Below are positions 1-64,000 of a stretch of DNA of 64,000 nucleotides, in pieces. Below the pieces are notes generated by a model. It was not told the origin of the DNA. It saw only the letters and a list, made by a program, of their open reading frames with translations, and ran no database searches. The position numbers were made by a program, and so were the translations under genes. Positions within the stretch are counted from its first letter, which is position 1. Each line of letters begins with the position of its first letter. The stretch comes from Moritella sp. (GTDB taxonomy: Bacteria > Pseudomonadota > Gammaproteobacteria > Enterobacterales > Moritellaceae): NCBI RefSeq assembly GCF_013215705.1, contig NZ_JABSQR010000008.1, positions 1-64,000 of the forward strand, in the 5' to 3' direction.

Positions 1-373
1 GTTGCTTCTTGGTGCCGTTAATGACTTTACTTATTTGCGTAGGAGTTAAAATATCAGGCAGGCGTTTAACTTGTGGTGGTTTGACAATGTTGAGCCATTC
101 CCACTGCTTGTCGAGCGTATAGCGGTAGAAAAACTGTAAACCGTTACGGTCTAATTTAACGGTACTCCAAGAGTGGGTCTGGATCAGGCTATTGAAATAA
201 ACTTTTAAATCGGCAGTAGTTAATGTGTCTGGGGACTTATCAAAGTAAGCCGAAATGCGTCGAACTGCACGAGAATAGGCATCAATGGTCGCTGGTCGTT
301 TACCTTGTAGCCTTAAATTGATAAGGTGTTGTTCATAAAGATAATTAAATCGTTGCTGTTGTGAATGATTCAT
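1..373 (-). CDS. tyrosine recombinase (phage integrase family), N-terminal part
   Basis: The ATG is at 373 on the minus strand and the frame stays open to the window edge, giving 124 residues. The start MNHSQQQRFNYLYEQHLINL leads into a SAM-like core-binding domain: a PATIDAYSRAVRRISAYF-type helix, then HSWSTVKLDRNGLQFFYRY and PPQVKRLPDILT. The last visible residues lie just before the catalytic domain, so the Arg/His/Tyr residues cannot be checked. A tyrosine recombinase upstream of an IS91-type transposase is known from some IS91-family elements. This is the least damaged of the three recombinase copies and shows what the other two have lost. Confidence 0.8.
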   Translation of the reverse strand, partial: MNHSQQQRFNYLYEQHLINLRLQGKRPATIDAYSRAVRRISAYFDKSPDTLTTADLKVYFNSLIQTHSWSTVKLDRNGLQFFYRYTLDKQWEWLNIVKPPQVKRLPDILTPTQISKVINGTKKQ

Positions 374-466
374 ACTAATAACTCTAATAAGGCACAACCA
401 TAATGGTGATGCTATTGGTTAGTATGACTGGTAGGGCAAAGACTCTGCCGCGCAGCGGCTTCGTTC
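1..466 (-). mobile_element. IS91/tyrosine-recombinase element, copy A (left part outside window)
   Basis: This is the upstream end of a mobile element seen three times in the first 3.5 kb. It holds the 5' part of a tyrosine recombinase gene (1-373) and a terminal segment (374-466). The terminal segment carries a CACCAT/ATGGTG-type hairpin near 393-410 and a GCCGC/GCGGC hairpin near 447-459. The same segment recurs at 2480-2570 and 3405-3497. The element stops at GTTC (463-466) and is followed directly by AACAAGC, the start of an attC site. The rest of the element, including its transposase if present, lies left of the window. Confidence 0.7.
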
Positions 467-562
467 AACAAGCGCTTTAAACGGAACAAAACAGTTGGCT
501 CTGTTCCGCTTCGCTCCACCATTATAGCCAACTATTTTTGCCCGCTTAAGTGGGCGTTATGT
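467..562 (+). other. attC-like recombination site 1
   Basis: The site begins AACAAGCGCTTTAAACGG and ends CCGCTTAAGTGGGCGTTATG. The inner arms AGTTGGCT (493-500) and AGCCAACT (526-533) are perfectly complementary, and the outer arms pair imperfectly. The 3' core is GTTATGT at 556-562. This is the architecture of Vibrio/Pseudoalteromonas-type integron attC sites. Its 5' R-box has been displaced by mobile element copy A, so only AACAA remains of it. Confidence 0.8.
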
Positions 563-582
563 TTTTCGAGGATGTTGTGTCG

Positions 583-1041
583 ATGACAAAGGAAGAGTTA
601 ACTTTAATTGCTGCAATATTAGCTGCATTCACCTCTATATTATCTCTATTTTTGGGTTCAAAATTAACTTTTAATAGAGAGAAGCGTACATTACGCTGGA
701 ATAATGAAATTGAAAGGTTACAAAATCTTGAGGAACAAATTGGGATTGCCCAAGAAGTTGTTTCTGTATACACCAGTGTCGAAAAATTAAGAGCTGACTT
801 TATACCTCTCCATGAGAATTTAGAATATGTTGCAGGAAGGTTCGCTCGATACCCTGAATTAGCAAAAGCCATTCGAGGTTTTGTTCATGCTTGTAACCTT
901 ACCGTTAGTGCAAAAATAGAACATGAAGATTATCGAGAGTATAAAGAAATGGTTTCAACTGAATATATAAAAGTTATTACAGAATGTGATCGTATATTAG
1001 AACCGAAATTATTAGATAGCTTTGTAAAAAGAAAAACATAA
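583..1041 (+). CDS. integron-cassette hypothetical protein, membrane anchor plus coiled coil
   Basis: This 152-aa protein has no family I recognise. I chose ATG 583 because GAGG at 568-571 gives an 11-nt spacing. An in-frame ATG at 559 overlaps the attC core and is the alternative. Residues 5-25 (LTLIAAILAAFTSILSLFLG) form one membrane segment. After it comes a charged helical stretch (RWNNEIERLQNLEEQIGIAQE), likely coiled coil, and a soluble C-terminal part. The gene starts 20 nt after the attC 1 core, and its stop codon forms part of the next attC R-box (CATAAC), the normal layout of a cassette gene. A stress or defence role is possible but unsupported. Confidence 0.75.
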   Translation: MTKEELTLIAAILAAFTSILSLFLGSKLTFNREKRTLRWNNEIERLQNLEEQIGIAQEVVSVYTSVEKLRADFIPLHENLEYVAGRFARYPELAKAIRGFVHACNLTVSAKIEHEDYREYKEMVSTEYIKVITECDRILEPKLLDSFVKRKT

Positions 1042-1044
1042 CAA

Positions 1045-1121
1045 ATAAGAATAGGTGTCGCGCAGCCGACACCTTATTCGGGTGTTGAACAAGCCCGAGC
1101 CTTTCTTTATATAGTAAATAA
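1045..1121. repeat. terminal repeat of the element, transposase side (copy B)
   Basis: GGTGTCG (1054-1060) and CGACACC (1067-1073) form a perfect stem around the loop CGCAGC. The stem extends outward with one bulged base (GAATA against AATTC-side TTATTC). The segment through TATAGTAAATAACGTGT is repeated at 2981-3063 with only a few differences, and a worn version sits at 19285-19325. A subterminal hairpin at the 3' side of the transposase gene is the expected form of an IS91-type ori end. Confidence 0.7.
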
Positions 1122-1180
1122 CGTGTTTGATCTTGGTGGTCACTTCGTCTTGGGGCTAAATCTAAGACGAGCGAAATTGA

Positions 1181-1206
1181 GATAAATAACAGGTCTGTTA
1201 TTTATC
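1181..1206. repeat. perfect 12-bp stem-loop downstream of transposase
   Basis: GATAAATAACAG (1181-1192) and CTGTTATTTATC (1195-1206) are exact complements separated by GT. A second, 6-bp stem CGTCTT/AAGACG lies just left of it at 1146-1169. Both sit between the transposase stop codon and the element terminus. They may be part of the replication origin of the element or a terminator for the minus-strand genes. Confidence 0.6.
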
Positions 1207-1292
1207 AATGAATTAACCTATTTTCACCATAACTATCGCATCTCCAATCTTAAGTGTTAACACCATTATCCTTATTATGTTACGCCTTTCGG

Positions 1293-2318
1293 CTAGGTCG
1301 TTCGCGTGATGCCAACGCATTTCATTTCATGCTGACAGAAAGGACAAATCTTGATTGCTTTCGCAGTTATCGTTGCGACGAGTTCAGGAATTTCCCAATT
1401 GAACAGATGCAGCAATATTGTTTGAATGCGCACTCGCAGCCGTGTGGCATTACCGTGTAAAAAGCCATAATCCCGCACTCGCTGTAATCCTTTGGGAAGC
1501 ACATGTTGCAAGATGAGCCAGAGAAATTGCAGCGTCGGTAAGGTTCTGGTTTTCGTTGCTTGAGTTTGTCCGTCTTTATAGTTGAATGTCACCGTATTAT
1601 TGCTTGTATCGATGATATCTTTATCAGGTAATACGCCCCGATATAAATAGCGTGACAGATATTGTAAGGCGGGAAGACCGTAACCGACTTTTCGGTAATC
1701 AACGACCCATTTAGTGGGTAATGTATCAGCGTTCGCCAGCGATAGGTCAGCGTGCTGATTGATTGCATCAATCATTCTAGCTCGCCAGACTTTAGCTAGT
1801 GCAAAGGCGTTAAACAGATAGTTACTCTTACCTTTATGCCATTGGTTTCGCGTTTTATTGTAGCTGCCATTGGCGACTATAATGTGTAAGTGGGGATGTA
1901 AATTACGTTTCCTGCTGTGAGTATGAAAAACGGAGGTGAAGCCTATTTCACCGCCGTTTCTACGTTTGTAAAAGTCCTTCAACACACTTGCTGCGACTGA
2001 GAACATGGATTGATAGAGCGCTTTAGGTTGCGAACGCGCAAGCGTTCGTAATTCATAGGGTAAAGTGAAGGTGACCATAAAGTAATGCACGGGCAGTAAC
2101 TTTGATTGTTGGCGCTCAAGCCAATCAGAAGTCGTGCGTTGCTGGCATTGCGGACAATGTCGATGGCCGCAAGAAAGCGGCAGTCGGTCATCATGTTGGC
2201 AGTGACCACAATACCATTGTGAGCAACCTTGGTTGCTCGTTTTACAACTGAGCATGGCGTAGATTGCACGTCGGCTATCGTGAGATAGCTGATTACCAAA
2301 TTGCCGTTCAAACTCCAA
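1293..2318 (-). pseudogene. IS91-family HUH transposase, N-terminally truncated
   Basis: The frame reads 341 residues from a TTG at 2318, directly after an in-frame TGA, so the true start is lost. A zinc-binding region is visible (C37, C40, C50, C55, C58). The HUH motif HPHLH has metal-binding histidines H143 and H145, and the tyrosine motif YLSRY has Y220 and Y224. A second C-x2-C (CPFC) lies near the C-terminus. Family members normally begin about 40 residues earlier. This enzyme family moves single-stranded DNA by rolling-circle transposition. The catalytic residues are intact, but the missing N-terminus and lost start make activity doubtful. Confidence 0.8.
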
Positions 2319-2332
2319 TCAAGCGTTAATTT

Positions 2333-2479
2333 ATCTGTGGCGTTATCAAAGTACGCACTAATCTGTCGAATTACACGAGAATAGGTATCAATAGTCGCTG
2401 GTTGTTTACCTTGCAAACGTAAATTGATAAGGTGTTGTTCATAAAGAACATTAAAGCGTTGTTGTTGTGAGTTGTTCAT
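2333..2479 (-). pseudogene. tyrosine recombinase, 5' fragment
   Basis: From ATG 2479 the first 49 or so residues (MNNSQQQRFNVLYEQHLINL, then PATIDTYSRVIRQISAYF) match copy A closely. After TDKLT, near 2333, the sequence passes directly into the truncated transposase, in a frame that does not read it correctly. The core-binding and catalytic domains are gone. This is one product of the deletion that fused the two genes of copy B. Confidence 0.8.
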
Positions 2480-2570
2480 ACTGAATTCTCCAATGTCATC
2501 CCCATTATGGTGATGTTATTGGTAAGTATGACAGGTCGGGCAATGACTCCGCAGCGCAGCGGCTTCGTTC

Positions 2571-2670
2571 AACAAGCATTTCAATCAGGTTCCGTAAGTT
2601 GTCCTGCTTTTTGCAAAGACCCGCAAAAAAGCTAGCCAACATTGCTTCGCTAATTAAATGGGCGTTATGT
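2571..2670 (+). other. attC-like recombination site 2
   Basis: The site starts AACAAGCATTTCAATCAGG and ends GCTAATTAAATGGGCGTTATG, with the core GTTATGT at 2664-2670. The middle is imperfectly paired, with GCTAGCC and GTTGTCC-type segments, and is more diverged than attC 1. The R-box that belonged to it is at 1037-1042, on the far side of mobile element copy B. It directly precedes the cassette gene at 2813. Confidence 0.65.
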
Positions 2671-2754
2671 GCCTGAGGGACTGTGTACATTCTGTATTGA
2701 TCTGTACACGATCACGATCGTGGGCACTTTCGATGCTATGAAGAGCGCAATCGG

Positions 2755-2785
2755 TTGCAAAATACCGTATTCTAAAGGCTATAAT
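2755..2785 (+). promoter_or_regulatory. sigma-70-type promoter of the cassette gene at 2813
   Basis: TTGCAA (2755-2760) and TATAAT (2780-2785) are spaced 19 bp, slightly long but with a perfect -10. The 10-bp palindrome CACGATCGTG lies about 45 bp upstream, near 2713-2722, and could be an operator. A private promoter suits a cassette that cannot rely on an integron Pc promoter. Confidence 0.5.
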
Positions 2786-2812
2786 CTCGAAGTTATGTAG
2801 AGGATAATATCA

Positions 2813-2959
2813 ATGGCTAAGCAAAATTACAGTTTTGAAAAGCGCCAGAAAGAAATAGCAAAAAAGAAAAAGAAGGAAGAGAAACGGTTGAAAAAAACAG
2901 GAGTAGATGATGATCAGCCGCAGGACGATCAACCTATATTGGAAAACGACGATAAATAG
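2813..2959 (+). CDS. small highly basic conserved protein (48 aa)
   Basis: The ATG at 2813 follows AGAGGA with good spacing. The protein begins MAKQNYSFEKRQKEIAKKKK, runs through a Lys/Glu-rich helix and ends in an acidic tail rich in D and Q. I recall short proteins with the same NYSFEKRQKE...KKKKEEK pattern as widespread in Gammaproteobacteria without known function. The lysine-rich helix suggests nucleic-acid or ribosome contact, which is inference. It sits as a cassette between attC 2 and mobile element copy C. After its stop codon the sequence CATAAC marks the next attC R-box. Confidence 0.75.
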   Translation: MAKQNYSFEKRQKEIAKKKKKEEKRLKKTGVDDDQPQDDQPILENDDK

Positions 2960-2980
2960 GTAGCAATCGGCACATAACAT

Positions 2981-3497
2981 ATAAGAATAGGTGTCGCGCA
3001 GCCGACACCTTATTCGAGTGTTGAGCAAGCCCAAGCCCTTCTTTATATAGTAAATAACGTGTCCGCCTTTCGCTTCACGGATATGAACCTGCATGGTTTG
3101 GCTATCAATATCATGAACGGTAAGGTTTAAGCCCTCGCTTAATCGCAGGCCTATGCTGTAAAGGGTGAGAAAGAACACTTGATAGCGCTGTTTCTTCGTC
3201 GCACTTATCATTTTACTTATTTGCGCTGGCGTCAAGATATCGGGTAAGCGTTTAACTTGCGGAGGTTTGACAATGTTGAGCAATTCCCATTGTTACTCTT
3301 TATGACAATATAGCGTATAGCAGTAGAAAAACTGCAAGCCATTACGGTCGATTTTAACGGTGCTCCAAGAGTGGGTCTGGATCAGGCTGTTGAGAATGAT
3401 TCATACTGATACCTCCAATAAGGCACCACCATAATGGTGATGCTATTGGTTAGTATGAACGGTGGTGGAAAGACTCCGCCGCGCAGCGGATTCGTTC
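2981..3497 (-). mobile_element. IS91/tyrosine-recombinase element, copy C (relic, 0.5 kb)
   Basis: This copy lies between AACAT (2976-2980) and AACAA (3498-3502), again within an attC site. It has the transposase-side terminal hairpin (2981-3063), joined directly to the middle of the recombinase gene, then the recombinase-side terminal segment (3405-3497). The transposase is wholly absent. Terminal sequences are better preserved than coding ones. Confidence 0.7.
3064..3404 (-). pseudogene. tyrosine recombinase, twice-deleted relic
   Basis: The ATG at 3404 begins MNHSQQ, then an internal deletion at a CAACAG/CAATAG microhomology skips most of the core-binding domain. The next stretch matches the HSWSTVK...FYCYT region. 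A small rearrangement near 3295-3310 introduces a stop, then the frame resumes with NIVKPPQVKRLPDILTPAQI. It runs past LYSIGLRLSEGLNLTVHDID, which holds the catalytic Arg of the family. It ends at QVHIREAKGG, where it is cut by the element terminus. It shows the catalytic-domain start missing from the other two copies. Confidence 0.8.
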
Positions 3498-3534
3498 AAC
3501 AAGCTAATTAACAGGACAAATTAGGGCGTTATAT
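3498..3534 (+). other. short attC-like site 3
   Basis: AACAAGCTAATTAACAGGACAAATTAGGGCGTTAT folds as CTAATT/AATTAG closed by the usual GGGCGTT end, with the core at 3527-3533. It is far shorter than the other sites and may be a minimal or deleted attC. It lies between mobile element copy C and the cassette ORF at 3550. Confidence 0.5.
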
Positions 3535-3549
3535 GCCTAGGAGATTTCA

Positions 3550-3857
3550 GTGGAAGAATTAGACTCTCGTTTACTTAATGCAATATCGACTGCTTTATTA
3601 GAGTGTGAAGAAAATTCAGATTTAGTAATAACGACTTCTATTATTGATGAAGTCAGCCAAGTCATACTTAAGAAAGTAAAGAAGAATATTCTGGTGGCGT
3701 CATTTCACCAGAAGAAACATTAGGTGTAACTTCATTAATTTTTCATGCAATAGAAGATAAAAGATTCTTTGATTGGGAAATGCCAACTTTATGTGGCTAT
3801 ACCGCTCAGGAATTTGATAGCATATCAACTAAATTACGTAGTTCTATCAGTATATGA
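3550..3857 (+). pseudogene. cassette ORF of unknown function, frameshifted
   Basis: From GTG 3550 (AGGAG at 3538-3542) the frame reads VEELDSRLLNAISTALLECE and on to VKKNILVASF, then stops early at about 3722. The next frame continues sensibly as GVISPEETLGVTSLIFHAIE, through FFDWEMPTLCGYTAQEFDSI, to TGA 3855-3857. One indel near 3685-3695 therefore splits a protein of roughly 102 aa. I do not recognise the family. The reading frame ends 2 nt before the attC 4 arm, as in ordinary cassettes. Confidence 0.55.
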
Positions 3858-3951
3858 CAAGTCGTTTAAATGCAACTAAAACAGTGGGTTACGCTTCTGG
3901 TTTTCACGCATTTTAACTCACTATTTCATTCCGCTTAATGCGGCGTTAATC
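3855..3951 (+). other. attC-like recombination site 4
   Basis: The site runs from TGACAAGTCGTTTAAATG to CCGCTTAATGCGGCGTTAATC. The inner arms AGTGGGTTA (3883-3891) and TAACTCACT (3914-3922) pair with one mismatch, and the core is GTTAATC at 3945-3951. It is uninterrupted and the most canonical of the four. It is also the last one: the next 300 bp to the metallo-hydrolase gene show no further site, so it marks the right limit of the array. Confidence 0.8.
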
Positions 3952-4255
3952 TCAATTTCATTGTACTTTATCTAATGCGAACAATCCCCTTTAAAGCCCA
4001 AGCTTTAAGCCGGAATTTCCCCTTTCTTTGTTAGAGTTTTAACTCACTCATATTTTGTTCATGACAATTATCCATAGATTTTCTTATGTGAGGCATTGGA
4101 GTGATTTTTCATATCACGAAAGCATTAAAGAGGGCTTTGTCTGAGTCGTGAAATGGCTGTTAAGTAGTTAGTAATATTAATAAACTAGTGTAAATAATGG
4201 TACCTGAAAATTCAGGTACAGTAGACTCAACTAAACAATGGTTTAGGACGTAGAT
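3952..4255. other. noncoding stretch with a perfect 20-nt palindrome
   Basis: No gene is supportable here. At 4200-4219, GTACCTGAA and TTCAGGTAC form a perfect 9-bp inverted repeat around AA. It sits 36 bp before the ATG at 4256 and beside a TAAATAAT stretch that could be a -10. An operator for the metallo-hydrolase gene is the simplest reading. Confidence 0.5.
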
Positions 4256-5101
4256 ATGATACTGACAGCGTTAATTGATAATACTCGATTAGATGATAGA
4301 ACAGACCTTACGGTTGAAAGAGGCTTATCTTTTCATATAAAAACGATGGGGCAAGAAATTATGTTTGATGCCGGTAGCAGTAAAGCTTTTTGTGACAATG
4401 CCATTTTGTTAGGCATTAAGATGGAAGATGTTGATGCTGCAATTATTTCGCACCGTCATCATGATCACTGTAATGGCGTCACTCATTTCCTCGACCGAAA
4501 TTCTAAGGCTCAGGTCTATTTCCGCGAATGTACAGAAACTGATTATAGTTTCAAAGCGTTTGGTTTCAAAAGTAATGTGGGTATTGATAAAGCATTATTA
4601 AACAAAGCCAGTGGGCGATTCAGTTTCATTAATAAAACTACTGAGATACGGCCAAATATTTTTATTATTACAAGTTTGAGCCATAAGTATGAACAGCCAA
4701 AAGGTAATAAATATCTCTTTACTGATTCAGGTGATGGCTGTAAACCAGACACATTTGACCATGAGCTACTCTTAGTCATCAAAGAAGATGATGGTCTTAT
4801 AGTATTTACTGGTTGTGCTCATAGTGGGGTGCTCAATATGATTGAAACTGCTATTGAATTGTTCCCAAACACGAGAATTAAGGCTGTTGTCGGTGGATTT
4901 CATTTGGTCGGATTACCTTTATTTAATAGTATTGGCGGAACAAAGAAAGACATTGAGGCAATTGGTGAAACCATGCTCACTTATCCAATTGATAAGCTCT
5001 ATACTGGCCATTGTACAGGTATGAAAGCTTATGAAATATTAAAAGGTGTGCTTGGTGATTCTCTTGAGTACTTCCCAACAGGACGTAGCGTAATCATTTG
5101 A
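4256..5101 (+). CDS. MBL-fold metallo-hydrolase
   Basis: This 281-aa protein is of the metallo-beta-lactamase superfamily. The signature SHRHHDHCNG (near residue 67) gives the H-x-H-x-D-H metal site. GCAHSGV and GGFHL supply the later metal ligands, and the TGHCTG segment supplies the last histidine. Its layout is closest to the subgroup annotated as 7,8-dihydropterin-6-methyl-4-(beta-D-ribofuranosyl)aminobenzene-phosphate synthase-like or AIM-1-like hydrolases. The real substrate cannot be told from sequence. It is a single gene downstream of the palindrome at 4200 and is the first non-cassette gene right of the array. Confidence 0.75.
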   Translation: MILTALIDNTRLDDRTDLTVERGLSFHIKTMGQEIMFDAGSSKAFCDNAILLGIKMEDVDAAIISHRHHDHCNGVTHFLDRNSKAQVYFRECTETDYSFKAFGFKSNVGIDKALLNKASGRFSFINKTTEIRPNIFIITSLSHKYEQPKGNKYLFTDSGDGCKPDTFDHELLLVIKEDDGLIVFTGCAHSGVLNMIETAIELFPNTRIKAVVGGFHLVGLPLFNSIGGTKKDIEAIGETMLTYPIDKLYTGHCTGMKAYEILKGVLGDSLEYFPTGRSVII

Positions 5102-5328
5102 TTTAAAATAGGCCGCTCTAAGCCGTGTGCATGCTAAGGCGAACTGACCCCTTAATAAGTTAACTTGGTATAACTTGATTATTTGTTTTTCAACATATCC
5201 CATAGAGTACATGACGGCACTGTTTTCCAGAAATAGGTCATAGAAAACTTGGAATATAATTTTGCTAACTTGCAACATGGACCTGAGTTATTTATCATCA
5301 AGTTAACTGAATTAAGAGTGAACAATCC

Positions 5329-5676
5329 ATGACACAGAAAGTATCAACAGAAGTGCAAACTGAATCGACACGCATTGCTAACGGCATTAAAAAACCAGGT
5401 CAAAGCAGAGAACAGACTAAATTGATCGCGGCAGGTATTGAGAAGGGAATTGCTGAATACAAAAAACAGCATAAAGCTAAAGCTCGACAACTTGATAAGC
5501 AGAAAAAACAAAAAATAAGATCTAATACTGCGGCAGCAGCAAAGGAAAATGAAGCAGAGATTGAAATTGAACAAACACAAGCAAGTTCAAGCCGATTACC
5601 ATGGGCATTATTAGCGCTAAGCTGGGCTGGTTTTGCAGGCTATCTTGTACAAAATGGTGTGCTTAGCATAGGTTAA
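5329..5676 (+). CDS. DUF2956 family protein
   Basis: This 115-aa protein has the pattern I associate with DUF2956: an N-terminal KPGQSREQTKLIAAGIEKGI segment, a long Lys/Gln-rich helix (residues 35-75), and one C-terminal membrane segment, LPWALLALSWAGFAGYLV. The C-tail anchor would place the charged helix in the cytoplasm. The family is typical of marine Gammaproteobacteria and has no known function. The upstream 225 bp hold an AAGTTAACT motif twice (about 5156-5164 and 5302-5310), but no clear promoter was found. Confidence 0.7.
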   Translation: MTQKVSTEVQTESTRIANGIKKPGQSREQTKLIAAGIEKGIAEYKKQHKAKARQLDKQKKQKIRSNTAAAAKENEAEIEIEQTQASSSRLPWALLALSWAGFAGYLVQNGVLSIG

Positions 5677-5737
5677 ACATTTCTTACCTGCCACACAAAC
5701 TAATAGTAACAATACAAATTAATATGAGGAACCATTT

Positions 5738-6727
5738 ATGAAAGTCATCATGTTTAGCGCCCGTAGTTATGATATTCAATATTTTGAACCATTAATATCA
5801 GATCCCATCAGTATTAATTTTTTTGATGCTCAGCTAAATCAACAAACAGCCATATTAGCCAGAGGATATGATGCCGTTTGTGCATTTGTTAATGATGATT
5901 TAAGTGCCCCTGTTTTAATTCAACTTAATGAAATGGGCATAAAGTGTATAGCAATGCGCTGTGCAGGCTTTAATAACATTGATTTAGATTGTGCTAAAGC
6001 ACTTGGGATCACCATCGTTCGTGTCCCTGCTTATTCACCAGAGGCTGTTGCCGAACATGCCATCGCGTTATTAATGACACTCAATCGTCGTATTCACAAA
6101 GCGTATCAACGTACCCGTGACGCTAACTTTTCTTTAGACGGTTTAGTGGGATTCAATTTACACGGTAAAACTGTCGGTATTATTGGCACGGGTAAAATTG
6201 GCGTTGCTACCATGGCTATTTTAAAAGGTTTTGGTTGTAACATTTTAGCTTATGATCCTTATCCTTCTGAGCATGCAATTGCATTAGGTGCTGAATATGT
6301 CAACCTAGATATTCTGTTTACTCACAGTGATGTGATCAGTTTACATTGTCCATTAACCTCTGAAAATAAATATTTATTGAATGAAAAGACGTTTGCGTTA
6401 ATGAAAGATGGTGTGACGATTATTAATACCAGCCGTGGTGGTTTGCTAAATGCGAATGATGCAATTGAAGCTTTAAAATTGGGTCGAATTGGTGGACTAG
6501 GTTTAGATGTTTATGAAGAAGAAGAACATTTATTCTTCAATGATCATTCCAGTGAAATTATTACCGATGATACTTTCCGTCGACTATCTGCTTGTCACAA
6601 TGTAATTTTTACTGGCCATCAAGCTTTTTTGACCAAAGAAGCATTAATCAGTATTGCCCAAACTACGCTCAATAATTTAAACGATATTGGAGCAGGGAAT
6701 ATTTGCGCTAATCAGGTGCTTACGTAG
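5738..6727 (+). CDS. ldhA: D-lactate dehydrogenase, fermentative
   Basis: It reduces pyruvate to D-lactate with NADH in the cytoplasm. The 329 aa equal the length of E. coli LdhA. The N-terminus MKVIMFSARSYDIQYFEPL, the Rossmann motif GTGKIG (near residue 151), the TSRGG segment with the catalytic arginine, and the TGHQAFLT segment with the catalytic histidine near residue 295 are all present. TGAGGA precedes the ATG. It stands alone and is followed by an inverted repeat before a convergent gene. Confidence 0.93.
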   Translation: MKVIMFSARSYDIQYFEPLISDPISINFFDAQLNQQTAILARGYDAVCAFVNDDLSAPVLIQLNEMGIKCIAMRCAGFNNIDLDCAKALGITIVRVPAYSPEAVAEHAIALLMTLNRRIHKAYQRTRDANFSLDGLVGFNLHGKTVGIIGTGKIGVATMAILKGFGCNILAYDPYPSEHAIALGAEYVNLDILFTHSDVISLHCPLTSENKYLLNEKTFALMKDGVTIINTSRGGLLNANDAIEALKLGRIGGLGLDVYEEEEHLFFNDHSSEIITDDTFRRLSACHNVIFTGHQAFLTKEALISIAQTTLNNLNDIGAGNICANQVLT

Positions 6728-6776
6728 TCTAGAGTGAGAGCTTAACGAGCTGCTGTTAGACTCTATACTGGTATTC

Positions 6777-6816
6777 GAGGGGGTAATATCGTCAGTGATA
6801 AAATTGTGACCCCCTC
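6777..6816. repeat. 8-bp inverted repeat between convergent genes
   Basis: GAGGGGGT (6777-6784) and ACCCCCTC (6809-6816) are exact complements with a 24-nt loop. They lie between ldhA and the convergent gene at 6900. There is no T-tract on either side, so an intrinsic terminator is not certain. Confidence 0.4.
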
Positions 6817-6899
6817 ACTACATCCGTTGCATTTAAATAGCTATGCCGCTATTAACGCTTTCAAATCTATTTTTATACATCGTGGGTGTTGTTCGCTTG

Positions 6900-7688
6900 C
6901 TAGCCGTATAAATCTTGCGTATCCCAAAGTAATTCAGCATAGCGTAGCATCGGAATGTTCATTTCTTCTTGCAGCCATTTACCTTTAGTCAGTAGCTCTG
7001 ATTTTTTTATTGAAGGGATATCGTTCTTGAATGCGAGTACGATTGTGTTGTTACTGTCTACGGCGAAACTAAGCAATTGGTTGTCAAATTCCAGCGCGAG
7101 TAATGCATCGAACTCTTTTTGTAATTCAAGTGTTGTATGGCAGATATTGAGTACGAGGACACCTTGTTCGTTGAGCGCGTTTTTACAATCACGCAAGTAA
7201 GATGCTTGTACTTGTTTCGGTTCCATACCTTCCGAGTTGTATAGATCTGAAAAGATAATATCGCTTTTCATGTCGGTGTTTTTCATGTGATTTACAGCAT
7301 CGTCGATATGAATAACGAGACGATCTGTATCGGGTAAGTAGAAGTATTCTTTTGCTGTTTTAGCTACTGCTTCACGGTATTCAACCGCGTGTACGTTCAA
7401 CTCGGGGAAGCTATTGAGTAAGTTCTTTGCCATTGAGCCTGCGCCGAGTCCCATGATGGTCGCTGTTGTTACTGTGGGAATAAAAAATAACCCCGCCATC
7501 ATAGCCTTGGTGTAACCTAGGGGTAATCCATTAATGTTATTTAGTTTCATGCAACTTTGATAGATTTTCCCATCAAAGCTAAGAATGCGGCTGTTCTTTG
7601 TTTCGTAAACATAAATGGGGCCGTGCTCATCGACAGTGTGTGAAATACAGGTACCATTAATATTCATCGTATTTTTAACTTCTAACAT
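6900..7688 (-). CDS. spermidine synthase-like SAM-binding protein
   Basis: This 262-aa protein has the spermidine-synthase fold. Residues 20-45 form a short beta N-domain (YVYETKNSRILSFDGKIYQS). MGLGAGSMAKNLL, near 80-92, is the nucleotide-binding glycine motif. VEYREAVAKTAKEYF and the acidic DIIFSDLYNSEGM follow. True spermidine synthases have D-x-x-D in the active site, and here the loop reads DLYNSEG, so polyamine synthesis is doubtful. A related methyltransferase or aminopropyltransferase-like role fits better. It is convergent with ldhA. Confidence 0.7.
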   Translation of the reverse strand: MLEVKNTMNINGTCISHTVDEHGPIYVYETKNSRILSFDGKIYQSCMKLNNINGLPLGYTKAMMAGLFFIPTVTTATIMGLGAGSMAKNLLNSFPELNVHAVEYREAVAKTAKEYFYLPDTDRLVIHIDDAVNHMKNTDMKSDIIFSDLYNSEGMEPKQVQASYLRDCKNALNEQGVLVLNICHTTLELQKEFDALLALEFDNQLLSFAVDSNNTIVLAFKNDIPSIKKSELLTKGKWLQEEMNIPMLRYAELLWDTQDLYG

Positions 7689-7947
7689 ACAGCCTTGTGA
7701 TCCTTAAAGTCTAAGCTTAGTTCCGTGATGAGTATATCGCATTTAGAGGGTATATCGTGAGGGAGTTAAGTATTTTTGATGAGAAATAACACGTGTTCAT
7801 GTTGCAAGTTAGTGAAATAAAGTGATGCTTAATTGCTAAATAGATTATTCGTTGATCTGCATCAATAGCGACAATGGCAATGTGCGCTTATATTAAATGT
7901 GAACAGTATGTAAAGTGATTAACACACAAGCTTAAAAGGTGGTAAAA

Positions 7948-8133
7948 ATGGAATTATTACGCAATCCTAAATGTTACACGGACGTGTGTATTGATGGTAC
8001 TTGGTATCATTACGATCACTGTGGTTCGAAGGTCTACTCTTTAAGTGGTGGCGCGGCACCTGAACTCGATTTAGCGCGTGAACCGGCGACGGAAAATGAG
8101 CTGATTGACCTTATTCAAATCGCCATAAATTAA
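7948..8133 (+). CDS. small hypothetical protein (61 aa)
   Basis: ATG 7948 follows AAGGTGG (7936-7942) at good spacing. An upstream in-frame GTG overlaps the ribosome-binding site and is less likely. The protein reads MELLRNPKCYTDVCIDGTWY, then HYDHCGSKVYSLSGGAAPEL, then an acidic C-terminus. Cys and His residues in C-x4-C and H-x2-H-C patterns could bind a metal. I do not recognise the family, and no operon partner is near. Confidence 0.55.
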   Translation: MELLRNPKCYTDVCIDGTWYHYDHCGSKVYSLSGGAAPELDLAREPATENELIDLIQIAIN

Positions 8134-8403
8134 TTTTAGTGAAATACGATTTTTGCCTTTGTGCAAGACCAGGGTCATTTGATTAGTACTTGATATAGTC
8201 GTTTCTTGTAGCCGATATCAATAATTTCCTTGTAGTATATACAGTGTCATCACTCAGCGACATTTGTATTTTTGACCTTTAGATGCCTAGGGCGTTTAAA
8301 AGGTCATTTTTTGTTCTTTACTCCTCTTTACAGTTTCATCTCTTTTTGTTTCGGATATTTTGTCATATTATGTCACTCTATTTTTATTGGAGAAAACACA
8401 TAT

Positions 8404-9279
8404 ATGAAACGCGTTATGCTATTCCTTGCAACCAACCTGGCCGTAATGGTGGTTTTTAGTATTGTATTAAACATTATCTATGCAACTACAGGTATTCAAT
8501 CAGGTAGCCTTTCTGGATTGTTGGTAATGGCGGTATTGTTTGGTTTCGGTGGTTCATTAATCTCATTAATGATGTCGAAGAAAATGGCGCTACGTTCAAT
8601 TGGCGGCGAGATCATCACAGAGCCTCGTAACTCGAATGAACATTGGCTATTAGAAACGGTTGCTCGACAAGCAAAACAAGCGGGTATTGGCATGCCTGAT
8701 GTTGCAATTTATGATGCTGCCGAGATGAATGCATTTGCAACCGGTGCTAAACGTGATGCTGCCTTAATTGCGGTATCTACGGGTCTATTAGCACAAATGA
8801 CACGTGATGAAGCAGAAGCGGTTGTTGCTCACGAAATCAACCATGTTGCTAACGGTGATATGATCACGATGGCCTTGATGCAAGGTGTTGTGAATACGTT
8901 TGTTATTTTCTTATCACGTATAATTGCTAATGCAGTAAGTGGTTTCACATCGAGTGATGAAGAAGGCGAGGGTGAAGGCGGTAGCTTTATGACTTACTTC
9001 ATTGTATCAATGGCGTTAGAAATGCTATTCGGTTTCTTAGCCAGTTTCTTAACTATGTGGTTCAGCCGTCAACGTGAGTTTAAAGCAGACTCTGGCGCAG
9101 CAAAGCTAGTTGGTAAAGAGAAGATGATTGCTGCACTAGAACGTCTAAAAACAAGTCAAGAAACACAACTTGAAGGTTCGATGTTGGCGTTTGGTATTAC
9201 TGGTAAGAAGACCATGATGGAGTTATTAATGAGCCATCCACCACTGCAAAACCGTATTAACGCATTACGTAACCTTTAA
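8404..9279 (+). CDS. htpX: protease HtpX
   Basis: This membrane zinc metalloprotease takes part in quality control of inner-membrane proteins. ATG 8404 is preceded by TTGGAG and gives 291 aa, near the 293 of E. coli. The frame is open upstream to 8272, but that part has no homologous look. Two N-terminal membrane segments (7-27, 33-53), the zinc motif HEINH at 143-147 and two further membrane segments (about 160-180 and 195-215) are visible. The third zinc ligand is the Glu of [11 protein letters not shown] terminator follows at 9320. Confidence 0.93.
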
Positions 9280-9319
9280 TATACGGATGTTTTAAATAAT
9301 CATTTGCGATGATTAAGTT

Positions 9320-9371
9320 AGCCCCATTGGCACTCTTACTCACAATAAGATCAACCCTTTGGGGCTTTTTA
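9320..9371 (+). terminator. intrinsic terminator after htpX
   Basis: AGCCCCA (9320-9326) pairs with TGGGGCT (9360-9366), followed by TTTTT. The loop is long, about 33 nt. Confidence 0.6.
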
Positions 9372-9542
9372 CCTTCTATAAGGCTATTTTAGAGATAAGG
9401 TTAGCGGCATAACTTAAATACGATATCTTTATGGTTAGTGAAATGTCGTTATAACTTTAAAATGTGATAGACAAACGAATAATAAATATCAAAAAAGTGT
9501 ATTTTATATGTTATGAATTAGTGGCTTATGAGGTTAAAGCTA

Positions 9543-11006
9543 ATGACGAATATGACTGTAGATAAAGTACCTGTGGTTGACGATAACGGTAGCCATTTGT
9601 TAATGATTAGATTGGTTAAACTATTAATTGCGTTTGGTATCCCATTATTTTTACTCTCTGTCCCCACCACACAATTACCCTTTGATGACCTCACTATAAT
9701 CCAGCATAGATTGTTAGCCATTTTTATTCTCGCTGCTTTGTTATGGATCCTCGAGCCTGTTCCTGTATTTGCTACTTCAATTTTAATTATCACGCTTGAG
9801 TTGATGATGCTGTCTGATCAAGGCTTATACAGCTTTCGATTTTTACAGCATGATTCAACTGATATCGCCGCTAATATCGAAGGCTTGATGCATTATAACG
9901 ATATTTTTGCGGCTTTTTCGTCACCGATTATTGTGTTGTTTCTTGGTGGTTTCTCGTTAGCCATTGCAGCGAATAAATATGCCCTTGATACCAATCTCGC
10001 CAACGTATTATTAAAACCTTTTGGCACGAAACCCGCTTCGATTATGCTGGGCTTAATGATGATCACTGCGATGTTCTCGATGTTTATGTCCAATACCGCA
10101 ACGACTGTGATGATGCTTTCATTATTAGGTCCAATTCTAATGTCAGTACCGAAAGAAGAGAAGGGCGTTAAAGCGTTAGTGCTTTGCGTCCCCATTTCTG
10201 CCAATCTCGGTGGTATTGCAACTCCGATAGGCACGCCGCCCAATGCGATTGCATTACAGTATTTAAATGATCTTTATAGTGTAAGCTTTCTTGATTGGAT
10301 GATGGTTGGGCTACCATTTGTGTTGGTATTATTAGCCTTTGCGTGGTGGCTATTACAAAAATTGTTCCCATTCAGTGGTGACCGTTTACATTTACAACTC
10401 GGTGGTGATTTCCAGCGGAGTTGGCAAGCGATAGTTGTGTATATCACTTTTTCGCTCACGATTGTGTTGTGGATGAGCACTGGTCTACACGGGATGAATA
10501 CCTATGTTGTGGCCATTGTGCCTCTGGCGATTTTCACGCTAACAGGCATCATAGGCAAAGAAGAACTTAAGTTAATTAATTGGGATGTATTATGGCTGGT
10601 TGCTGGTGGTATTGCGATTGGAATTGCATTAGATAAAACGGGATTAGCGGCTGTCATGGCCAACTCGATTGATTATTCAGTGCTGCCGGCCTTGTTGGTG
10701 ATCTTAGTCATGTCTTTCTTGTGTTGGTTAATGGCCAATTTTATTTCCAACACCGCTACGGCTAACTTATTAATGCCCATTGCAGCGGCAGTCGCGACTT
10801 CAATGGATGATTTGTCATTGTTGGTGATGTTGGTGGTGGTGGCGTGTTCTGCTTCACTCGGGATGATATTACCGGTTTCAACACCGCCTAATTCGTTGGC
10901 CTATGCGACGGGATTAGTTGCCAGCAAGGATATGGCAAGAGTTGGACTCATCATGGGCCTTGCTGGTTTGTCTCTGGTTTATGTGGTTATTCTGGTACTG
11001 GTTTAG
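9543..11006 (+). CDS. DASS-family sodium-coupled anion transporter (dicarboxylate/sulfate type)
   Basis: This is a 487-aa membrane symporter. ATG 9543 lies 9 nt after GAGG (9530-9533). The two substrate-binding SNT signatures are present as MSNTATTVMM and ISNTATANLLM. Each is followed by its loop, GGIATPIGTPPNAIAL and MILPVSTPPNSLAYATG, which bind sodium and substrate in this family. About 11-12 membrane segments are visible. The probable substrate is a C4-dicarboxylate such as succinate, and sulfate is an alternative. It ends 6 bp from the convergent kinase gene, and fumC, a fumarate enzyme, is close by. Confidence 0.85.
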   Translation: MTNMTVDKVPVVDDNGSHLLMIRLVKLLIAFGIPLFLLSVPTTQLPFDDLTIIQHRLLAIFILAALLWILEPVPVFATSILIITLELMMLSDQGLYSFRFLQHDSTDIAANIEGLMHYNDIFAAFSSPIIVLFLGGFSLAIAANKYALDTNLANVLLKPFGTKPASIMLGLMMITAMFSMFMSNTATTVMMLSLLGPILMSVPKEEKGVKALVLCVPISANLGGIATPIGTPPNAIALQYLNDLYSVSFLDWMMVGLPFVLVLLAFAWWLLQKLFPFSGDRLHLQLGGDFQRSWQAIVVYITFSLTIVLWMSTGLHGMNTYVVAIVPLAIFTLTGIIGKEELKLINWDVLWLVAGGIAIGIALDKTGLAAVMANSIDYSVLPALLVILVMSFLCWLMANFISNTATANLLMPIAAAVATSMDDLSLLVMLVVVACSASLGMILPVSTPPNSLAYATGLVASKDMARVGLIMGLAGLSLVYVVILVLV

Positions 11007-11011
11007 CCGCT

Positions 11012-11947
11012 TCAATCTACAGTCGTTGCTGATGTTGTTAAAGCCGGCTGCGTAGTATTAACGATGTTACGTTTATTATCTAATTCGTATACCCAATCAC
11101 ATTGGTTGGGTAACGTGGCTAAACACTGCTCGGTAATGCGTTGGAAATAAGCGGTGAAATTACGCACCTCTGCACTGGTCATGAATGTTTCTTTTTGTTT
11201 GTAGTCAGTATTCTGTTGTAACGTTTTACGTTTATTTTCTTGTTCTAATCGCCATGCTTGTACACTGTCGAAACTAGGTGCTTTGAGCATTAACCAATGA
11301 TCTATGCGTTGATAAAATTCTTGGTAGTTCTGTTTTAATTGTTGATTAACATAACTGCGCCAAATACCGTATTTGTCCTTTGTCGCTTCTAATTTGTTGA
11401 TCGGATAAATAAGGTCTTTCATCAGTTGTGGTTGTACGCCTAGGCACCAACCTTCTAAGATGATCACATCAATAGAACGATCGACAATTGGCCATTCTGA
11501 TTCAGGGTAAGGGTTGTCAGCAAATTTGTTAAATCGCGGCAGCAGTACAGGGGCGTCTGCCGTTGCGCCTGCACAGAGTTTATCTAATGTTGCCTTGGCA
11601 AGGGTCATATCATGCGTCCCAGGAACACCACGGGTACGTAATAGAGGGTGAATTTGATTGGCTAGTTCGTTACGTTGTTTGTTGCTGTAATAGAAGTCGT
11701 CCAGAGATAATACTGCAACATTTAAATCAAATTCGCTACTTAGGCGAGTGCCTAAATAATCGGCAAGGGTTGATTTCCCCGAGCCTTGACAGCCGTTGAT
11801 ACCGACGATAAAGGTCTTTTTTTCCTGTTTTTGGTGCGAGACGATACTTAGTAGTGCACTAGAAAAGTACTCTGATGCATGTGTTAAATAATCTGCATCC
11901 AACTGGTGACGCTGAATGAACTGGTCTAGCATTGGCATTGTCTTCAT
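11012..11947 (-). CDS. P-loop kinase, D-glycerate 3-kinase (GLYK)/Tda10-like
   Basis: This 311-aa cytoplasmic kinase has its Walker A motif as GINGCQGSGKSTL (near residue 48). LSLDDFYYSNKQR and RTRGVPGTHDMTL follow, then PRFNKFADNPYPESEWP and DVIILEGWCLG. This motif series is that of plant glycerate kinase and yeast Tda10, related to phosphoribulokinase/uridine kinase folds. The likely reaction is ATP-dependent phosphorylation of glycerate to 3-phosphoglycerate, though bacterial members are poorly tested. GGTGAT precedes the ATG, and the gene is monocistronic. Confidence 0.7.
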   Translation of the reverse strand: MKTMPMLDQFIQRHQLDADYLTHASEYFSSALLSIVSHQKQEKKTFIVGINGCQGSGKSTLADYLGTRLSSEFDLNVAVLSLDDFYYSNKQRNELANQIHPLLRTRGVPGTHDMTLAKATLDKLCAGATADAPVLLPRFNKFADNPYPESEWPIVDRSIDVIILEGWCLGVQPQLMKDLIYPINKLEATKDKYGIWRSYVNQQLKQNYQEFYQRIDHWLMLKAPSFDSVQAWRLEQENKRKTLQQNTDYKQKETFMTSAEVRNFTAYFQRITEQCLATLPNQCDWVYELDNKRNIVNTTQPALTTSATTVD

Positions 11948-12078
11948 AGATCACCACTTTTCTTTGAATTTATGTTTTGAATTTAAAATTATCAACAATA
12001 ATTACAACATTTAAACAGTTTTTAATAAACATTTAAACAACTAATTCATAGCATTCAACTACTATGCCAGTTTTGAGG

Positions 12079-13458
12079 TTACTTTATATTTCGTGTTAAT
12101 TGTACAGGGTCTAATAATTTTGTTAGTTCTTGTCGTGTTAGCGCTGTATTTTCTTCTGCGACATCGATAATTGGTCGCTGTTCACGATAAGCCTGTTTTG
12201 CTATTTCAGCGGCTTTAAGATAACCAATGACGGGGTTTAGTGCAGTGACTAGAATCGGATTTTTATAAAGTGCTTGTGTTAGTTGTTGTTCATGTACTTC
12301 AAAACCAGCTATCGCTTTGTCAGCGAGTAACCGTGAACTTGATGTCAGTAAATTAATACTGCTAATGAGGTTAGTCGCGATCATTGGTAGCATCACATTC
12401 AGTTCAAAGTTACCTGATTGCCCACCAATGGTGATGGCGGCATCATTACCAATCACTTGTGCCGCTGCCATCGCAGTTGATTCTGGTATGATTGGGTTTA
12501 CTTTCCCCGGCATAATTGATGAACCAGGTTGCAGCGCCGGTAAACTGATTTCACCTAATCCGGCCAGTGGGCCCGAGTTCATCCAGCGTAAATCATTGGC
12601 TATTTTAATTAACGAGACAGCGGTTGTTTTTAACTGACCGGATAACGCGACTGCTGTGTCTTGCGTTGCCATTAAGAAAGAAAAGTTATCCGCTTGGCTA
12701 AAACTGACGTTGGTTAATGCAGACAGTTTTTGATTAAAGTGCTTTGCAAAATCGGGATGGGCATTGATCCCCGTACCCACTGCGGTTCCGCCTTGTGCAA
12801 GTCGCTGTAACTTGGCTTGTAACATCTTAATATTATCTATGTTGTAACTGATTTGAGCTGCCCAACTGAATAATGATTGGCTCATTCTTACGGGCATGGC
12901 ATCCATCAAATGGGTTCGACCAGTTTTAACGAGATGATTTAGGCTTAGCGCTTTGTCGACGATGGTTTGCTGTAAATGCTGCAGTGCCGGTAATAACTGT
13001 TTCTCGACTAAGATTGCGGCGCTGACATGAATTGCACTGGGTATGACATCATTGCTGCTTTGACCATAATTGACATGATCATTGGCATCAATTTTGGTTT
13101 GGCTATAGATACTAGCCAGATGGGCAATCACTTCGTTGGCATTCATGTTAGAACTGGTACCTGAACCAGTTTGATAAATATCTACTGGAAAGTGCTGCAT
13201 GATATTTTCGTCGGCTAGCAACTGATTAACTGCAGTGCAGATAGCGTTGGTAATATCCTCGGGCAATAACCCCAATGCGAGGTTGGCTTCTGCAGCGGCT
13301 GATTTAATCAGTAATAGCGCTTTAATGAAATCTACGGGTAGCGTTTGACCGCTGACAGGAAAATTATCTATCGCACGTTGCGTTTGAGCGCCATAAAGCG
13401 CATTGCTGGGTACGTTGACTTCCCCCATGCTGTCGCGTTCAATTCGAGTGTTAACCAT
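12079..13458 (-). CDS. fumC: fumarate hydratase class II
   Basis: It interconverts fumarate and malate in the TCA cycle without an iron-sulfur cluster. The length of 459 aa fits the family. The signature GSSIMPGKVNP is near residue 310, TGSGTSSNMNANEV near 95, and SSNDVIPSAIHVS near 128 holds the active-site histidine region. TGRTHLMDA is the second conserved block. AGGTGA precedes the ATG. It is divergent from the gene at 13653. Confidence 0.92.
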   Translation of the reverse strand: MVNTRIERDSMGEVNVPSNALYGAQTQRAIDNFPVSGQTLPVDFIKALLLIKSAAAEANLALGLLPEDITNAICTAVNQLLADENIMQHFPVDIYQTGSGTSSNMNANEVIAHLASIYSQTKIDANDHVNYGQSSNDVIPSAIHVSAAILVEKQLLPALQHLQQTIVDKALSLNHLVKTGRTHLMDAMPVRMSQSLFSWAAQISYNIDNIKMLQAKLQRLAQGGTAVGTGINAHPDFAKHFNQKLSALTNVSFSQADNFSFLMATQDTAVALSGQLKTTAVSLIKIANDLRWMNSGPLAGLGEISLPALQPGSSIMPGKVNPIIPESTAMAAAQVIGNDAAITIGGQSGNFELNVMLPMIATNLISSINLLTSSSRLLADKAIAGFEVHEQQLTQALYKNPILVTALNPVIGYLKAAEIAKQAYREQRPIIDVAEENTALTRQELTKLLDPVQLTRNIK

Positions 13459-13652
13459 GATGTCACCTGCTACAGTCAGTTATAAAATCAAGATATATCA
13501 TTAAATAGTATAGTGAATAGCAGGTAAGATGAAGTAGGTCGATTAACGCTGCGGAATAAGGTAAGCTGAAGTCTGTTAAATATTTGCAGTTGATTATGCT
13601 AAGTTAAACAGGCGGTTAATTTGCATAACCTCATATTGAGTAGGATAAAATA

Positions 13653-14696
13653 ATGTCATCTTTGGAAATGGGTCGTTTACTACAAGATAAAACACTAAAC
13701 GACGAACCCCATGCTGGTGCCGCTAAACAGCTAAACGACTTGGGTATTTCGGGTTTGATGACACTTGAAGCAATTGAATTCCAGACCCTTGAACTTGATG
13801 CCGTTTTAGCGAGCTGTCAGCAATTGCAAGATAACTACGCGCAGCGAAAAGCGGGTTTACCATCAGAATTACAAATTTGCTTACATGGCTCTGCAACCAG
13901 TACTGAACGACTTGCTGTGTTGGTGCAACTTATCCAGAGTGCGCCGCAAGCATTATGGTCGTTAAGGGATGATAGTTTTAATTGTTATGACATGGATTTT
14001 CGTTTAGTGGCATTACAACAGCATTTAGCCATTTTAAAACCATTAAACAAGAAGCTTGCGCCGTTTGTGAATACCAATGCGCTGGGGTCGATAAGTTCAC
14101 TGCAATCGATCCAATGCTGTTTGGATAATGCAGGGATGTTTCGTTGGTTCTCCGCTAAATGGCGTAAAGCCAAGCAACAAGCATTAATCCTCTCAGCCAA
14201 TGAACAGCTCAAGCTTGATGACATACAGTTGTTATTTCCAGCTATGATCAAATACGCTGATACTCAAGTGCGCTTTAATGAGTTGTTTGCTCAAGCACCG
14301 ATCTTAGCTACTTCTCATCAAGGGTTACATACTGATGTCGCGCCACTGTTAGCTGTGCGTGAGTGGTATAAAGATGTTAAATTTGCACTGGCTGAGCACT
14401 TTGCTAGCGAAACAGGGATCTTACAAGGCTTGTCTGTTATTGAGAAACAAAGCGCGGATAAGTTGGTTTCTGACTATCACGTAAGTTTAGTGGCGATGAT
14501 TAACTGCATTGATAAGAAAATCAATAAGTTGAAGTTGAGTTTTCCAGAATATCAAGTACTGCAACAAGGAGATTCTGATTACGTAACTGTGGTTACTGAG
14601 TTGAAAACGATTGTTGTGAATGCGTTAAGTGTGTTGAATAATAGTGGTATTGATAGTAATACTTGCCTCGCTGAATTTTTAAAAATTAGGACGTAA
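13653..14696 (+). CDS. hypothetical protein, all-helical
   Basis: This 347-aa protein is of no family I can name with confidence. It is rich in Leu, Ala, Gln and Lys and predicted helical throughout, with no signal peptide or membrane segment. The segment from ALILSANEQLKLDDIQLLFP to HQGLHTDVAPLLAVREWYKD resembles the coiled-coil spacer of some large SF1 helicase-like proteins (the G-x-x-TDW-like motif). No helicase motif is present. It may be a stand-alone or residual domain of such a protein, which is weak inference. AGGA precedes the ATG. Confidence 0.6.
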   Translation: MSSLEMGRLLQDKTLNDEPHAGAAKQLNDLGISGLMTLEAIEFQTLELDAVLASCQQLQDNYAQRKAGLPSELQICLHGSATSTERLAVLVQLIQSAPQALWSLRDDSFNCYDMDFRLVALQQHLAILKPLNKKLAPFVNTNALGSISSLQSIQCCLDNAGMFRWFSAKWRKAKQQALILSANEQLKLDDIQLLFPAMIKYADTQVRFNELFAQAPILATSHQGLHTDVAPLLAVREWYKDVKFALAEHFASETGILQGLSVIEKQSADKLVSDYHVSLVAMINCIDKKINKLKLSFPEYQVLQQGDSDYVTVVTELKTIVVNALSVLNNSGIDSNTCLAEFLKIRT

Positions 14697-14976
14697 ACAC
14701 TTAAGCCCTGCACTTTATTTTACTTGTTAAAAGATTAAAACTTGCATAGACGTACGTAATGTGACGAATAAAGTAGGACTGGAATAGGTATCGGACTAGC
14801 GACTCTTTTTATCACTGTTATTCACATCCCATAATCCCTACATGTGTTGTACAATTCTTTAACGCGGGCATTAAATTGAAAATAAAGCAAAAAAAGAGTA
14901 TCGTATACCCCTAAAGTGATATTGTCGGGTAGGGTTCATTGAGCTTAGGCTTATTTTGAACCAAGGAGTTGAAAGG

Positions 14977-16740
14977 TTGTTAGGGAACACATTTAGTTAT
15001 CAAACCGGGTTACCAGTAATGCCGGTACCGGACTTAAATATTACATGCCATAAACTGATTGAATGGGCTGCGCCGTTATTAACGGAGCAAGAATCAATCA
15101 ACACCAGAGAGGTGATTGCACAATTTTTGCAGCTGGGCGGGGAAGGTGAAAAACTACAGAATGAATTAACTGAATGGAATAAACGCAATCCACAATCTAA
15201 CTGGGCAGCACCCATCTGGCGTAATATTTATCTTGATTCACGAGATGCCTTGGTCATTAACAGCAACGTATTTTATTATCTGAAAAGTAAGCTGGATGAA
15301 AAGACTTATTCACAGGCCAACATAGCTGCGGCACTGATAGTCAGCGTTTATAATTTTATTGCTTTACTTAATAAAAAAGAACTCCCGGTTGATATGCAAA
15401 AAGACACGCCGCTTTGCATGAATCAGTACCACAATCTTTTCTCCTCAACTCGAATCCCGCAGCAGGGTAAAGATCAACTCAAAGTTTCATCGTCCAGAAT
15501 GCATATTGTAATAATGCATAATATGCGCATATACAAGCTCGACATTCTTGATTCAACAGATAATATTAGGTCACCATCGGCGATTAAATTTGATATTGAC
15601 TGCATTCTTGCTATCTCAGGTGAAGGTCAAAATTTAGGCTTGCTAACTACAATGCAGCGGGATACTTGGACAGAAAGTAGGGCGGCCCTTCTGCAGATAT
15701 CGGCTAATAATAAAAGTGCAATGGCGATAATTGAAGACGCGACTTTTGTTTTGTGTCTAGATGAGAATAAACCGGAACAGCTAAACCAAATATCAAAAAA
15801 ATTATTGCATGGGGATGGAAGAGATCGATTTTTCGATAAATCACTGCAGTTTATCGTCTTTAAAAATGGAAAAACAGGCATTAATTTTGAGCATTCTGGT
15901 TTAGATGGTTCTGTTATGCTACGCCTAGTTGGGCATATCTATGACACGATAGATAAGGTTTGCATTGATGAAAGAGGGGCGGCTGCTAAGACCATCATTG
16001 AAGAAGTAACATTTGATTTAGACGCTGTGCTAATACAAACAATTCGAGCCGCAGCAGAGACCTTTATTAAACACACCGCTAATACACAAACCAGAGTCTT
16101 GGATTTTACTCAGTTTGGCAAAAATCAGATCAAGCAATTTGGTGTCAGCCCAGATGCGTTTGTTCAACTGGCATTGCAACTGGCTGAGTATAAGCTATAT
16201 GGAAAGTGTTACAGTGCTTATGAAGCCGTGATGACCAGAACATTTATCGACGGGCGCATTGATGTTTTGTATACCGTATCGCCCGAGTCAATGGCCTTTA
16301 TATACAATATGTACGACGATAAATGCAGTACTCAAACTAAACAAGATTCACTTATTCAGGCAGCTCGAAAACATATTGAAAGGGCTAATGAGTGTCGGTT
16401 TGGTCAAGGGATTTACTCTCATTTTCTCGCGCTAAAATACCACTATAAAATGGCGGGTCATAAACTCGGTATTGATTCGCTTCCCGATGTATTTACTGAT
16501 AAGGGATACCAGATCCTGAATCACAGTGTCGTTTGTAGCAGTACTACATCAGACTATGGTATAGACCTTGCTGGTTACGGGCCTATTGTTGATGACGGTT
16601 ATGGTATTCGGTATTTTCAACGCGATGATTCTATCTGTTTTAATATGACTAGTCGTACCGAAATGCAGGATAATCTCGATAAAATGTATATATACATTGA
16701 GCAATCATTGTATGAAATGGCTGATTTGATGCAACGTTGA
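14977..16740 (+). CDS. choline/carnitine O-acyltransferase family protein
   Basis: This 587-aa enzyme would move acyl groups between CoA and a hydroxylated amine such as carnitine or choline. The start is TTG 14977, 8 nt after AAGGAG. It puts TFSYQTGLPVMPVPDL at the N-terminus, where the family normally begins. The frame is open to TTG 14956. RFFDKSLQFIVFKNGKTGIN leads to FEHSGLDG, which holds the catalytic histidine near residue 315. GYGPIVDDGYG and CSSTTSD near the C-terminus match the carnitine/CoA-binding blocks. The family is mainly eukaryotic. No carnitine transport gene is adjacent. Confidence 0.82.
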   Translation: MLGNTFSYQTGLPVMPVPDLNITCHKLIEWAAPLLTEQESINTREVIAQFLQLGGEGEKLQNELTEWNKRNPQSNWAAPIWRNIYLDSRDALVINSNVFYYLKSKLDEKTYSQANIAAALIVSVYNFIALLNKKELPVDMQKDTPLCMNQYHNLFSSTRIPQQGKDQLKVSSSRMHIVIMHNMRIYKLDILDSTDNIRSPSAIKFDIDCILAISGEGQNLGLLTTMQRDTWTESRAALLQISANNKSAMAIIEDATFVLCLDENKPEQLNQISKKLLHGDGRDRFFDKSLQFIVFKNGKTGINFEHSGLDGSVMLRLVGHIYDTIDKVCIDERGAAAKTIIEEVTFDLDAVLIQTIRAAAETFIKHTANTQTRVLDFTQFGKNQIKQFGVSPDAFVQLALQLAEYKLYGKCYSAYEAVMTRTFIDGRIDVLYTVSPESMAFIYNMYDDKCSTQTKQDSLIQAARKHIERANECRFGQGIYSHFLALKYHYKMAGHKLGIDSLPDVFTDKGYQILNHSVVCSSTTSDYGIDLAGYGPIVDDGYGIRYFQRDDSICFNMTSRTEMQDNLDKMYIYIEQSLYEMADLMQR

Positions 16741-16938
16741 TATACATTATGGATATTTCAGTTATTACTCTGATATCGTTCAGCTCTATTTAATAAATAC
16801 TGGCATTGTTCGCGATAAAGCCTAGATGAGCGTTAGCCACAATGAGGGCGTTATTAAATATTGTTTTAAGAGAGTCGAGCTGAAATCAGCGGGGGTAGTC
16901 AGAGTAGTGAAGTGATTGATTTCAAATTATCTAGATAT

Positions 16939-16967
16939 AAAAAAGCCTCGCTCATTGAGCAAGGCTT
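16939..16967 (-). terminator. terminator of the tRNA-Val operon
   Basis: On the minus strand AAGCCTTGCTC and GAGCGAGGCTT form an 11-bp stem with one wobble pair and an AAT loop, followed by T6. It starts 8 nt after the CCA end of the tRNA at 16975. Confidence 0.75.
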
Positions 16968-16974
16968 CATTATT

Positions 16975-17050
16975 TGGTGCGTCCTACAAGATTCGAACTT
17001 GTGACATCTAGCATGTCGAGCTAGCGCTCTACCAACTGAGCTAAGGACGC
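16975..17050 (-). tRNA. tRNA-Val (GAC), copy 1
   Basis: This is a complete 76-nt cloverleaf with encoded CCA. The acceptor is GCGTCCT/AGGACGC, the D arm GCTC-AGTTGGTA-GAGC, the anticodon stem CTAGC/GCTAG and the T arm ACAAG-TTCGAAT-CTTGT. The loop TCGACAT puts GAC at 34-36. Position 33 is C rather than the near-universal U. It is the distal gene of a two-tRNA minus-strand unit. Confidence 0.88.
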
Positions 17051-17056
17051 GGAATA

Positions 17057-17132
17057 TGGTGCTCGCTACAAGATTTGAACTTGTGACATCTAGCATGTCG
17101 AGCTAGCGCTCTACCAACTGAGCTAAGCGAGC
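17057..17132 (-). tRNA. tRNA-Val (GAC), copy 2
   Basis: This is a 76-nt cloverleaf with encoded CCA. The acceptor is GCTCGCT/AGCGAGC, with the same D arm, anticodon arm and loop TCGACAT as the neighbour 6 bp away. The T loop reads TTCAAAT. The two genes differ mainly in compensated acceptor-stem pairs, which suggests both are maintained. C33 is shared. Confidence 0.88.
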
Positions 17133-17227
17133 ATAATTTGGTATGTCGTTAAGACGAGACAAATATTAGCCCGCATCCAAATTATCGGCAAGTCTTTTTT
17201 AAATAATATCAGTCCTTTGCTTTAAAA

Positions 17228-18418
17228 CTAAGCAGTTGGGTCGATATTTAGATCTTCTGCCGGACCAAAGAATTCAAAATGCACATTTTCAGCTGGGATC
17301 CCTAGTTTGGGTGCGAAGCTATTCATTGCTTGCATGAAAGGTTTTGGACCTAAGAAATAGAATTCGACATCACGATCATCACCGATTTTTTCTTCAAGCA
17401 TGGCTAAGTTGATGAAACCGGTTGCATCTGGTTTGCATTCTGCTGTTGCATCACTGTAAACGAAGAAGGGTTTGATGTTGTCGTTTTCAGCAGCAAGGTT
17501 GGTTACATGGTCACGGAATGCATGTACCTTGGTATTCATCGCTGCATGAATAAAGTGAATTGGGCGGTCTGTGCCTTTCAAGCTGTTTAGCATGCTGATT
17601 GCAGGTGTAATACCAACGCCGCCAGTGACGAGTACAACGGGTTTGTTGTTGTCTTTTAACACGAAGTCACCTGCTGGTGCTAATACGCGCAGTGTGTCAC
17701 CCGCTTGAACACGGCTGTGTAGGTAGTTCGATACGGTGCCACCTTCTTCACGTTTAACACTTATACGTAGGTATTCTGAATTTGGAGCATCAGATAAGCT
17801 GTATTGACGGCGCGTTTCTTCACCATCAATGGTTAATACTAAACCAATAAATTGACCTGGTGTGAATGATGTCACAGGTTTGCCATCAGTCGGAGTCAGG
17901 TAGAAAGATGTGATGTTGTCGCTTTCAGCTACTTTTGTTGTGACAGCGAATTCACGCTCACCACGCCAGCCGCCTTCTTTTTCTGCATTGGCTGTATAAG
18001 CCGCTTCTTCTGCTGCGATTAGTAGATCAGCTAGCTGCCAATATGCTAGTCCCCAAGCTTCGATCACAGCATCTGTTGCTGCGTCACCCAGTACGGCTTT
18101 GATTGATTTTAATAAGCATTCGCCAACAATCGCGTATTGTTCTGGTTGGATATTAAGTGACACGTGTTTGTTAACAATGCGGTTTACGGCTGCTTCTAAT
18201 ACCGCTAGGTTTTCTATGTTACCTGCATATGCAACAAGGGCATTTGCCAGTGCTTTAGGCTGTGCGTTACCCGCCTGGTTGCTTTGGTTGAAGAAGCGTT
18301 TTACTTCTGGATATTCTCTAAACATCAAAGGATAAAAATGCGCTGTAATATCATTGGCATGAATAGAAACAGCAGGGACAGTCGCTTTGATAATATCAAT
18401 AGTGTGTTGCGTTAACAT
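17228..18418 (-). CDS. hmp: flavohemoglobin, nitric oxide dioxygenase
   Basis: It detoxifies NO to nitrate with O2 and NAD(P)H in the cytoplasm. The 396 aa equal the length of E. coli Hmp. The N-terminal globin (1-140) includes the distal region HFYPLMFREYPEVKRFF and the proximal histidine in EQYAIVGECLLKSI. The FAD domain shows RQYSLSDAPN, and the NAD domain shows VLVTGGVGITPAISML and YFLGPKPFMQAMN. AAGGTAG precedes the ATG. A sigma-54-type promoter, an FNR-type box and a long inverted repeat lie upstream. This fits control by NorR, encoded 3.2 kb away. Confidence 0.94.
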   Translation of the reverse strand: MLTQHTIDIIKATVPAVSIHANDITAHFYPLMFREYPEVKRFFNQSNQAGNAQPKALANALVAYAGNIENLAVLEAAVNRIVNKHVSLNIQPEQYAIVGECLLKSIKAVLGDAATDAVIEAWGLAYWQLADLLIAAEEAAYTANAEKEGGWRGEREFAVTTKVAESDNITSFYLTPTDGKPVTSFTPGQFIGLVLTIDGEETRRQYSLSDAPNSEYLRISVKREEGGTVSNYLHSRVQAGDTLRVLAPAGDFVLKDNNKPVVLVTGGVGITPAISMLNSLKGTDRPIHFIHAAMNTKVHAFRDHVTNLAAENDNIKPFFVYSDATAECKPDATGFINLAMLEEKIGDDRDVEFYFLGPKPFMQAMNSFAPKLGIPAENVHFEFFGPAEDLNIDPTA

Positions 18419-18451
18419 AATAGCTACCTTGTAATAGGTTGGTAAGATAAA

Positions 18452-18465
18452 TTGATTTAGATCAA
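18452..18465 (-). promoter_or_regulatory. FNR/CRP-type box upstream of hmp
   Basis: TTGATTTAGATCAA is a perfect TTGAT-N4-ATCAA dyad, 34 bp before the hmp ATG. It lies about at or just after the start expected from the sigma-54-type promoter at 18484. Repression by FNR or a related regulator is a reasonable guess. Confidence 0.6.
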
Positions 18466-18483
18466 TGTTTGTATTTATTCTAT

Positions 18484-18499
18484 AGCAGTAGTCATGCCA
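18484..18499 (-). promoter_or_regulatory. sigma-54-type (-24/-12) promoter of hmp
   Basis: On the minus strand TGGCATGACTACTGCT carries GG and GC with the exact spacing of the RpoN consensus TGGCACG-N4-TTGCW, with two mismatches. It is 66 bp upstream of the hmp start. NorR is a sigma-54 activator, so the pairing is coherent. Confidence 0.6.
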
Positions 18500-18547
18500 A
18501 GTTTGTAAGCTGTTGTTTTTAAATTAATATATATTTAAATGTTTTAG

Positions 18548-18593
18548 TTGTTGTGTTTATGACAACTAGTGTAAGTTGTCATAAACACAACAA
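18548..18593. promoter_or_regulatory. perfect 20-bp inverted repeat, candidate NorR enhancer
   Basis: The arm TTGTTGTGTTTATGACAACT (18548-18567) is exactly complementary to 18574-18593 around the loop AGTGTA. Each arm contains GT-N7-AC (GTGTTTATGAC), the core reported for NorR sites in E. coli. A partial third copy, ATGACAACTTACA, follows near 18603. The repeat lies 50-95 bp upstream of the sigma-54-type promoter, the usual enhancer position. Confidence 0.55.
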
Positions 18594-18658
18594 GTTATCT
18601 AAATGACAACTTACATTGTGTGTATTTAATGCCAACAAAAGTTAAATATTCACAATCC

Positions 18659-18703
18659 TTGTACCTTGCGGTTTTAAATTGGTAAAGTGTTGTTCATAAA
18701 GGA
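18659..18703 (-). repeat. relic of the IS91-associated recombinase 5' end
   Basis: The stretch TTGTACCTTGCGGTTTTAAA through AAGTGTTGTTCATAAAGGAT resembles the first part of the recombinase gene at 2400-2450 (TTGATAAGGTGTTGTTCATAAAG). It is in the same orientation relative to the following cassette gene as in the left-end array. Too little is left for coding. Confidence 0.55.
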
Positions 18704-18758
18704 TTTAGAACATTTCAGTCCCGACTGTTGAGTTGATATATTTACGAGGACGCGCTAT

Positions 18759-19280
18759 ATGAAATTGAGTATTACAGAAAACATCGAGTTACTCCCTCTA
18801 GAGGTGACGGATTCCTCTGATATATTAGATCTAGTTGAATACAGCCGAGCCCAATTAGGAAAATATCTCTATTGGGTTGATGGTGTTCGAGATGAGATAT
18901 CCGCGCATAAATACATAGTAGAACGTATCAATAGTGGGTTGTCAGGTTCGCGATGGTTCAAAATACAATTCCACGAGCAAGTTTGTGGTGTCTTTGGTAT
19001 CAAGTCAATTTCAGTTGGGAGTGGTATTGCTGAGGTTGGTTATTGGCTCTCGCATGTTGCACATGGTAATGGCATTATCGTTAAAATCATTGCCCAGATA
19101 TCCTCTTTTTTGTTAGCGAACACAGATGTAAAAATAATTGAATTTAGGTGCCTTGAAAATAATACCGCGAGTATTCGTGTGGCAAAAAAGTCTGGGGCTG
19201 AGTTAGTGGGTTCAATACCTAACTATATGAATGCCGATAATAAAAATCAGGATCTTCACATATACCATCTGAAAATGTAA
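18759..19280 (+). CDS. GNAT-family N-acetyltransferase, RimJ/RimL type
   Basis: This 173-aa acetyltransferase starts at ATG 18759 after GAGGA. AEVGYWLSHVAHGNGI, near residues 95-110, is the acetyl-CoA-binding strand and loop. FRCLENNTASIRVAKKSGAE near 135-155 is the typical RimL-like C-terminal helix. The substrate is unknown: ribosomal proteins, antibiotics or small amines are all possible. Both flanks carry relics of the left-end mobile element, and the stop is followed by the same AACAT-ATAAGAACAGGTGT junction. It therefore looks like a cassette gene transplanted between hmp and norR. Confidence 0.8.
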   Translation: MKLSITENIELLPLEVTDSSDILDLVEYSRAQLGKYLYWVDGVRDEISAHKYIVERINSGLSGSRWFKIQFHEQVCGVFGIKSISVGSGIAEVGYWLSHVAHGNGIIVKIIAQISSFLLANTDVKIIEFRCLENNTASIRVAKKSGAELVGSIPNYMNADNKNQDLHIYHLKM

Positions 19281-19284
19281 ACAT

Positions 19285-19325
19285 ATAAGAACAGGTGTTG
19301 GATAGTCGACGCGTTGCTCGGATAT
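19285..19325. repeat. worn terminal repeat of the IS91-type element
   Basis: ATAAGAACAGGTGT followed by TGGATAGTCGACGCGTTGCTCG aligns with the element terminus at 1045 and 2981 (ATAAGAATAGGTGTCGCGCAG). The hairpin is largely lost. It directly abuts the IS256-type fragment, which probably inserted into or recombined with the element here. Confidence 0.5.
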
Positions 19326-19329
19326 CAGC

Positions 19330-19708
19330 ATTGTACATTTCCTTAAACGAATCAACGATATCGCGTGTTGCCATCTCTTTAGCGTAGAGACTCAGAATCT
19401 TATCATCCATCGACGTAAAGCGAGTTTGGTTTTTCTTGACCAGCTTAGGCTCAAAGTTACCATTACGATCTCTTGGTGTATCAAGTTCAAATTGGCCATT
19501 TTTAGTGTTTTAGAAGAATAACCATTTTGATAATTTATTGAAGTGTCTTTCTGATTTTTCTCATAACCAAGATGTTCATCTAGCTCTGCATTGAGCGCAG
19601 CTTCAACGGTGATCTTAGTGAGCATTTGACTAAAATCGAGGAGATTTTGTTGAGATTTAAAGCTTTTTGCGGCTTCCTTTGCAAAGGCTTCTAGTTCTTG
19701 CGTTGTCT
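19330..19708 (-). pseudogene. IS256-family transposase fragment
   Basis: The minus strand reads TTQELEAFAKEAAKSF, then QMLTKITVEAALNAELDEHLGY, the N-terminus of IS256/Mutator-type transposases. A 1-nt loss in CTAAAAATGGCC near 19500-19510 shifts the frame. The next frame continues FELDTPRDRNGNFEPKLVKK, then MDDKILSLYAKEMATRDIVD to YNADI, and stops at the element junction. Only about 125 of some 400 residues remain, and the DDE catalytic domain is absent. The original start is also lost. A GGGACAGGGCC-like stretch near 19760 may be the outer terminal repeat. Confidence 0.75.
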
Positions 19709-19867
19709 AATTACCTATCCTTAATATGATTAAGTTAATGATAGGCAATTACACAGATTTCGGGACAGGGCCGAGATATTAGATGCATACTGAATTATTG
19801 ACGTAATATGTCATGACTACTCACGTCTCGATGACAAGATGTACCCACGCCTAAACTATACAATCAA

Positions 19868-19890
19868 CCTTCCTCAGTCGTAGAGGAAGG
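19868..19890 (-). terminator. hairpin downstream of the DUF2236-like gene
   Basis: CCTTCCTC (19868-19875) and GAGGAAGG (19883-19890) form a perfect 8-bp stem with a 7-nt loop, 40 bp after the stop of the minus-strand gene at 19930. The T-tract is poor (GGTTGATTGT). Confidence 0.5.
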
Positions 19891-19929
19891 CTTAGTACTT
19901 AACTCTCTAAGAGCTGTATAGCAAAAATC

Positions 19930-20694
19930 TTAGACTGTTTCGATTTCCAATGCTGATGAACGCGATCTCATCCCTCTCTCAACCTCTACAACTTGAGATG
20001 TAGGCATGATTGGTGCACCTAAAGCACCGAGCACTTTATCATCCATTGCAGCAAGAATCGCAGGGGCCAATTGACCGTCTTGTCTAACCCATTCAGGCAC
20101 ATGCAAGTGGGGTGATTGCAGTATGTCTTTGTCTTGGAGTAAACCGAATAAAATAGCACCTAAAGCATGCGTATCTTCATTACCACCTGTAAGTATTTGC
20201 GCGTTTTTAAACTCAGTTAGCCAACGCGTTAGCGCTTTAATCGAGCTAGGTAAACCGGTAATGTCCATCGCGTTAGCGACATCTTTAGTCCAAAAGTTAA
20301 ACCAGATAGCTTGTTCTTCGGCGCTTACTTTTGATGAGGAATAGCTGGATGAAAAACGAATACCTTCACAAACAAATACCGCGATGATCATACGAAATTC
20401 ATCGGCGAAATCTTGAGTTGAAATACCAGCGCTAGCATGTGTCTGGTTAATGCGTTGTAGTGCTTTACAATCTGCGCCTTTTTCAACCACACTCCAAAGT
20501 AGTTTTAGTGTGGAGATAAATCGCGCTTTAGGAAACTCTTCAATATAACCGACTTGTCGATCGGCCCGTGCTGTCACTGGTGTCGCAAAAAACCAACCAA
20601 ACGCGGCTGTCATCGCCCAGAAAAATATTTCCGGTCTTTCCTCCATTAACGTTTTTAATGCTTCGGTTTCGTTTGAACGTGCTAATGTCTTCAT
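19930..20694 (-). CDS. hypothetical protein, DUF2236/MpaB oxygenase-like
   Basis: This 254-aa soluble-looking protein follows GGAGAG. The order RINQTHASAGISTQDFADEF, then MIIAVFVCEGIRFSSSY, then EEQAIWFNFWTKDVANAMDI and GLPSSIKALTRWL resembles the H-x2-Y-x-I-S-N-D / FVFEPIRW / MGI-x-x-IP series of the DUF2236 (MpaB/rubber oxygenase-like) family. Some conserved residues differ. It lies downstream of a decayed halogenase-like flavoprotein gene, with a strong terminator between. It may be a surviving accessory gene from a lost secondary-metabolism unit. The family call is moderate at best. Confidence 0.5.
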   Translation of the reverse strand: MKTLARSNETEALKTLMEERPEIFFWAMTAAFGWFFATPVTARADRQVGYIEEFPKARFISTLKLLWSVVEKGADCKALQRINQTHASAGISTQDFADEFRMIIAVFVCEGIRFSSSYSSSKVSAEEQAIWFNFWTKDVANAMDITGLPSSIKALTRWLTEFKNAQILTGGNEDTHALGAILFGLLQDKDILQSPHLHVPEWVRQDGQLAPAILAAMDDKVLGALGAPIMPTSQVVEVERGMRSRSSALEIETV

Positions 20695-20823
20695 TATATT
20701 CTCTCCATGAATATGATTAACTACGTAGTTTTGCAGAAGTTTATGACAATTATTGTGATAGAGTCGGTAGTTTTATACCTAGTTAGATTGGTAAAAAAGG
20801 AAGCAGGTCATAATGGTGTTTAT

Positions 20824-20864
20824 AATAACAAACCTTCTTCGGCCATCAATGAAGGTTTGTTATT
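20824..20864 (-). terminator. strong hairpin just after the flavoprotein pseudogene
   Basis: AATAACAAACCTTC (20824-20837) and GAAGGTTTGTTATT (20851-20864) form a perfect 14-bp stem with a 13-nt loop, 4 nt beyond the stop at 20868. It separates the pseudogene from the gene at 20694. Confidence 0.65.
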
Positions 20865-20867
20865 GAT

Positions 20868-21416
20868 TTAAGACTTACAAATCGCGGCAACCGCTTTCAA
20901 TCGACGGGCTGGTTCTGCAACAAACGGATTGGTTTCATCCCACGCATAACCAGCTAAGATCGAACAGATCATTTGTTTTATCTTCGGATTAGGATTGTCA
21001 TGCAAGACCACGTCTTGGAATTCGCCAGTGTACCAACCTTCAACATAACAACGGAATGCGTTAACACCTGTCATTAACGTATCAGCATAGTGAGCCGCAG
21101 TAATGTGGTCTTCAATATGAGTAAAGATAGCGCGTCTTGGTGGAAGGGTCGATGGTACTTCCAATCCTAATAAACGCGGTAGCACACGACCGAAGCCACT
21201 GGCATCAAGGATAAAATCAGCTTCTATCTCATAGCTAATAGTGACGCCTTGTTGCTCTGCACAGTCGGCGAGCAATTTGTCGAAGTGTCCACGTTGTACT
21301 TGGAATGTAGTGCCTTCACCAGCCGTATATTTTTCGGTGAAATCAAACTCAGTATATTTACCATTGGCGTGGAAAGCCGCACCATTTTTAAATTGGAAAC
21401 CAGCAGTGTTGATGAC
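20868..21416 (-). pseudogene. flavin-dependent (tryptophan halogenase-like) oxidoreductase, internally deleted
   Basis: The minus-strand frame has no start and begins INTAGFQFKNGAAFHANGKY, then FQVQRGHFDKLLADCAEQQG, typical of FAD-dependent halogenase-like oxidoreductases. It jumps from ISYE to IEADFILDASGFGRVLPRLL, then from FTHIEDHI to TAAHYADTLMTGVNAFRCYV. It ends with MICSILAGYAWDETNPFVAE. The N-terminal GxGxxG FAD motif and two middle stretches, including the substrate region, are missing, yet the frame stays open throughout. The deletions therefore look clean. It lies upstream of norR and points outward. Confidence 0.7.
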
Positions 21417-21539
21417 ACAAAAAATTCCTTATTATGTCGAGTCTTAATCCGGCAGATTTATCTATTAATATATTTAGTAGGGCGACTTACCACATGTTAG
21501 ATAATCGGCTAAAAAATTTTAGTAAATCAATAAAAACAG

Positions 21540-21553
21540 TTGATACAAATCAA
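21540..21553 (+). promoter_or_regulatory. FNR/CRP-type box upstream of norR
   Basis: TTGATACAAATCAA is a perfect TTGAT-N4-ATCAA dyad about 110 bp before the norR start. It matches the hmp-side box at 18452 in form, as expected if both once shared one divergent control region. Confidence 0.55.
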
Positions 21554-21662
21554 CAATAAGCCGCAGTCTATAAATCAACGGTGATGATTTAACCTGTTGT
21601 CACTTTGACCACGAAATGCTATAACTAGTCTCAACTGAATGACCGTTTTAAGGAGCTGTTAC

Positions 21663-23300
21663 ATGGAAAATCTGCGCTTTATCGAGATCATAGATACTGT
21701 TATTTATGACCTATCTAGAGAGTTGCCTAAATATCAACGATATAACCGACTATTACAGGCATGGCGGGATATTTTTTCATGTGACGCATGCGTGTTGCTA
21801 AAGCTGGACGGCGACAACTTAATCCCTAAATCGGCGAATGGGTTACAAATCGACGCAATGGGACGACATTTCCCCATTGCAGAACATCCCAGACTTGAGC
21901 AGATCCTAGCTCACTATGAAAATGAAATTCAAAAAAAAGTACACCGTTTTGATGCGGATTGTGAGCTTCCCGATCCTTATGATGGTTTGATCCAAACACC
22001 TGACGGCCAACTTAATGTACATGATTGCATGGGCGCGGTGTTAGTGATTGATAATAAGCCGTGGGGGATCATCACTATGGATGCACTTAATCCACAACGC
22101 TTCGACTCACTCGACCCAAAGATTTTAAACTCTATGATTGGCCTGACTGAAGTAGTGATCAAAACCGCCAACTTAATTTTTTCATTAGACCAAAAAGTGC
22201 AACGACAAGAGCAGGTAACCGCCAGCTTAATTAGTGAGAAATTCAGCGAGAAAATGATAGGCTCTAGTCCTGCGATGAACATGCTTAATTTAGAAATAGA
22301 TTTGGTTGCTGATTCAGATTTAGCGGCATTGATATATGGTGAATCGGGCTCAGGTAAAGAGTTAGTTGCGCGTCGAATTCACATGTCGTCAAAACGTGCC
22401 AAGGAAGCATTAATTACCGTGAACTGCGCCGCATTACCCGAAACGATGGTCGAAAGTGAGTTGTTTGGTCATGTTGCAGGTGCGTTTACTGGTGCAATGA
22501 AAAATCGTCTGGGTAAATTCGAACTTGCAGACTGTGGTACATTATTTCTGGATGAAATAGGTGAACTGCCTTTGTCTATTCAAGCCAAGCTATTACGGGT
22601 TATTCAGTTTGGCGAACTGCAACGCTTAGGCAGTGATAAACCCCATAAAGTGGACGTAAGGTTAATTACCGCAACTAACCGAGATCTTGCTAAAGAAGTT
22701 GCAGAGGGACGATTTAGAGATGACTTGTACCACAGGTTAACTGTGTATCCATTAAAAGTGCCAAGTTTACGAGAACGCGGTAATGATATCTTATTATTAG
22801 CAGGTAGCTTCCTCGCCAAGATCCAGCGTAAAGTAGGTCTTAACAACTTGACCTTAGCCAAAGACGCTGAGCGTGTATTACTGGCGTATGAATGGCCAGG
22901 TAATGTCCGAGAGTTAGAGCATCTTTTAAGTCGAGCTTCATTAAGAGCCGCAGCTCGTAACCGTAAAGACGATCGGGTCGTTGTATTAGAAAGCAGTGAT
23001 TTAGATATTCAGTCTGCAATTGGTGAATCAAATGCTAGCTTACATGCTAATAAGAACACGGATTCTGACGTTATTGCAAAAGGCATGGCTAGCGTGGCTC
23101 ATGTAGCAGGGCAAGATGACATCGTAATTAGTACTGTTGATAACGACAACAATTTAAAACAAATAACGGATGATTTTCAGACTCAGTTTATCAAAAAGAT
23201 GTTAGCTGAAAATAACGGTAATTCAGCTGCCACGGCGCGTGCGATAGGCGTTGATAGAAGTAATTTACACCGATTGATGAAACGACTCGACATTCAGTAA
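21663..23300 (+). CDS. norR: nitric-oxide-responsive sigma-54 activator NorR
   Basis: It senses NO by a mononuclear iron in the GAF domain and activates RpoN promoters. ATG 21663 follows AAGGAG, giving 545 aa. The GAF domain spans about 20-170, with YRLLQAWRDIFSCDACVLLK-like sequence and GVLVIDNKPWGIITMDALNP-type strands. The AAA+ domain shows GESGSGKELVARRIH (Walker A) and GAFTGA at 273-278, the sigma-54 contact loop. A Fis-type helix-turn-helix lies at the end (NSAATARAIGVDRSNLHRLM). It is longer than E. coli NorR (504 aa) through an insert before the HTH. Its likely target in the window is hmp. Confidence 0.9.
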   Translation: MENLRFIEIIDTVIYDLSRELPKYQRYNRLLQAWRDIFSCDACVLLKLDGDNLIPKSANGLQIDAMGRHFPIAEHPRLEQILAHYENEIQKKVHRFDADCELPDPYDGLIQTPDGQLNVHDCMGAVLVIDNKPWGIITMDALNPQRFDSLDPKILNSMIGLTEVVIKTANLIFSLDQKVQRQEQVTASLISEKFSEKMIGSSPAMNMLNLEIDLVADSDLAALIYGESGSGKELVARRIHMSSKRAKEALITVNCAALPETMVESELFGHVAGAFTGAMKNRLGKFELADCGTLFLDEIGELPLSIQAKLLRVIQFGELQRLGSDKPHKVDVRLITATNRDLAKEVAEGRFRDDLYHRLTVYPLKVPSLRERGNDILLLAGSFLAKIQRKVGLNNLTLAKDAERVLLAYEWPGNVRELEHLLSRASLRAAARNRKDDRVVVLESSDLDIQSAIGESNASLHANKNTDSDVIAKGMASVAHVAGQDDIVISTVDNDNNLKQITDDFQTQFIKKMLAENNGNSAATARAIGVDRSNLHRLMKRLDIQ

Positions 23301-23327
23301 TTCATTATACTTACTCAATGAAATATG

Positions 23328-23371
23328 AATAAAAAGGCGGTAGTGATGTGGTTCACTACCGCCTTTTTATT
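23328..23371. terminator. bidirectional terminator between norR and norM
   Basis: AAAAAGGCGGTAGTGA and TCACTACCGCCTTTTT form a perfect 16-bp stem with a TGTGGT loop. It is A-rich before and T-rich after, so it can serve both convergent genes. Confidence 0.9.
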
Positions 23372-23423
23372 CACGACGTCCTATGAAGCACTTAACAAAA
23401 TAGGCTTTAAGCACTCATCGCGA

Positions 23424-24797
23424 TTAAATTGCTGTTAGCTCAGGTGTATGACCTTGCGTTGTTTTCTTATACACATTCGCAAGTTTAATCGATAACAATA
23501 TTGCCGCCATTGTTAACCCCGAAATAAAGCCAATCCAGAAACCCGCAGCGCCCATTGCTGGTACGATTAAATCTGTTAACGCCAGTGTATAACCAATTGT
23601 CATACCCACAGCCCAATAAGAGAATAGGGTGATGTAAAAGATCACACTTGTTTCTTTATAACCACGTAATGCACCTGCGGCAATAACTTGCACTGCATCC
23701 GATATTTGATATACAGCTGCAATCAACATTAACCCTGTTGCAATGTTAATGGTGGTCATGTCTTCGGTATAAATTGTTGCAATTTCATTACGCAGTAGGA
23801 TAGTTAAGATCGCTGTAATAACAGATAAACCAACGCCCATCCACATTGCTGTGATACTGGCAAACTTTGCTTGTAACGGTTTTTTCTCACCGATATATTG
23901 ACCAACGATAATTGTCGTTGCAATACCCAGACTAAGCGGTAACATGAATATCATTGATGAGAAGTTTAACGCAACCTGATGCGCAGCGACCGTGATCGCG
24001 CCAAGTGGTGCTAACAGAATAGACACAACCGCAAACAGGGTTACTTCGCAGAACATCGATGCTGCAATCGGAAAACCAACATCAATCATGTGCGACATTT
24101 CTTTCTTATTGATACCATAAACTTGATCGAATAATTTGATCTCTTTAAAATCTTTATGGAAATAGCTATAAGCAATCATCGAGAAACACATAGCTACAAA
24201 TACTAATACAGACGCAACAGCACAACCAACACCGCCCAGTGCAGGCATACCAAAGTGACCATTGATGAAGATGTAGTTTGCAGGTACGTTTACCATGATA
24301 CCAATCAAGCCAATTACCATGGTTGGTTTGGTAATACCTAACCCTTCATGGTAGCTACGGATCACTTGATAACCACATGCAAACGGTAATGCTAATGAAA
24401 TAACGCGTAAATAACCTGTTGTTAGCTCGGCCAATCTATCTTCAACATGCATGAATTCTAAGATCATCGGGCTGTAATATAGCAACGCCATCATTGGCAG
24501 GAAGATGATTAATACAAACCAGACACCTTGCTGTACGACTTGCGCAATTTCACTTTGTTTTTTCGCGCCATAAAGCTGCGCAACGATCGGGGTGATCGCC
24601 ATTAAAATGCCCACTAAGAACATTAATACTGGGAACCAAATACTGTTGGCAATGGCAACAGCCGCCATGTCTGTTGCACTTACTGCGCCAGCCATTACGG
24701 TATCAACAAAGCCCATGACTGTGAACGCAAGTTGTGCGATCAGAATTGGAACCATTAATCTAAATAAGTTAGAAACCTCAGATCGATATTTCTGCAC
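23424..24797 (-). CDS. norM: MATE-family multidrug efflux transporter NorM
   Basis: This 457-aa inner-membrane Na+ or H+ antiporter exports cationic drugs. The start is GTG at 24797, 5-6 nt after GGAG. Twelve membrane segments in two six-helix halves are visible. The first half opens RLMVPILIAQLAFTVMGFVD and TVMAGAVSATDMAAVAIANS, the family hallmark with its conserved Asp. PIAASMFCEVTLFA opens the second half. norM divergent from riboflavin synthase is a common gammaproteobacterial arrangement. Confidence 0.88.
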   Translation of the reverse strand: MQKYRSEVSNLFRLMVPILIAQLAFTVMGFVDTVMAGAVSATDMAAVAIANSIWFPVLMFLVGILMAITPIVAQLYGAKKQSEIAQVVQQGVWFVLIIFLPMMALLYYSPMILEFMHVEDRLAELTTGYLRVISLALPFACGYQVIRSYHEGLGITKPTMVIGLIGIMVNVPANYIFINGHFGMPALGGVGCAVASVLVFVAMCFSMIAYSYFHKDFKEIKLFDQVYGINKKEMSHMIDVGFPIAASMFCEVTLFAVVSILLAPLGAITVAAHQVALNFSSMIFMLPLSLGIATTIIVGQYIGEKKPLQAKFASITAMWMGVGLSVITAILTILLRNEIATIYTEDMTTINIATGLMLIAAVYQISDAVQVIAAGALRGYKETSVIFYITLFSYWAVGMTIGYTLALTDLIVPAMGAAGFWIGFISGLTMAAILLSIKLANVYKKTTQGHTPELTAI

Positions 24798-25069
24798 TGA
24801 TACTCCGGATATTTTTGGGTTGTTATGTTGTGTATTCTAAGATTTGATGTTGCTGAAAACGAAAGAAATGATTATGAATGTTGTGATATTCGCGTTCGTG
24901 AGGACGTACCTGATCCAGCTAGGAGCATATTAATCCTTTATAGCTAGTTTTTAAAGATGTATTTAAAAATATCTTCTTGATATGAACATCTGGTTATTAA
25001 CTAGATGAATTATCTAAACTAACACGATATAGTTAGGTATATTCGTTCAAGTAGTGATAAAGGTCATTT

Positions 25070-25675
25070 ATGTTTACTGGCATTGTACAAAGAAAAGCAA
25101 AGATTATTAGTATCGACAAAAAAGAGCAATTACATACATTAGAAGTAACGCTTGCTAAAGCACATCAAGACGGTTTAGTTATCGGCGCAAGTATCGCCAA
25201 CAATGGTACATGCTTAACGGTAGTAAAGATAAATGACAACAGTGTGTGTTTCGATGTTATTGAAGAAACGCTCAACGTGACTAACCTTATTGACCTAGAA
25301 GTGGGTGATGAAGTTAACTTAGAACGAGCCGCTAAATTTGGTGATGAGATTGGCGGGCATTTATTATCGGGTCACGTCCATACCCAAGCTGAAATCGTGA
25401 CGATTAATCGTACTGAGACTAACTGTGATATCTGCTTTAAAATAGCACCAAAATGGCAAAAATACGTGTTACCAAAAGGCTTCATTTCGATTGATGGCAT
25501 TAGCTTAACCTTAGGTGATGTTGCCGATGGACACTTCTGGGTACACTTAATTCCAGAAACATTGGCTGTTACTAACTTAGGTGGTCGCAAAGTGGGCCAG
25601 TATGTCAATATCGAAATTGACAGTCAAACTCAAGCGATTGTTGATACGGTAGAACGTATGATGTTGAAAAAGTAA
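25070..25675 (+). CDS. ribE: riboflavin synthase, alpha chain
   Basis: It dismutates two 6,7-dimethyl-8-ribityllumazine molecules to riboflavin. The 201 aa form two similar lumazine-binding barrels. The first starts MFTGIVQRKAKI with the conserved GxxV start, and includes NGTCLTVVKI and NLERAAKFGDEIGGHLLSGH. The second includes FISIDGISLTLGDV and HLIPETLAVTNL. No FMN riboswitch is visible upstream. A hairpin follows at 25699. Confidence 0.92.
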   Translation: MFTGIVQRKAKIISIDKKEQLHTLEVTLAKAHQDGLVIGASIANNGTCLTVVKINDNSVCFDVIEETLNVTNLIDLEVGDEVNLERAAKFGDEIGGHLLSGHVHTQAEIVTINRTETNCDICFKIAPKWQKYVLPKGFISIDGISLTLGDVADGHFWVHLIPETLAVTNLGGRKVGQYVNIEIDSQTQAIVDTVERMMLKK

Positions 25676-25698
25676 CGGGCGCTTTCAATTACAAATAT

Positions 25699-25749
25699 AA
25701 GAGCGATATTCAAGCTTAGATGTTTATTTAAACATGGTGTATCGCTCTT
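25699..25749 (+). terminator. inverted repeat after ribE
   Basis: AAGAGCGATA (25699-25708) and TATCGCTCTT (25740-25749) are exact 10-bp complements with a 31-nt loop. A short AATTT follows, so termination strength is uncertain. Confidence 0.5.
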
Positions 25750-25856
25750 AATTTAACACGTGTTTTAAACGGACCTTATGTACATATAATATAAAACTTT
25801 TCATTTTAAGCTGTGCATTTAAAACGATGTATTTACGCTGTATCAAAACTAAGTAT

Positions 25857-26060
25857 TTAAAAGATCTGCTCATCATCCGCATCAATAAATAATTCATACT
25901 TCTCATGAACCTGATCATGCAATAACTTAAAATGAATACTATTGCAGCAGGCGCTGCACTCGTCATAATAATCTTGCGCGCCATTACTGGCATCAATATC
26001 AGCGGTAATAAATTGACCACAATGCGGACACACTACTGTCCTATGAGAAAATTGTTTCAT
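25857..26060 (-). CDS. CPXCG-motif cysteine-rich zinc-ribbon protein
   Basis: This 67-aa protein starts at the ATG at 26060, after GGAGG. CPHCG (near residue 11) and CSACC (near 36) form a C-x2-C...C-x2-C zinc site in the CPXCG family. The remainder is acidic (FIDADDEQIF). The frame extends four residues upstream, but that start would overlap the ribosome-binding site. The function of the family is unknown. Confidence 0.8.
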   Translation of the reverse strand: MKQFSHRTVVCPHCGQFITADIDASNGAQDYYDECSACCNSIHFKLLHDQVHEKYELFIDADDEQIF

Positions 26061-26216
26061 GATAACCTCCATAGGCTATATATCGCATCTTCTAAGCTTA
26101 TTTTAGTTGAAAATTTCACTTTTGCATTTATATGCGAAGATCTGTCTTTCGGGTAGATAATAGACATTGAAATTATGCTGTATCAATGCCTATATCATCT
26201 ATTTTTGTGATTGATA

Positions 26217-26906
26217 TTATACCATCCAGGTAATTAAAAATGGATAAAGTACAGGCGTGATAATGGATGTCAGGACCGCACTAATCAGTAATGCGGTGGT
26301 GCTGAATGCGCCATGGATACAACTTAATTCCATTGCTTTAGAGGTTCCTATCACGTGTGAACCTGCACCCATCGCAAGTCCTTGCGCTTCGGGTGTTCGA
26401 ATACGCGAATGCTTTAGTAAGAAAGGCCCGCAGACGTTACCGAATATCCCGACCATAATAACCAGGATCGCAGAAATAGCAGGAATACCGCCTATGGTAT
26501 GACTGATTGCCATTGCGATGGGCGTCGTTACCGCTTTGGGCGCAAGTGAGGCGATAATTTCAGGTGAAGCTGAAAAGCTAATTGCAACGAATGTAGTAAC
26601 AACCAAACCGACAATCACGCCAGCACTGCATGCAATAAGTACAGGTATTATTTTTTCCTTCACATGGACAAACTGTTGGTATAACGGAAAGGCAAGGGCA
26701 ATGACTGCAGGTTCGAGTAAGCGAGTCAGGATCGTTGTGCCTTGTTCATATTCATTAAGGTCTAATCCAAATGCTAACATGATGCTAATTAACGCGCCAA
26801 TGCAAAGTAGAATAGGGTTCAATATCGCGAGTGCGGTTTTTTTATACACCCATTGCGCAAGAACATAGGTAACAAGGGTTAATGGGATGGCTAAATATAA
26901 GATCAT
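26217..26906 (-). CDS. lrgB: LrgB/YohK-family membrane protein
   Basis: This 229-aa integral membrane protein has about 6-7 segments. GSHVIGTSKAMELSCIHGAF and TPIAMAISHTIGGIPAISAI are the conserved LrgB blocks. The family is called antiholin-like, and recent work on related proteins links it to metabolite (glycolate or pyruvate) export. It overlaps the upstream partner by 4 bp (ATGA), so translation is coupled. Confidence 0.85.
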   Translation of the reverse strand: MILYLAIPLTLVTYVLAQWVYKKTALAILNPILLCIGALISIMLAFGLDLNEYEQGTTILTRLLEPAVIALAFPLYQQFVHVKEKIIPVLIACSAGVIVGLVVTTFVAISFSASPEIIASLAPKAVTTPIAMAISHTIGGIPAISAILVIMVGIFGNVCGPFLLKHSRIRTPEAQGLAMGAGSHVIGTSKAMELSCIHGAFSTTALLISAVLTSIITPVLYPFLITWMV

Positions 26907-27301
26907 TTATTCTCACCTTGCTTCGCATTTGATTTTTTATTTAATGTTTTATTGCTACTTGCGCGATTCAAAAAACAATAAGTGTGACCAACCGTAAAAA
27001 AGATAACGACGGTGCCAATGGAACCCGCCATGATGAGTGGCAGCAAGTTTTGTTGGACTAAATCAAAGTAGCCCATGAGTGCCACACCAGCAGGTACAAA
27101 TAAGATACCAATGTGCCGGTTAAATTGCTCACATATTTTTTCGACATACTTTTTCTTTAGTATGCCACTGCTTAATGCGATGAATAAGAGTAATAAGCCG
27201 ATGATGCTAGAAGGAAACTCGACGGGCAATAGCATATCAACTCCTCGACCTAAAATGACAAAACAAAAAATGGTGAAAATATTATATAGCCATATTTTCA
27301 T
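26903..27301 (-). CDS. lrgA: LrgA/CidA/YohJ-family membrane protein
   Basis: This 132-aa protein has four membrane segments. LLPVEFPSSIIGLLLLFIAL and HIGILFVPAGVALMGYFDLV are the family hallmarks. It ends in a Lys/Asn-rich cytoplasmic tail. It is the first gene of the lrgAB-type operon, with the start preceded by AGGTAA. Confidence 0.85.
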   Translation of the reverse strand: MKIWLYNIFTIFCFVILGRGVDMLLPVEFPSSIIGLLLLFIALSSGILKKKYVEKICEQFNRHIGILFVPAGVALMGYFDLVQQNLLPLIMAGSIGTVVIFFTVGHTYCFLNRASSNKTLNKKSNAKQGENK

Positions 27302-27433
27302 TGATTACCTACCTACTAATTATGCGATTGCTAAGCAATTACTGTGCGATCGAAAACGTCCTATATAAAATGTTAAAAATATATAGGGCAGATGATATAA
27401 TAAACGTTAATTGAAGTTTATTAGGTTATAAAA

Positions 27434-28102
27434 ATGCAGTATCCGGTTAATGAAATTTTTGAAACAGTGCAAGGTGAAGGCCATTTTACTGGTTATCCCG
27501 TCATCTTTATTCGTCTACAAGGATGTGATGTAGGTTGCTCTTGGTGTGATACCAAACAAACTTGGTTGGTAGACCCTGAGATGCAAGTATCTCAACAAAC
27601 GGTGAACAAAGCTTGCGATGATAAACCACATTGGGCGAACTTTACTGCACAAGAATTCATTACTATGATACAAAAAAATGGTTTTGTTGCAAAGCATATT
27701 GTGATCTCGGGCGGTGAACCTTGCCAATATGATCTTGTTGAATTGACAAGTGAATTGGAGCAAGCAGGGTATTTCTGCCAGATTGAAACGTCAGGTACAT
27801 CGGAAGTACGTGCAACAGATTCTACTTGGGTGACTGTATCCCCAAAGATCCAAATGAAAGGTCAGTTGCCCGTCTTACAAAGTGCATTGCGTCGTGCTAA
27901 TGAAATAAAGCATGTGATCGCAATGGAAAAGCACATTGAAGAACTTGATGCGCTAATCGCAGATATTGATACGTCTGATAAGATCATGTGTTTACAACCG
28001 ATTTCACAACAAAAACGTGCAACAGATCTTGCGATCAAGCTGTGTATTGAACGTAATTGGAAGTTGTCTGTTCAAATGCATAAATATATCTTTATAGATT
28101 AA
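27434..28102 (+). CDS. queE: 7-carboxy-7-deazaguanine synthase
   Basis: This radical-SAM enzyme contracts 6-carboxytetrahydropterin to 7-carboxy-7-deazaguanine on the queuosine/preQ0 route. The 222 aa are standard. The N-terminal EIFETVQGEGHFTGYPVIFI is the QueE hallmark. CDVGCSWC provides the three cysteines of the 4Fe-4S cluster, and ISGGEP near residue 95 binds SAM. The other queuosine genes are not in the window. Confidence 0.92.
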   Translation: MQYPVNEIFETVQGEGHFTGYPVIFIRLQGCDVGCSWCDTKQTWLVDPEMQVSQQTVNKACDDKPHWANFTAQEFITMIQKNGFVAKHIVISGGEPCQYDLVELTSELEQAGYFCQIETSGTSEVRATDSTWVTVSPKIQMKGQLPVLQSALRRANEIKHVIAMEKHIEELDALIADIDTSDKIMCLQPISQQKRATDLAIKLCIERNWKLSVQMHKYIFID

Positions 28103-28129
28103 ATTTTATCCGTATTCGTTTGTATTCGT

Positions 28130-28165
28130 ATACCTTCTGCTCTATCTATCAGTAGCTGAAGGTAT
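28130..28165 (+). terminator. inverted repeat after queE
   Basis: ATACCTTC (28130-28137) and GAAGGTAT (28158-28165) are exact 8-bp complements, with further partial pairing inside (TGCT/AGCT). There is no strong T-tract. Confidence 0.4.
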
Positions 28166-28264
28166 GTCGAGATAACCGATGAGAAAATCTATAATTAACT
28201 TGGCTGCAAGAGCCGATTGGTATTAACAGACCATTACTATAAATAAATAGACAAAGGACTAGTG

Positions 28265-28648
28265 ATGAACCATTTTGACAAATCAGAAAGCGCACTGATT
28301 GAACAGTTTAAACACCGTGAAGAAACGTTATTACATACAGACTTTTCTAAACCCGGGATGCAGCTTGATGACTTCTTACATCCTGAGTTATTTGAGATAT
28401 CACCAATAGGAAGTTATACCACTCGTAGCGAAATTGTGAGTTGGCTTTTGGCTAAGTCACCGTTGCAACGTTGGAGTTTGACCCAATTTAAAGTTGTTGC
28501 ATTGGCAACTGATACCATGTTGGTTTGTTATCAGGCTAATTCGATTAATGACGGTAATGTAAAAGAAACAGGCAGTTTACGTAGTTCAATTTGGCGTTTT
28601 TACAACCGACAATGGCTACTTCAATTCCATCAAGCAACAAAAAACTAA
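28265..28648 (+). CDS. DUF4440/SnoaL-like (NTF2-fold) protein
   Basis: This 127-aa single-domain cytoplasmic protein starts at ATG 28265, just after an in-frame GTG, with AAAGGA upstream. The order of an N-terminal helix (ALIEQFKHREETLLH), LHPELFEISPIGSYTTRSEI and strand pairs ending SSIWRFYNRQWLLQFHQATK matches NTF2-like DUF4440 proteins. Members are small enzymes or binding proteins of varied function. No partner gene is adjacent. Confidence 0.65.
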   Translation: MNHFDKSESALIEQFKHREETLLHTDFSKPGMQLDDFLHPELFEISPIGSYTTRSEIVSWLLAKSPLQRWSLTQFKVVALATDTMLVCYQANSINDGNVKETGSLRSSIWRFYNRQWLLQFHQATKN

Positions 28649-28920
28649 CAAATATATTTATTTAATAATTCATGTCTCACATACCTATCTAGTACTATTT
28701 CTCTGTTTATAACCCTCTTTAGGGGGTAACTTCGCCGATATTAAGTTTCTTTGTTGATTGTAAATCTTTGACGCAGCTCGCATAAAATATCATGCTGGCT
28801 TCGATTGACAATAATTTGGCACGTTTGGCCTGTATCTGACACTGTGTAACAAAAGTATTATGTGAATATAATACCTACGACCTAATTGTTAATGGAATGA
28901 AAACAAATTAAAGGTATAGG

Positions 28921-30834
28921 ATGGATACAATAATGAAAAACACAACTCATAAGAAATTTTTTAAAGCAACACCAATTGCTTTGGCGTTAATAGTTTCAGG
29001 CTATACGGCTTCTCCTCAAGCGATAGAGTTTAATTGGGGTGATGTTGAAGGCTCATTCAACTCTCAAATTACAGCTGGCTCAAGTTGGCGTGTAGAAGAA
29101 GCTGACGCAAAGAATCTAGGTGCGGGTAATGCGAGTGTAAATGGCCTTAGGGGTGTAACTAGTAATACGCCAACAGGTGATGATGGAAACTTAAATTATG
29201 ATAAAGGTGATGCATTTACCCAAACGATTAAAGGTCTCCATGACCTTGGTTTAACCTATGAAACGGAGGACGGAACAACGTTTGGTGCGTTTGTTCGTGG
29301 TAAATATTGGTATGATTATGCTTTAGATCAAAATGACGTTGATCATGGCCATGGTAATAATGGGTATGTAGCCAATACACCGCTTGATGACAGCAATTTT
29401 GATGATTTGACTAAAGCTAAAGGTGTTGCACTGCTTGATGCTTATGTCTTTACCGGTTTCTACATCGGTGATGTGGCAGTCGACTTAAGAATTGGTAAAC
29501 AAGTGGTGAACTGGGGAGAAAGTTCATTTATCCAAGGTGGTATCAATGCGGTAAACCCGATTGATGCTGCCGCTTTCCGCCGCCCTGGTGCGGAAGTAAA
29601 AGAAGGGTTACTACCGGTAAACATGATTTTTGCAAATATCGGTTTAACGGATAATTTTAGCGTCGAAGCATTTTATCAATTAGAGTTTGAACCAACAGTG
29701 ATTGATAGCTGCGGTACTTATTTTTCGACGTCTGATTTCTTAGCAGAAGGTTGTGATACTTTAGTCTTTCTAGATGGTAACCTAACAGGTGATCTCGGTG
29801 ATTCAAATGTTTATAATGGTACATTATATGCAGAGCGAGGTACAGATGAGGACGTTTCTGATAACGGCCAGTTTGGTGTGGCATTCAAATATTATGCTGA
29901 AAGTCTGAATGCAACTGAATTCGGTCTATATTATATGAATTACCACTCTCGACTACCGTATGCTAGTGTGGAAGCGGGTTTAGCTAATACCGTATCCTCC
30001 AACCCTGCGCATGGTGGAAATACATACGGGACTTTACTCGGAGGTAAAGCATTTGTACCGGCAAATACTGATTTAATCGCTGCTGGTCTTGGCATAACTG
30101 CCGCACAATTCAATCCTAAATATCATACTGTCTATCCGGAAGACATTCAGCTGTTTGGTTTAAGCTTTAATACCACTGTTTCGGAATGGGCTGTTTCTGG
30201 TGAGGTTAGCCATCGTTTAGATATGCCTCTACAAATTAACGGTTCAGATATATTAAACTCGGCATTAACTGCTGGTAATTCGGGCTCTCCAACCGATGCA
30301 AGTTATAATACCGTCGCTGGTGGAGGCACGCTTGATGGTTTTAGTCGTTTTGATTATACCCAATCGCAATTAACCTTGATTAAATTCTTTGATAAAGCGT
30401 TGGGCACCGATCGTATTACTGCGGTGGCTGAATTTGGTTATGGTCACGTATGGGACTTACCTGAAGGTGACGATGATATTAAATACGGTCGCTCTACTAC
30501 CTTCGGTGCTAGCTTTGATAATAAAGGCGATGATAACGATGGCTTCACAACAACAGACAGTGCGGGTTATCGTTTAGCGGTTAAAGCCGATTATCGTAAT
30601 GTTTTCGCTGGTGTTGATTTAGCGCCATCAGTAGCTTGGTCACATGACGTATATGGTTACAGCCCTGAACCACAAGGTACATTCCAAGAAGGTCGCACAG
30701 GTGTGAATCTAGCACTTAAAGCTAATTACCTAAATATGTATTCTATGTCGATTAGTTACACGCAGTTCGGCGGTGATTTTAATCCACTATCAGACCGTGA
30801 CTATGTTTCTGCAGCAGTTGGTATATCGTTCTAA
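28921..30834 (+). CDS. DUF1302-family outer-membrane beta-barrel-like protein
   Basis: This 637-aa protein has a signal peptide (residues 1-36, cut near SPQA). ATG 28921 lies 6 nt after AAAGG. It then shows WGDVEGSFNSQITAGSSWRV, the DUF1302 start, and VDLRIGKQVVNWGESSFIQG and NPIDAAAFRRPGAEVKEGLL, the conserved core. A C-terminal strand ends in aromatic F (VGISF), typical for outer-membrane insertion. DUF1302 proteins are usually paired with DUF1329, as here, and occur near steroid, terpene or hydrocarbon loci. The transporter that often accompanies them is absent. Confidence 0.85.
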   Translation: MDTIMKNTTHKKFFKATPIALALIVSGYTASPQAIEFNWGDVEGSFNSQITAGSSWRVEEADAKNLGAGNASVNGLRGVTSNTPTGDDGNLNYDKGDAFTQTIKGLHDLGLTYETEDGTTFGAFVRGKYWYDYALDQNDVDHGHGNNGYVANTPLDDSNFDDLTKAKGVALLDAYVFTGFYIGDVAVDLRIGKQVVNWGESSFIQGGINAVNPIDAAAFRRPGAEVKEGLLPVNMIFANIGLTDNFSVEAFYQLEFEPTVIDSCGTYFSTSDFLAEGCDTLVFLDGNLTGDLGDSNVYNGTLYAERGTDEDVSDNGQFGVAFKYYAESLNATEFGLYYMNYHSRLPYASVEAGLANTVSSNPAHGGNTYGTLLGGKAFVPANTDLIAAGLGITAAQFNPKYHTVYPEDIQLFGLSFNTTVSEWAVSGEVSHRLDMPLQINGSDILNSALTAGNSGSPTDASYNTVAGGGTLDGFSRFDYTQSQLTLIKFFDKALGTDRITAVAEFGYGHVWDLPEGDDDIKYGRSTTFGASFDNKGDDNDGFTTTDSAGYRLAVKADYRNVFAGVDLAPSVAWSHDVYGYSPEPQGTFQEGRTGVNLALKANYLNMYSMSISYTQFGGDFNPLSDRDYVSAAVGISF

Positions 30835-30913
30835 TAAATAATAGAAATATAATTTATTTTTATATTATTTAAATGGATAGAACGAATAAAAGTTATAGAA
30901 AAGGATTTTAATT

Positions 30914-32290
30914 ATGAAAGTATTCAATAAAGCATATAGCGTAGCAGCCATTTCAGTGGCAATGGCATTCTCGGCATCAACGCTTGCGAAAGTAAGTGAA
31001 GCGGATGCGGCTAAATTAGGTAAAGAATTAACACCGGTAGGCGCTGTCACGGCTGGTAATGCAGACGGAACTATTCCGGCATGGACGGGCGGTATTACTA
31101 ATGCCATTCTAGGTACTGACATTGGTAAAAATGATCGTGTAACTAATCCATTTGCAGCGGATAAACCACAGTTTGTTATTACTGCGGCGAATGTTGATCA
31201 ATATAAAGACAACTTAACGCCTGGCCAGTTGGCGATGTTTAAGAAGTATCCTGAAACTTATAAAATGCCAGTATACGAAACGCGCCGTAGTTTTGCTCAG
31301 CCAGATGATATCTATGCCACGATTAAAGATAACGCGTTAAATGCGAGTCTTTCAGCGGGTGGTAATGGTTTAGACAATTTTAAAATATCAATTCCATTTC
31401 CAATCCCTGAAAATGGTTTAGAAGTTATTTGGAATCACATTACTCGTTATCGTGGTGGTCATGCTGAACGTGTTATTACCACTATTCCGGTACAACGTAA
31501 TGGTGCGTATACTGCGGTGAAAGTAGAAGATAAATTCTATATTCCTGAAGCGCTGAAAGGCGGTCGTGATGCCAAAAAAGATGACAACATTTTGTTCTAT
31601 TACATGCAACGGATTATTGCCCCTGCACGTTTAACTGGCACAATTGCCCTTGTGCATGAAACCATCGACCAAGTGAAAGAACCACGTAAAGCATGGATCT
31701 ATAACTCTGGCCAACGTCGTGTTCGTCGCGCACCTAACGTGTCGTATGATGGCGAAGGTATCGGCGTAGAAGGTTCTCGTACGTCAGATAACTATGATAT
31801 GTACAATGGCGCTCCTGATCGTTATAACTGGACACTTGTAGGTAAGAAAGAGCTGTATATTCCATATAACTCTTACAATCTTTCTTCTACCGATCTTGAA
31901 TATGAAGATATTGTGAAGCCAGGTCATATTAATCAAGACTATACGCGTTATGAAAAGCATCGTGTTTGGGAAGTGCAAGCAAAAGTAAAAGAGGGTCAAC
32001 GTCATGTTTACGCACAGCGTAACTTCTTTATTGATGAAGATAGCTGGCAAGCCGGTGTGATTGATCATTATGACGCACGTGGTAACTTGTGGCGTGTAGC
32101 CGAAGCGCATTCAGTTCAATATTATAATGCAGATGTGAACTGGTTTGCTGCTGAGACGCTATATGACATTATCGCGGGTCGTTATCTAGTGACAGGCTTG
32201 AATAATGAAGAGCGTAAAGGTATTCAGTTCGACGTTAAAGCTAAACGTAAAGACTTCTCTACATCAGCATTGAAACGTATGGGTCGTTAA
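30914..32290 (+). CDS. DUF1329-family periplasmic/envelope protein
   Basis: This 458-aa protein has a signal peptide cut near STLAKV and AAGGA before the ATG. The DUF1329 start KLGKELTPVGAVTAGNADGT, the block WNHITRYRGG, GQRRVRRAPNVSYD and the C-terminal RKDFSTSALKRMGR are all present. The fold is related to LolA/LolB-like lipid carriers, so movement of a hydrophobic compound between membranes is plausible. It is the second gene of a two-gene operon closed by the terminator at 32349. Confidence 0.87.
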   Translation: MKVFNKAYSVAAISVAMAFSASTLAKVSEADAAKLGKELTPVGAVTAGNADGTIPAWTGGITNAILGTDIGKNDRVTNPFAADKPQFVITAANVDQYKDNLTPGQLAMFKKYPETYKMPVYETRRSFAQPDDIYATIKDNALNASLSAGGNGLDNFKISIPFPIPENGLEVIWNHITRYRGGHAERVITTIPVQRNGAYTAVKVEDKFYIPEALKGGRDAKKDDNILFYYMQRIIAPARLTGTIALVHETIDQVKEPRKAWIYNSGQRRVRRAPNVSYDGEGIGVEGSRTSDNYDMYNGAPDRYNWTLVGKKELYIPYNSYNLSSTDLEYEDIVKPGHINQDYTRYEKHRVWEVQAKVKEGQRHVYAQRNFFIDEDSWQAGVIDHYDARGNLWRVAEAHSVQYYNADVNWFAAETLYDIIAGRYLVTGLNNEERKGIQFDVKAKRKDFSTSALKRMGR

Positions 32291-32348
32291 TCTGCCCTCA
32301 TGTTTATGATTGAGCAACGGCTAGTCTAAGTTAGTTGCTTATTGAAAC

Positions 32349-32393
32349 GAGATATTTAGTACTTAATTCAAGTATTAAATATCTCTTTTTTTT
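32349..32393 (+). terminator. intrinsic terminator of the DUF1302/DUF1329 operon
   Basis: GAGATATTTA and TAAATATCTC pair, with further ACTT/AAGT pairing inside, followed by T8. Confidence 0.85.
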
Positions 32394-32414
32394 GTTTAGG
32401 ATTAATTTCGATCA

Positions 32415-32942
32415 CTAAACTGTTTTTTTACACACATCAAATGCAGCGTTAAATTTTGTAGTCATATTTTGGAATGCAATAATAGTCGTTAACTCAACAA
32501 TTTCATCATCGTTATAATAACAACGTAATTGGTCAATATGCCTGTCGGTTACATGTAATGACGTATTGGTGATCGCATCTGTATAGGCCAGTACCGCACA
32601 TTCTTGAGGTTTGAAATCACTGCAATGCTGCCAATCTAATAATTTATCTTTATTTAACCTTTCTTTGAGACGTCGCAATACTTTAGAATCATGTTCGATG
32701 GTAAATTGACACTGGTTTAGCTGCGCAATGCGTACACTCATGAGTGCGTGAATATAAGGTTGGATAGGGGAACTCTTTCTATTGATTGTTTTATATAATA
32801 GGAAAATGGCAGCGAATAATCGAGGTTTACGCCCCAATATTTGTGCGGGTTTTAAGGTTTTATTTTGTTTTCTCGCAAGTAACCACAAGATCGGGCGTAT
32901 AAACCACGAGTATTGGCTTGATTGTAATTTGGGGATACGCAT
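32415..32942 (-). CDS. carboxymuconolactone decarboxylase/AhpD-like protein
   Basis: This 175-aa helical protein of the CMD/AhpD superfamily follows GAGGTGAG. The segment MSVRIAQLNQCQFTIEHDSK corresponds to the C-x2-C-x3-H active-site helix, but only the first cysteine is present. The thiol redox centre is therefore incomplete. AVLAYTDAITNTSLHVTDRH and DDEIVELTTIIAFQNMTTKF are the usual later helices. It is divergent from a MerR-type regulator, which may control it. Confidence 0.75.
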   Translation of the reverse strand: MRIPKLQSSQYSWFIRPILWLLARKQNKTLKPAQILGRKPRLFAAIFLLYKTINRKSSPIQPYIHALMSVRIAQLNQCQFTIEHDSKVLRRLKERLNKDKLLDWQHCSDFKPQECAVLAYTDAITNTSLHVTDRHIDQLRCYYNDDEIVELTTIIAFQNMTTKFNAAFDVCKKTV

Positions 32943-33067
32943 AACTCACCTCGATGCATACATAAGCTTTGCAACACTAATTATGGGTTAAATTAAGCAA
33001 TAGGGTGAATTTGTGGTAGATTATTCGTTGTAAAGCATAGGCTGTTTCTAGATAAGGATTTAATTAA

Positions 33068-33496
33068 ATGACGACGTATTATACCGCGGCGGATCTTGCT
33101 GAAGAGTTTTCAGTCACACGACGAGCTATCCGTTTTTATGAGACGAAAGGATTGCTACAATCAGAACGTCGAGGACGGTTTATGTATTATGATTATCGTC
33201 AACGTGCACGCTTAATTATTATCTTACGTAGTAAGCGTTTAGGGATTAGCTTGGAGTCAGCAAAGCATTACCTTGCTTTATACGATGACAAGCCAGACAG
33301 CGCGCCGCGTATGCTGTATATGCTACATCAAAGCCGCACACGGTTGAATGAGTTACGTGATCAGCAACTTGCATTACAAGAGAATATAGCTGAACTAGAA
33401 ATACTAGAAAAGATAGCGATGAAAGATTTATCTGCATGTGATCTGGATATAGAATCAAGTTATAATGACTATGTTGCGAGATTGCTTGACATCTAA
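33068..33496 (+). CDS. MerR-family transcriptional regulator
   Basis: This 142-aa regulator has the winged-helix DNA-binding start YYTAADLAEEFSVTRRAIRF, then YETKGLLQSERRGRFMYYDY. The dimer helix is at about 80-120 (LHQSRTRLNELRDQQLALQE). It is close to the LiuR-type subgroup that governs branched-chain acyl-CoA degradation genes, although no such genes follow here. No metal-binding cysteines of the CueR/ZntR type are present. AAGGA precedes the ATG. Confidence 0.82.
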   Translation: MTTYYTAADLAEEFSVTRRAIRFYETKGLLQSERRGRFMYYDYRQRARLIIILRSKRLGISLESAKHYLALYDDKPDSAPRMLYMLHQSRTRLNELRDQQLALQENIAELEILEKIAMKDLSACDLDIESSYNDYVARLLDI

Positions 33497-33521
33497 AAAT
33501 CAGCTGAAACTAATAGTGTAT

Positions 33522-33563
33522 AGTAACTATCTATTAATAGTTACTTTGATTTAAATCAAAGTA
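33522..33563. repeat. two overlapping inverted repeats
   Basis: AGTAACTAT (33522-33530) pairs with ATAGTTACT (33537-33545). Overlapping it, TACTTTGATTT and AAATCAAAGTA form a perfect 22-bp palindrome at 33542-33563. The palindrome contains a TTGAT-TTAA-ATCAA dyad, the same FNR/CRP-type form seen near hmp and norR. It may terminate MerR transcription or act as a regulatory site. Confidence 0.5.
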
Positions 33564-33732
33564 AAATTAAAATAAAACAAAATAAGATTTTAAATCTGAA
33601 CATCTGTAATCACGCCGACATTATCACCGTTACACTCCTTTATTTTGGTTTTACACTCTATCGTGTGACACTTTTATTACAGCCTTCGAAAACTTAAAGT
33701 ACTCTTCAAAGCACTATTCATTGTGAGCAATG

Positions 33733-33760
33733 TTGCAATACTCATAAATATAGTTAGAAT
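33733..33760 (+). promoter_or_regulatory. sigma-70-type promoter of the secretion locus
   Basis: TTGCAA (33733-33738) and TAGAAT (33755-33760) are spaced 16 bp, which places the start near 33767, some 50 bp before the first gene. Confidence 0.5.
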
Positions 33761-33772
33761 GCCCTCATCGAT

Positions 33773-33789
33773 ATGCGAATGGTTCGCAT
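33773..33789 (+). promoter_or_regulatory. operator-like dyad at the secretion-locus transcript start
   Basis: ATGCGAA and TTCGCAT are exact 7-bp complements around TGG. They lie about 5-20 bp after the predicted start site, a position suited to repression or to a 5' RNA hairpin. Confidence 0.4.
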
Positions 33790-33816
33790 TCGTAGGTTGA
33801 TTATAGGGGGTTGTTT

Positions 33817-34197
33817 GTGTTGGGTTTTGTGTCAAAGCTTAAACGGTTTAAAAAAAGTGTCATTAGTAAAAAGACACCAGTATTAATACTACTCAATAAA
33901 CAGTTACCTAAAAATGCGGGTTGTGTCGTTGATTTTTCGATAAACAAGAAAAGTAGAGTTATTGTGATTGAGTTGGTTCGTGATGAACAACTTAATAAGA
34001 TTAACGTGATTAATTATGGTGTTCACTTTAGCGGTAACGAGACGATTATTCGTTGGTCCAAAATTAAAGTAGATGGCACTGGTACTCGAGACCTAAAACG
34101 AGTATTAGCGAAACAAAAATCAATTATCTTACCGGCTTATCTATTTAATTTAGTCGACCGAGTGATGAATACACAAGAGGTGATTAGCGCAACTTAA
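33817..34197 (+). CDS. hypothetical protein at head of the secretion locus
   Basis: This protein of about 126 aa is basic in its first 35 residues (KLKRFKKSVISKKT), then beta-rich (VIVIELVRDEQLNKINVINY and GVHFSGNETIIRWSKIKVDG). GTG 33817 lies 6 nt after AGGGGG. TTG 33811 and other GTG/TTG codons are alternatives. No signal peptide or membrane segment is seen, and I do not recognise the family. It is 10 bp from the next small gene and shares direction with the pilus/secretion genes, so a cytoplasmic accessory or regulatory role is possible. Confidence 0.55.
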   Translation: MLGFVSKLKRFKKSVISKKTPVLILLNKQLPKNAGCVVDFSINKKSRVIVIELVRDEQLNKINVINYGVHFSGNETIIRWSKIKVDGTGTRDLKRVLAKQKSIILPAYLFNLVDRVMNTQEVISAT

Positions 34198-34207
34198 GGG
34201 ACTAAGA

Positions 34208-34381
34208 ATGAGTGAACTATCAGTAAAACAAAAATTAAATGAAGTGTTTGACGAAGTATTTGAACATGATGGTTACGGTGACTTTAGAGTTGAAATGAAA
34301 ATATTGAAACGTAATCAAAAAGAAATAATTATCCACTGCGGTAAGCAGTACAGATTTACTTTGGATTTTCAGAAAGACTGA
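34208..34381 (+). CDS. hypothetical protein (57 aa)
   Basis: The ATG at 34208 begins MSELSVKQKLNEVFDEVFEH, then DFRVEMKILKRNQKEIIIHC and KQYRFTLDF. The form is one helix followed by three or four strands. It begins 10 bp after the preceding gene, so the two are surely co-transcribed. I do not recognise the family. Confidence 0.55.
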   Translation: MSELSVKQKLNEVFDEVFEHDGYGDFRVEMKILKRNQKEIIIHCGKQYRFTLDFQKD

Positions 34382-34538
34382 TTATATCCAGTAAACCCCA
34401 GTTAAAGGCAACTGTTTTTAATTGGAACCATGGAGCGGCGAGAGGTCGTCCATTTTAACTACAAACTAAAATCTCATAGAACGCAGCGGGCGCGAGGCCT
34501 GTGTACTCTATACAATCATAAGTATAGGTATTTTAAAA
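34382..34538 (+). other. 157-nt leader of the first prepilin gene, GC-rich block
   Basis: The stretch near 34431-34505 is clearly richer in G and C than its AT-rich surroundings. It has GGAGCGGCGAGAGGTCGTCC and CGCAGCGGGCGCGAGGCCTG, both able to form short stems. I could not match it to a known riboswitch; the conserved GEMM core is not there. A short open frame across it looks incidental. Confidence 0.3.
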
Positions 34539-35531
34539 ATGAAATTCGTAAACAAAAATCAAGGCGGTTTCACGCTTTTAGAACTATTAGTTGTTGTTGG
34601 TATCATCGCAATCATCGGTGGCGCAATGCTTTCATCATTCAGTGGGCAAGAAGCTACCGCTGCACGTGGTGTTGCAACAAGCGCAATCGCAGGTATTGAA
34701 GATGCGACTCGTATCTACCGTGCTACAACTAAAGGTACGCTTCCGAACAACATGGAATCTCTTGTTTGTGCTAACTATGATGCCGCTGGTACGGTATCAA
34801 CTTCAGTCCCTTCAGCAGCTGATGGTGGTGTACTTCCTGCAACAGCGGCAGCAACTACGTCTTATAAATACGGTGGCACATCAAATGCATCGGGTATTGG
34901 CGGCGGTATGACTAAAAAACTAGCGGCTAAATTCGATATCGCGGCACTAACAGCGCTGCAAGCAACAGCACTGAACGATGTTGGTATTACAAGCATGCGT
35001 TATGCAATTTCTGAAGCTTGTGATACGGATGTTACAACGACAGCGTCAATATTCGCATTAGATGGTACTACATCAGTTGATTTTGGTGATGGCGGTGAGG
35101 GTCTAGTAGGTATTGATATTCCAAATCAAGCATTTGAAGGCTTACGCCCAGATGGTCAAACTGGTTATAAATTCCGTGGTATTGGTTTTGCCGGTACGAT
35201 TGAAACGGCTTCTCCAGTGCTAATTTGGAAAAAAGGCGACGGTGGTTATAACAACATTAAACTTGGCGCAGCGGAAAGTGATGTGCTTATCGCGATGGGT
35301 GTAGGCCAAGCGTCTGATTTAGTGGGTACAGGTCCTAATGCTGCATTCAGTAAAGCACCTTTCTACGGTCAAGTAGGTAAAGATAAATACGCTCATTACA
35401 TTGCACTTATCAACGTGGGTCCTGCAGGTGACGAGTTTACTAACGGTGAAACACAAGTACAAGCGGTTGTTGATGCGCGTGGTGACTTCTTAGATGAAGA
35501 AATAGCTGAATTTAACGGTCAAAAAATCTAA
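34539..35531 (+). CDS. prepilin-like protein (pseudopilin), long
   Basis: This 330-aa protein has a class III signal: MKFVNKNQGG^FTLLELLVVV, cut after G10 with the required Glu at +5. The hydrophobic helix of about 20 residues is followed by a large Ala/Thr/Gly-rich head domain. Two cysteines (CANYDA and CDTDV) could form a disulfide. At about 320 mature residues it is much longer than a T2SS GspG (about 140). Its head looks unlike known pilins to me. Being first in the locus after its own leader, it may be the most strongly expressed subunit. Confidence 0.8.
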   Translation: MKFVNKNQGGFTLLELLVVVGIIAIIGGAMLSSFSGQEATAARGVATSAIAGIEDATRIYRATTKGTLPNNMESLVCANYDAAGTVSTSVPSAADGGVLPATAAATTSYKYGGTSNASGIGGGMTKKLAAKFDIAALTALQATALNDVGITSMRYAISEACDTDVTTTASIFALDGTTSVDFGDGGEGLVGIDIPNQAFEGLRPDGQTGYKFRGIGFAGTIETASPVLIWKKGDGGYNNIKLGAAESDVLIAMGVGQASDLVGTGPNAAFSKAPFYGQVGKDKYAHYIALINVGPAGDEFTNGETQVQAVVDARGDFLDEEIAEFNGQKI

Positions 35532-35668
35532 TCGTATTTAATTAAAGTTAATTAACTCGTTTAGTAAGACATGATCAAGGGGGAATACCTCTTGGTTATG
35601 TCTATTTAACATCGAATTAATTCTACTTTCTATTTCTTTATATTTACTGCTTATTCTAGTTGTTACCT

Positions 35669-36445
35669 ATGACATATATTTCACAAATATCATCTAATAT
35701 TATACCTCGAACTCATTATGCAATCGATCATCGTCATCGTGGTTTTACCTTGCTGGAATTATTAGTTGTAGTGGGCATCTTAGCAATACTTGCTGGTGGC
35801 GCTATGTATTCATTTAATCAAAATTCGGTTAAAGAGAGTCAATTAGCAACAGCTAAAACTGAAATGCTTAATATTAGAAATGCGTTATTAACTTATAAAA
35901 AAGACAATTTTTCATTTCCAAGTCAGACATCTCCTGTTGATTTATTGTTTTTATATTCAAGCATGGACAGTAACGGCACAATTCAAATACCGTGGAATAA
36001 TGATTATCAACGTGGTTGGCGTGGCCCTTATTTAAGTGGCGGTGATAGCGGCTTAGTGGATATCGGAAACCAATTAATTTCAGACGGTTCGGGCAGTCCC
36101 TTATTTGGCGACATGAGCAGTATAGTTCGCGCTATTCCCGACCCATTTCAATTGATGCCTCAAAAATTCAAACAAGATACGCGTACTATCCAAGCGTGTA
36201 ATGACCCCGATCCGAGCACACATAATTGTGTATTGGAATGGTGGTCAGTTGGTACAACATCAAGTAATTATCAACCCCCCCATCAAGCATATGGTCGACC
36301 TTATTTGTTGTTTGATCTCAATACAAAAGACCACGCAAGAATTGTGAGTATGGGACCCAATGGCCGTTATGACGGACGTGCATTAACGAGTGATGAAACA
36401 TGTCATAGTCAATTTAATGATGATCTCGTGTTATGTGTTTACTAA
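35669..36445 (+). CDS. prepilin-like protein, GspG-type
   Basis: This 258-aa protein runs from ATG 35669. It has an unusually long 25-residue leader ending RHRG^FTLLELLVVVGILA, with Glu at +5. The head includes WRGPYLSGGDSG and, near the end, IVSMGPNGRYDG. These resemble the GspG WxGPYL block and the C-terminal loop (S-x-G-x-D/N-G) that binds calcium in major pseudopilins. Cysteines in HNCVLEWW, ETCHSQ and LCVY may pair. A shorter TTG-started version upstream is less likely. Confidence 0.78.
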   Translation: MTYISQISSNIIPRTHYAIDHRHRGFTLLELLVVVGILAILAGGAMYSFNQNSVKESQLATAKTEMLNIRNALLTYKKDNFSFPSQTSPVDLLFLYSSMDSNGTIQIPWNNDYQRGWRGPYLSGGDSGLVDIGNQLISDGSGSPLFGDMSSIVRAIPDPFQLMPQKFKQDTRTIQACNDPDPSTHNCVLEWWSVGTTSSNYQPPHQAYGRPYLLFDLNTKDHARIVSMGPNGRYDGRALTSDETCHSQFNDDLVLCVY

Positions 36446-36474
36446 AAATGTATTTATTTAAAAAGGAATTATTA

Positions 36475-37017
36475 ATGAATAACGCTCGTTTAAATTTCTT
36501 ACTGTTTAGATTACGCTTGGTTTCATTTTTTATTTTAATTATATTTTCGACCCATTTGATGGCAGCTGACGCTGAAAAAAGTGAAATACCATTTTATGAA
36601 CTTGATCAAATGCTTGTCGAGTTTAAAGCAACGCGTGAAGGCACTGTTGAATTATCGCTATTTCGAAAAATAAAATTTGAAGGTCAAGTTATTGAACTTC
36701 CTTATGAACGCAAACATGGTTATTTAGACAAAGTTATTCGAGATATAGCGCCTAAGTCTACAGTTGTATCAACAAAGGGGATAACAATAGTTTCTAAACA
36801 TGATAAATCATTATCTGTTTACATTATTGATGAGCTAGCGGATGGAATGAATGAGCATTTAAACATTGGCGATGATGTAGCTTTCGAAGCATTCCATGTT
36901 TACAACTCTCCCTATGGACCAGGATTACTGATTTATAGTTGGGAAAAAAAAGTAGAACCTAACTGGTTCCAACGTTTTTTAATTGAACGTAAAAGGCGCG
37001 AAGTTAATGCGCGCTAA
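36475..37017 (+). CDS. exported hypothetical protein of the secretion locus
   Basis: This 180-aa protein starts at ATG 36475 after AAGGA. The signal peptide (LVSFFILIIFSTHLMAADA) is cut near residue 31. The mature part is mixed and beta-rich (GITIVSKHDKSLSVYIIDEL and DDVAFEAFHVYNSPYGPGLL), with a basic end, RFLIERKRREVNAR. It lies between two prepilin genes and overlaps the next one by 11 bp. I do not recognise it. It could be a periplasmic assembly factor of the MshK/PilP sort, which is inference. Confidence 0.65.
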   Translation: MNNARLNFLLFRLRLVSFFILIIFSTHLMAADAEKSEIPFYELDQMLVEFKATREGTVELSLFRKIKFEGQVIELPYERKHGYLDKVIRDIAPKSTVVSTKGITIVSKHDKSLSVYIIDELADGMNEHLNIGDDVAFEAFHVYNSPYGPGLLIYSWEKKVEPNWFQRFLIERKRREVNAR

Positions 37018-38158
37018 TTTAAGTAACAATCAGCGACGAGAAAAAAGTCAGCACGGTTTTTCATTATTAGAATTGGTCTTAGTGATGGTCATTATGGGCG
37101 TTATGGCCTCAGTGTCATTAACTTTTATAGATGAAAAAGATAGCCAACAACGTTATCAACAGTCAGTTGAAAAACTAAAAATGATCCAACGATTTATATC
37201 ATCTGTACATCTTTACCAAGGCCAGTTAATTAATAGTGGGTTCAGTGCTGATAATGGACTAAATAATGAGTTAATTAATATGCTCCTCGGCTATACATCA
37301 GCAGATGATTATTATGTTTACTCAGCGACACCTATTTTTGTCAATATTGATGCTGATGATTCAAGTGATGCTAATGGTAGTCGCAAACAAATTATTGTTA
37401 ATACTCAGCTGTTTAAAGGTAGTCGTCCTGGATTGTTCGATCTTAGTCAATATCGTGATGGAGAGGGGAAAATAAAAGACAGTTGGGGTGAGTCCTTTAA
37501 TATTCAGACGTTGAATAATGATACTGAATTTAGCGTTGCGATTTCGGCCGCAAGCTCGACCTATAAAAATGTCAGTAATAATTTTCATCGTATCAATATC
37601 GAAAAATCTATTTATGTCAATGAATTATCTGTAACTGTAAACAATTTACCTGATGCAACAAGCCATTTTAAAGTGGCATTAATTTCGTTTACTAATCGAA
37701 CTGATTGTAATGGCAACAGTGACGAAATTAAACGCTGTTGGCAAACTTTAAAAAGCAATGTTAATACAGCGTCACCTGCGCCTTTTAATAACGTATTCAA
37801 AATAGTTGAAAGCAGTGACGATAATATGATTTTTGTCGATGACACTAATAAAATTCAATCCATTTCGCCTGAACCAAGCAACATCAACACCCACAAAATG
37901 ACCGAACTTACTTTTACCGATGACGCTAATAAGCAATGGCATTTCAATGCCGTAATGCCTACGCAAGCTACAGAGTTTGATTTTTCAGACCATGCGGAAG
38001 CAAAAATCACAGTGGGCAGTCATGTGGTCATATTGCTGGAAGAAATATCGCCGAGTTCAAATACATGGCAGATATACAATGCTGAAAATCCTATTGTGAC
38101 CTATGTGAATCTATTACCTGGCGTATCACCTGAACCTATTATGTTGAGTTTATTATGA
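37007..38158 (+). CDS. prepilin-like protein, large minor pseudopilin type
   Basis: This 383-aa protein starts at ATG 37007, overlapping the previous gene by 11 bp. The leader REKSQHG^FSLLELVLVMVIM is cut after G17, with Glu at +5. The large head (about 340 residues) has DDSSDANGSR and WGESFNIQTLN-type loops and a Cys pair (DCNGN and RCWQTL). The size recalls GspK-like or tip pseudopilins, but the fold was not verifiable. It overlaps the next gene by 4 bp (ATGA). Confidence 0.75.
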   Translation: MRANLSNNQRREKSQHGFSLLELVLVMVIMGVMASVSLTFIDEKDSQQRYQQSVEKLKMIQRFISSVHLYQGQLINSGFSADNGLNNELINMLLGYTSADDYYVYSATPIFVNIDADDSSDANGSRKQIIVNTQLFKGSRPGLFDLSQYRDGEGKIKDSWGESFNIQTLNNDTEFSVAISAASSTYKNVSNNFHRINIEKSIYVNELSVTVNNLPDATSHFKVALISFTNRTDCNGNSDEIKRCWQTLKSNVNTASPAPFNNVFKIVESSDDNMIFVDDTNKIQSISPEPSNINTHKMTELTFTDDANKQWHFNAVMPTQATEFDFSDHAEAKITVGSHVVILLEEISPSSNTWQIYNAENPIVTYVNLLPGVSPEPIMLSLL

Positions 38159-39933
38159 GTCAATCACCTTCAAAACTCAGTTTGTTCGGAAACTTAGTTA
38201 GAAATAAAGGGAACGCATTAAGTCGTCCGTTTCTTGAAAAAATGTCTGCAGGCACCAATCGATTATTGGTTATTGAAAGTCGTGGTTTTGGTATTAATGC
38301 GTATGTTATTGAGAGAAGTGGTAATGCAATCATATTAATTGAATTTGTGCATAACAAAATAGCAAGTTGTGATGATTCATTAGCTGACATTTGTGAGCAG
38401 TTAACGGCGGCGGAATGTGCGATACCTAAAAAAGCATTATTGGTGTCAGGGTCTGTGACAGCTGCATTAATTTCATTGCCGATAGATAGTGATAAAACAC
38501 TGTCAGATAAACAGATGTTAGAACTTGTTCGTTGGGAAATGGAACCACTGTTTAACGAATTCATCGCCTATTGGACTATTGGGGGATTATTAATAGCCAA
38601 AGATTACTTAACAGAATCACAACGTAAGCAATTGCTCATTGACCTTGGTGAACAAAAAGAAAAATTAGCAGGTAGAGGTGGGCGTGCCCCTGCACGATTT
38701 GGTGAACTGGCCATACGTGCTGCATATATTACTAAGGAACAACTTGATGAATGTTTACGTATTCATGAAGAAACACAATTATTAGATCCAACGATTGACT
38801 GTAGTTGGAGTGATAACGCGATTGCAACGGATCAACAGGGTGGGCTCTGGTTATGTGCTGCCATGAATGCACAAATTCGACAACAATGGGTCGATGCATT
38901 TAGCCATAATAAGATTTTTCTTTCGGGTATTTATTCGCAACATCACAGTGCTGTTAGCCAATTGCCAATAAGTGAAAACGAGCAATTACTGATCATTTTC
39001 AATGTCGGGCTGGTTACTGGCATTGTCGTTAAAAATAAGCGAGTAACAGTAACTAAGCAGTATAGATGTAGTGATCATGCACTAACAAGCGATGAAATAA
39101 TTACTTTATTGACTGAGCATTTAAACGTTCAACTTCAAACCGATATAACGGATGAGCCGAGTGCTATCTATTATAGTGGTTATCATCCTCAGATAAGCCA
39201 CTTAATTACTGAAATGACGCCGCAATTAAATGCTACATGGATATGTTTAGATGGTGTTTTAGCGAAAGATGAACAAGCATTAATTGTTGGCGATGCTGCC
39301 ATAGCCGGTGCTGCAAATCATTATTTTAATCAATATTCCTTACAGCAGCAAAGTCGTTTAATTGGCACACCCCTACCACCCGCTTGGTATAAAAACACAT
39401 CTGTACAAGGTGGGTTAATTTGTTTAAGTATATTCGCCTTTATCGCTGCAAATGAAGCGCATTATTATTATACCGAACAACGTGTTTTCTTAGAAATTCA
39501 GCAGAATGAAATTGCAGTTGAGGTCATTGATAAGATAAATGATGCGCTGAATAGTAAAAATGTAAGATATACGCGCCTAACGAAGCAAAAACAACAATTC
39601 GAAGAAAAGCTAGTGATTCTATCTGTTCGTCAACAAGGACTGAATTCGGTGTTACTAAAAAGACAGGAGTTTATCGCCAATTTATTACCGCTAATTTCTC
39701 GTAGTATTAATGACCAATTGATACTGGAAATGGTTGAAGAGGGTAATTGGTATCATTTTTCATTAAGCGGTTGGGCGTCTGAACAACTTGCTATTGATGA
39801 TTTTAATCAACAGCTTACTTCAGAGCTAGAACCTTGGAGAATGCAATTGACGAATAGTTCTAGCCAAGAAAGTACTAGTGACTTTGGCGTTGACGGCTAT
39901 CAATTTATGATGACGTTGGAGCCAGTAGAGTGA
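38155..39933 (+). CDS. PilM/PilN-type (GspL-like) fusion with an inserted domain
   Basis: This 592-aa protein has a cytoplasmic N-half of PilM/GspL-like actin fold (LLVIESRGFGINAYVIE, LLVSGSVTAALISLPID, and the strand QLLIIFNVGLVTGIVV). Inside it, residues about 147-217 hold LLIAKDYLTESQRKQLLIDL and ARFGELAIRAAYITKEQLDE. That pattern is otherwise typical of the N-terminal domain of GspE/MshE ATPases. One membrane segment at about 420-440 (GGLICLSIFAFIAANEA) is followed by a coiled coil (EKLVILSVRQQGL) and a PilN-like periplasmic end. It probably docks the ATPase to the envelope ring. Confidence 0.72.
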   Translation: MSQSPSKLSLFGNLVRNKGNALSRPFLEKMSAGTNRLLVIESRGFGINAYVIERSGNAIILIEFVHNKIASCDDSLADICEQLTAAECAIPKKALLVSGSVTAALISLPIDSDKTLSDKQMLELVRWEMEPLFNEFIAYWTIGGLLIAKDYLTESQRKQLLIDLGEQKEKLAGRGGRAPARFGELAIRAAYITKEQLDECLRIHEETQLLDPTIDCSWSDNAIATDQQGGLWLCAAMNAQIRQQWVDAFSHNKIFLSGIYSQHHSAVSQLPISENEQLLIIFNVGLVTGIVVKNKRVTVTKQYRCSDHALTSDEIITLLTEHLNVQLQTDITDEPSAIYYSGYHPQISHLITEMTPQLNATWICLDGVLAKDEQALIVGDAAIAGAANHYFNQYSLQQQSRLIGTPLPPAWYKNTSVQGGLICLSIFAFIAANEAHYYYTEQRVFLEIQQNEIAVEVIDKINDALNSKNVRYTRLTKQKQQFEEKLVILSVRQQGLNSVLLKRQEFIANLLPLISRSINDQLILEMVEEGNWYHFSLSGWASEQLAIDDFNQQLTSELEPWRMQLTNSSSQESTSDFGVDGYQFMMTLEPVE

Positions 39934-40583
39934 TGACTGATAAACGCATAAATACGGTGAAAATTAAGAAAAAACCAATTAGTGTACGTGAAAAATTACT
40001 CATTGGTGTCCTTGCTATTTCTTGTGTCATTGGTGGTTATTTAATGTTGCGTGTAAAGACGCAAATAACACAACGTGAAGTCTGGCAAGAGCAGCTAACA
40101 GATAGTCAAGACGACCGTAAATCTGCGCGTCCGCACAGAGCAAGTAATTATGACTCAGAGAAACTAGCTGAAGAGATCAAACAAATCGAATTATTAATAA
40201 ACCAAACCAAAGAAAATGTGGCGGGTATTGAAGGACGTTTTATTGATTTAAACAGTAAAAAGGCCGTTGCAGATATGCGCGGGCGTTTAACTGCCCTTGC
40301 ACAAAACCATTCATTACGAATGGCAAGCGTTTCGCAGTCAAACCAAGATCTCACTAAATTTACCAAGGCTCATCAGCAGGAGTTGTCTGATTTTTTAGAG
40401 CGTCCAATGTTTAATATAAAGCTTTATGGACGTTATCACCACCTACTTAATTTTATAAAACAATTAGATACCTTACCTAACCGAGTTGTTGTGACGCATT
40501 TTTCTTTATCCTCACGTAGAAATACGTTCCAAGCTGCTAATGGTAAAAAAGAGCTGCTTATTCAACTGACATTGAGTTTTTAA
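39933..40583 (+). CDS. PilO-like inner-membrane assembly protein
   Basis: This 216-aa protein has a basic N-terminus, one membrane segment at about 22-42 (EKLLIGVLAISCVIGGYLML), a coiled coil at about 75-115 (LAEEIKQIELLINQTKENVA) and a ferredoxin-like C-domain (LYGRYHHLLNFIKQLDTLPN, then VVVTHFSLSS). This is the PilO/GspM layout. The ATG overlaps the previous stop (TGATG). It would pair with the PilN-like half of the preceding protein. Confidence 0.75.
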   Translation: MTDKRINTVKIKKKPISVREKLLIGVLAISCVIGGYLMLRVKTQITQREVWQEQLTDSQDDRKSARPHRASNYDSEKLAEEIKQIELLINQTKENVAGIEGRFIDLNSKKAVADMRGRLTALAQNHSLRMASVSQSNQDLTKFTKAHQQELSDFLERPMFNIKLYGRYHHLLNFIKQLDTLPNRVVVTHFSLSSRRNTFQAANGKKELLIQLTLSF

Positions 40584-40586
40584 TTT

Positions 40587-41675
40587 ATGAGTACATTAGC
40601 ATCTTTTGAATCAATCTTAACTGTCGCGGATGGGTTAAATACGTCTGACATACATTTGTCTGACCGTTGCTACCCTACATTTAGGCTTTCTGGTCGTTTA
40701 GTTGAACAGACGGATTTAGACCAATTAACACCGATAACATTACAAGGTTTTTGTAAAGTTATTACTGATGACAGACAGTATCAGCAGTTAGTTGAACATC
40801 GAAGTATAGACCTCGCATTTACGAGTAAAACGGGCTTAAGGTATCGTGTAAATATCTATTTTGAGCGAGGATGCCCAGCCCTTGCGATACGTTGGTTAGA
40901 TGGCAGTTTTCATAGTTTAGAAGAATTGAGATTACCAAAACAACTACTAAAACTAGCGCAATTAAAAGATGGGTTAGTATTAGTCACAGGCGCGACGGGC
41001 AGTGGTAAGTCCACGACGTTAGCCAGTATTATCAATGAGATAAACGAAACTAGACCCTGTCATATTTTAACGATTGAAGACCCTGTGGAGTTTTTACATC
41101 ACAATAAACAAGCAATGATACATCAACGAGAAATAGGCCGAGATGTTAATTGTTTTTCCGATGCAATCAGGGCCGCTATGCGTGAAGATCCTGATGTGAT
41201 CTTACTCGGCGAAATGCGAGACCTCGAAACCATGAACGCCGCGTTAATGGCTGCTGAAACAGGCCACTTAGTGTTTTCTACGTTACACACCAATGACGCG
41301 ATAGGTGTTATAGACCGCTTAGTTGGTGCGTTTCCTGGTGAGGAACAATCGGGGGTGCGTCAGCAATTATCAATGGTACTTCGAGCAGTGGTAACACAAA
41401 CCTTAGTACGTCCTGATAACGCAACAGGGCGTGTACCTGTTAATGAAATCCTTATCGTTAATTCAGCTGTATCTAACTTGATCAGAAATCATAAACCGGA
41501 ACAGATCTATTCTGTTATGGAATCAGGTCGTGCGTTAGGTAATCAAACGCATGATTATGCATTGGCATTACGGGTGAAAGAAAAATTAATTCCTCGAGAG
41601 CAAGGCGTTAGATTAGCAAGAAAACCACATGCGTTTAATGAGTTAGTTAATCAATTACTGAAGGGATATAACTAA
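40587..41675 (+). CDS. PilT-like ATPase
   Basis: This 362-aa hexameric ATPase of the PilT branch has Walker A GATGSGKSTTLASI (near residue 133), Asp box LTIEDPVEFLH, Walker B EDPDVILLGEMRDLET and His box GHLVFSTLHTN. The PilT-specific A-x-x-NLIR motif (AVSNLIRNHKPEQIYSVMES) is conserved. PilT retracts type IV pili, and T2SS loci do not normally include it. It lies directly before the GspE/PilB gene, so extension and retraction motors would be co-produced. Confidence 0.88.
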   Translation: MSTLASFESILTVADGLNTSDIHLSDRCYPTFRLSGRLVEQTDLDQLTPITLQGFCKVITDDRQYQQLVEHRSIDLAFTSKTGLRYRVNIYFERGCPALAIRWLDGSFHSLEELRLPKQLLKLAQLKDGLVLVTGATGSGKSTTLASIINEINETRPCHILTIEDPVEFLHHNKQAMIHQREIGRDVNCFSDAIRAAMREDPDVILLGEMRDLETMNAALMAAETGHLVFSTLHTNDAIGVIDRLVGAFPGEEQSGVRQQLSMVLRAVVTQTLVRPDNATGRVPVNEILIVNSAVSNLIRNHKPEQIYSVMESGRALGNQTHDYALALRVKEKLIPREQGVRLARKPHAFNELVNQLLKGYN

Positions 41676-43337
41676 ATGATCAGAGATAACGTATTAATCA
41701 ATGCGGGTATTCAAACGGGTATGTTAGATGAAACTAAGATTGCAGAATACAAACTTGCAGCAAGACGTGAGCGTGTTGATTTGTTGCATCTGCTAACTTA
41801 TAAATTGCGATTTCCTATTGCTGATTTATATCGGGCGTATGCACAAACGCAGGGAATCCGATTTTTGACTAATGATGAAATACGTGTTGATCCTCAGCTA
41901 TTAAGAAAAATATCACCTTCAATCATTGAGCGTCGATTAGTGGTCCCATTAATGCCCATCGACGAAACCGCATTATTGCTGGTGGATAATCCTGAAGATA
42001 GAGCTGGGTTATCACAGGTACAGCGATTACTTCCGCCCGATATAGAAATTTGTATGACGGATCCGAATTTATTACAGCAGCTCGTGATTCGGGTTACGCA
42101 AGCGACAAACGATGAGGAACCACCTGAGTTTGATCCTGTTATTAGTTTGGATGAGATGATCCGTGAAGCCTATTTGTACCGTACATCGGATATACATTTT
42201 GAACCTGCAAAAGAAACATTCCATATTCGATTTAGAATTGATGGCTGCTTACAGCCTTACGCACAGATTTTTAGTGCAGAGCAAGGCGCTGCTCTCATGA
42301 GTCGTATGAAAGTACTTGCAGGTATGGACATTTCAGAACAACGTATGCCGCAGGATGGCGGCATGACTTATGAATTAGATAATAATATTTCTTTTGATAT
42401 TCGTGCCGCAACCGTGCCTGTTAAGTTTGGAGAAAGGGCTACGTTACGGTTATTAGGCTCTGACAGTGAAGCATTATCGTTAAAGAAAATAGGCTTCTCA
42501 GAACGGGCTTTAGCGCGATTTTCAGACGTCATCAAACGCCCTCATGGCATGATTTTAATTACGGGTCCAACGGGATCTGGTAAATCAACGACCCTGTATT
42601 CTGCGCTCCAACAAATTGCCAGTAACGATATCAATGTGTTGACTGTTGAAGACCCCATTGAATATGTAATGGAAGGCATTTCTCAGGTTCAAGTTAGCTC
42701 AAAAGTATCATTTTCCAGTGCATTAAGATCATTTCTACGTCATGACCCAGATGTGATCATGGTCGGGGAAATTCGAGATAGTGAAACAGCGGGGATTGCC
42801 ATGAAAGCGGCATTGACTGGTCACATGGTATTTTCAACTTTGCATACTAATTCTGCTGTTTCAACCATCAGTCGTTTGATCGATATTGGTGCCGAACCAT
42901 TTTTAATCGGTTCAACGTTAGTGAGTATTATTGCTCAGCGTTTGGTGCGTCGATTATGTGGGTTTTGTAAAGTATCTGTTGAACTTTCTGACGATGATAG
43001 AAAGTTATTGCGCCTAACTCATGAGCATAATGGCTATGTGAATGAAAAAAAAATTGATGACGCGAATGTTTTCAAGGGTACTGTTTATCAAGCTAAGGGG
43101 TGTGCGAACTGTCACGACAGTGGTTATAAAGGGCGAATAGCCTTATTTGAAACCCTGTGGGTTGACGATCATTTAGCGCAAGTGATTGGTAATGGTGCGA
43201 CTGAAAAAGAAATTCTCGAAAATGCTACGGATTTTGTGAGTTTAGCGGATGACTGCCGAGAAAAAATACGAGCAGGGCATACAAGCATTGCTGAATTCGA
43301 ACGTTTATCTTTAGGTCGTGAAGAGGCGATTAACTAA
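41676..43337 (+). CDS. GspE/PilB-type assembly ATPase
   Basis: This 553-aa extension/secretion ATPase starts right after the PilT-like stop. The N-terminal MshEN-like domain (about 1-140) is followed by Walker A GPTGSGKSTTLYSAL (near 295), LTVEDPIEYVMEGI, Walker B HDPDVIMVGEIRDSET and His box GHMVFSTLHTN. The tetracysteine zinc site is seen as CGFC and CANC. MshEN domains of related ATPases bind c-di-GMP; whether this one keeps the ligand residues is unclear. Confidence 0.9.
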   Translation: MIRDNVLINAGIQTGMLDETKIAEYKLAARRERVDLLHLLTYKLRFPIADLYRAYAQTQGIRFLTNDEIRVDPQLLRKISPSIIERRLVVPLMPIDETALLLVDNPEDRAGLSQVQRLLPPDIEICMTDPNLLQQLVIRVTQATNDEEPPEFDPVISLDEMIREAYLYRTSDIHFEPAKETFHIRFRIDGCLQPYAQIFSAEQGAALMSRMKVLAGMDISEQRMPQDGGMTYELDNNISFDIRAATVPVKFGERATLRLLGSDSEALSLKKIGFSERALARFSDVIKRPHGMILITGPTGSGKSTTLYSALQQIASNDINVLTVEDPIEYVMEGISQVQVSSKVSFSSALRSFLRHDPDVIMVGEIRDSETAGIAMKAALTGHMVFSTLHTNSAVSTISRLIDIGAEPFLIGSTLVSIIAQRLVRRLCGFCKVSVELSDDDRKLLRLTHEHNGYVNEKKIDDANVFKGTVYQAKGCANCHDSGYKGRIALFETLWVDDHLAQVIGNGATEKEILENATDFVSLADDCREKIRAGHTSIAEFERLSLGREEAIN

Positions 43338-44551
43338 TGCCATTATTTAATTATGTCGCACTTGATAAACAAGGTAATGAGCAGTTTGGCACACTTGAGG
43401 CCGAGGATAAACGTGATGTAAATGCACAGTTACGCCAACTCGGGCTATTTGGATTAGAAGTCACCCATGATGCAGAAACAAACGTGGATGCAGGCGTTAA
43501 AGGTGAGTTAAGTAAACTCTTGGCACAAGTCGGTATTGTATCAAGTAATAAGAAAATCTTCTTTTTTAGACAAATGGCTTTAATGCTCCGTTCTGGTCTC
43601 GCGCTCACCGAGAGTTTAGACATGGTCGCGAATATCATGGGTGGAAAAATTGGGTTAATTGTCACCGATATCAGTAATCACATTAAAAGCGGCGGTAGTT
43701 TTTCAGATGGTATTGCCCAAGCGGGTGTATTTACCAGTATGTCAGAACATATGATCCGCAGTGCTGAAGCCACGGGTGAATTAGATGTTGTGATGGGACG
43801 GGTCGCAGATGATATGGGTCGTAAAGCCGAGATGAAACGTCAGATGATGGCTGCCATGTTATATCCTGGAATAACTATGCTGATAGCTGTATTTATGGGG
43901 TATTTTCTCGTCGCTACTGTGATCCCAAAGTTTGCCAAAATTTTTGAAAATTCGGGTAAAAAACTCCCGCCTGAGACACAACGATTAATTGATATTTCCA
44001 ACTTCATTAATGCCTATGGTTTGTTCATTATCTTAGGTGTCGCGGCAGGTCTTGCATTACTTCATTACATAAGAACAAAGGTAAAAGGTCGATATATTAC
44101 CGACCAAATAGTCCTTATGACCCCTGTGTTTGGCAAGGTGGTTCGAGTTGGCGCTATGTCGCAAATTGGTTGGGGTTTATCGATGTTATTACAAAGTGGT
44201 TTAACACTGGTGGAAGCATTAAAAATTGTCGAAAAACTTATTCCAAATTCAGTCATTGCGTTGGAAATAAAAAAAGCGACAGACAGCGTGCTTATTGGAC
44301 GAGATCTGGGTTCAAGTTTAACGTCTCCCTACATCGATCCGCTTATCTCTCAACTTGCATCCGTGGGGGAAAGAACAGGGGGCTTGGTTGAAATTATGTT
44401 TGAAGCGGGATGTTTCTATGAAGAAGGGTTGAAAGCATTAAGTAAAACAATGGCGAATCTTGTTGAGCCAGCGTCCATTTTGTTGATTGGCGGTATGGTG
44501 ATGACGGTTTATATCGGATTTTTTAAAGCTATGATGGGGGCATCGACCTAG
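43337..44551 (+). CDS. GspF/PilC-type inner-membrane platform protein
   Basis: This 404-aa protein has two repeated GspF domains (about 70-195 and 275-400). FFFRQMALMLRSGLALTESL and MSQIGWGLSMLLQSGLTLVE start them. Three membrane segments include AAMLYPGITMLIAVFMGYFL. The start codon shares a base with the previous stop (TAATG). It forms the rotating platform that receives pilin subunits. Confidence 0.9.
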   Translation: MPLFNYVALDKQGNEQFGTLEAEDKRDVNAQLRQLGLFGLEVTHDAETNVDAGVKGELSKLLAQVGIVSSNKKIFFFRQMALMLRSGLALTESLDMVANIMGGKIGLIVTDISNHIKSGGSFSDGIAQAGVFTSMSEHMIRSAEATGELDVVMGRVADDMGRKAEMKRQMMAAMLYPGITMLIAVFMGYFLVATVIPKFAKIFENSGKKLPPETQRLIDISNFINAYGLFIILGVAAGLALLHYIRTKVKGRYITDQIVLMTPVFGKVVRVGAMSQIGWGLSMLLQSGLTLVEALKIVEKLIPNSVIALEIKKATDSVLIGRDLGSSLTSPYIDPLISQLASVGERTGGLVEIMFEAGCFYEEGLKALSKTMANLVEPASILLIGGMVMTVYIGFFKAMMGAST

Positions 44552-44552
44552 T

Positions 44553-45167
44553 ATGAATGCCATTATATCCATTTTGTTCAGCTACAAGTTATGGGCTTAT
44601 CTGATTGTTATCTTAGGGTTGTTTTGGAGTGCTAATTTGCGTGGTGAAACAGCAAAAGAACAAGTCACAGGATTGCTTCAAATTATAGAAGATCATAGTT
44701 CAATACTCAAAGATAAAATGTCTAACAGAGATCTAGCCGACCCTTACGTTGAAACTGAAATTAAAAGCCATTTAAAACCAAATACCGCACGATTTACAGT
44801 CAATATTAATGCTTTTATTGATGGTGTTAGAGATCCTTTTTCGATGACGAAATCACTAGCCAAATTAACAAAACCTGAAATGTCAGTAGCACAAGATACT
44901 CCCTATGCTGGATACGATTTTAAAAATAGTGCATTTTCCACGACGTTACCAAAACTGACTTTAAAGGGAGTGGTTTTTAAGAAAAATATTAAAGAACCTT
45001 TAGCTTTGCTTGATATCGGCGGACATGGTGTTCATATGGTTCGAATTGGCGACGAAATTGGCTTTAATCCGGCCTCGCCGAAACAAGTGTTAAAAATAAA
45101 AAAAATCAGTCGGCTCAATGTGATTGTCGAAGTCGGCACGCTCGGCGATTTAATTGTTGTGAGATAA
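44553..45167 (+). CDS. GspC/PilP-like inner-membrane connector
   Basis: This 204-aa protein has one N-terminal membrane segment (LWAYLIVILGLFWSANLRG), a periplasmic linker, and a C-terminal HR-type domain. The domain reads LPKLTLKGVVFKKNIKEPLA, then DIGGHGVHMVRIGDEIGF and a beta end. In T2SS GspC or T4P PilP this domain touches the secretin N-domains. It overlaps the secretin gene (TAATG), which supports a direct partnership. Confidence 0.75.
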   Translation: MNAIISILFSYKLWAYLIVILGLFWSANLRGETAKEQVTGLLQIIEDHSSILKDKMSNRDLADPYVETEIKSHLKPNTARFTVNINAFIDGVRDPFSMTKSLAKLTKPEMSVAQDTPYAGYDFKNSAFSTTLPKLTLKGVVFKKNIKEPLALLDIGGHGVHMVRIGDEIGFNPASPKQVLKIKKISRLNVIVEVGTLGDLIVVR

Positions 45168-46786
45168 TGAATATGACGATGAAAAAATTATATATCGGGG
45201 TAATGACGCTCGTTTTAACACTGTTTATTTTCACGAGTCCAGTTAATTCCGCAGTACCAAATGATGAACAAATATTGGAAGAGTTAGAGTTTAAAGGGGC
45301 GGCGTTAATAGATGCTGTTCGGATCATATCTGAGCTGTCGGATGTGAATGTTGTGATCACACCAGGTGCTAAAGAAGTTGAAGTTACAGTGTTTTTACGC
45401 CATATCAGTGTTAAACATGCAATTGAAACAATTTGCCGTATTAACAATTTATGGTATCGAAAAGAGGATACCACTAATACATATCGCATTATGACAAACG
45501 CAGAGTACGCACAAGATTTAGTTATCCATAGAGATGAAGAAACCAAGGTGTTTAACCTTAATAATTTAAACGTGAATCTGGCTGCTGATGCTATTGGCAA
45601 TTTATACGGAGAGCGGGTTAAACGAAGTAATTCCGGAGAACGGTTTTCTACAGGGAGTGGCGGTGCAGGTCAATCAAGTGAAGAAGGAACGGCGTCTAAA
45701 AATACCATTTCAGGTGAACTGAGTATCGACCAATTATCATCACTTAAAACAAATGGTTTAGGTAATAACGTCATCTCGGCAAGTCAAGTTCAACAGCTAT
45801 TTGATCAGCAAGAGCCTATCTATGTCACTGTTGCCGAAGAGCACAACTTAGTGTTGATTCGCACCGGTGATCGAAGGGCCCTTGAACAAATTGGTAAATT
45901 AATAAAAGAGTTAGATAGACCAGTGCCCCAGGTACTTCTTGAAATGAAGATTCTTGACGTTCTTGTGGATGATAATTTTAGCTCGGTATTTAACTTTGAT
46001 ATTAACGGTGTATCCATCCAAGGAAAAAGCCAAGCGCCGATATTAATCGGTAATAATCCACTCGCAAATAGTGGTTCATTTATTTTTGAATACATGAACA
46101 ATTATCTTAAAGCTAACATTGAATTATTACAAAAAAACAAGAAAGTAAATGTGCTGTCAACACCAATGATTCTTGCATCAAATAACCGAACTTCTAAGCT
46201 GTTTGTGGGTGAAGAACAGTTACTTGTTAAAGGTTATGAATCTTCTGACACGACAACGACAACGAATGGCATTACGACAAGTAGCAGTGGCATTATTCCA
46301 CTGACTGAAATAGAAGAGGTAGGCAACAGTATCGAAATAACGCCATTTATTAATATGTTAGATGGGACGATTAGACTCAATATAAAACAAGAGAATTCGA
46401 GTATTAGACAAGCGGGTGCGAATATAAGTTTGGTTAACTCTCAAGGTGAAATTAAAGTGCTATCCATTGATACGATTAATACAGCGAGGCTCGAAGGCAC
46501 CATTATTGTTAAAGACAACCACACTATTGCCGTAGGTGGATTGATCCGAGAAACCATCAGTGATGATCAAACTAAAGTACCTTTCCTAGGCGATATTCCT
46601 TTTTTGGGTAATTTATTTAAATCGATCTCGGATAAGAAACAGCGCAGTGAACTTATCTTGTTAATTACACCGAGGTTACTGACTTCTCCTGAAGACGGGG
46701 AATTTAATAAAAATGATTTAACACGGGAAGGTAAGCAATTATCGTTAGAAGACTTAGCCTTACAGTGCGCACTTTTATGCCGCTAA
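45167..46786 (+). CDS. secretin (GspD/PilQ/MshL family)
   Basis: This 539-aa outer-membrane channel has a signal peptide at 1-28. The first N-domain (LEFKGAALIDAVRIISELSD) is followed by Ser/Gly-rich loop sequence at 165-190. The C-terminal secretin core has EVGNSIEITPFI, VKDNHTIAVGGLIRE and VPFLGDIPFLGNLFKSISDK, ending LILLITPRLL. It is short for GspD (about 650) and nearer MshL in size. Confidence 0.88.
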   Translation: MNMTMKKLYIGVMTLVLTLFIFTSPVNSAVPNDEQILEELEFKGAALIDAVRIISELSDVNVVITPGAKEVEVTVFLRHISVKHAIETICRINNLWYRKEDTTNTYRIMTNAEYAQDLVIHRDEETKVFNLNNLNVNLAADAIGNLYGERVKRSNSGERFSTGSGGAGQSSEEGTASKNTISGELSIDQLSSLKTNGLGNNVISASQVQQLFDQQEPIYVTVAEEHNLVLIRTGDRRALEQIGKLIKELDRPVPQVLLEMKILDVLVDDNFSSVFNFDINGVSIQGKSQAPILIGNNPLANSGSFIFEYMNNYLKANIELLQKNKKVNVLSTPMILASNNRTSKLFVGEEQLLVKGYESSDTTTTTNGITTSSSGIIPLTEIEEVGNSIEITPFINMLDGTIRLNIKQENSSIRQAGANISLVNSQGEIKVLSIDTINTARLEGTIIVKDNHTIAVGGLIRETISDDQTKVPFLGDIPFLGNLFKSISDKKQRSELILLITPRLLTSPEDGEFNKNDLTREGKQLSLEDLALQCALLCR

Positions 46787-46813
46787 ATAGAGAGTAATAA
46801 AAATAGGGATATT

Positions 46814-47191
46814 ATGGATATAATGTTAAAATGTTTTTTTTTATTTTGGTTATGTATGGTGAGTGGCTGCGAGAGTATTTCTCACTCTAATACACAGCTT
46901 GAAGCCACGCTACATCAACAGATGACACATTCATATTGTTATCAATATATGTACGGTGATTACAATGCTGCGGTAGATTATGACAAAGCTTTTTATTGGT
47001 GTGGTAAATCAATTATTGAAAAAAACCCCAACGCAATGACGCTAATGGGGGAACTTTATTTCTTGGGGTTGGGGCGCGATAAAGACCTGGGAAAAGCATA
47101 TTACTGGTATGAAAAAGCGGCTGAAAGGGGGCACAACCATGGTCAGTCTATGTTGGATCATATGAATGAAAATGGACTAGGTGTGAGCTGA
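46814..47191 (+). CDS. Sel1-repeat lipoprotein, candidate pilotin
   Basis: This 125-aa protein has a lipoprotein signal: MLKCFFLFWLCMVSG^C, cysteine at 19. The mature part has Sel1-type repeats (KAFYWCGKSIIEKNPNAMTL and KAYYWYEKAAERGHNHGQSM). Sel1 repeats are TPR-like, and the known T4P pilotin PilF is a TPR lipoprotein. Its position right after the secretin gene makes a secretin-piloting role attractive, though this is inference. Confidence 0.72.
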   Translation: MDIMLKCFFLFWLCMVSGCESISHSNTQLEATLHQQMTHSYCYQYMYGDYNAAVDYDKAFYWCGKSIIEKNPNAMTLMGELYFLGLGRDKDLGKAYYWYEKAAERGHNHGQSMLDHMNENGLGVS

Positions 47192-47192
47192 A

Positions 47193-50100
47193 ATGACTAA
47201 CTCAATGCAAAAAATTATATTTTTTATTATGTTTTTTTTTACTTCTCAGCTTTCAATGGCTGATATGCTAAGTGAGGCCAGTAAAACCGATGCTAATAGT
47301 CGTTCGTCGTACCACCTTGATTCAGCTTTAGTTGATAAAGAGCGTATAGCGTATTGGTTAAAAAAGCGTAATAAGCTGGCAAATGATGCATCAAAGCAAA
47401 AAATGACCGAAGCGGTACAAGATTATGTGGCAAATTACAAAAATGAGAAAATAAGGCCATTATCAGAAGAAAGCATTAAAGCGCTGAATGATTATAAACA
47501 ACAACGTTCTAAAAAACAGTTTAATGATGCAGTTAATAAGAACATAACCTCTGCTGAGCTTCCTACAAGCCATCATGTTAACGTGCTGGCAATTTTGATT
47601 GATTTCCCCGATTTGCTAAACAATGATAATAGGCTAGAACCGGGTGATACACCTATGTATTACTCTCGTTATTCTCCTGGACATTATTCGAGTATCCTAT
47701 TCTCATCAAATGGTTTTACAGGACCAAATGGTAAAAATTATTTATCCGCATACCAGTACTTCCTTAACGAGTCAGGCAATACTTTCTTTTTCAATGGTCA
47801 AGTGTCTGGTTGGCATACTGCGAGTGAAAACGCATCATATTATGGCAAGAATAAGGAGTATAATGATAGCCAGGTTAGTCAATTAGTCATGGAAGCTGTT
47901 GATGCTATGGCAGCTTCTAATTCGGTTAATCTTGCAGATTATGATAATGAAGATCCTTATGATTTAGATGGTGATGGTAATCGGAATGAAAGCGATGGCA
48001 TTATTGATCATGTCATGATCTTCCATTCGAGTATCGGCGAAGAAACGGGTGGTGGTGTATTGGGCGAGGATGCAATATGGTCACATCGATCTGTGGTCTT
48101 TCATCGTATTGAAAATACACCATATGTCGTTTTTAATTACACGATAGCCCCCATCGATGCGGCAACGGGTGTAATTGCGCACGAATTTGGACATGATCTC
48201 GGACTTAAAGACGAATATGATACTTTTCAAAACCAGATTGACGCACCGGTAGGGTATTGGTCGATTATGGCAAGGGGTAGTTATTTAGGTGAAGTAAGAG
48301 GAGTTGAACCCAGTGGTTTTAGCCCTTTAGCACGCGATTATTTACAACAGCGCTACGGTGGTAAATGGATGAATCAGCTTTACCTAGACGCAAGTGAACT
48401 AAATGAATCAGGTTTAGATATAACCTTGTTTGAGGCTCAACAACACGGCAATTCATTGAACCAAGTCAAAATAAAATTACCACCACAAATGCAAGTTTAT
48501 AAAAAAGCATATTCTGGTAGTTTTAATTATGCTTCAGGGGTTGGTAACTTGCTTCGTAATAGCTTGACGTTTCATGCGATTTTACCTGAAGATGCAAGTC
48601 TAACATTATCAATGCAAGCACTATGGGATATTGAAACTGATAGTGATTATGTTCAATTTCTCGTTAACGGCACACCATTAAAAAATCGCTATACGCAAGA
48701 TACAAGCTCTGCCCCCGAACTCGCTGGTGTTAAGTATATGTTGATGGGTAAATCGCTACCAAATTGGACATTGCTTGAATTTGATTTGTCCGATTATGCA
48801 GGCATGCCTATCGAAGTGCAAATTAAGTATATTACAGACGACTCTAAATCTGGGTTTGGTCTTTTAGTTGATGATCTGATGATTAACTCGTCGAAAGGAA
48901 ATGTATTTTTTGATAATGCAGAAACCAACATTTCAGTACTTAATGGTTTTGAGAAAACGGCGAGTTACAGCCCTATGCGAGATCAGTATTATTATGTTCA
49001 ACTAAGAAGCAACCAACAGCTTGAGAAAGGTTTAGCATTAAAAGGTTATGATCCAGGTGTGGTTATGTGGTTCGCTGACGAAAATTATACTGGCAATCAC
49101 GTAACGGTTAATCCTGGGTATGGTTTCATCTCGGTTGTTGATGCTGACCAAAACGTAATACCTCAAGCGGGCGGCGTTACTCAAGTTAGGGATGCTGCCT
49201 TTAGTCTATTTCAGCAATCCAACTACCCTAATGATGACAATCTCAGTAGCAATCAATTCTTCGATGATAGCCTGGATTATAGTTCACCTCTTCAACCTAG
49301 TTCAGGTGTTCAACTTCCGAAATGGGGGATTAAATTTCAAGTTTTAGGCCAAGCAGCTGATAGTAGTGAAGTCAGGTTGAGAATTGTTCGAGATGTCTAT
49401 TCACTCACTTCTGCTTACCGTTTTCAGCGGGGGGGCTATACCGCGTCATTTACGAACAATAGCGTTGGGCACTCTGCAATCAATAGTTACTATTGGGATT
49501 TTGGTGACGGAGTCGGTCAGAGTTCTGATAAATCACCTTCATACAGTTATACAAAACCTGGTCGTTATCAAGTTACACATAGAGTGACCGATGTATTAGG
49601 AAACTCGGATGTGTCAGTGCAAGATCTAATTATCTCTGACTCACAGGAAGAGCCTCTAACGGCCGAAATAGGAGCCAAGGTGAGAGGTGTAGATGTTGAT
49701 TTTGTAGCTTTGGTTTATGGTGGTACTGCGCCTTTTAGTTACGAGTGGCGTTTTGGTGACGCTAGTCATGTCAGTAATGAAAAAAATCCACAGCATCACT
49801 ATAACATTAACAACATATATGAAGTTCAGCTGTCTGTGACAGATGCAAAGAACGACATTATCGAGACATCGCTAACAGTTAATGTTGGTTTTACATTACT
49901 GGCTGATTTTAGCTATGACGTGACAGCGCGTAATGTGACGTTTACTAATCTGTCGTCTGAACCAGGAAATTACCTTTGGGACTTTGGAGATGGACAATCC
50001 AGCACTGAAAATTCTCCCATTCATAACTTCGAGGAAGTTGGTCGTTATGGTGTCACGTTAACGATTGAGAATAGTGACGGTGTAATGGCAACAAAAACTC

Positions 50101-50222
50101 GAAATGTGAAAGTTGGTGGAAGCTTCGGAAGTGGCAGTATTGACTTAACCGCTTTGTTGTTACTCGTGATGGTATTGATGATAAATACTTATTATCGCGG
50201 GCGCCAAAAGGCATGCAAATAG
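47193..50222 (+). CDS. secreted M6-family metalloprotease with PKD domains and GlyGly-CTERM-like tail
   Basis: This 1009-aa protease has a signal peptide at 1-24. After a propeptide of about 100 residues comes the immune-inhibitor-A-like catalytic domain, with zinc motif HEFGHDLGL at 330-338 and the following Asp of KDEYD. A calcium-type loop DLDGDGNRNESDG lies near 257-269. Three PKD domains follow, with FGDG-type turns near residues 769, 854 and 931. The tail GGSFGSGSIDLTALLLLVML-like segment plus RGRQK fits a GlyGly-CTERM signal, which elsewhere accompanies T2SS export. It is two bases after the lipoprotein gene, so it is the likely substrate of this locus. Confidence 0.88.
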   Translation: MTNSMQKIIFFIMFFFTSQLSMADMLSEASKTDANSRSSYHLDSALVDKERIAYWLKKRNKLANDASKQKMTEAVQDYVANYKNEKIRPLSEESIKALNDYKQQRSKKQFNDAVNKNITSAELPTSHHVNVLAILIDFPDLLNNDNRLEPGDTPMYYSRYSPGHYSSILFSSNGFTGPNGKNYLSAYQYFLNESGNTFFFNGQVSGWHTASENASYYGKNKEYNDSQVSQLVMEAVDAMAASNSVNLADYDNEDPYDLDGDGNRNESDGIIDHVMIFHSSIGEETGGGVLGEDAIWSHRSVVFHRIENTPYVVFNYTIAPIDAATGVIAHEFGHDLGLKDEYDTFQNQIDAPVGYWSIMARGSYLGEVRGVEPSGFSPLARDYLQQRYGGKWMNQLYLDASELNESGLDITLFEAQQHGNSLNQVKIKLPPQMQVYKKAYSGSFNYASGVGNLLRNSLTFHAILPEDASLTLSMQALWDIETDSDYVQFLVNGTPLKNRYTQDTSSAPELAGVKYMLMGKSLPNWTLLEFDLSDYAGMPIEVQIKYITDDSKSGFGLLVDDLMINSSKGNVFFDNAETNISVLNGFEKTASYSPMRDQYYYVQLRSNQQLEKGLALKGYDPGVVMWFADENYTGNHVTVNPGYGFISVVDADQNVIPQAGGVTQVRDAAFSLFQQSNYPNDDNLSSNQFFDDSLDYSSPLQPSSGVQLPKWGIKFQVLGQAADSSEVRLRIVRDVYSLTSAYRFQRGGYTASFTNNSVGHSAINSYYWDFGDGVGQSSDKSPSYSYTKPGRYQVTHRVTDVLGNSDVSVQDLIISDSQEEPLTAEIGAKVRGVDVDFVALVYGGTAPFSYEWRFGDASHVSNEKNPQHHYNINNIYEVQLSVTDAKNDIIETSLTVNVGFTLLADFSYDVTARNVTFTNLSSEPGNYLWDFGDGQSSTENSPIHNFEEVGRYGVTLTIENSDGVMATKTRNVKVGGSFGSGSIDLTALLLLVMVLMINTYYRGRQKACK

Positions 50223-51119
50223 CAACGCAGACTTTAAAGGATAGTGTTTGATTGCTGCTTTACACGGTAAACTCAATTGTTCGCTAACTGATATATTTTT
50301 GAGGGGAAGTTCGACAACTTCCCCTTTTTTAGGAATGTATACACTGCGGTTAAGTGAATCCCAGATAGACAGTGCAAAACCATAGTTACAATTACTCAGT
50401 TTCCTTACTTTACTGTGGTGGCATTGATGCTGTATTGGACTCATTAAAATAAAACTGATAGCACGAGGATAATGAACAGCGATATGGCTGTGTCTTAGGT
50501 GGTAGCCGCTAATAAAAAACAACCAAAGGAATACATTGGCACCAGTAATGCTAAACAAGGTTAATGTGTAGTTTGTAATATAAGAAAATAGGTGATGGGT
50601 AAGTGATAACACGGTGCTTATACTGATGACTTTTATAAGTGTTTCTACGGGATGCACTCTAAATACTGTCGCCGGGGTAAGTACTTCGGCATTGTGATGG
50701 ACTTGATGGAAAAGCCATAACATAGGATCTGCGTGAAACCGCTTATGAATGAAAAAATAAGTCAGGTCGTAGCTAATGAACATAGTGAATGTATAAATTA
50801 GGTCAATCCAGATTGACGGGGTGCTTTGTAGTAACGTGCTGGTTCTTAATGGTAGGACATCATCAAATGTAGCAACGATAAATTGTGAGTAACCAGAGAC
50901 TAAAGGCAGTAATAAGAACAGTGCGAATGTGTTATTGATAATAAACCAGCCATAATCTCTTCTGGCAGACCGGTGTGTAAGTATATGAATAGCATTTAAT
51001 TTGGCTTTCGGTGCGAGATATATAATGGCGATAAACAGGGAGGAAAGAAGATAGGGCCAATAAGTAGCTTGCCTACCATCATGGAGTAGGCTTACTTGTA
51101 TTATTAAATCATCGAACAA
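50160..51119 (-). CDS. sterol desaturase/fatty acid hydroxylase-family membrane protein
   Basis: This 319-aa membrane di-iron enzyme has histidine clusters HKRFH, HQVHHN and HQCHHSK and 5-6 membrane segments. It would hydroxylate or desaturate a lipid. The start appears to be TTG at 51119, coupled to the gene 5 bp upstream; no better start is in frame. Its 3' end overlaps the M6 protease gene by 63 bp on the opposite strand, without a terminator between. The substrate is unknown. Confidence 0.78.
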   Translation of the reverse strand: MFDDLIIQVSLLHDGRQATYWPYLLSSLFIAIIYLAPKAKLNAIHILTHRSARRDYGWFIINNTFALFLLLPLVSGYSQFIVATFDDVLPLRTSTLLQSTPSIWIDLIYTFTMFISYDLTYFFIHKRFHADPMLWLFHQVHHNAEVLTPATVFRVHPVETLIKVISISTVLSLTHHLFSYITNYTLTLFSITGANVFLWLFFISGYHLRHSHIAVHYPRAISFILMSPIQHQCHHSKVRKLSNCNYGFALSIWDSLNRSVYIPKKGEVVELPLKNISVSEQLSLPCKAAIKHYPLKSALLFACLLAPAIISIYHQYHHE

Positions 51120-51124
51120 ATCGA

Positions 51125-51574
51125 TTAACCAACGTAAACAGGCTGTTGAGGAGGGTTTATACTACAATTGGTTGGTCTATATTGTTCTTCAACTGTCATA
51201 GAGCACGACCACTCGCCATTACTGTCTTTTACAAAAATAACTTTTTGATTAATAAGTTCGGGAGCAATACCATCATTGATCAGAACGAGTTTGAGTTGTC
51301 CTTCGATGTTTAATGTATCGCCCGTGGAAGATATGTAGGCGACCATAGGTATCTTACTACTATTGATACCGGCTTTGGCTATGTCTTCGGTAGTCGGAAA
51401 ATAATCATAATCAGCGATGAGTTTATCGATTTGGGGTAATAAGGTTTCACCAAAATTAATTGGTTGTGTTAAGGCTTTCGTTATTTGATAACTCTCATAG
51501 GCTGGTTTACCAAAATATACGCCACCTAATACAACCATCCCGAGTATCGCACTGGTTTTTATTATCGTAGACAT
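51125..51574 (-). CDS. pilin-like protein without a prepilin cleavage motif
   Basis: This 149-aa protein starts at ATG 51574, after AAGGA at 6 nt; an earlier ATG at 51580 abuts that site. Residues 8-40 (AILGMVVLGGVYFGKPAYES, then YQITKALTQ) follow the hydrophobic-helix pattern of type IVa pilins (A-x-PAY-x-DY-x-R-A), but G-F-T-L-x-E is missing. A C-terminal Cys pair (WSCSM and PTNC) resembles the pilin D-region. It may be an uncleaved pilin mimic anchored in the inner membrane. It is co-oriented with the hydroxylase-like gene and next to the secretion locus. Confidence 0.55.
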   Translation of the reverse strand: MSTIIKTSAILGMVVLGGVYFGKPAYESYQITKALTQPINFGETLLPQIDKLIADYDYFPTTEDIAKAGINSSKIPMVAYISSTGDTLNIEGQLKLVLINDGIAPELINQKVIFVKDSNGEWSCSMTVEEQYRPTNCSINPPQQPVYVG

Positions 51575-51639
51575 CAACATTCCTTGTAATTAAATCTAAA
51601 TGATAATTGTTTACATCATACTGTTGAGTGGCTTATTTA

Positions 51640-52209
51640 TCAACGGTTATTGTATGATCGCTTAATGTAACCAAAGATATACTCACAAATCTGATTAATG
51701 TCATTTATGTTTAAGTAGTCTATATTTTTACCTGTTAGTTCTATGTTATTTAATATCAATTCACTTTTTTCTGTGTCGGACGCGATGGCAATAATGTGCT
51801 CATCTTCTTTCGCTAATATCGGTTTTCCTAAACTAGGGCGATACAATTCTATCTTGGTAAAGGCTTCATGCCTAAATCCTTCGACCAACACCAAATCCAA
51901 TTCATTGGTGTTCAGCCAATTCAACTGAGTGATTAATGCGGGTTCTACGGGGGCATCTTGTTCTACAAATAGAACAGTTCGGTGTGGCGATGCCAGTACC
52001 ATTTGGCAAGCACCGGCTTTTCTTAATTTATAACTGTCCTTGTTAGGGTTGTCCATTTCGATATCATGATGACTGTGTTTCACCATGCCAATTCGTAGGC
52101 CACGTTTCGTTAATTCGGGTAGTAGTCGGGTGATTAACGTTGTTTTACCTGTGCCACTGAATGCGGCGAAGCCAAGCAAGGGAATAGGGAAGTGCTCTAA
52201 AGACGTCAT
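51640..52209 (-). CDS. mobB: molybdopterin-guanine dinucleotide biosynthesis adaptor MobB
   Basis: This 189-aa GTP-binding accessory protein of molybdenum cofactor maturation has P-loop GFAAFSGTGKTTLITRLLPE (near residue 14), GLRIGMVKHSHHDIEMDNPN and DLVLVEGFRHEAFTKIELYR, the MobB signature. The Walker A here reads GFAAFSGTGKTT, standard for the family. mobA is not adjacent. Confidence 0.87.
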   Translation of the reverse strand: MTSLEHFPIPLLGFAAFSGTGKTTLITRLLPELTKRGLRIGMVKHSHHDIEMDNPNKDSYKLRKAGACQMVLASPHRTVLFVEQDAPVEPALITQLNWLNTNELDLVLVEGFRHEAFTKIELYRPSLGKPILAKEDEHIIAIASDTEKSELILNNIELTGKNIDYLNINDINQICEYIFGYIKRSYNNR

Positions 52210-52287
52210 GATGAATACTCAATTACAGGATGAAGAAGGTTAAAATTCACTAGGTGTTTAATATACCTTTGAACTGAAGTGATGGGT

Positions 52288-52317
52288 AAAAAAAGAGGCC
52301 GCATAAGCGACCTCTTT
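52288..52317 (-). terminator. terminator of the RND efflux operon
   Basis: On the minus strand AAAGAGGTCGC and GCGGCCTCTTT pair around TTAT (one mismatch position), followed by T7. It lies 72 bp after the permease stop. Confidence 0.8.
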
Positions 52318-52388
52318 ACATCAATTCTACATAGATATTGATCTAGAACTGATTACGGCATGATTTAGCCACCGATTATATACTCGAA

Positions 52389-55300
52389 CTAACTTGCTGG
52401 TTTTTCTTCACAAGTTGTCTTAGCACATGCAATCGCATATTGTTTATCACTTTCTTCTAATTCTTCATCTTCAACGAAAATCGGTAATGGTTTGTGCTCC
52501 GTCGCAAGGAATGAATAAATTACAGGTAAGATGAATAGGGTAAACAGCGTACCGATTGCAAGACCAGATACGATCACAATACCAATACTAAAGCGCTGTT
52601 CAGCACCCGCACCAGTTGCATACATTAACGGGATAAGACCCGCAATCATTGCTGCTGTTGTCATTAGGATTGGACGTAAACGTACTTTAGCCGCTTCAAT
52701 AACAGCATCTGTTCGGTTCTTACCATTATGTAGCTGTTCTTCTTTTGCTACTTCACAGATCAAGATACCGTGTTTAGTAATCAAACCGACAAGGGTAATC
52801 AAACCAACCTGAGAATAGATATTCATGGTTGATAGCCCCCAAGCAAGAGAAACCAATGCGCCTGATATTGCTAACGGCACTGAAACCATGATAACTAAAG
52901 GATCTCGTGCTGATTCAAACTGAATCGCAAGTACGAGGTAAATGATTGCTAGTGCTAGTGCAAAAGTCATATACAAGGCACTACCTTCCGTTACAAACTG
53001 ACGTGATTCACCCATAAAGTCATAACGATAACCTTTTGGCAGCATAGATGACGCTGTGTTTTCGAACCATGAAATTGCATCACCCATAGCAACACCTGGA
53101 CTAGGCACTGCTCCAATTGTTGCTGAGTTTAGCTGGTTGAAGTGAGGAAGTGAGCGTGGTTCAGCAACAACATCAATGCTGATTAAGCTGCCTAGTGGAA
53201 CGGCGCGGCCATCAGCAGCCCGTACGTAGTAGCTGTTCATTGATTCTGGATTTAAGCGATATTTACGTTCAACTTGAGGAATAACCTCGTATGAACGACC
53301 ATTTAAATCGATACGGTTAACATAACCATCAGACATCATCGTACTTAGCGTAATACCAATGTCTTGCATGGTAATACCGTAAGCACCGGCTTTGTCTTTA
53401 TCGATATTAATCTTCATCGTCGCTGAATCGAAGTTCAGATCTAAATCAGAATAAACAAATAAAGGGTTTGCTTGTACTGCAGTCAATACATCACTTGCTA
53501 CTTGGAATAAACTTTCAAAGCTATTCGGGGTAGTAATAACAAATTGCACTGGTAACCCAGAACCCGCACCTGGCAACTCAGGCATTTGGAAAGCAATAAC
53601 TGACATTCCCGGTACATCTTTAACTAAGCCCGTTACACGTTTAACTATTTCAGCTTGACTTGCTTCACGTTCACTCCAAGGCACCATAGATGCAATACCA
53701 AGTGCTTGGTTTGAGCTCGGCACTCCAGAGAAAATCTGTGCGTAGGCTATTTCAGGTTGCTCGTTTAGTTTTTCGTTAACTTCATTCATTGAATTTTGAA
53801 TGTAATCCAAGTTCGCATTTGATGGTGCAGTACCCAACATCATCATTACGCCTTTATCTTCAGACGGTGCAAGTTCACTTGGAATAAATTTAAACAACAT
53901 AGGTAAAGCAGCAAATACGATAATTGAAAATGCGATCATGACAGAGCGTTTTTGCATTACTGCACTGATCATTTTTTCATAGGTATTAGTCATACGATCA
54001 AGGAAACCATGAACTATTTGTTCAAACTTGCTTGGTTTCGCATTGGCTACTAAGATTTTAGAACACATCATCGGCGACAATGTGAGTGCTAAAATACCCG
54101 AAATTAATACTGCACCCGCTAGAGTAAGGGCAAATTCTTTAAATAACGCACCCGTGATACCACCCATTAACGCGATCGGCGCATATACCGCACCCAGTGT
54201 TATTGTCATTGCAATAACTGGCACTGCGATTTCACGTGTACCAATAACAGCGGCACGGAAGGGCGATTCACCGAGTTTAATGTGCCGATCAATATTCTCT
54301 AATACAACAATCGCGTCATCTACCACCAGACCAATTGCCAGTACCATTGCCAGTAGTGTCATTAAGTTCCACGAGAAACCAAATGACTGCATAATCATCG
54401 CGACACCAATCAGTGACAGTGGGATAGTGACGATAGGAATGATGACGGCACGGAATGAACCAAGGAATAAAGTAATGACCACGATCACGATAAGCGCTGC
54501 TTCTATAATCGTTTTAATTACTTCTTTAATCGATTCATTAATTGCAACTGTCGAGTCATACATCACGTTCATGTGGATGTTTGTCGGCAAGTTACGTTCA
54601 AGTTCGGGTAATATCGCTAATACATCAGCAGCAATGGTGATTGGGTTTGCTGTTGGCGCGGCATTAACGGCGGCAACAACGGCTTCTTTACCATTTGCGG
54701 ATGCACGATATACGTCGTGGCTCTTTTCTAGCGTGACTTTAGCAATATCACCCAAACGGATAACTTGGCCTTTGTCAGTAGAAACAACAAGACGCTCAAG
54801 ATCTGCAGTACCTGATACTTGCGTATTGGCATTACCATTATAAAGAACGAATTCACCAATCGCTTGACCTGTTGCAGACTGATAGTTATTACTATTCAAT
54901 ACACCCATAATTTCGGTTGCGGTCAGATCATATGCAGCCATTTTTAATGGATCGAGCCAAACACGTAGTGCGTATTTAATACCACCATACATGTCAACTT
55001 TAGATACACCACTAATGGTAAATAGCTGTGGATTGATCACACGGTCAAGATAATCGGTTACCTGACTTGAAGATAGTTCATCACTGCTAAAGGCAATATA
55101 CATTACCGCAGTCGTTGAACCCGTAGACATAGTTACGGTTGGATCTTCAGATTCTTTTGGTAATAGTGAACGAACTGAGTTCGTTTTAGCCAAAATATCA
55201 GATAATGCCGCATTGGGATCGGTATTAAGTTTCATCGTGATGGTAATCGTTGATTTACCTAATACACTCGATGAAGTCATAAAGTCGATATTATCGGCTT

Positions 55301-55517
55301 GGGCAACCGCTTGTTCTAAGGGCTGAGTAATAAAGCCTTGGATCAAATCGGCACTGGCACCGTAGTAGCCAGTAGATACGGTAACAACCGTATTGGTCAT
55401 GTCAGGGTATTCTCGAACCTGCATTTTGAAAATTGCTTGTACACCAAGCAATGCAATCAAAAAGCTGATAGATACCGCTAGAACAGGACGCTTAATAAAA
55501 ATATCAGTAAAGCGCAT
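52389..55517 (-). CDS. RND (HAE1) efflux transporter, inner-membrane permease
   Basis: This 1042-aa proton-driven drug exporter is of AcrB/MexB size. It has twelve membrane segments and two large periplasmic loops. VLAIGLVVDDAIVVLENIDR holds the paired Asp of TM4 essential for proton relay. AGAVLISGILALTLSPMMCS and the start MRFTDIFIKRPVLAVSISFL are family blocks. It is the second gene of a two-gene operon with the adaptor 11 bp upstream. No outer-membrane channel is encoded here. Its sequence looks nearer to Vibrio-type pumps than to AcrB proper, but I will not name a paralog. Confidence 0.9.
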   Translation of the reverse strand: MRFTDIFIKRPVLAVSISFLIALLGVQAIFKMQVREYPDMTNTVVTVSTGYYGASADLIQGFITQPLEQAVAQADNIDFMTSSSVLGKSTITITMKLNTDPNAALSDILAKTNSVRSLLPKESEDPTVTMSTGSTTAVMYIAFSSDELSSSQVTDYLDRVINPQLFTISGVSKVDMYGGIKYALRVWLDPLKMAAYDLTATEIMGVLNSNNYQSATGQAIGEFVLYNGNANTQVSGTADLERLVVSTDKGQVIRLGDIAKVTLEKSHDVYRASANGKEAVVAAVNAAPTANPITIAADVLAILPELERNLPTNIHMNVMYDSTVAINESIKEVIKTIIEAALIVIVVITLFLGSFRAVIIPIVTIPLSLIGVAMIMQSFGFSWNLMTLLAMVLAIGLVVDDAIVVLENIDRHIKLGESPFRAAVIGTREIAVPVIAMTITLGAVYAPIALMGGITGALFKEFALTLAGAVLISGILALTLSPMMCSKILVANAKPSKFEQIVHGFLDRMTNTYEKMISAVMQKRSVMIAFSIIVFAALPMLFKFIPSELAPSEDKGVMMMLGTAPSNANLDYIQNSMNEVNEKLNEQPEIAYAQIFSGVPSSNQALGIASMVPWSEREASQAEIVKRVTGLVKDVPGMSVIAFQMPELPGAGSGLPVQFVITTPNSFESLFQVASDVLTAVQANPLFVYSDLDLNFDSATMKINIDKDKAGAYGITMQDIGITLSTMMSDGYVNRIDLNGRSYEVIPQVERKYRLNPESMNSYYVRAADGRAVPLGSLISIDVVAEPRSLPHFNQLNSATIGAVPSPGVAMGDAISWFENTASSMLPKGYRYDFMGESRQFVTEGSALYMTFALALAIIYLVLAIQFESARDPLVIMVSVPLAISGALVSLAWGLSTMNIYSQVGLITLVGLITKHGILICEVAKEEQLHNGKNRTDAVIEAAKVRLRPILMTTAAMIAGLIPLMYATGAGAEQRFSIGIVIVSGLAIGTLFTLFILPVIYSFLATEHKPLPIFVEDEELEESDKQYAIACAKTTCEEKPAS

Positions 55518-55528
55518 GTATCCTCCGA

Positions 55529-56638
55529 TTAAAGCATTGGTGTTTCAGCAGGTACTTTCAGGGTATCGTTTTCAATAACGCGTATTTTAGCGTGATTACT
55601 TAAACGAACTTGGCCTGATGTAACTACTTTATCACCCACTTTAACACCTTCTAAAATATGAGCGATTGCATCAATACGCTCGCCCACTTTAACAACAGAT
55701 TGTGTTACACGTAGATCGCCATTTTCATCTTCACTAACAAGGTAAATATTGTCACCGTAAAGCGTAAATGTAATTGCTGTTTGTGGAACAGTAATTTGAT
55801 CTTTGATTGTTGGTAGGATCACATTAGCACGTGCAAACATACCTGAACGTAGTTGTGATTCGTTATTTGGAATATCTGCTTGGATTTGAATCAAACCACT
55901 TTGGTAGTTGACCGCAGGCTCGATGGCACTAATTTTACCGTTGAATGCTGTTTCAGGGTAAGCGTCAACAAAAATTTCAACTTCTTGACCTAAATAAACT
56001 TTAGAGATTTGTGTTTGTGGCACGGTGAAACGTAAACGCATTACACTGGTATCTTCCAAACGAACAATCGCTGTACCAGCAGATAAATACTCACCTAAAA
56101 ATACGTTACGTAAACCAATTTCACCATCGAATGGTGCGGTGATGTTACGACGAGCAATTGTTGCTTTTTGGCTTTCGATATCAGCAAGTAACGAAGAGTA
56201 AGATGCTTCTGATTCATCTAATGCTTCTTTTGATACGGCGTTCTTTTTATAAAGCGCTTCGTATCGTAAGAATTTAGACTTCGCGGCATTTAGTTTTGCT
56301 TGCGAGCTTTTCAGATTTGCTCTTTCAACGTCAGAATCTAGGCTTACTAATAGTTGGCCTTTCTTTACCTTAGTACCAGAATCAAAAGTGATGCTATCAA
56401 TTTTACCCGCTACTTCATTGGCAATATTGACACCTTGATTAGGTTCGATGAAACCAATCGCTTGAATTGTTGGTATCCAATCAGATGTCTTAGTATCGAC
56501 AACGGTCACTGGAAATTCCGGCTCCGGTCTGTTAGCCATATATTCGGCAATACCTTTTTGTTTCATAAGGTTCATACCAATGACACTACCAAATAAGGCT
56601 AGTGCGATTAGTAACATGGCAAAGGTCCACTTTTTCAT
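55529..56638 (-). CDS. RND efflux periplasmic adaptor (membrane fusion protein)
   Basis: This 369-aa protein has an N-terminal membrane anchor, MLLIALALFGSVIGMNLM. The lipoyl half-motifs (GFIEPNQGVNIANEVAGKID and KGQLLVSLDSD) flank a coiled-coil hairpin (about 100-165). The second half is ITAPFDGEIGLRNVFLGEYL, then beta-barrel and membrane-proximal domains. There is no lipobox, so it is anchored by its membrane segment. It bridges the permease to an outer-membrane channel encoded elsewhere. Confidence 0.9.
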   Translation of the reverse strand: MKKWTFAMLLIALALFGSVIGMNLMKQKGIAEYMANRPEPEFPVTVVDTKTSDWIPTIQAIGFIEPNQGVNIANEVAGKIDSITFDSGTKVKKGQLLVSLDSDVERANLKSSQAKLNAAKSKFLRYEALYKKNAVSKEALDESEASYSSLLADIESQKATIARRNITAPFDGEIGLRNVFLGEYLSAGTAIVRLEDTSVMRLRFTVPQTQISKVYLGQEVEIFVDAYPETAFNGKISAIEPAVNYQSGLIQIQADIPNNESQLRSGMFARANVILPTIKDQITVPQTAITFTLYGDNIYLVSEDENGDLRVTQSVVKVGERIDAIAHILEGVKVGDKVVTSGQVRLSNHAKIRVIENDTLKVPAETPML

Positions 56639-56640
56639 TA

Positions 56641-56945
56641 TTTGATAAACTCCGAGATTTATATACAGTTATATAAAAGTTATATAAGTTCTGAGGTGAG
56701 ACTAAGCTTGTCAATAAATACTGATTAAAGCTCATTCTGATGATGTATTTGTTCTACTCATTCTAGATGTTAACGGGTCCCAATCAAGTCTTTTATAGAC
56801 TAAAAGTGCTTATTTACGTATATTTACCAAATAGGTAGTTTTAGTAGTTTTTTCTGTTGACAATACCTCTGAAAGAGTGACAGCCAACTGCTTTTTTTTT
56901 AAACTTTTGTGACTATTTTTCAAGCTTTTGTGACTTAGGAATACT
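56641..56945. other. noncoding stretch between the efflux operon and radD
   Basis: It holds the efflux promoter region, with AT-rich repeats GTTATATAA near 56669-56690. An 11-bp direct repeat CTTTTGTGACT occurs at 56904-56914 and 56925-56935 with a 21-nt period. I see no gene; a short minus-strand frame from 57052 is a shadow of radD. Confidence 0.5.
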
Positions 56946-58661
56946 TTATTGCTGATTGGCTTTTCGGTAATTTCCTTTGTAGTCAAATATACGATGTTCA
57001 ATTTTCCAGAAGTATTTTTCTTTTTTTGCAATGATAAAATCCGGCGCGACAAAGCTTTGAATTTGGGCTGTTATTTGCTCGGCAGTGGTCGCGCTAATCG
57101 GTGACCCTGTGACTGTTCTAGAAAATATACTGAAAAATCGTTGGCGTTGTTTTTTATTACTGAAATAGAAGGTCTCTTTGACAACATCACCATCTTCATC
57201 ATGGTAATTTATTTTTATTTTATCGCCATCAGCTAGCGCTGAAATACCTGAACAACGTAACACTTTACGGTCTTTAAGTTGCAGCGCTTTTTTCAATTGA
57301 TTATCAGGGTCGATCAAATCGACATGGCATTGTTGGCACTCGCGAGCGGCAATATCATTTTCAGCATTACATTGTGGGCATTGCTTGTATTTGAAACGGT
57401 AGTTGCATTGTTCTTCACTGCCGTTATTGAGTTCGATTAAACCTTGGCAGCGGCGGCCGTAATGTTCGATGATGTCACCATCTGCATCCGTGATCCCCCA
57501 AAACAGATTGGCAAAATCACAACTTGGGCAGGGGACTTGTACTAAATCACTATTACTGTTTGGTTTGGTTGAGCCGATTTCAGGTTGGTATAAATCAAAT
57601 CCATTACCGGCGTAGTCAATGATTAAACAATCGGTTTTTCCTTCTGCGAGACGTAATCCTCGACCTGCGATTTGTTGATATAAACTCACCGAGTCGGTGC
57701 GGCGTAAAATGGCAATAACATCGACATGTGGCGCATCAAATCCAGTGGTTAATACGGATACATTGACCAGATATTTGACTTCTTTGGCTTTGAATTGGCG
57801 GATCAGTTCATCACGTTCTTTAATGGCGGTTTTACCTGTGATGATAGCGGTTTGTTCGTCTGGCAATAGTTTAAATATTTCTTGAGCATGTTTAATACTG
57901 GCGGCAAAGATCATGATGCCTTGACGATTGGCGGCAAGTTCGATTAATTGTTTGCAGATAGCTTGTGTCACGCGCGGGCTTTTCGCTAGAAATTGATCGA
58001 GCTGTACTTCATTGTATTCCCGTGGCAAGTCGTCAAACTGATAACGCGCAACTGGTGCATCAATCACTGCGGGAGTGGTTAAGAATCCTTTTTGTACCAG
58101 ATAGCGTAAAGGAAGTTCGAATATGCAGCTATCAAAGGGGGTCTCATCTTCTGTTCTTACATAGCCTTGATAGTGTTTTTTATATATCCAGCCTTTATCT
58201 AAACGGTAAGGGGTTGCTGTAAGGCCTAGTACTTTCAGTTTTGGGTTGGTCTTTTGCAAATGACGAATGACTTTTTGATATTGGCTATCTTCACTCAAAC
58301 TAACGCGGTGGCATTCATCAATAATCAGCAAGGAGTAAAAGCCGTCAAACTTATCAAGATTTCGGCTTAATGATTGAACACTGGCGAACGTTGTTTTGAA
58401 ACCGTCTTGTTTCTTGCCTAACCCGGCGGCAAAGATACCGGCTTGGAAACCATTATATTCAAATTTGCTGTGATTTTGTTCAACCAGTTCTTTTACATGG
58501 GCAAGGATAAGGACAGGGTGTCGTGCTAGACGGGCTAATTCAGCCAATACGTGACTTTTACCTGCACCCGTTGGCAGTGTAATGATTGCTGGTTGATCCG
58601 ATTTTCTAAAGTGAGCTAAAGCAGCGTCGACAGCTGCTTGTTGGTAATCGCGAAGAGGCAT
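56946..58661 (-). CDS. radD: ATP-dependent helicase RadD (YejH)
   Basis: This 571-aa SF2 helicase for DNA repair, near the 586 of E. coli RadD, starts MPLRDYQQAAVDAALAHF. Motif I is TLPTGAGKSHVL, the DEAH-like box is IDECHR, and motif III is LGLTATPYRLDKG. The C-domain has VSVLTTGFDAP and QIAGRGLRL. Zinc-ribbon cysteines lie at CPSC, CNYRFKYKQCPQC and CQQC. RadD processes strand-break or crossover intermediates with SSB. Monocistronic. Confidence 0.88.
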   Translation of the reverse strand: MPLRDYQQAAVDAALAHFRKSDQPAIITLPTGAGKSHVLAELARLARHPVLILAHVKELVEQNHSKFEYNGFQAGIFAAGLGKKQDGFKTTFASVQSLSRNLDKFDGFYSLLIIDECHRVSLSEDSQYQKVIRHLQKTNPKLKVLGLTATPYRLDKGWIYKKHYQGYVRTEDETPFDSCIFELPLRYLVQKGFLTTPAVIDAPVARYQFDDLPREYNEVQLDQFLAKSPRVTQAICKQLIELAANRQGIMIFAASIKHAQEIFKLLPDEQTAIITGKTAIKERDELIRQFKAKEVKYLVNVSVLTTGFDAPHVDVIAILRRTDSVSLYQQIAGRGLRLAEGKTDCLIIDYAGNGFDLYQPEIGSTKPNSNSDLVQVPCPSCDFANLFWGITDADGDIIEHYGRRCQGLIELNNGSEEQCNYRFKYKQCPQCNAENDIAARECQQCHVDLIDPDNQLKKALQLKDRKVLRCSGISALADGDKIKINYHDEDGDVVKETFYFSNKKQRQRFFSIFSRTVTGSPISATTAEQITAQIQSFVAPDFIIAKKEKYFWKIEHRIFDYKGNYRKANQQ

Positions 58662-58861
58662 ATCAGATTTGTCATTGTTAGGTTATTACATTAAGTGGGA
58701 TACAGTATAACGCAAAGATCAATATGATTGATCGAAAATTCATAGTGTTAATAGCTTGTTCGGAAATTGATAAAGTATTGTGCTATTTTTGAGGTGGGTC
58801 TTAACGTATTGTTAATGTATACGCGTATAGTAAGACTTAAACAAGTATTTAGGAGTAATTG

Positions 58862-60076
58862 ATGATCCCCCAAGCTTTCATTTATGACGCAATTCGAACG
58901 CCGCGAGGTTTAGGCAAACCCAGCGGTGCTTTGCATGAAGTGAAACCCGTTAATCTATTGGCAGATTTACTTAACCATTTACAAGCTCGACATGGCTTTG
59001 ATACTGACGCGGTGGATGACATCGTATTGGGTTGTGTTACGCCTATTGGAGAGCAAGGGGCTAATATTGCTAAAACAGCGGCGTTAGTTGCGGGTTGGAA
59101 AGACAATGTAGCTGGGGTAAGTTTAAATCGATTTTGTGCATCAGGGCTAGAGTCAGTCAATATAGCTGCGATGAAAATACGCTCTGGTTGGGAGCACCTT
59201 GTTATCGCTGGAGGTGTTGAATCGATGTCGCGGGTGAAAATGGGCCGTGATGGTGGTGCCTGGTCAATGGATCCTGAAACTAGTTTAGCGACTGATTATA
59301 TGCCGCAAGGTATTGGTGCGGATTTAATTGCCACACTCGATGGTTATAGTCGTGAAGATGTAGATACTTTTGCAGCGCGTTCCCATCGACGTGCCGCAGC
59401 GGCTTGGCAACGTGGTGCATTCAATAAATCTGTTGTGCCAGTACGCGATCGCAACGGCATGTTATTACTTGATAAAGATCAGCTTGTTCGCCCTGATTGC
59501 TCTGTTAGTTCATTAGCCAAACTTAATCCTGCTTTTGCTCGCCTTGGTCAAACTGCGTTTGATAGCGTCGCTAAACGTCGTTATCCACAAGTTGGACAAA
59601 TTCAACATGTCCATACTCCGGGTAACGCGTCTGGGATTGTCGATGGCGCAGCATTGGTGTTAGTGGGCAGTGCTGAAGCTGGTGTGAAGTGGGGTTTAAA
59701 ACCCAGAGCAAGAATCGTTGCTACTGCTGTGGTTGGTGCCGATCCTACCATTATGTTGACTGGGCCTGTACCAGCCACCAAAAAAGCATTAGCAGTGGCA
59801 GGGTTAACCATAGCCGATATTGATTTGTTTGAAGTTAATGAAGCGTTTGCTGCTGTTGTGATGCGTTTTATGAGCGAACTTAATGTCTCGCCTGAGATTG
59901 TCAATGTTAATGGTGGTTCTATTGCCATGGGTCATCCACTCGGTGCAACGGGTGCAATTATCTTAGGGACATTGTTAGATGAATTAGAAACGCGTAATTT
60001 GAAACGTGGTCTTGTAACCTTGTGTGTAGGTGGAGGCATGGGGATCGCAACAATTATTGAACGTGTAGAGGGATAA
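58862..60076 (+). CDS. acetyl-CoA C-acyltransferase (thiolase)
   Basis: This 404-aa thiolase starts at ATG 58862, after AGGAG. The nucleophilic cysteine is in [10 protein letters not shown] near residue 92. [16 protein letters not shown] provides the catalytic histidine and LCVGGGMG the second cysteine. It cleaves 3-ketoacyl-CoA with CoA. It forms an operon with the multifunctional enzyme 3 bp downstream. The pair parallels fadIJ or fadBA with thiolase first; I cannot say which subgroup. Confidence 0.88.
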
Positions 60077-60079
60077 AGT

Positions 60080-62176
60080 ATGTCATCAATCCGTTTAGAG
60101 CTAGACGATGCAGGAATAATGCATTTTATCTTTGATAAACCTGCGTCAAAGGTGAATTTACTTGATAGCAGTTTTATTGATGACTATGTCACGACTGTTA
60201 ACAAGCTCAAGCAGATGACGTTTACCGGTGTTATTTTTCGGTCTGCGAAAACCAGTTTTTTTGCTGGTGGTGATATCACCGAACTGAGTCATAGTGCTGA
60301 ACAAGGCATTGAGGAAAGCTTCCAGTTATTGTCTTCGCTTAAAGATGCGATGCGTTGGCTAGAAACGTGTGGAAAACCTGTTGTGGCTTGTATTAATGGT
60401 GCAGCACTTGGCAGTGGCTGGGAGTTAGCATTAGCCTGTCATTATCGCATAGCGCTGGTGAAACATGTGCTATTAGGCTTACCTGAAGTAACGTTAGGTT
60501 TAATACCTGGTGTCGGTGGTGTTGTCAGAATGACTCGATTACTCGGCTTGCAAGCGGCAATGCCTTATCTACTTAAAGGTAAACAATTTGATAGTGAAGA
60601 GGGCTTTAAACTAGGCTTGATAAATCAAACTGCAACATCAAATGTGCAAATGATGGCGCAAGCAACGAATTGGATCTTGTCACAGCAGCATCTGGTTAGC
60701 CAAGATTTTGATATAAAAGGCTATCAGCTACCGGGAGGCAATGTGAGTGATCCTAATGTCGTCAGCATGATTGTCCAAGCGCCTGCTACATTAAAGAAAA
60801 AAACACAAGGTAACCTTCCCGCACCTGAAGCTATCTTATCAGTGATGATTGAATCGACAGAAGTGGATGTTGAAACAGCGTTAAGATTAGAAACACGTTA
60901 TTTTCTTAGTATTATTCGTGGTCAAGTGGCTAAGAATATGATTAATACGTTTTGGCATCAGCATAATGAAATTAAAGCAGGCGCTTCTCGTCCTCTTGCT
61001 CTGCCAGTGAAAAAATTTAGTAAAGTCGGGGTATTAGGCGCAGGTATGATGGGCGCGGGTATTGCTTATGCATTAGCGAGTCATGGTATTACCGTGGTCT
61101 TAAAAGATATTAGTTTGGAAAAGGCGGTCTTTGCTAAGTCATATACAGCGTCGATATTAGCTAACTGTAAATTAGACGATGAAGAAAAATGTGAAATTTT
61201 ACAACGTATTACGCCATCCAAAGAATCAGCAGATTTAATCGGTTGTGATATGGTTATTGAGGCTGTTTTTGAAGACCGTAAGGTTAAGTACCAAGCTATC
61301 ACAGAGATATTGACTACTGTTGGAACTGAGTTGATCATGGCATCAAACACGTCGACATTACCTATCTCAAGTTTAGCCACCGCGTCGACAAAACCTGAAA
61401 ACTTTATTGGGTTACACTTCTTCTCACCGGTAGAAAAAATGCCGCTCGTCGAGATTATTAAAGGCGATAAAACATCATCCGCGACACTGGCAGCAGCTTA
61501 TGACTTAGTCATCCAAATTGGTAAAGTGCCAATTGTGGTTAACGATAGTCGTGGTTTTTTTACCTCGCGAGTTTTTTTTACTTATGTTTCGGAAGGTATG
61601 CGACTGTTAAGTGAGGGCATTCCCGCTGAAGTTATTGAGAATGCCGCTATTCAAGCCGGATTACCAGTAGGACCTTTGGCTATTACTGATGAGGTGAGCC
61701 TATCACTGATTGATAATGTGCGGAATCAAGCCCGATTAGATTTTAAAGCCGAAGGTAAAGTGCTGCTTGATAACCCTGCCGATGCTGTGTTAGATAAGCT
61801 TCTGGCATTAAAACGACGTGGAAAACTAGCGGGCGCAGGCTTCTATGATTACAACGGGCAAGGGCACAAGCAATTATGGGCTGGGTTAGTTGATGTATTT
61901 CCGACCCAAGAGAACTGGGATATAGATACAGTTAAAGACCGCTTGTTGTTTGTGCAATCACTCGAAGCACTTAGAGCCTATGAAGAAGGTGTAGTGACAA
62001 GTACGCGCGATGCTAATATTGGTTCTATTTTGGGGTTAGGTTTTCCTGCTTGGACGGGGGGTGTTTTACAATTCGTAGACCATTATGGTGCGGACAACTT
62101 TAAGCAGCGCGCAGAGCAACTATGTGAGCAGTTTGGGCCGCAATTCACGCCTGTTGCTATTTTATCTGAGTGGTGA
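60080..62176 (+). CDS. 3-hydroxyacyl-CoA dehydrogenase/enoyl-CoA hydratase (FadJ/FadB-like)
   Basis: This 698-aa bifunctional beta-oxidation enzyme has an N-terminal crotonase domain (about 1-200), with INGAALGSGWELALAC and GLPEVTLGLIPGVGG; the latter carries the catalytic Glu. The NAD-binding GVLGAGMMGAGIAYALASHG is near 315. NTSTLPISSL, GLHFFSPVEKMPLVEII with the catalytic His, and a duplicated C-terminal dehydrogenase domain follow. It makes and oxidises 3-hydroxyacyl-CoA for the thiolase before it. Confidence 0.9.
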   Translation: MSSIRLELDDAGIMHFIFDKPASKVNLLDSSFIDDYVTTVNKLKQMTFTGVIFRSAKTSFFAGGDITELSHSAEQGIEESFQLLSSLKDAMRWLETCGKPVVACINGAALGSGWELALACHYRIALVKHVLLGLPEVTLGLIPGVGGVVRMTRLLGLQAAMPYLLKGKQFDSEEGFKLGLINQTATSNVQMMAQATNWILSQQHLVSQDFDIKGYQLPGGNVSDPNVVSMIVQAPATLKKKTQGNLPAPEAILSVMIESTEVDVETALRLETRYFLSIIRGQVAKNMINTFWHQHNEIKAGASRPLALPVKKFSKVGVLGAGMMGAGIAYALASHGITVVLKDISLEKAVFAKSYTASILANCKLDDEEKCEILQRITPSKESADLIGCDMVIEAVFEDRKVKYQAITEILTTVGTELIMASNTSTLPISSLATASTKPENFIGLHFFSPVEKMPLVEIIKGDKTSSATLAAAYDLVIQIGKVPIVVNDSRGFFTSRVFFTYVSEGMRLLSEGIPAEVIENAAIQAGLPVGPLAITDEVSLSLIDNVRNQARLDFKAEGKVLLDNPADAVLDKLLALKRRGKLAGAGFYDYNGQGHKQLWAGLVDVFPTQENWDIDTVKDRLLFVQSLEALRAYEEGVVTSTRDANIGSILGLGFPAWTGGVLQFVDHYGADNFKQRAEQLCEQFGPQFTPVAILSEW

Positions 62177-62300
62177 AACCAGTAATCACTGAAAAACTCA
62201 ATGATGACCGTTCATAAATTAGGCGATAGCCTTTTAAATCAAATTAACTTAATGTTATTATCCTAGGTTCATGTAACGGTTAACTAGGGAATAATAACTA

Positions 62301-63158
62301 GTGAAAGTGCCTCAAAGAATACAACCTCTTGTTGATGACGGGCTTGTTGACGAAGTATTACGTCAGTTAATGAGTGGTAAAGAAGCAACGGTATACGTTG
62401 TGCGTTGTGGTCAGGAGATCCGTTGCGCGAAGGTTTACAAAGACGTAGAGAACCGCAGTTTTAAACAAGCGGTGCAATATCGAGAAGGTCGTAAAGTTCG
62501 TAACAGTCGACGTGCTCGTGCAATGGAAAAAGGCTCTAGCTTTGGGCGTAACGAACAAGAAAAAATATGGCAAAATGCCGAAGTCGATGCGTTGTATCGC
62601 TTAGATAATGCGGGTGTACGCGTTCCTGAGCCTTATGGTTGCTTTGACGGTGTCTTACTCATGGAGTTAGTCACTGATGCTGATGGTTTTGCTGCGCCGC
62701 GTTTAGCGGATGTTCAATTAAGCCCTGAACAGGCTGTAATTGATCATGATAAAGTGATCCATTATGTAAGGTTAATGCTTTGCGATGGACTTATTCATGG
62801 TGATTTATCCGAATTTAATGTGCTTGTTGATGAACATGGACCTGTTATTATTGATTTGCCTCAAGCGGTTGATGCGTCAGCAAACAATAATGCTAAGTGG
62901 ATGCTGGAACGTGATGTTGACAATATGACCCAATATTACGGACAATATGCACCTGAGTTACTTCTAACAAAGTATGCTAAAGAGATGTGGGCTTTATACG
63001 AAGCTGCAGAGCTCACTGTTGACGTTAAATTGACAGGTGAGTTTGTTGAAAGTACGGAATCTGCTGATGTAGAAGGTATTTTAGACGAGATTAATGCAGC
63101 TAGAGAAGAAGAACTTGAACGCTTAGCGAGAATTCAATTTTCGGAAGAAGTTGAATAA
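62301..63158 (+). CDS. RIO1-family serine/threonine protein kinase
   Basis: This 285-aa kinase starts at GTG 62301. SGKEATVYVVRCGQEIRCAK is the RIO1 nucleotide loop with lysine. RSFKQAVQYREGRKVRNSRR is the family hallmark. GLIHGDLSEFNVLV is the catalytic loop with Asp, and VIIDLPQAVD is the metal-binding motif. RIO1 acts in ribosome maturation in eukaryotes and archaea; the bacterial role is little known. The C-terminal 55 residues are acidic and helical. A terminator follows at 63208. Confidence 0.88.
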   Translation: MKVPQRIQPLVDDGLVDEVLRQLMSGKEATVYVVRCGQEIRCAKVYKDVENRSFKQAVQYREGRKVRNSRRARAMEKGSSFGRNEQEKIWQNAEVDALYRLDNAGVRVPEPYGCFDGVLLMELVTDADGFAAPRLADVQLSPEQAVIDHDKVIHYVRLMLCDGLIHGDLSEFNVLVDEHGPVIIDLPQAVDASANNNAKWMLERDVDNMTQYYGQYAPELLLTKYAKEMWALYEAAELTVDVKLTGEFVESTESADVEGILDEINAAREEELERLARIQFSEEVE

Positions 63159-63207
63159 CTAGAATTAGTAAATGTTAGATAAGTCATAATTTGAAGTTAA
63201 ATGATGA

Positions 63208-63244
63208 ACCCCTTAGCGATATTAATTTCTAAGGGGTTTTTTAT
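63208..63244 (+). terminator. intrinsic terminator after the RIO1 kinase gene
   Basis: AACCCCTTAG and CTAAGGGGTT form a 10-bp stem, followed by T6. Confidence 0.85.
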
Positions 63245-63304
63245 AATGTTGAAATGCGGATTTGATTATTATCCATGTTTCTTAATAGCCTATAAATTTA
63301 GGGG

Positions 63305-63688
63305 CTAACGCGATGTAACGATATCTTGTTCCATGTTTGTTGACGTTTCTTCAGAAACCAATCTATTTGGTCGTAAACCAATGCAATGTTTAGGCATGTC
63401 TTTCTCACGCTCTAAGTATAATGCGCAGCTATATAGGTTTTTACGTAATTCGGTATTACTTACTAATTTTTCTTCACCCCAATAATGTAATTCAAAAACG
63501 AGAAACCAAAAGATCTGCTCTTTTTCACTTGAGACCTTTTCGTCTACGACATCTAGAGATTGCCAATCCTGTAGTACATCCCATACCAAGTTACTTAAAA
63601 CGCTGTAACTGATTTTATGCATGAGAAATTGATTTACATTGTCCGTTAATAGTGCTGATTTCTCATTAATAAATGCGACTGCTTGCAT
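63305..63688 (-). CDS. hypothetical protein (127 aa)
   Basis: The ATG at 63688 follows GGAG. The protein is helical, with FWFLVFELHYWGEEKLVSNT as its most distinctive part, and a polar C-terminus. There is no signal peptide. I do not recognise the family. It is convergent with the RIO1 kinase gene, beyond its terminator. Confidence 0.6.
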   Translation of the reverse strand: MQAVAFINEKSALLTDNVNQFLMHKISYSVLSNLVWDVLQDWQSLDVVDEKVSSEKEQIFWFLVFELHYWGEEKLVSNTELRKNLYSCALYLEREKDMPKHCIGLRPNRLVSEETSTNMEQDIVTSR

Positions 63689-63797
63689 TGGTTTATCTCC
63701 ACTTGTTTAAAACTAATTTTAAGTCTAGCGTCAAACCCTAGTTTAGAGACGTTTAGACTTGATTAATAATGCCTAAAAAGTAATAGTTCGATCTTGC

Positions 63798-64000
63798 TCA
63801 CATAATTTTCGCTAAATGATTGAAATGTTCCTTTAAGAAACTTAATAACACACGATGTTTTTTCGAACCCGCGCTCCCCGGAGGAAAAACGCCGTATAGT
63901 TCAATGTTTGATAATTCATAATCAAACAACAGTTGTTCGAGTTTGTGTGAGGCAATCTTGGGTGCAGCATCGTAAAGCGGGATCCTTGCAATGCCATGAC
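63798..64000 (-). CDS. LysR-family transcriptional regulator, C-terminal part
   Basis: The 66 visible residues read HGIARIPLYDAAPKIASHKL, then LFDYELSNIELYGVFPPGSA, then KKHRVLLSFLKEHFNHLAKI. This is the end of a LysR substrate-binding domain (the P-x-x-A-G-S-x-KHRVLLSFL form of the CrgA-like group). The DNA-binding half lies beyond the right edge. Confidence 0.82.
   Translation of the reverse strand, partial: HGIARIPLYDAAPKIASHKLEQLLFDYELSNIELYGVFPPGSAGSKKHRVLLSFLKEHFNHLAKIM

Follow-up and report, generated by a model that had tools for sequence, protein, structure and literature searches.

Worn element ends flank a cassette-type acetyltransferase gene between hmp and norR in Moritella

In the deep-sea bacterium Moritella, a GNAT acetyltransferase gene lies between hmp and norR, bordered to the left by the R end of one copy of an IS91-type element and to the right by the T end of a second copy; the whole is worn DNA of the integron-array type. 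The movement of this array-derived block to a non-array site is well supported. Integrons are regarded as gene stores in which shuffling goes on inside the array; to our knowledge, the exit of a cassette gene from an integron to a stable chromosomal place is poorly documented. What such departures lead to is shown by two orthologous loci that are empty in sister species, and the element fossils beside the genes point to the vehicle. Cassettes outside arrays (CALIN, SALIN) and the mobilisation of neighbouring DNA by IS91-type elements are already known. What is added here is that fossils connect the two, at orthologous loci whose counterparts in other genomes are empty.

The unit between hmp and norR

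The window is the whole stretch of 64,000 nucleotides that was analysed; it opens contig C5 of a 58-contig Moritella genome (G000). The features of the locus are as follows.

17228-18418, minus strand: hmp, flavohaemoglobin gene to the left of the insert (Globin, FAD- and NAD-binding domains)
18662-18708, plus strand: R relic, 5' end of a tyrosine recombinase gene (the recombinase gene itself would read on the minus strand)
18748-18761, plus strand: GGACGCGCTATATG at the GNAT start, possible worn attC 3' box (GGGCGTTATG), judged from its sequence only
18759-19280, plus strand: intact GNAT acetyltransferase gene (PF13302, E 1e-13), with orthologues at the same place in 7 genomes
19280-19321, plus strand: T relic, terminal hairpin end of the element in a worn state (0/2000 shuffles), at the same place in G003, G004, G007, G008 and G009
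19322-19760 (ends approximate), minus strand: relic of an IS256/Mutator-family transposase abutting the T relic (PF00872, E 5e-4; NF033543, E 0.003)
21639-23300, plus strand: norR-type regulator gene, right neighbour of the locus, with a same-order orthologue in 11/11 genomes

The reference copies of the element lie at the start of the window.

289-473, plus strand: R end of an array element, reference for the relic, with a promoter-like TTGATA-16-GATAAT at 318-345
1039-1104, plus strand: T end of the next array element, directly 3' of the cassette gene
1043-2573, minus strand: array element inside an attC, with an IS91-type transposase (1293-2318, minus strand) and a truncated tyrosine recombinase
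2395-2590, plus strand: R end of element 1043-2573, then the remaining attC up to GGGCGTTATG
2975-3040, plus strand: T end of a further array element

Against a 3.7-kb target, the R relic (18662-18701) is identical to 301-340 at 34 of 40 positions (E 3e-8) and to 2407-2446 at 33 of 40 (E 1e-6), and its match score was reached by none of 300 shuffles. A profile made from other R copies finds 18662-18708 with an E-value of 3e-10. The relic corresponds to the antisense strand of the start of the recombinase gene, and its outward side points to GNAT. On the other side of the gene, the T relic (19280-19321) gave a 42-column alignment with the array element's T end, with 18 of the initial 19 bp identical and the remainder worn; 0/300 and 0/2000 shuffles reached this match. 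The order and orientation of R, GNAT and T are those at 289-1104 and 2395-3040. Thus, the first-pass annotation correctly placed the GNAT gene between a recombinase 5' relic and a worn element terminus in the arrangement of the window-start cassettes, as both matches to the window start are better than chance (0/300 shuffles each). Its term "cassette relic" fits only the element pieces, as the gene itself is intact, encodes a full-length Acetyltransf_3 protein and is under purifying selection.

The surviving pieces are short, about 40–65 bp of the R end and 37–42 bp of the T end, and two whole flanking element copies, as in a composite transposon, are not present. In every species the left outer edge of the unit lies inside the recombinase gene and the right one about 40 bp inside the T end. 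In the window the T relic stops at about 19321 and the IS256-family transposase relic, a region with minus-strand frames of 63 and 77 aa, starts at about 19322. The next gene beyond the block, away from hmp, is a second GNAT gene unrelated to the first. Inspection by eye recognised no attC between GNAT and this gene. What is left at the locus is a candidate R'' (TAAC) and a candidate 3' box but no complete attC; by the same inspection it lacks the one or more recognisable attC sites without an integrase that define a SALIN or CALIN. The GGACGCGCTATATG at the GNAT start, in place of which G003 has GAGGGCGCTTTATATG, is suggestive of a worn attC 3' box.

Two further observations concern the neighbouring genes. 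Near norR, a flavin-type halogenase/monooxygenase-like gene (20868-21418) is apparently shortened compared with the copies of relatives. Upstream of hmp, an inverted repeat, gttgtgtttatgacaac ... gttgtcataaacacaac (18541-18610), is recognisable in 11/11 genomes and is a possible regulator binding site.

The parent element in integron arrays

The array units at the window start run T, IS91-type transposase (minus strand), tyrosine recombinase (minus strand), R. The transposase belongs to the IS91 family of Y2 (HUH) enzymes with a Zn-binding N-terminal domain (PF04986, Y2_Tnp, E 1e-41; PF14319, Zn_Tnp_IS91, E 4e-27), and an element copy in G009 scores 350.8 bits with NF033538 (cut-off 125). The element lies outside the ISCR clade, with 26.7 bits for NF052416 against a cut-off of 925. 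IS91-family elements insert next to a GAAC/CAAG-type tetranucleotide at the origin end (GTTC/CTTG when read outward). The T end, read outward, abuts GTTA in nearly all array copies, which is close to, though not identical with, GTTC/CTTG. The window's own genome holds 18 matches to T and 15 to R.

Across arrays in several Moritella genomes, T is preceded on its left by the end of a gene and then TAAC, and R is followed on its right by AAG and further attC sequence that ends in GCGTTA. When the two flanks are joined they form attC-like hairpins, for example at -21.2 kcal/mol compared with a shuffled mean of -6.8. Most of the joined flanks at many array sites fold well below the energies of shuffled sequences; the joined site in L177 folded no better than its shuffles. 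Therefore, the parent element sits just behind box R'' (..TAAC) of attC sites. With the flanks joined, the genes at the window start are separated by attC sites, as in an integron cassette array. An integron integrase is encoded in the same genome (TIGR02249, 387 bits, above the cut-off) on contig C39, which is not joined to the window, and true integron integrases occur in 5 of the 11 Moritella genomes.

Several observations on the arrays stand beside these results. The T ends in the window (1039-1090 and 2975-3026) form a near-perfect hairpin between TAACA and TGTTGA that resembles a short attC. L177 (G009, contig C1, 1336500-1345000) lies about 1.66 Mb away from the integron integrase and is a small cluster of cassettes; it contains a whole element that is itself interrupted by an IS3-type element. 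On contig C1 of G010, the T and R copies at about 49–56 kb and at 1.15–1.17 Mb have identical scores in both regions, as if an array stretch had been duplicated to a remote place.

Distribution in the genus and a second locus

The frame of hmp, norR and a MATE gene is conserved in all 11 Moritella genomes, each with an hmp orthologue that has the same neighbours. GNAT lies directly upstream of hmp in seven of them (G000, G003, G004, G007, G008, G009 and G010), with stop codons in G003 and split in G010. The R core scored 54–75 in all seven carriers (0/500 shuffles) and at chance level in the four non-carriers, and a profile search agreed on both counts. T follows GNAT in six of the seven carriers (0/2000 shuffles each); in the same test it was not found in G010 or in any of the four non-carriers. 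One alignment had hinted at an R relic in genomes that lack GNAT, and this candidate was dropped, as the scores there equal those of shuffles. Comparison of the hmp–norR interval across the 11 genomes thus revealed no GNAT gene without element pieces.

The four genomes without GNAT (G001, G002, G005 and G006) group in a single clade (100% support), and no conflict was seen between the GNAT and species trees. This joint presence and absence, together with the compatible trees, indicates that R, GNAT and T are one old unit that arrived or was lost as a whole, long ago. With norR of other families as outgroups, the sequences were too distant to fix the root, and therefore a single gain by the carriers and a single loss by the non-carriers both fit. 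Weak similarity was found between the R-to-GNAT sequence and the intergenic region of GNAT-less genomes (0–37 of 400 shuffles), in most pairs with G001 and G005, and none with G006 and G002. The left boundary of the insert is uncertain because of this weak similarity to G001 and G005. Close homologues of this GNAT were also looked for in arrays; relatives at 38–47% (L030, L032 and L107) and one at 42% in Vibrio campbellii (L223) showed no significant R or T.

The supposition that the cassette had moved recently from the array 15 kb away did not hold up, since the event is ancestral to several species, with GNAT shared by the seven carrier genomes, and the unit is worn. Direct descent of the hmp unit from that array is not shown. 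In comparisons of the window GNAT with other intact copies, dN/dS was 0.12–0.29 (pairs of intact copies only, the G003 pseudogene being left out), and the gene is thus under purifying selection in most species. Conservation between species is also higher in the right half of the R relic (0.83) than in the flanks (0.64 and 0.70). Among the array R copies, 10 of 12 carry TTGATA-16-GATAAT on the outward strand; the hmp copy was not flagged in a promoter scan. Judging from sequence, the R end of about 45 bp may have been kept as an upstream promoter of GNAT.

A second unit of the same build lies upstream of a site-2-protease-like metalloprotease gene. There, R and a 198-aa gene are present in G000, G003, G004, G008 and G010, with T in four of the five (missing in G008). 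In G001, G002, G005, G006 and G007 the protease is present and neither R, the gene nor T was found. R reaches about 62–117 bp into the recombinase and T 60–84 bp into the element. The 198-aa gene is unrelated to GNAT and has a weak VasI-like match. Thus, the all-or-none pattern is repeated independently, for a different gene between different neighbours. At other dispersed sites, R relics lie just before cassette-type genes (GNAT, CatB-like, LysE, MAPEG-like and others, named by reading of the translations rather than by profile searches), and solitary elements exist outside arrays, for example L188 of G007. The two units indicate that, long ago and on more than one occasion, cassette genes came to rest at distant places in the chromosome together with pieces of the element.

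Routes of movement and comparison with known systems

A block made up of the end of one element copy, a cassette and the start of a second copy was probably inserted beside hmp by an element-based vehicle. The insertion would go back to an ancestor from which much or all of the genus descends. The most likely vehicle would be the element itself, with its IS91-type transposase, its tyrosine recombinase and its seat in attC sites, because elements of the IS91 type have been documented to take neighbouring DNA along by read-through when they fail to stop at their own end (PMC9330008). Either such read-through or transposition as a composite may have been the route. The element would then have decayed and the gene would have been kept by selection, with the R end perhaps retained as a promoter. 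The first-pass proposal that the element carried a cassette gene to a non-array site therefore stands in its outcome, with GNAT accompanied by R in 7/7 carriers and T in 6/7, both missing from 4/4 GNAT-less genomes, and a second locus alike; the one-ended mechanism that it named is plausible but not supported by the edges of the unit.

One-ended, ISCR-like rolling-circle transposition would start at the T end of copy 1, run past R and through the cassette and stop inside the next element, and copy 1 would later have decayed to its R end. The transposase is of the right family, the cassette sits past the end on the recombinase side, as expected of DNA copied by read-through, and the order R–gene–T fits, as does its repetition at the second site. 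However, the model predicts a natural element end facing host DNA on one side, whereas both outer edges are internal to the element. No such end was found on either side in any carrier genome at the hmp or metalloprotease locus, and the predicted T end of copy 1 against the left host DNA is absent in 7/7 and 5/5 carriers, respectively. Later deletion could account for the missing ends. The low ISCR score (26.7 bits, cut-off 925) also speaks against this route, which is plausible but unshown, and we can entertain it only tentatively. As one-ended transposition is a sub-case of block movement, our estimates for the general and the specific readings overlap.

Two readings that do without read-through are live rivals. 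Homologous recombination, in which a cassette and one element looped out between direct repeats and entered a solitary element beside hmp, would place the cassette between two stretches of element sequence, as observed. The roughly 18 similar T ends in the genome offer ample homology, and solitary elements do exist outside arrays (L188 in G007). Yet no genome has a solitary, gene-less element at the hmp or metalloprotease site, and we regard this route as rather unlikely. Alternatively, the hmp–norR interval may be a former cassette array eroded to one gene, that is, a degraded CALIN or SALIN that never involved transposition of a single cassette. Cassette clusters away from IntI occur in the genus (G009 at 1.34 Mb; G010 at 49–56 kb), and clusters distant from an integrase are common elsewhere (PMC9024848, PMC9229058). 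In the interval, however, no second R–gene–T, complete attC or trace of IntI was seen in any of the 11 genomes, and the flanking order is kept, which makes erosion unlikely.

That IntI put a single cassette into a secondary site, with the element pieces incidental, is highly improbable. IntI is present in 5 genomes, and the candidate 3' box of an attC where GNAT begins would fit a cassette boundary. However, a cassette excised by IntI would leave the upstream element's R end behind, whereas every GNAT at this site has R beside it, and the second locus likewise pairs R with a gene; insertion by IntI alone is thus disfavoured. Finally, it is hardly credible that the R- and T-like stretches, short as they are at about 45 bp each, are ordinary regulatory sequence of hmp or GNAT or similar by chance, the latter being ruled out by the shuffles and by their joint absence from non-carriers, since the copies of relatives are nearer to the element than the window copy and the same motifs flank an unrelated gene at the second locus.

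Returning to insertion by an element-based vehicle, the attC-seated element with its tyrosine recombinase might possibly serve as a regular export route that takes cassettes to fixed sites and leaves its R end as a promoter, although we offer this with considerable reserve. If so, array genes would in this way become ordinary, vertically inherited genes.

The Moritella element shares with IS91 and ISCR elements an HUH (Y2) transposase with a zinc-binding domain, and, as with these, flanking genes are found beyond one end, here that on the recombinase side. In contrast to them, the Moritella element adds a tyrosine recombinase gene and sits in attC sites, no natural end of it meets host DNA in the dispersed units, and by model score it is not an ISCR. 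In a Shewanella integron, the IS91-like ISShvi3 lies adjacent to an attC, a single case, and no IS interrupting attC sites was found there (PMC9229058). The likeness lies in an IS91-like, attC-adjacent element in the variable region of an integron, whereas in Moritella many copies sit exactly after box R'' and worn cassette–element units occur at non-array loci. IS1111-attC elements are also insertion sequences at the attC sites of cassettes, according to PMC9229058, which cites Post and Hall 2008. They belong to the DEDD group (IS110/IS1111 family), to which the Moritella element, with its Y2 transposase and tyrosine recombinase, does not.

The terms CALIN and SALIN stand for cassettes, or single attC sites, that lack an integrase (PMC9024848, PMC9229058). 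The hmp locus resembles them in having a cassette-type gene away from any integron integrase; unlike them, it has no complete attC, and its flanks are element ends that attC-based software would miss. Because such tools need an attC, departed cassettes would escape them, and the R and T motifs provide an alternative means to find these genes.

Related ends also occur on plasmids. On the conjugative plasmid pVIBHAR of V. campbellii (L222, 2018-2581), a GNAT gene is followed directly by a T end (GGCTAAC, then AAATAAGGATATG...), with no match to the R profile at this locus. T ends also lie behind genes on Shewanella and Pseudoalteromonas plasmids (L224, L226). The Escherichia coli IncC plasmid RCS41_p (NZ_LT985243.1, 10952-13285; L227) carries an IS91 transposase and site-specific integrase pair in a class 1 integron. 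This element follows exactly after TCTAAC of the aadA1 attC, in the same orientation as in the Moritella arrays, and is flanked by TCTAAC and AATTCGTTCAAGCC, the latter presumably the native continuation of the aadA1 attC. At near identity, the copy was found on no other plasmid in the collection and in no E. coli genome of the RefSeq set, except for a 250-bp piece on a Shewanella plasmid. It is of the same design as the Moritella element, with about 67% DNA identity over the matching 53%, and differs in lying in a mobile integron with no dispersed cassette there. The copy in the aadA1 attC shows that this type of element also reaches resistance integrons.
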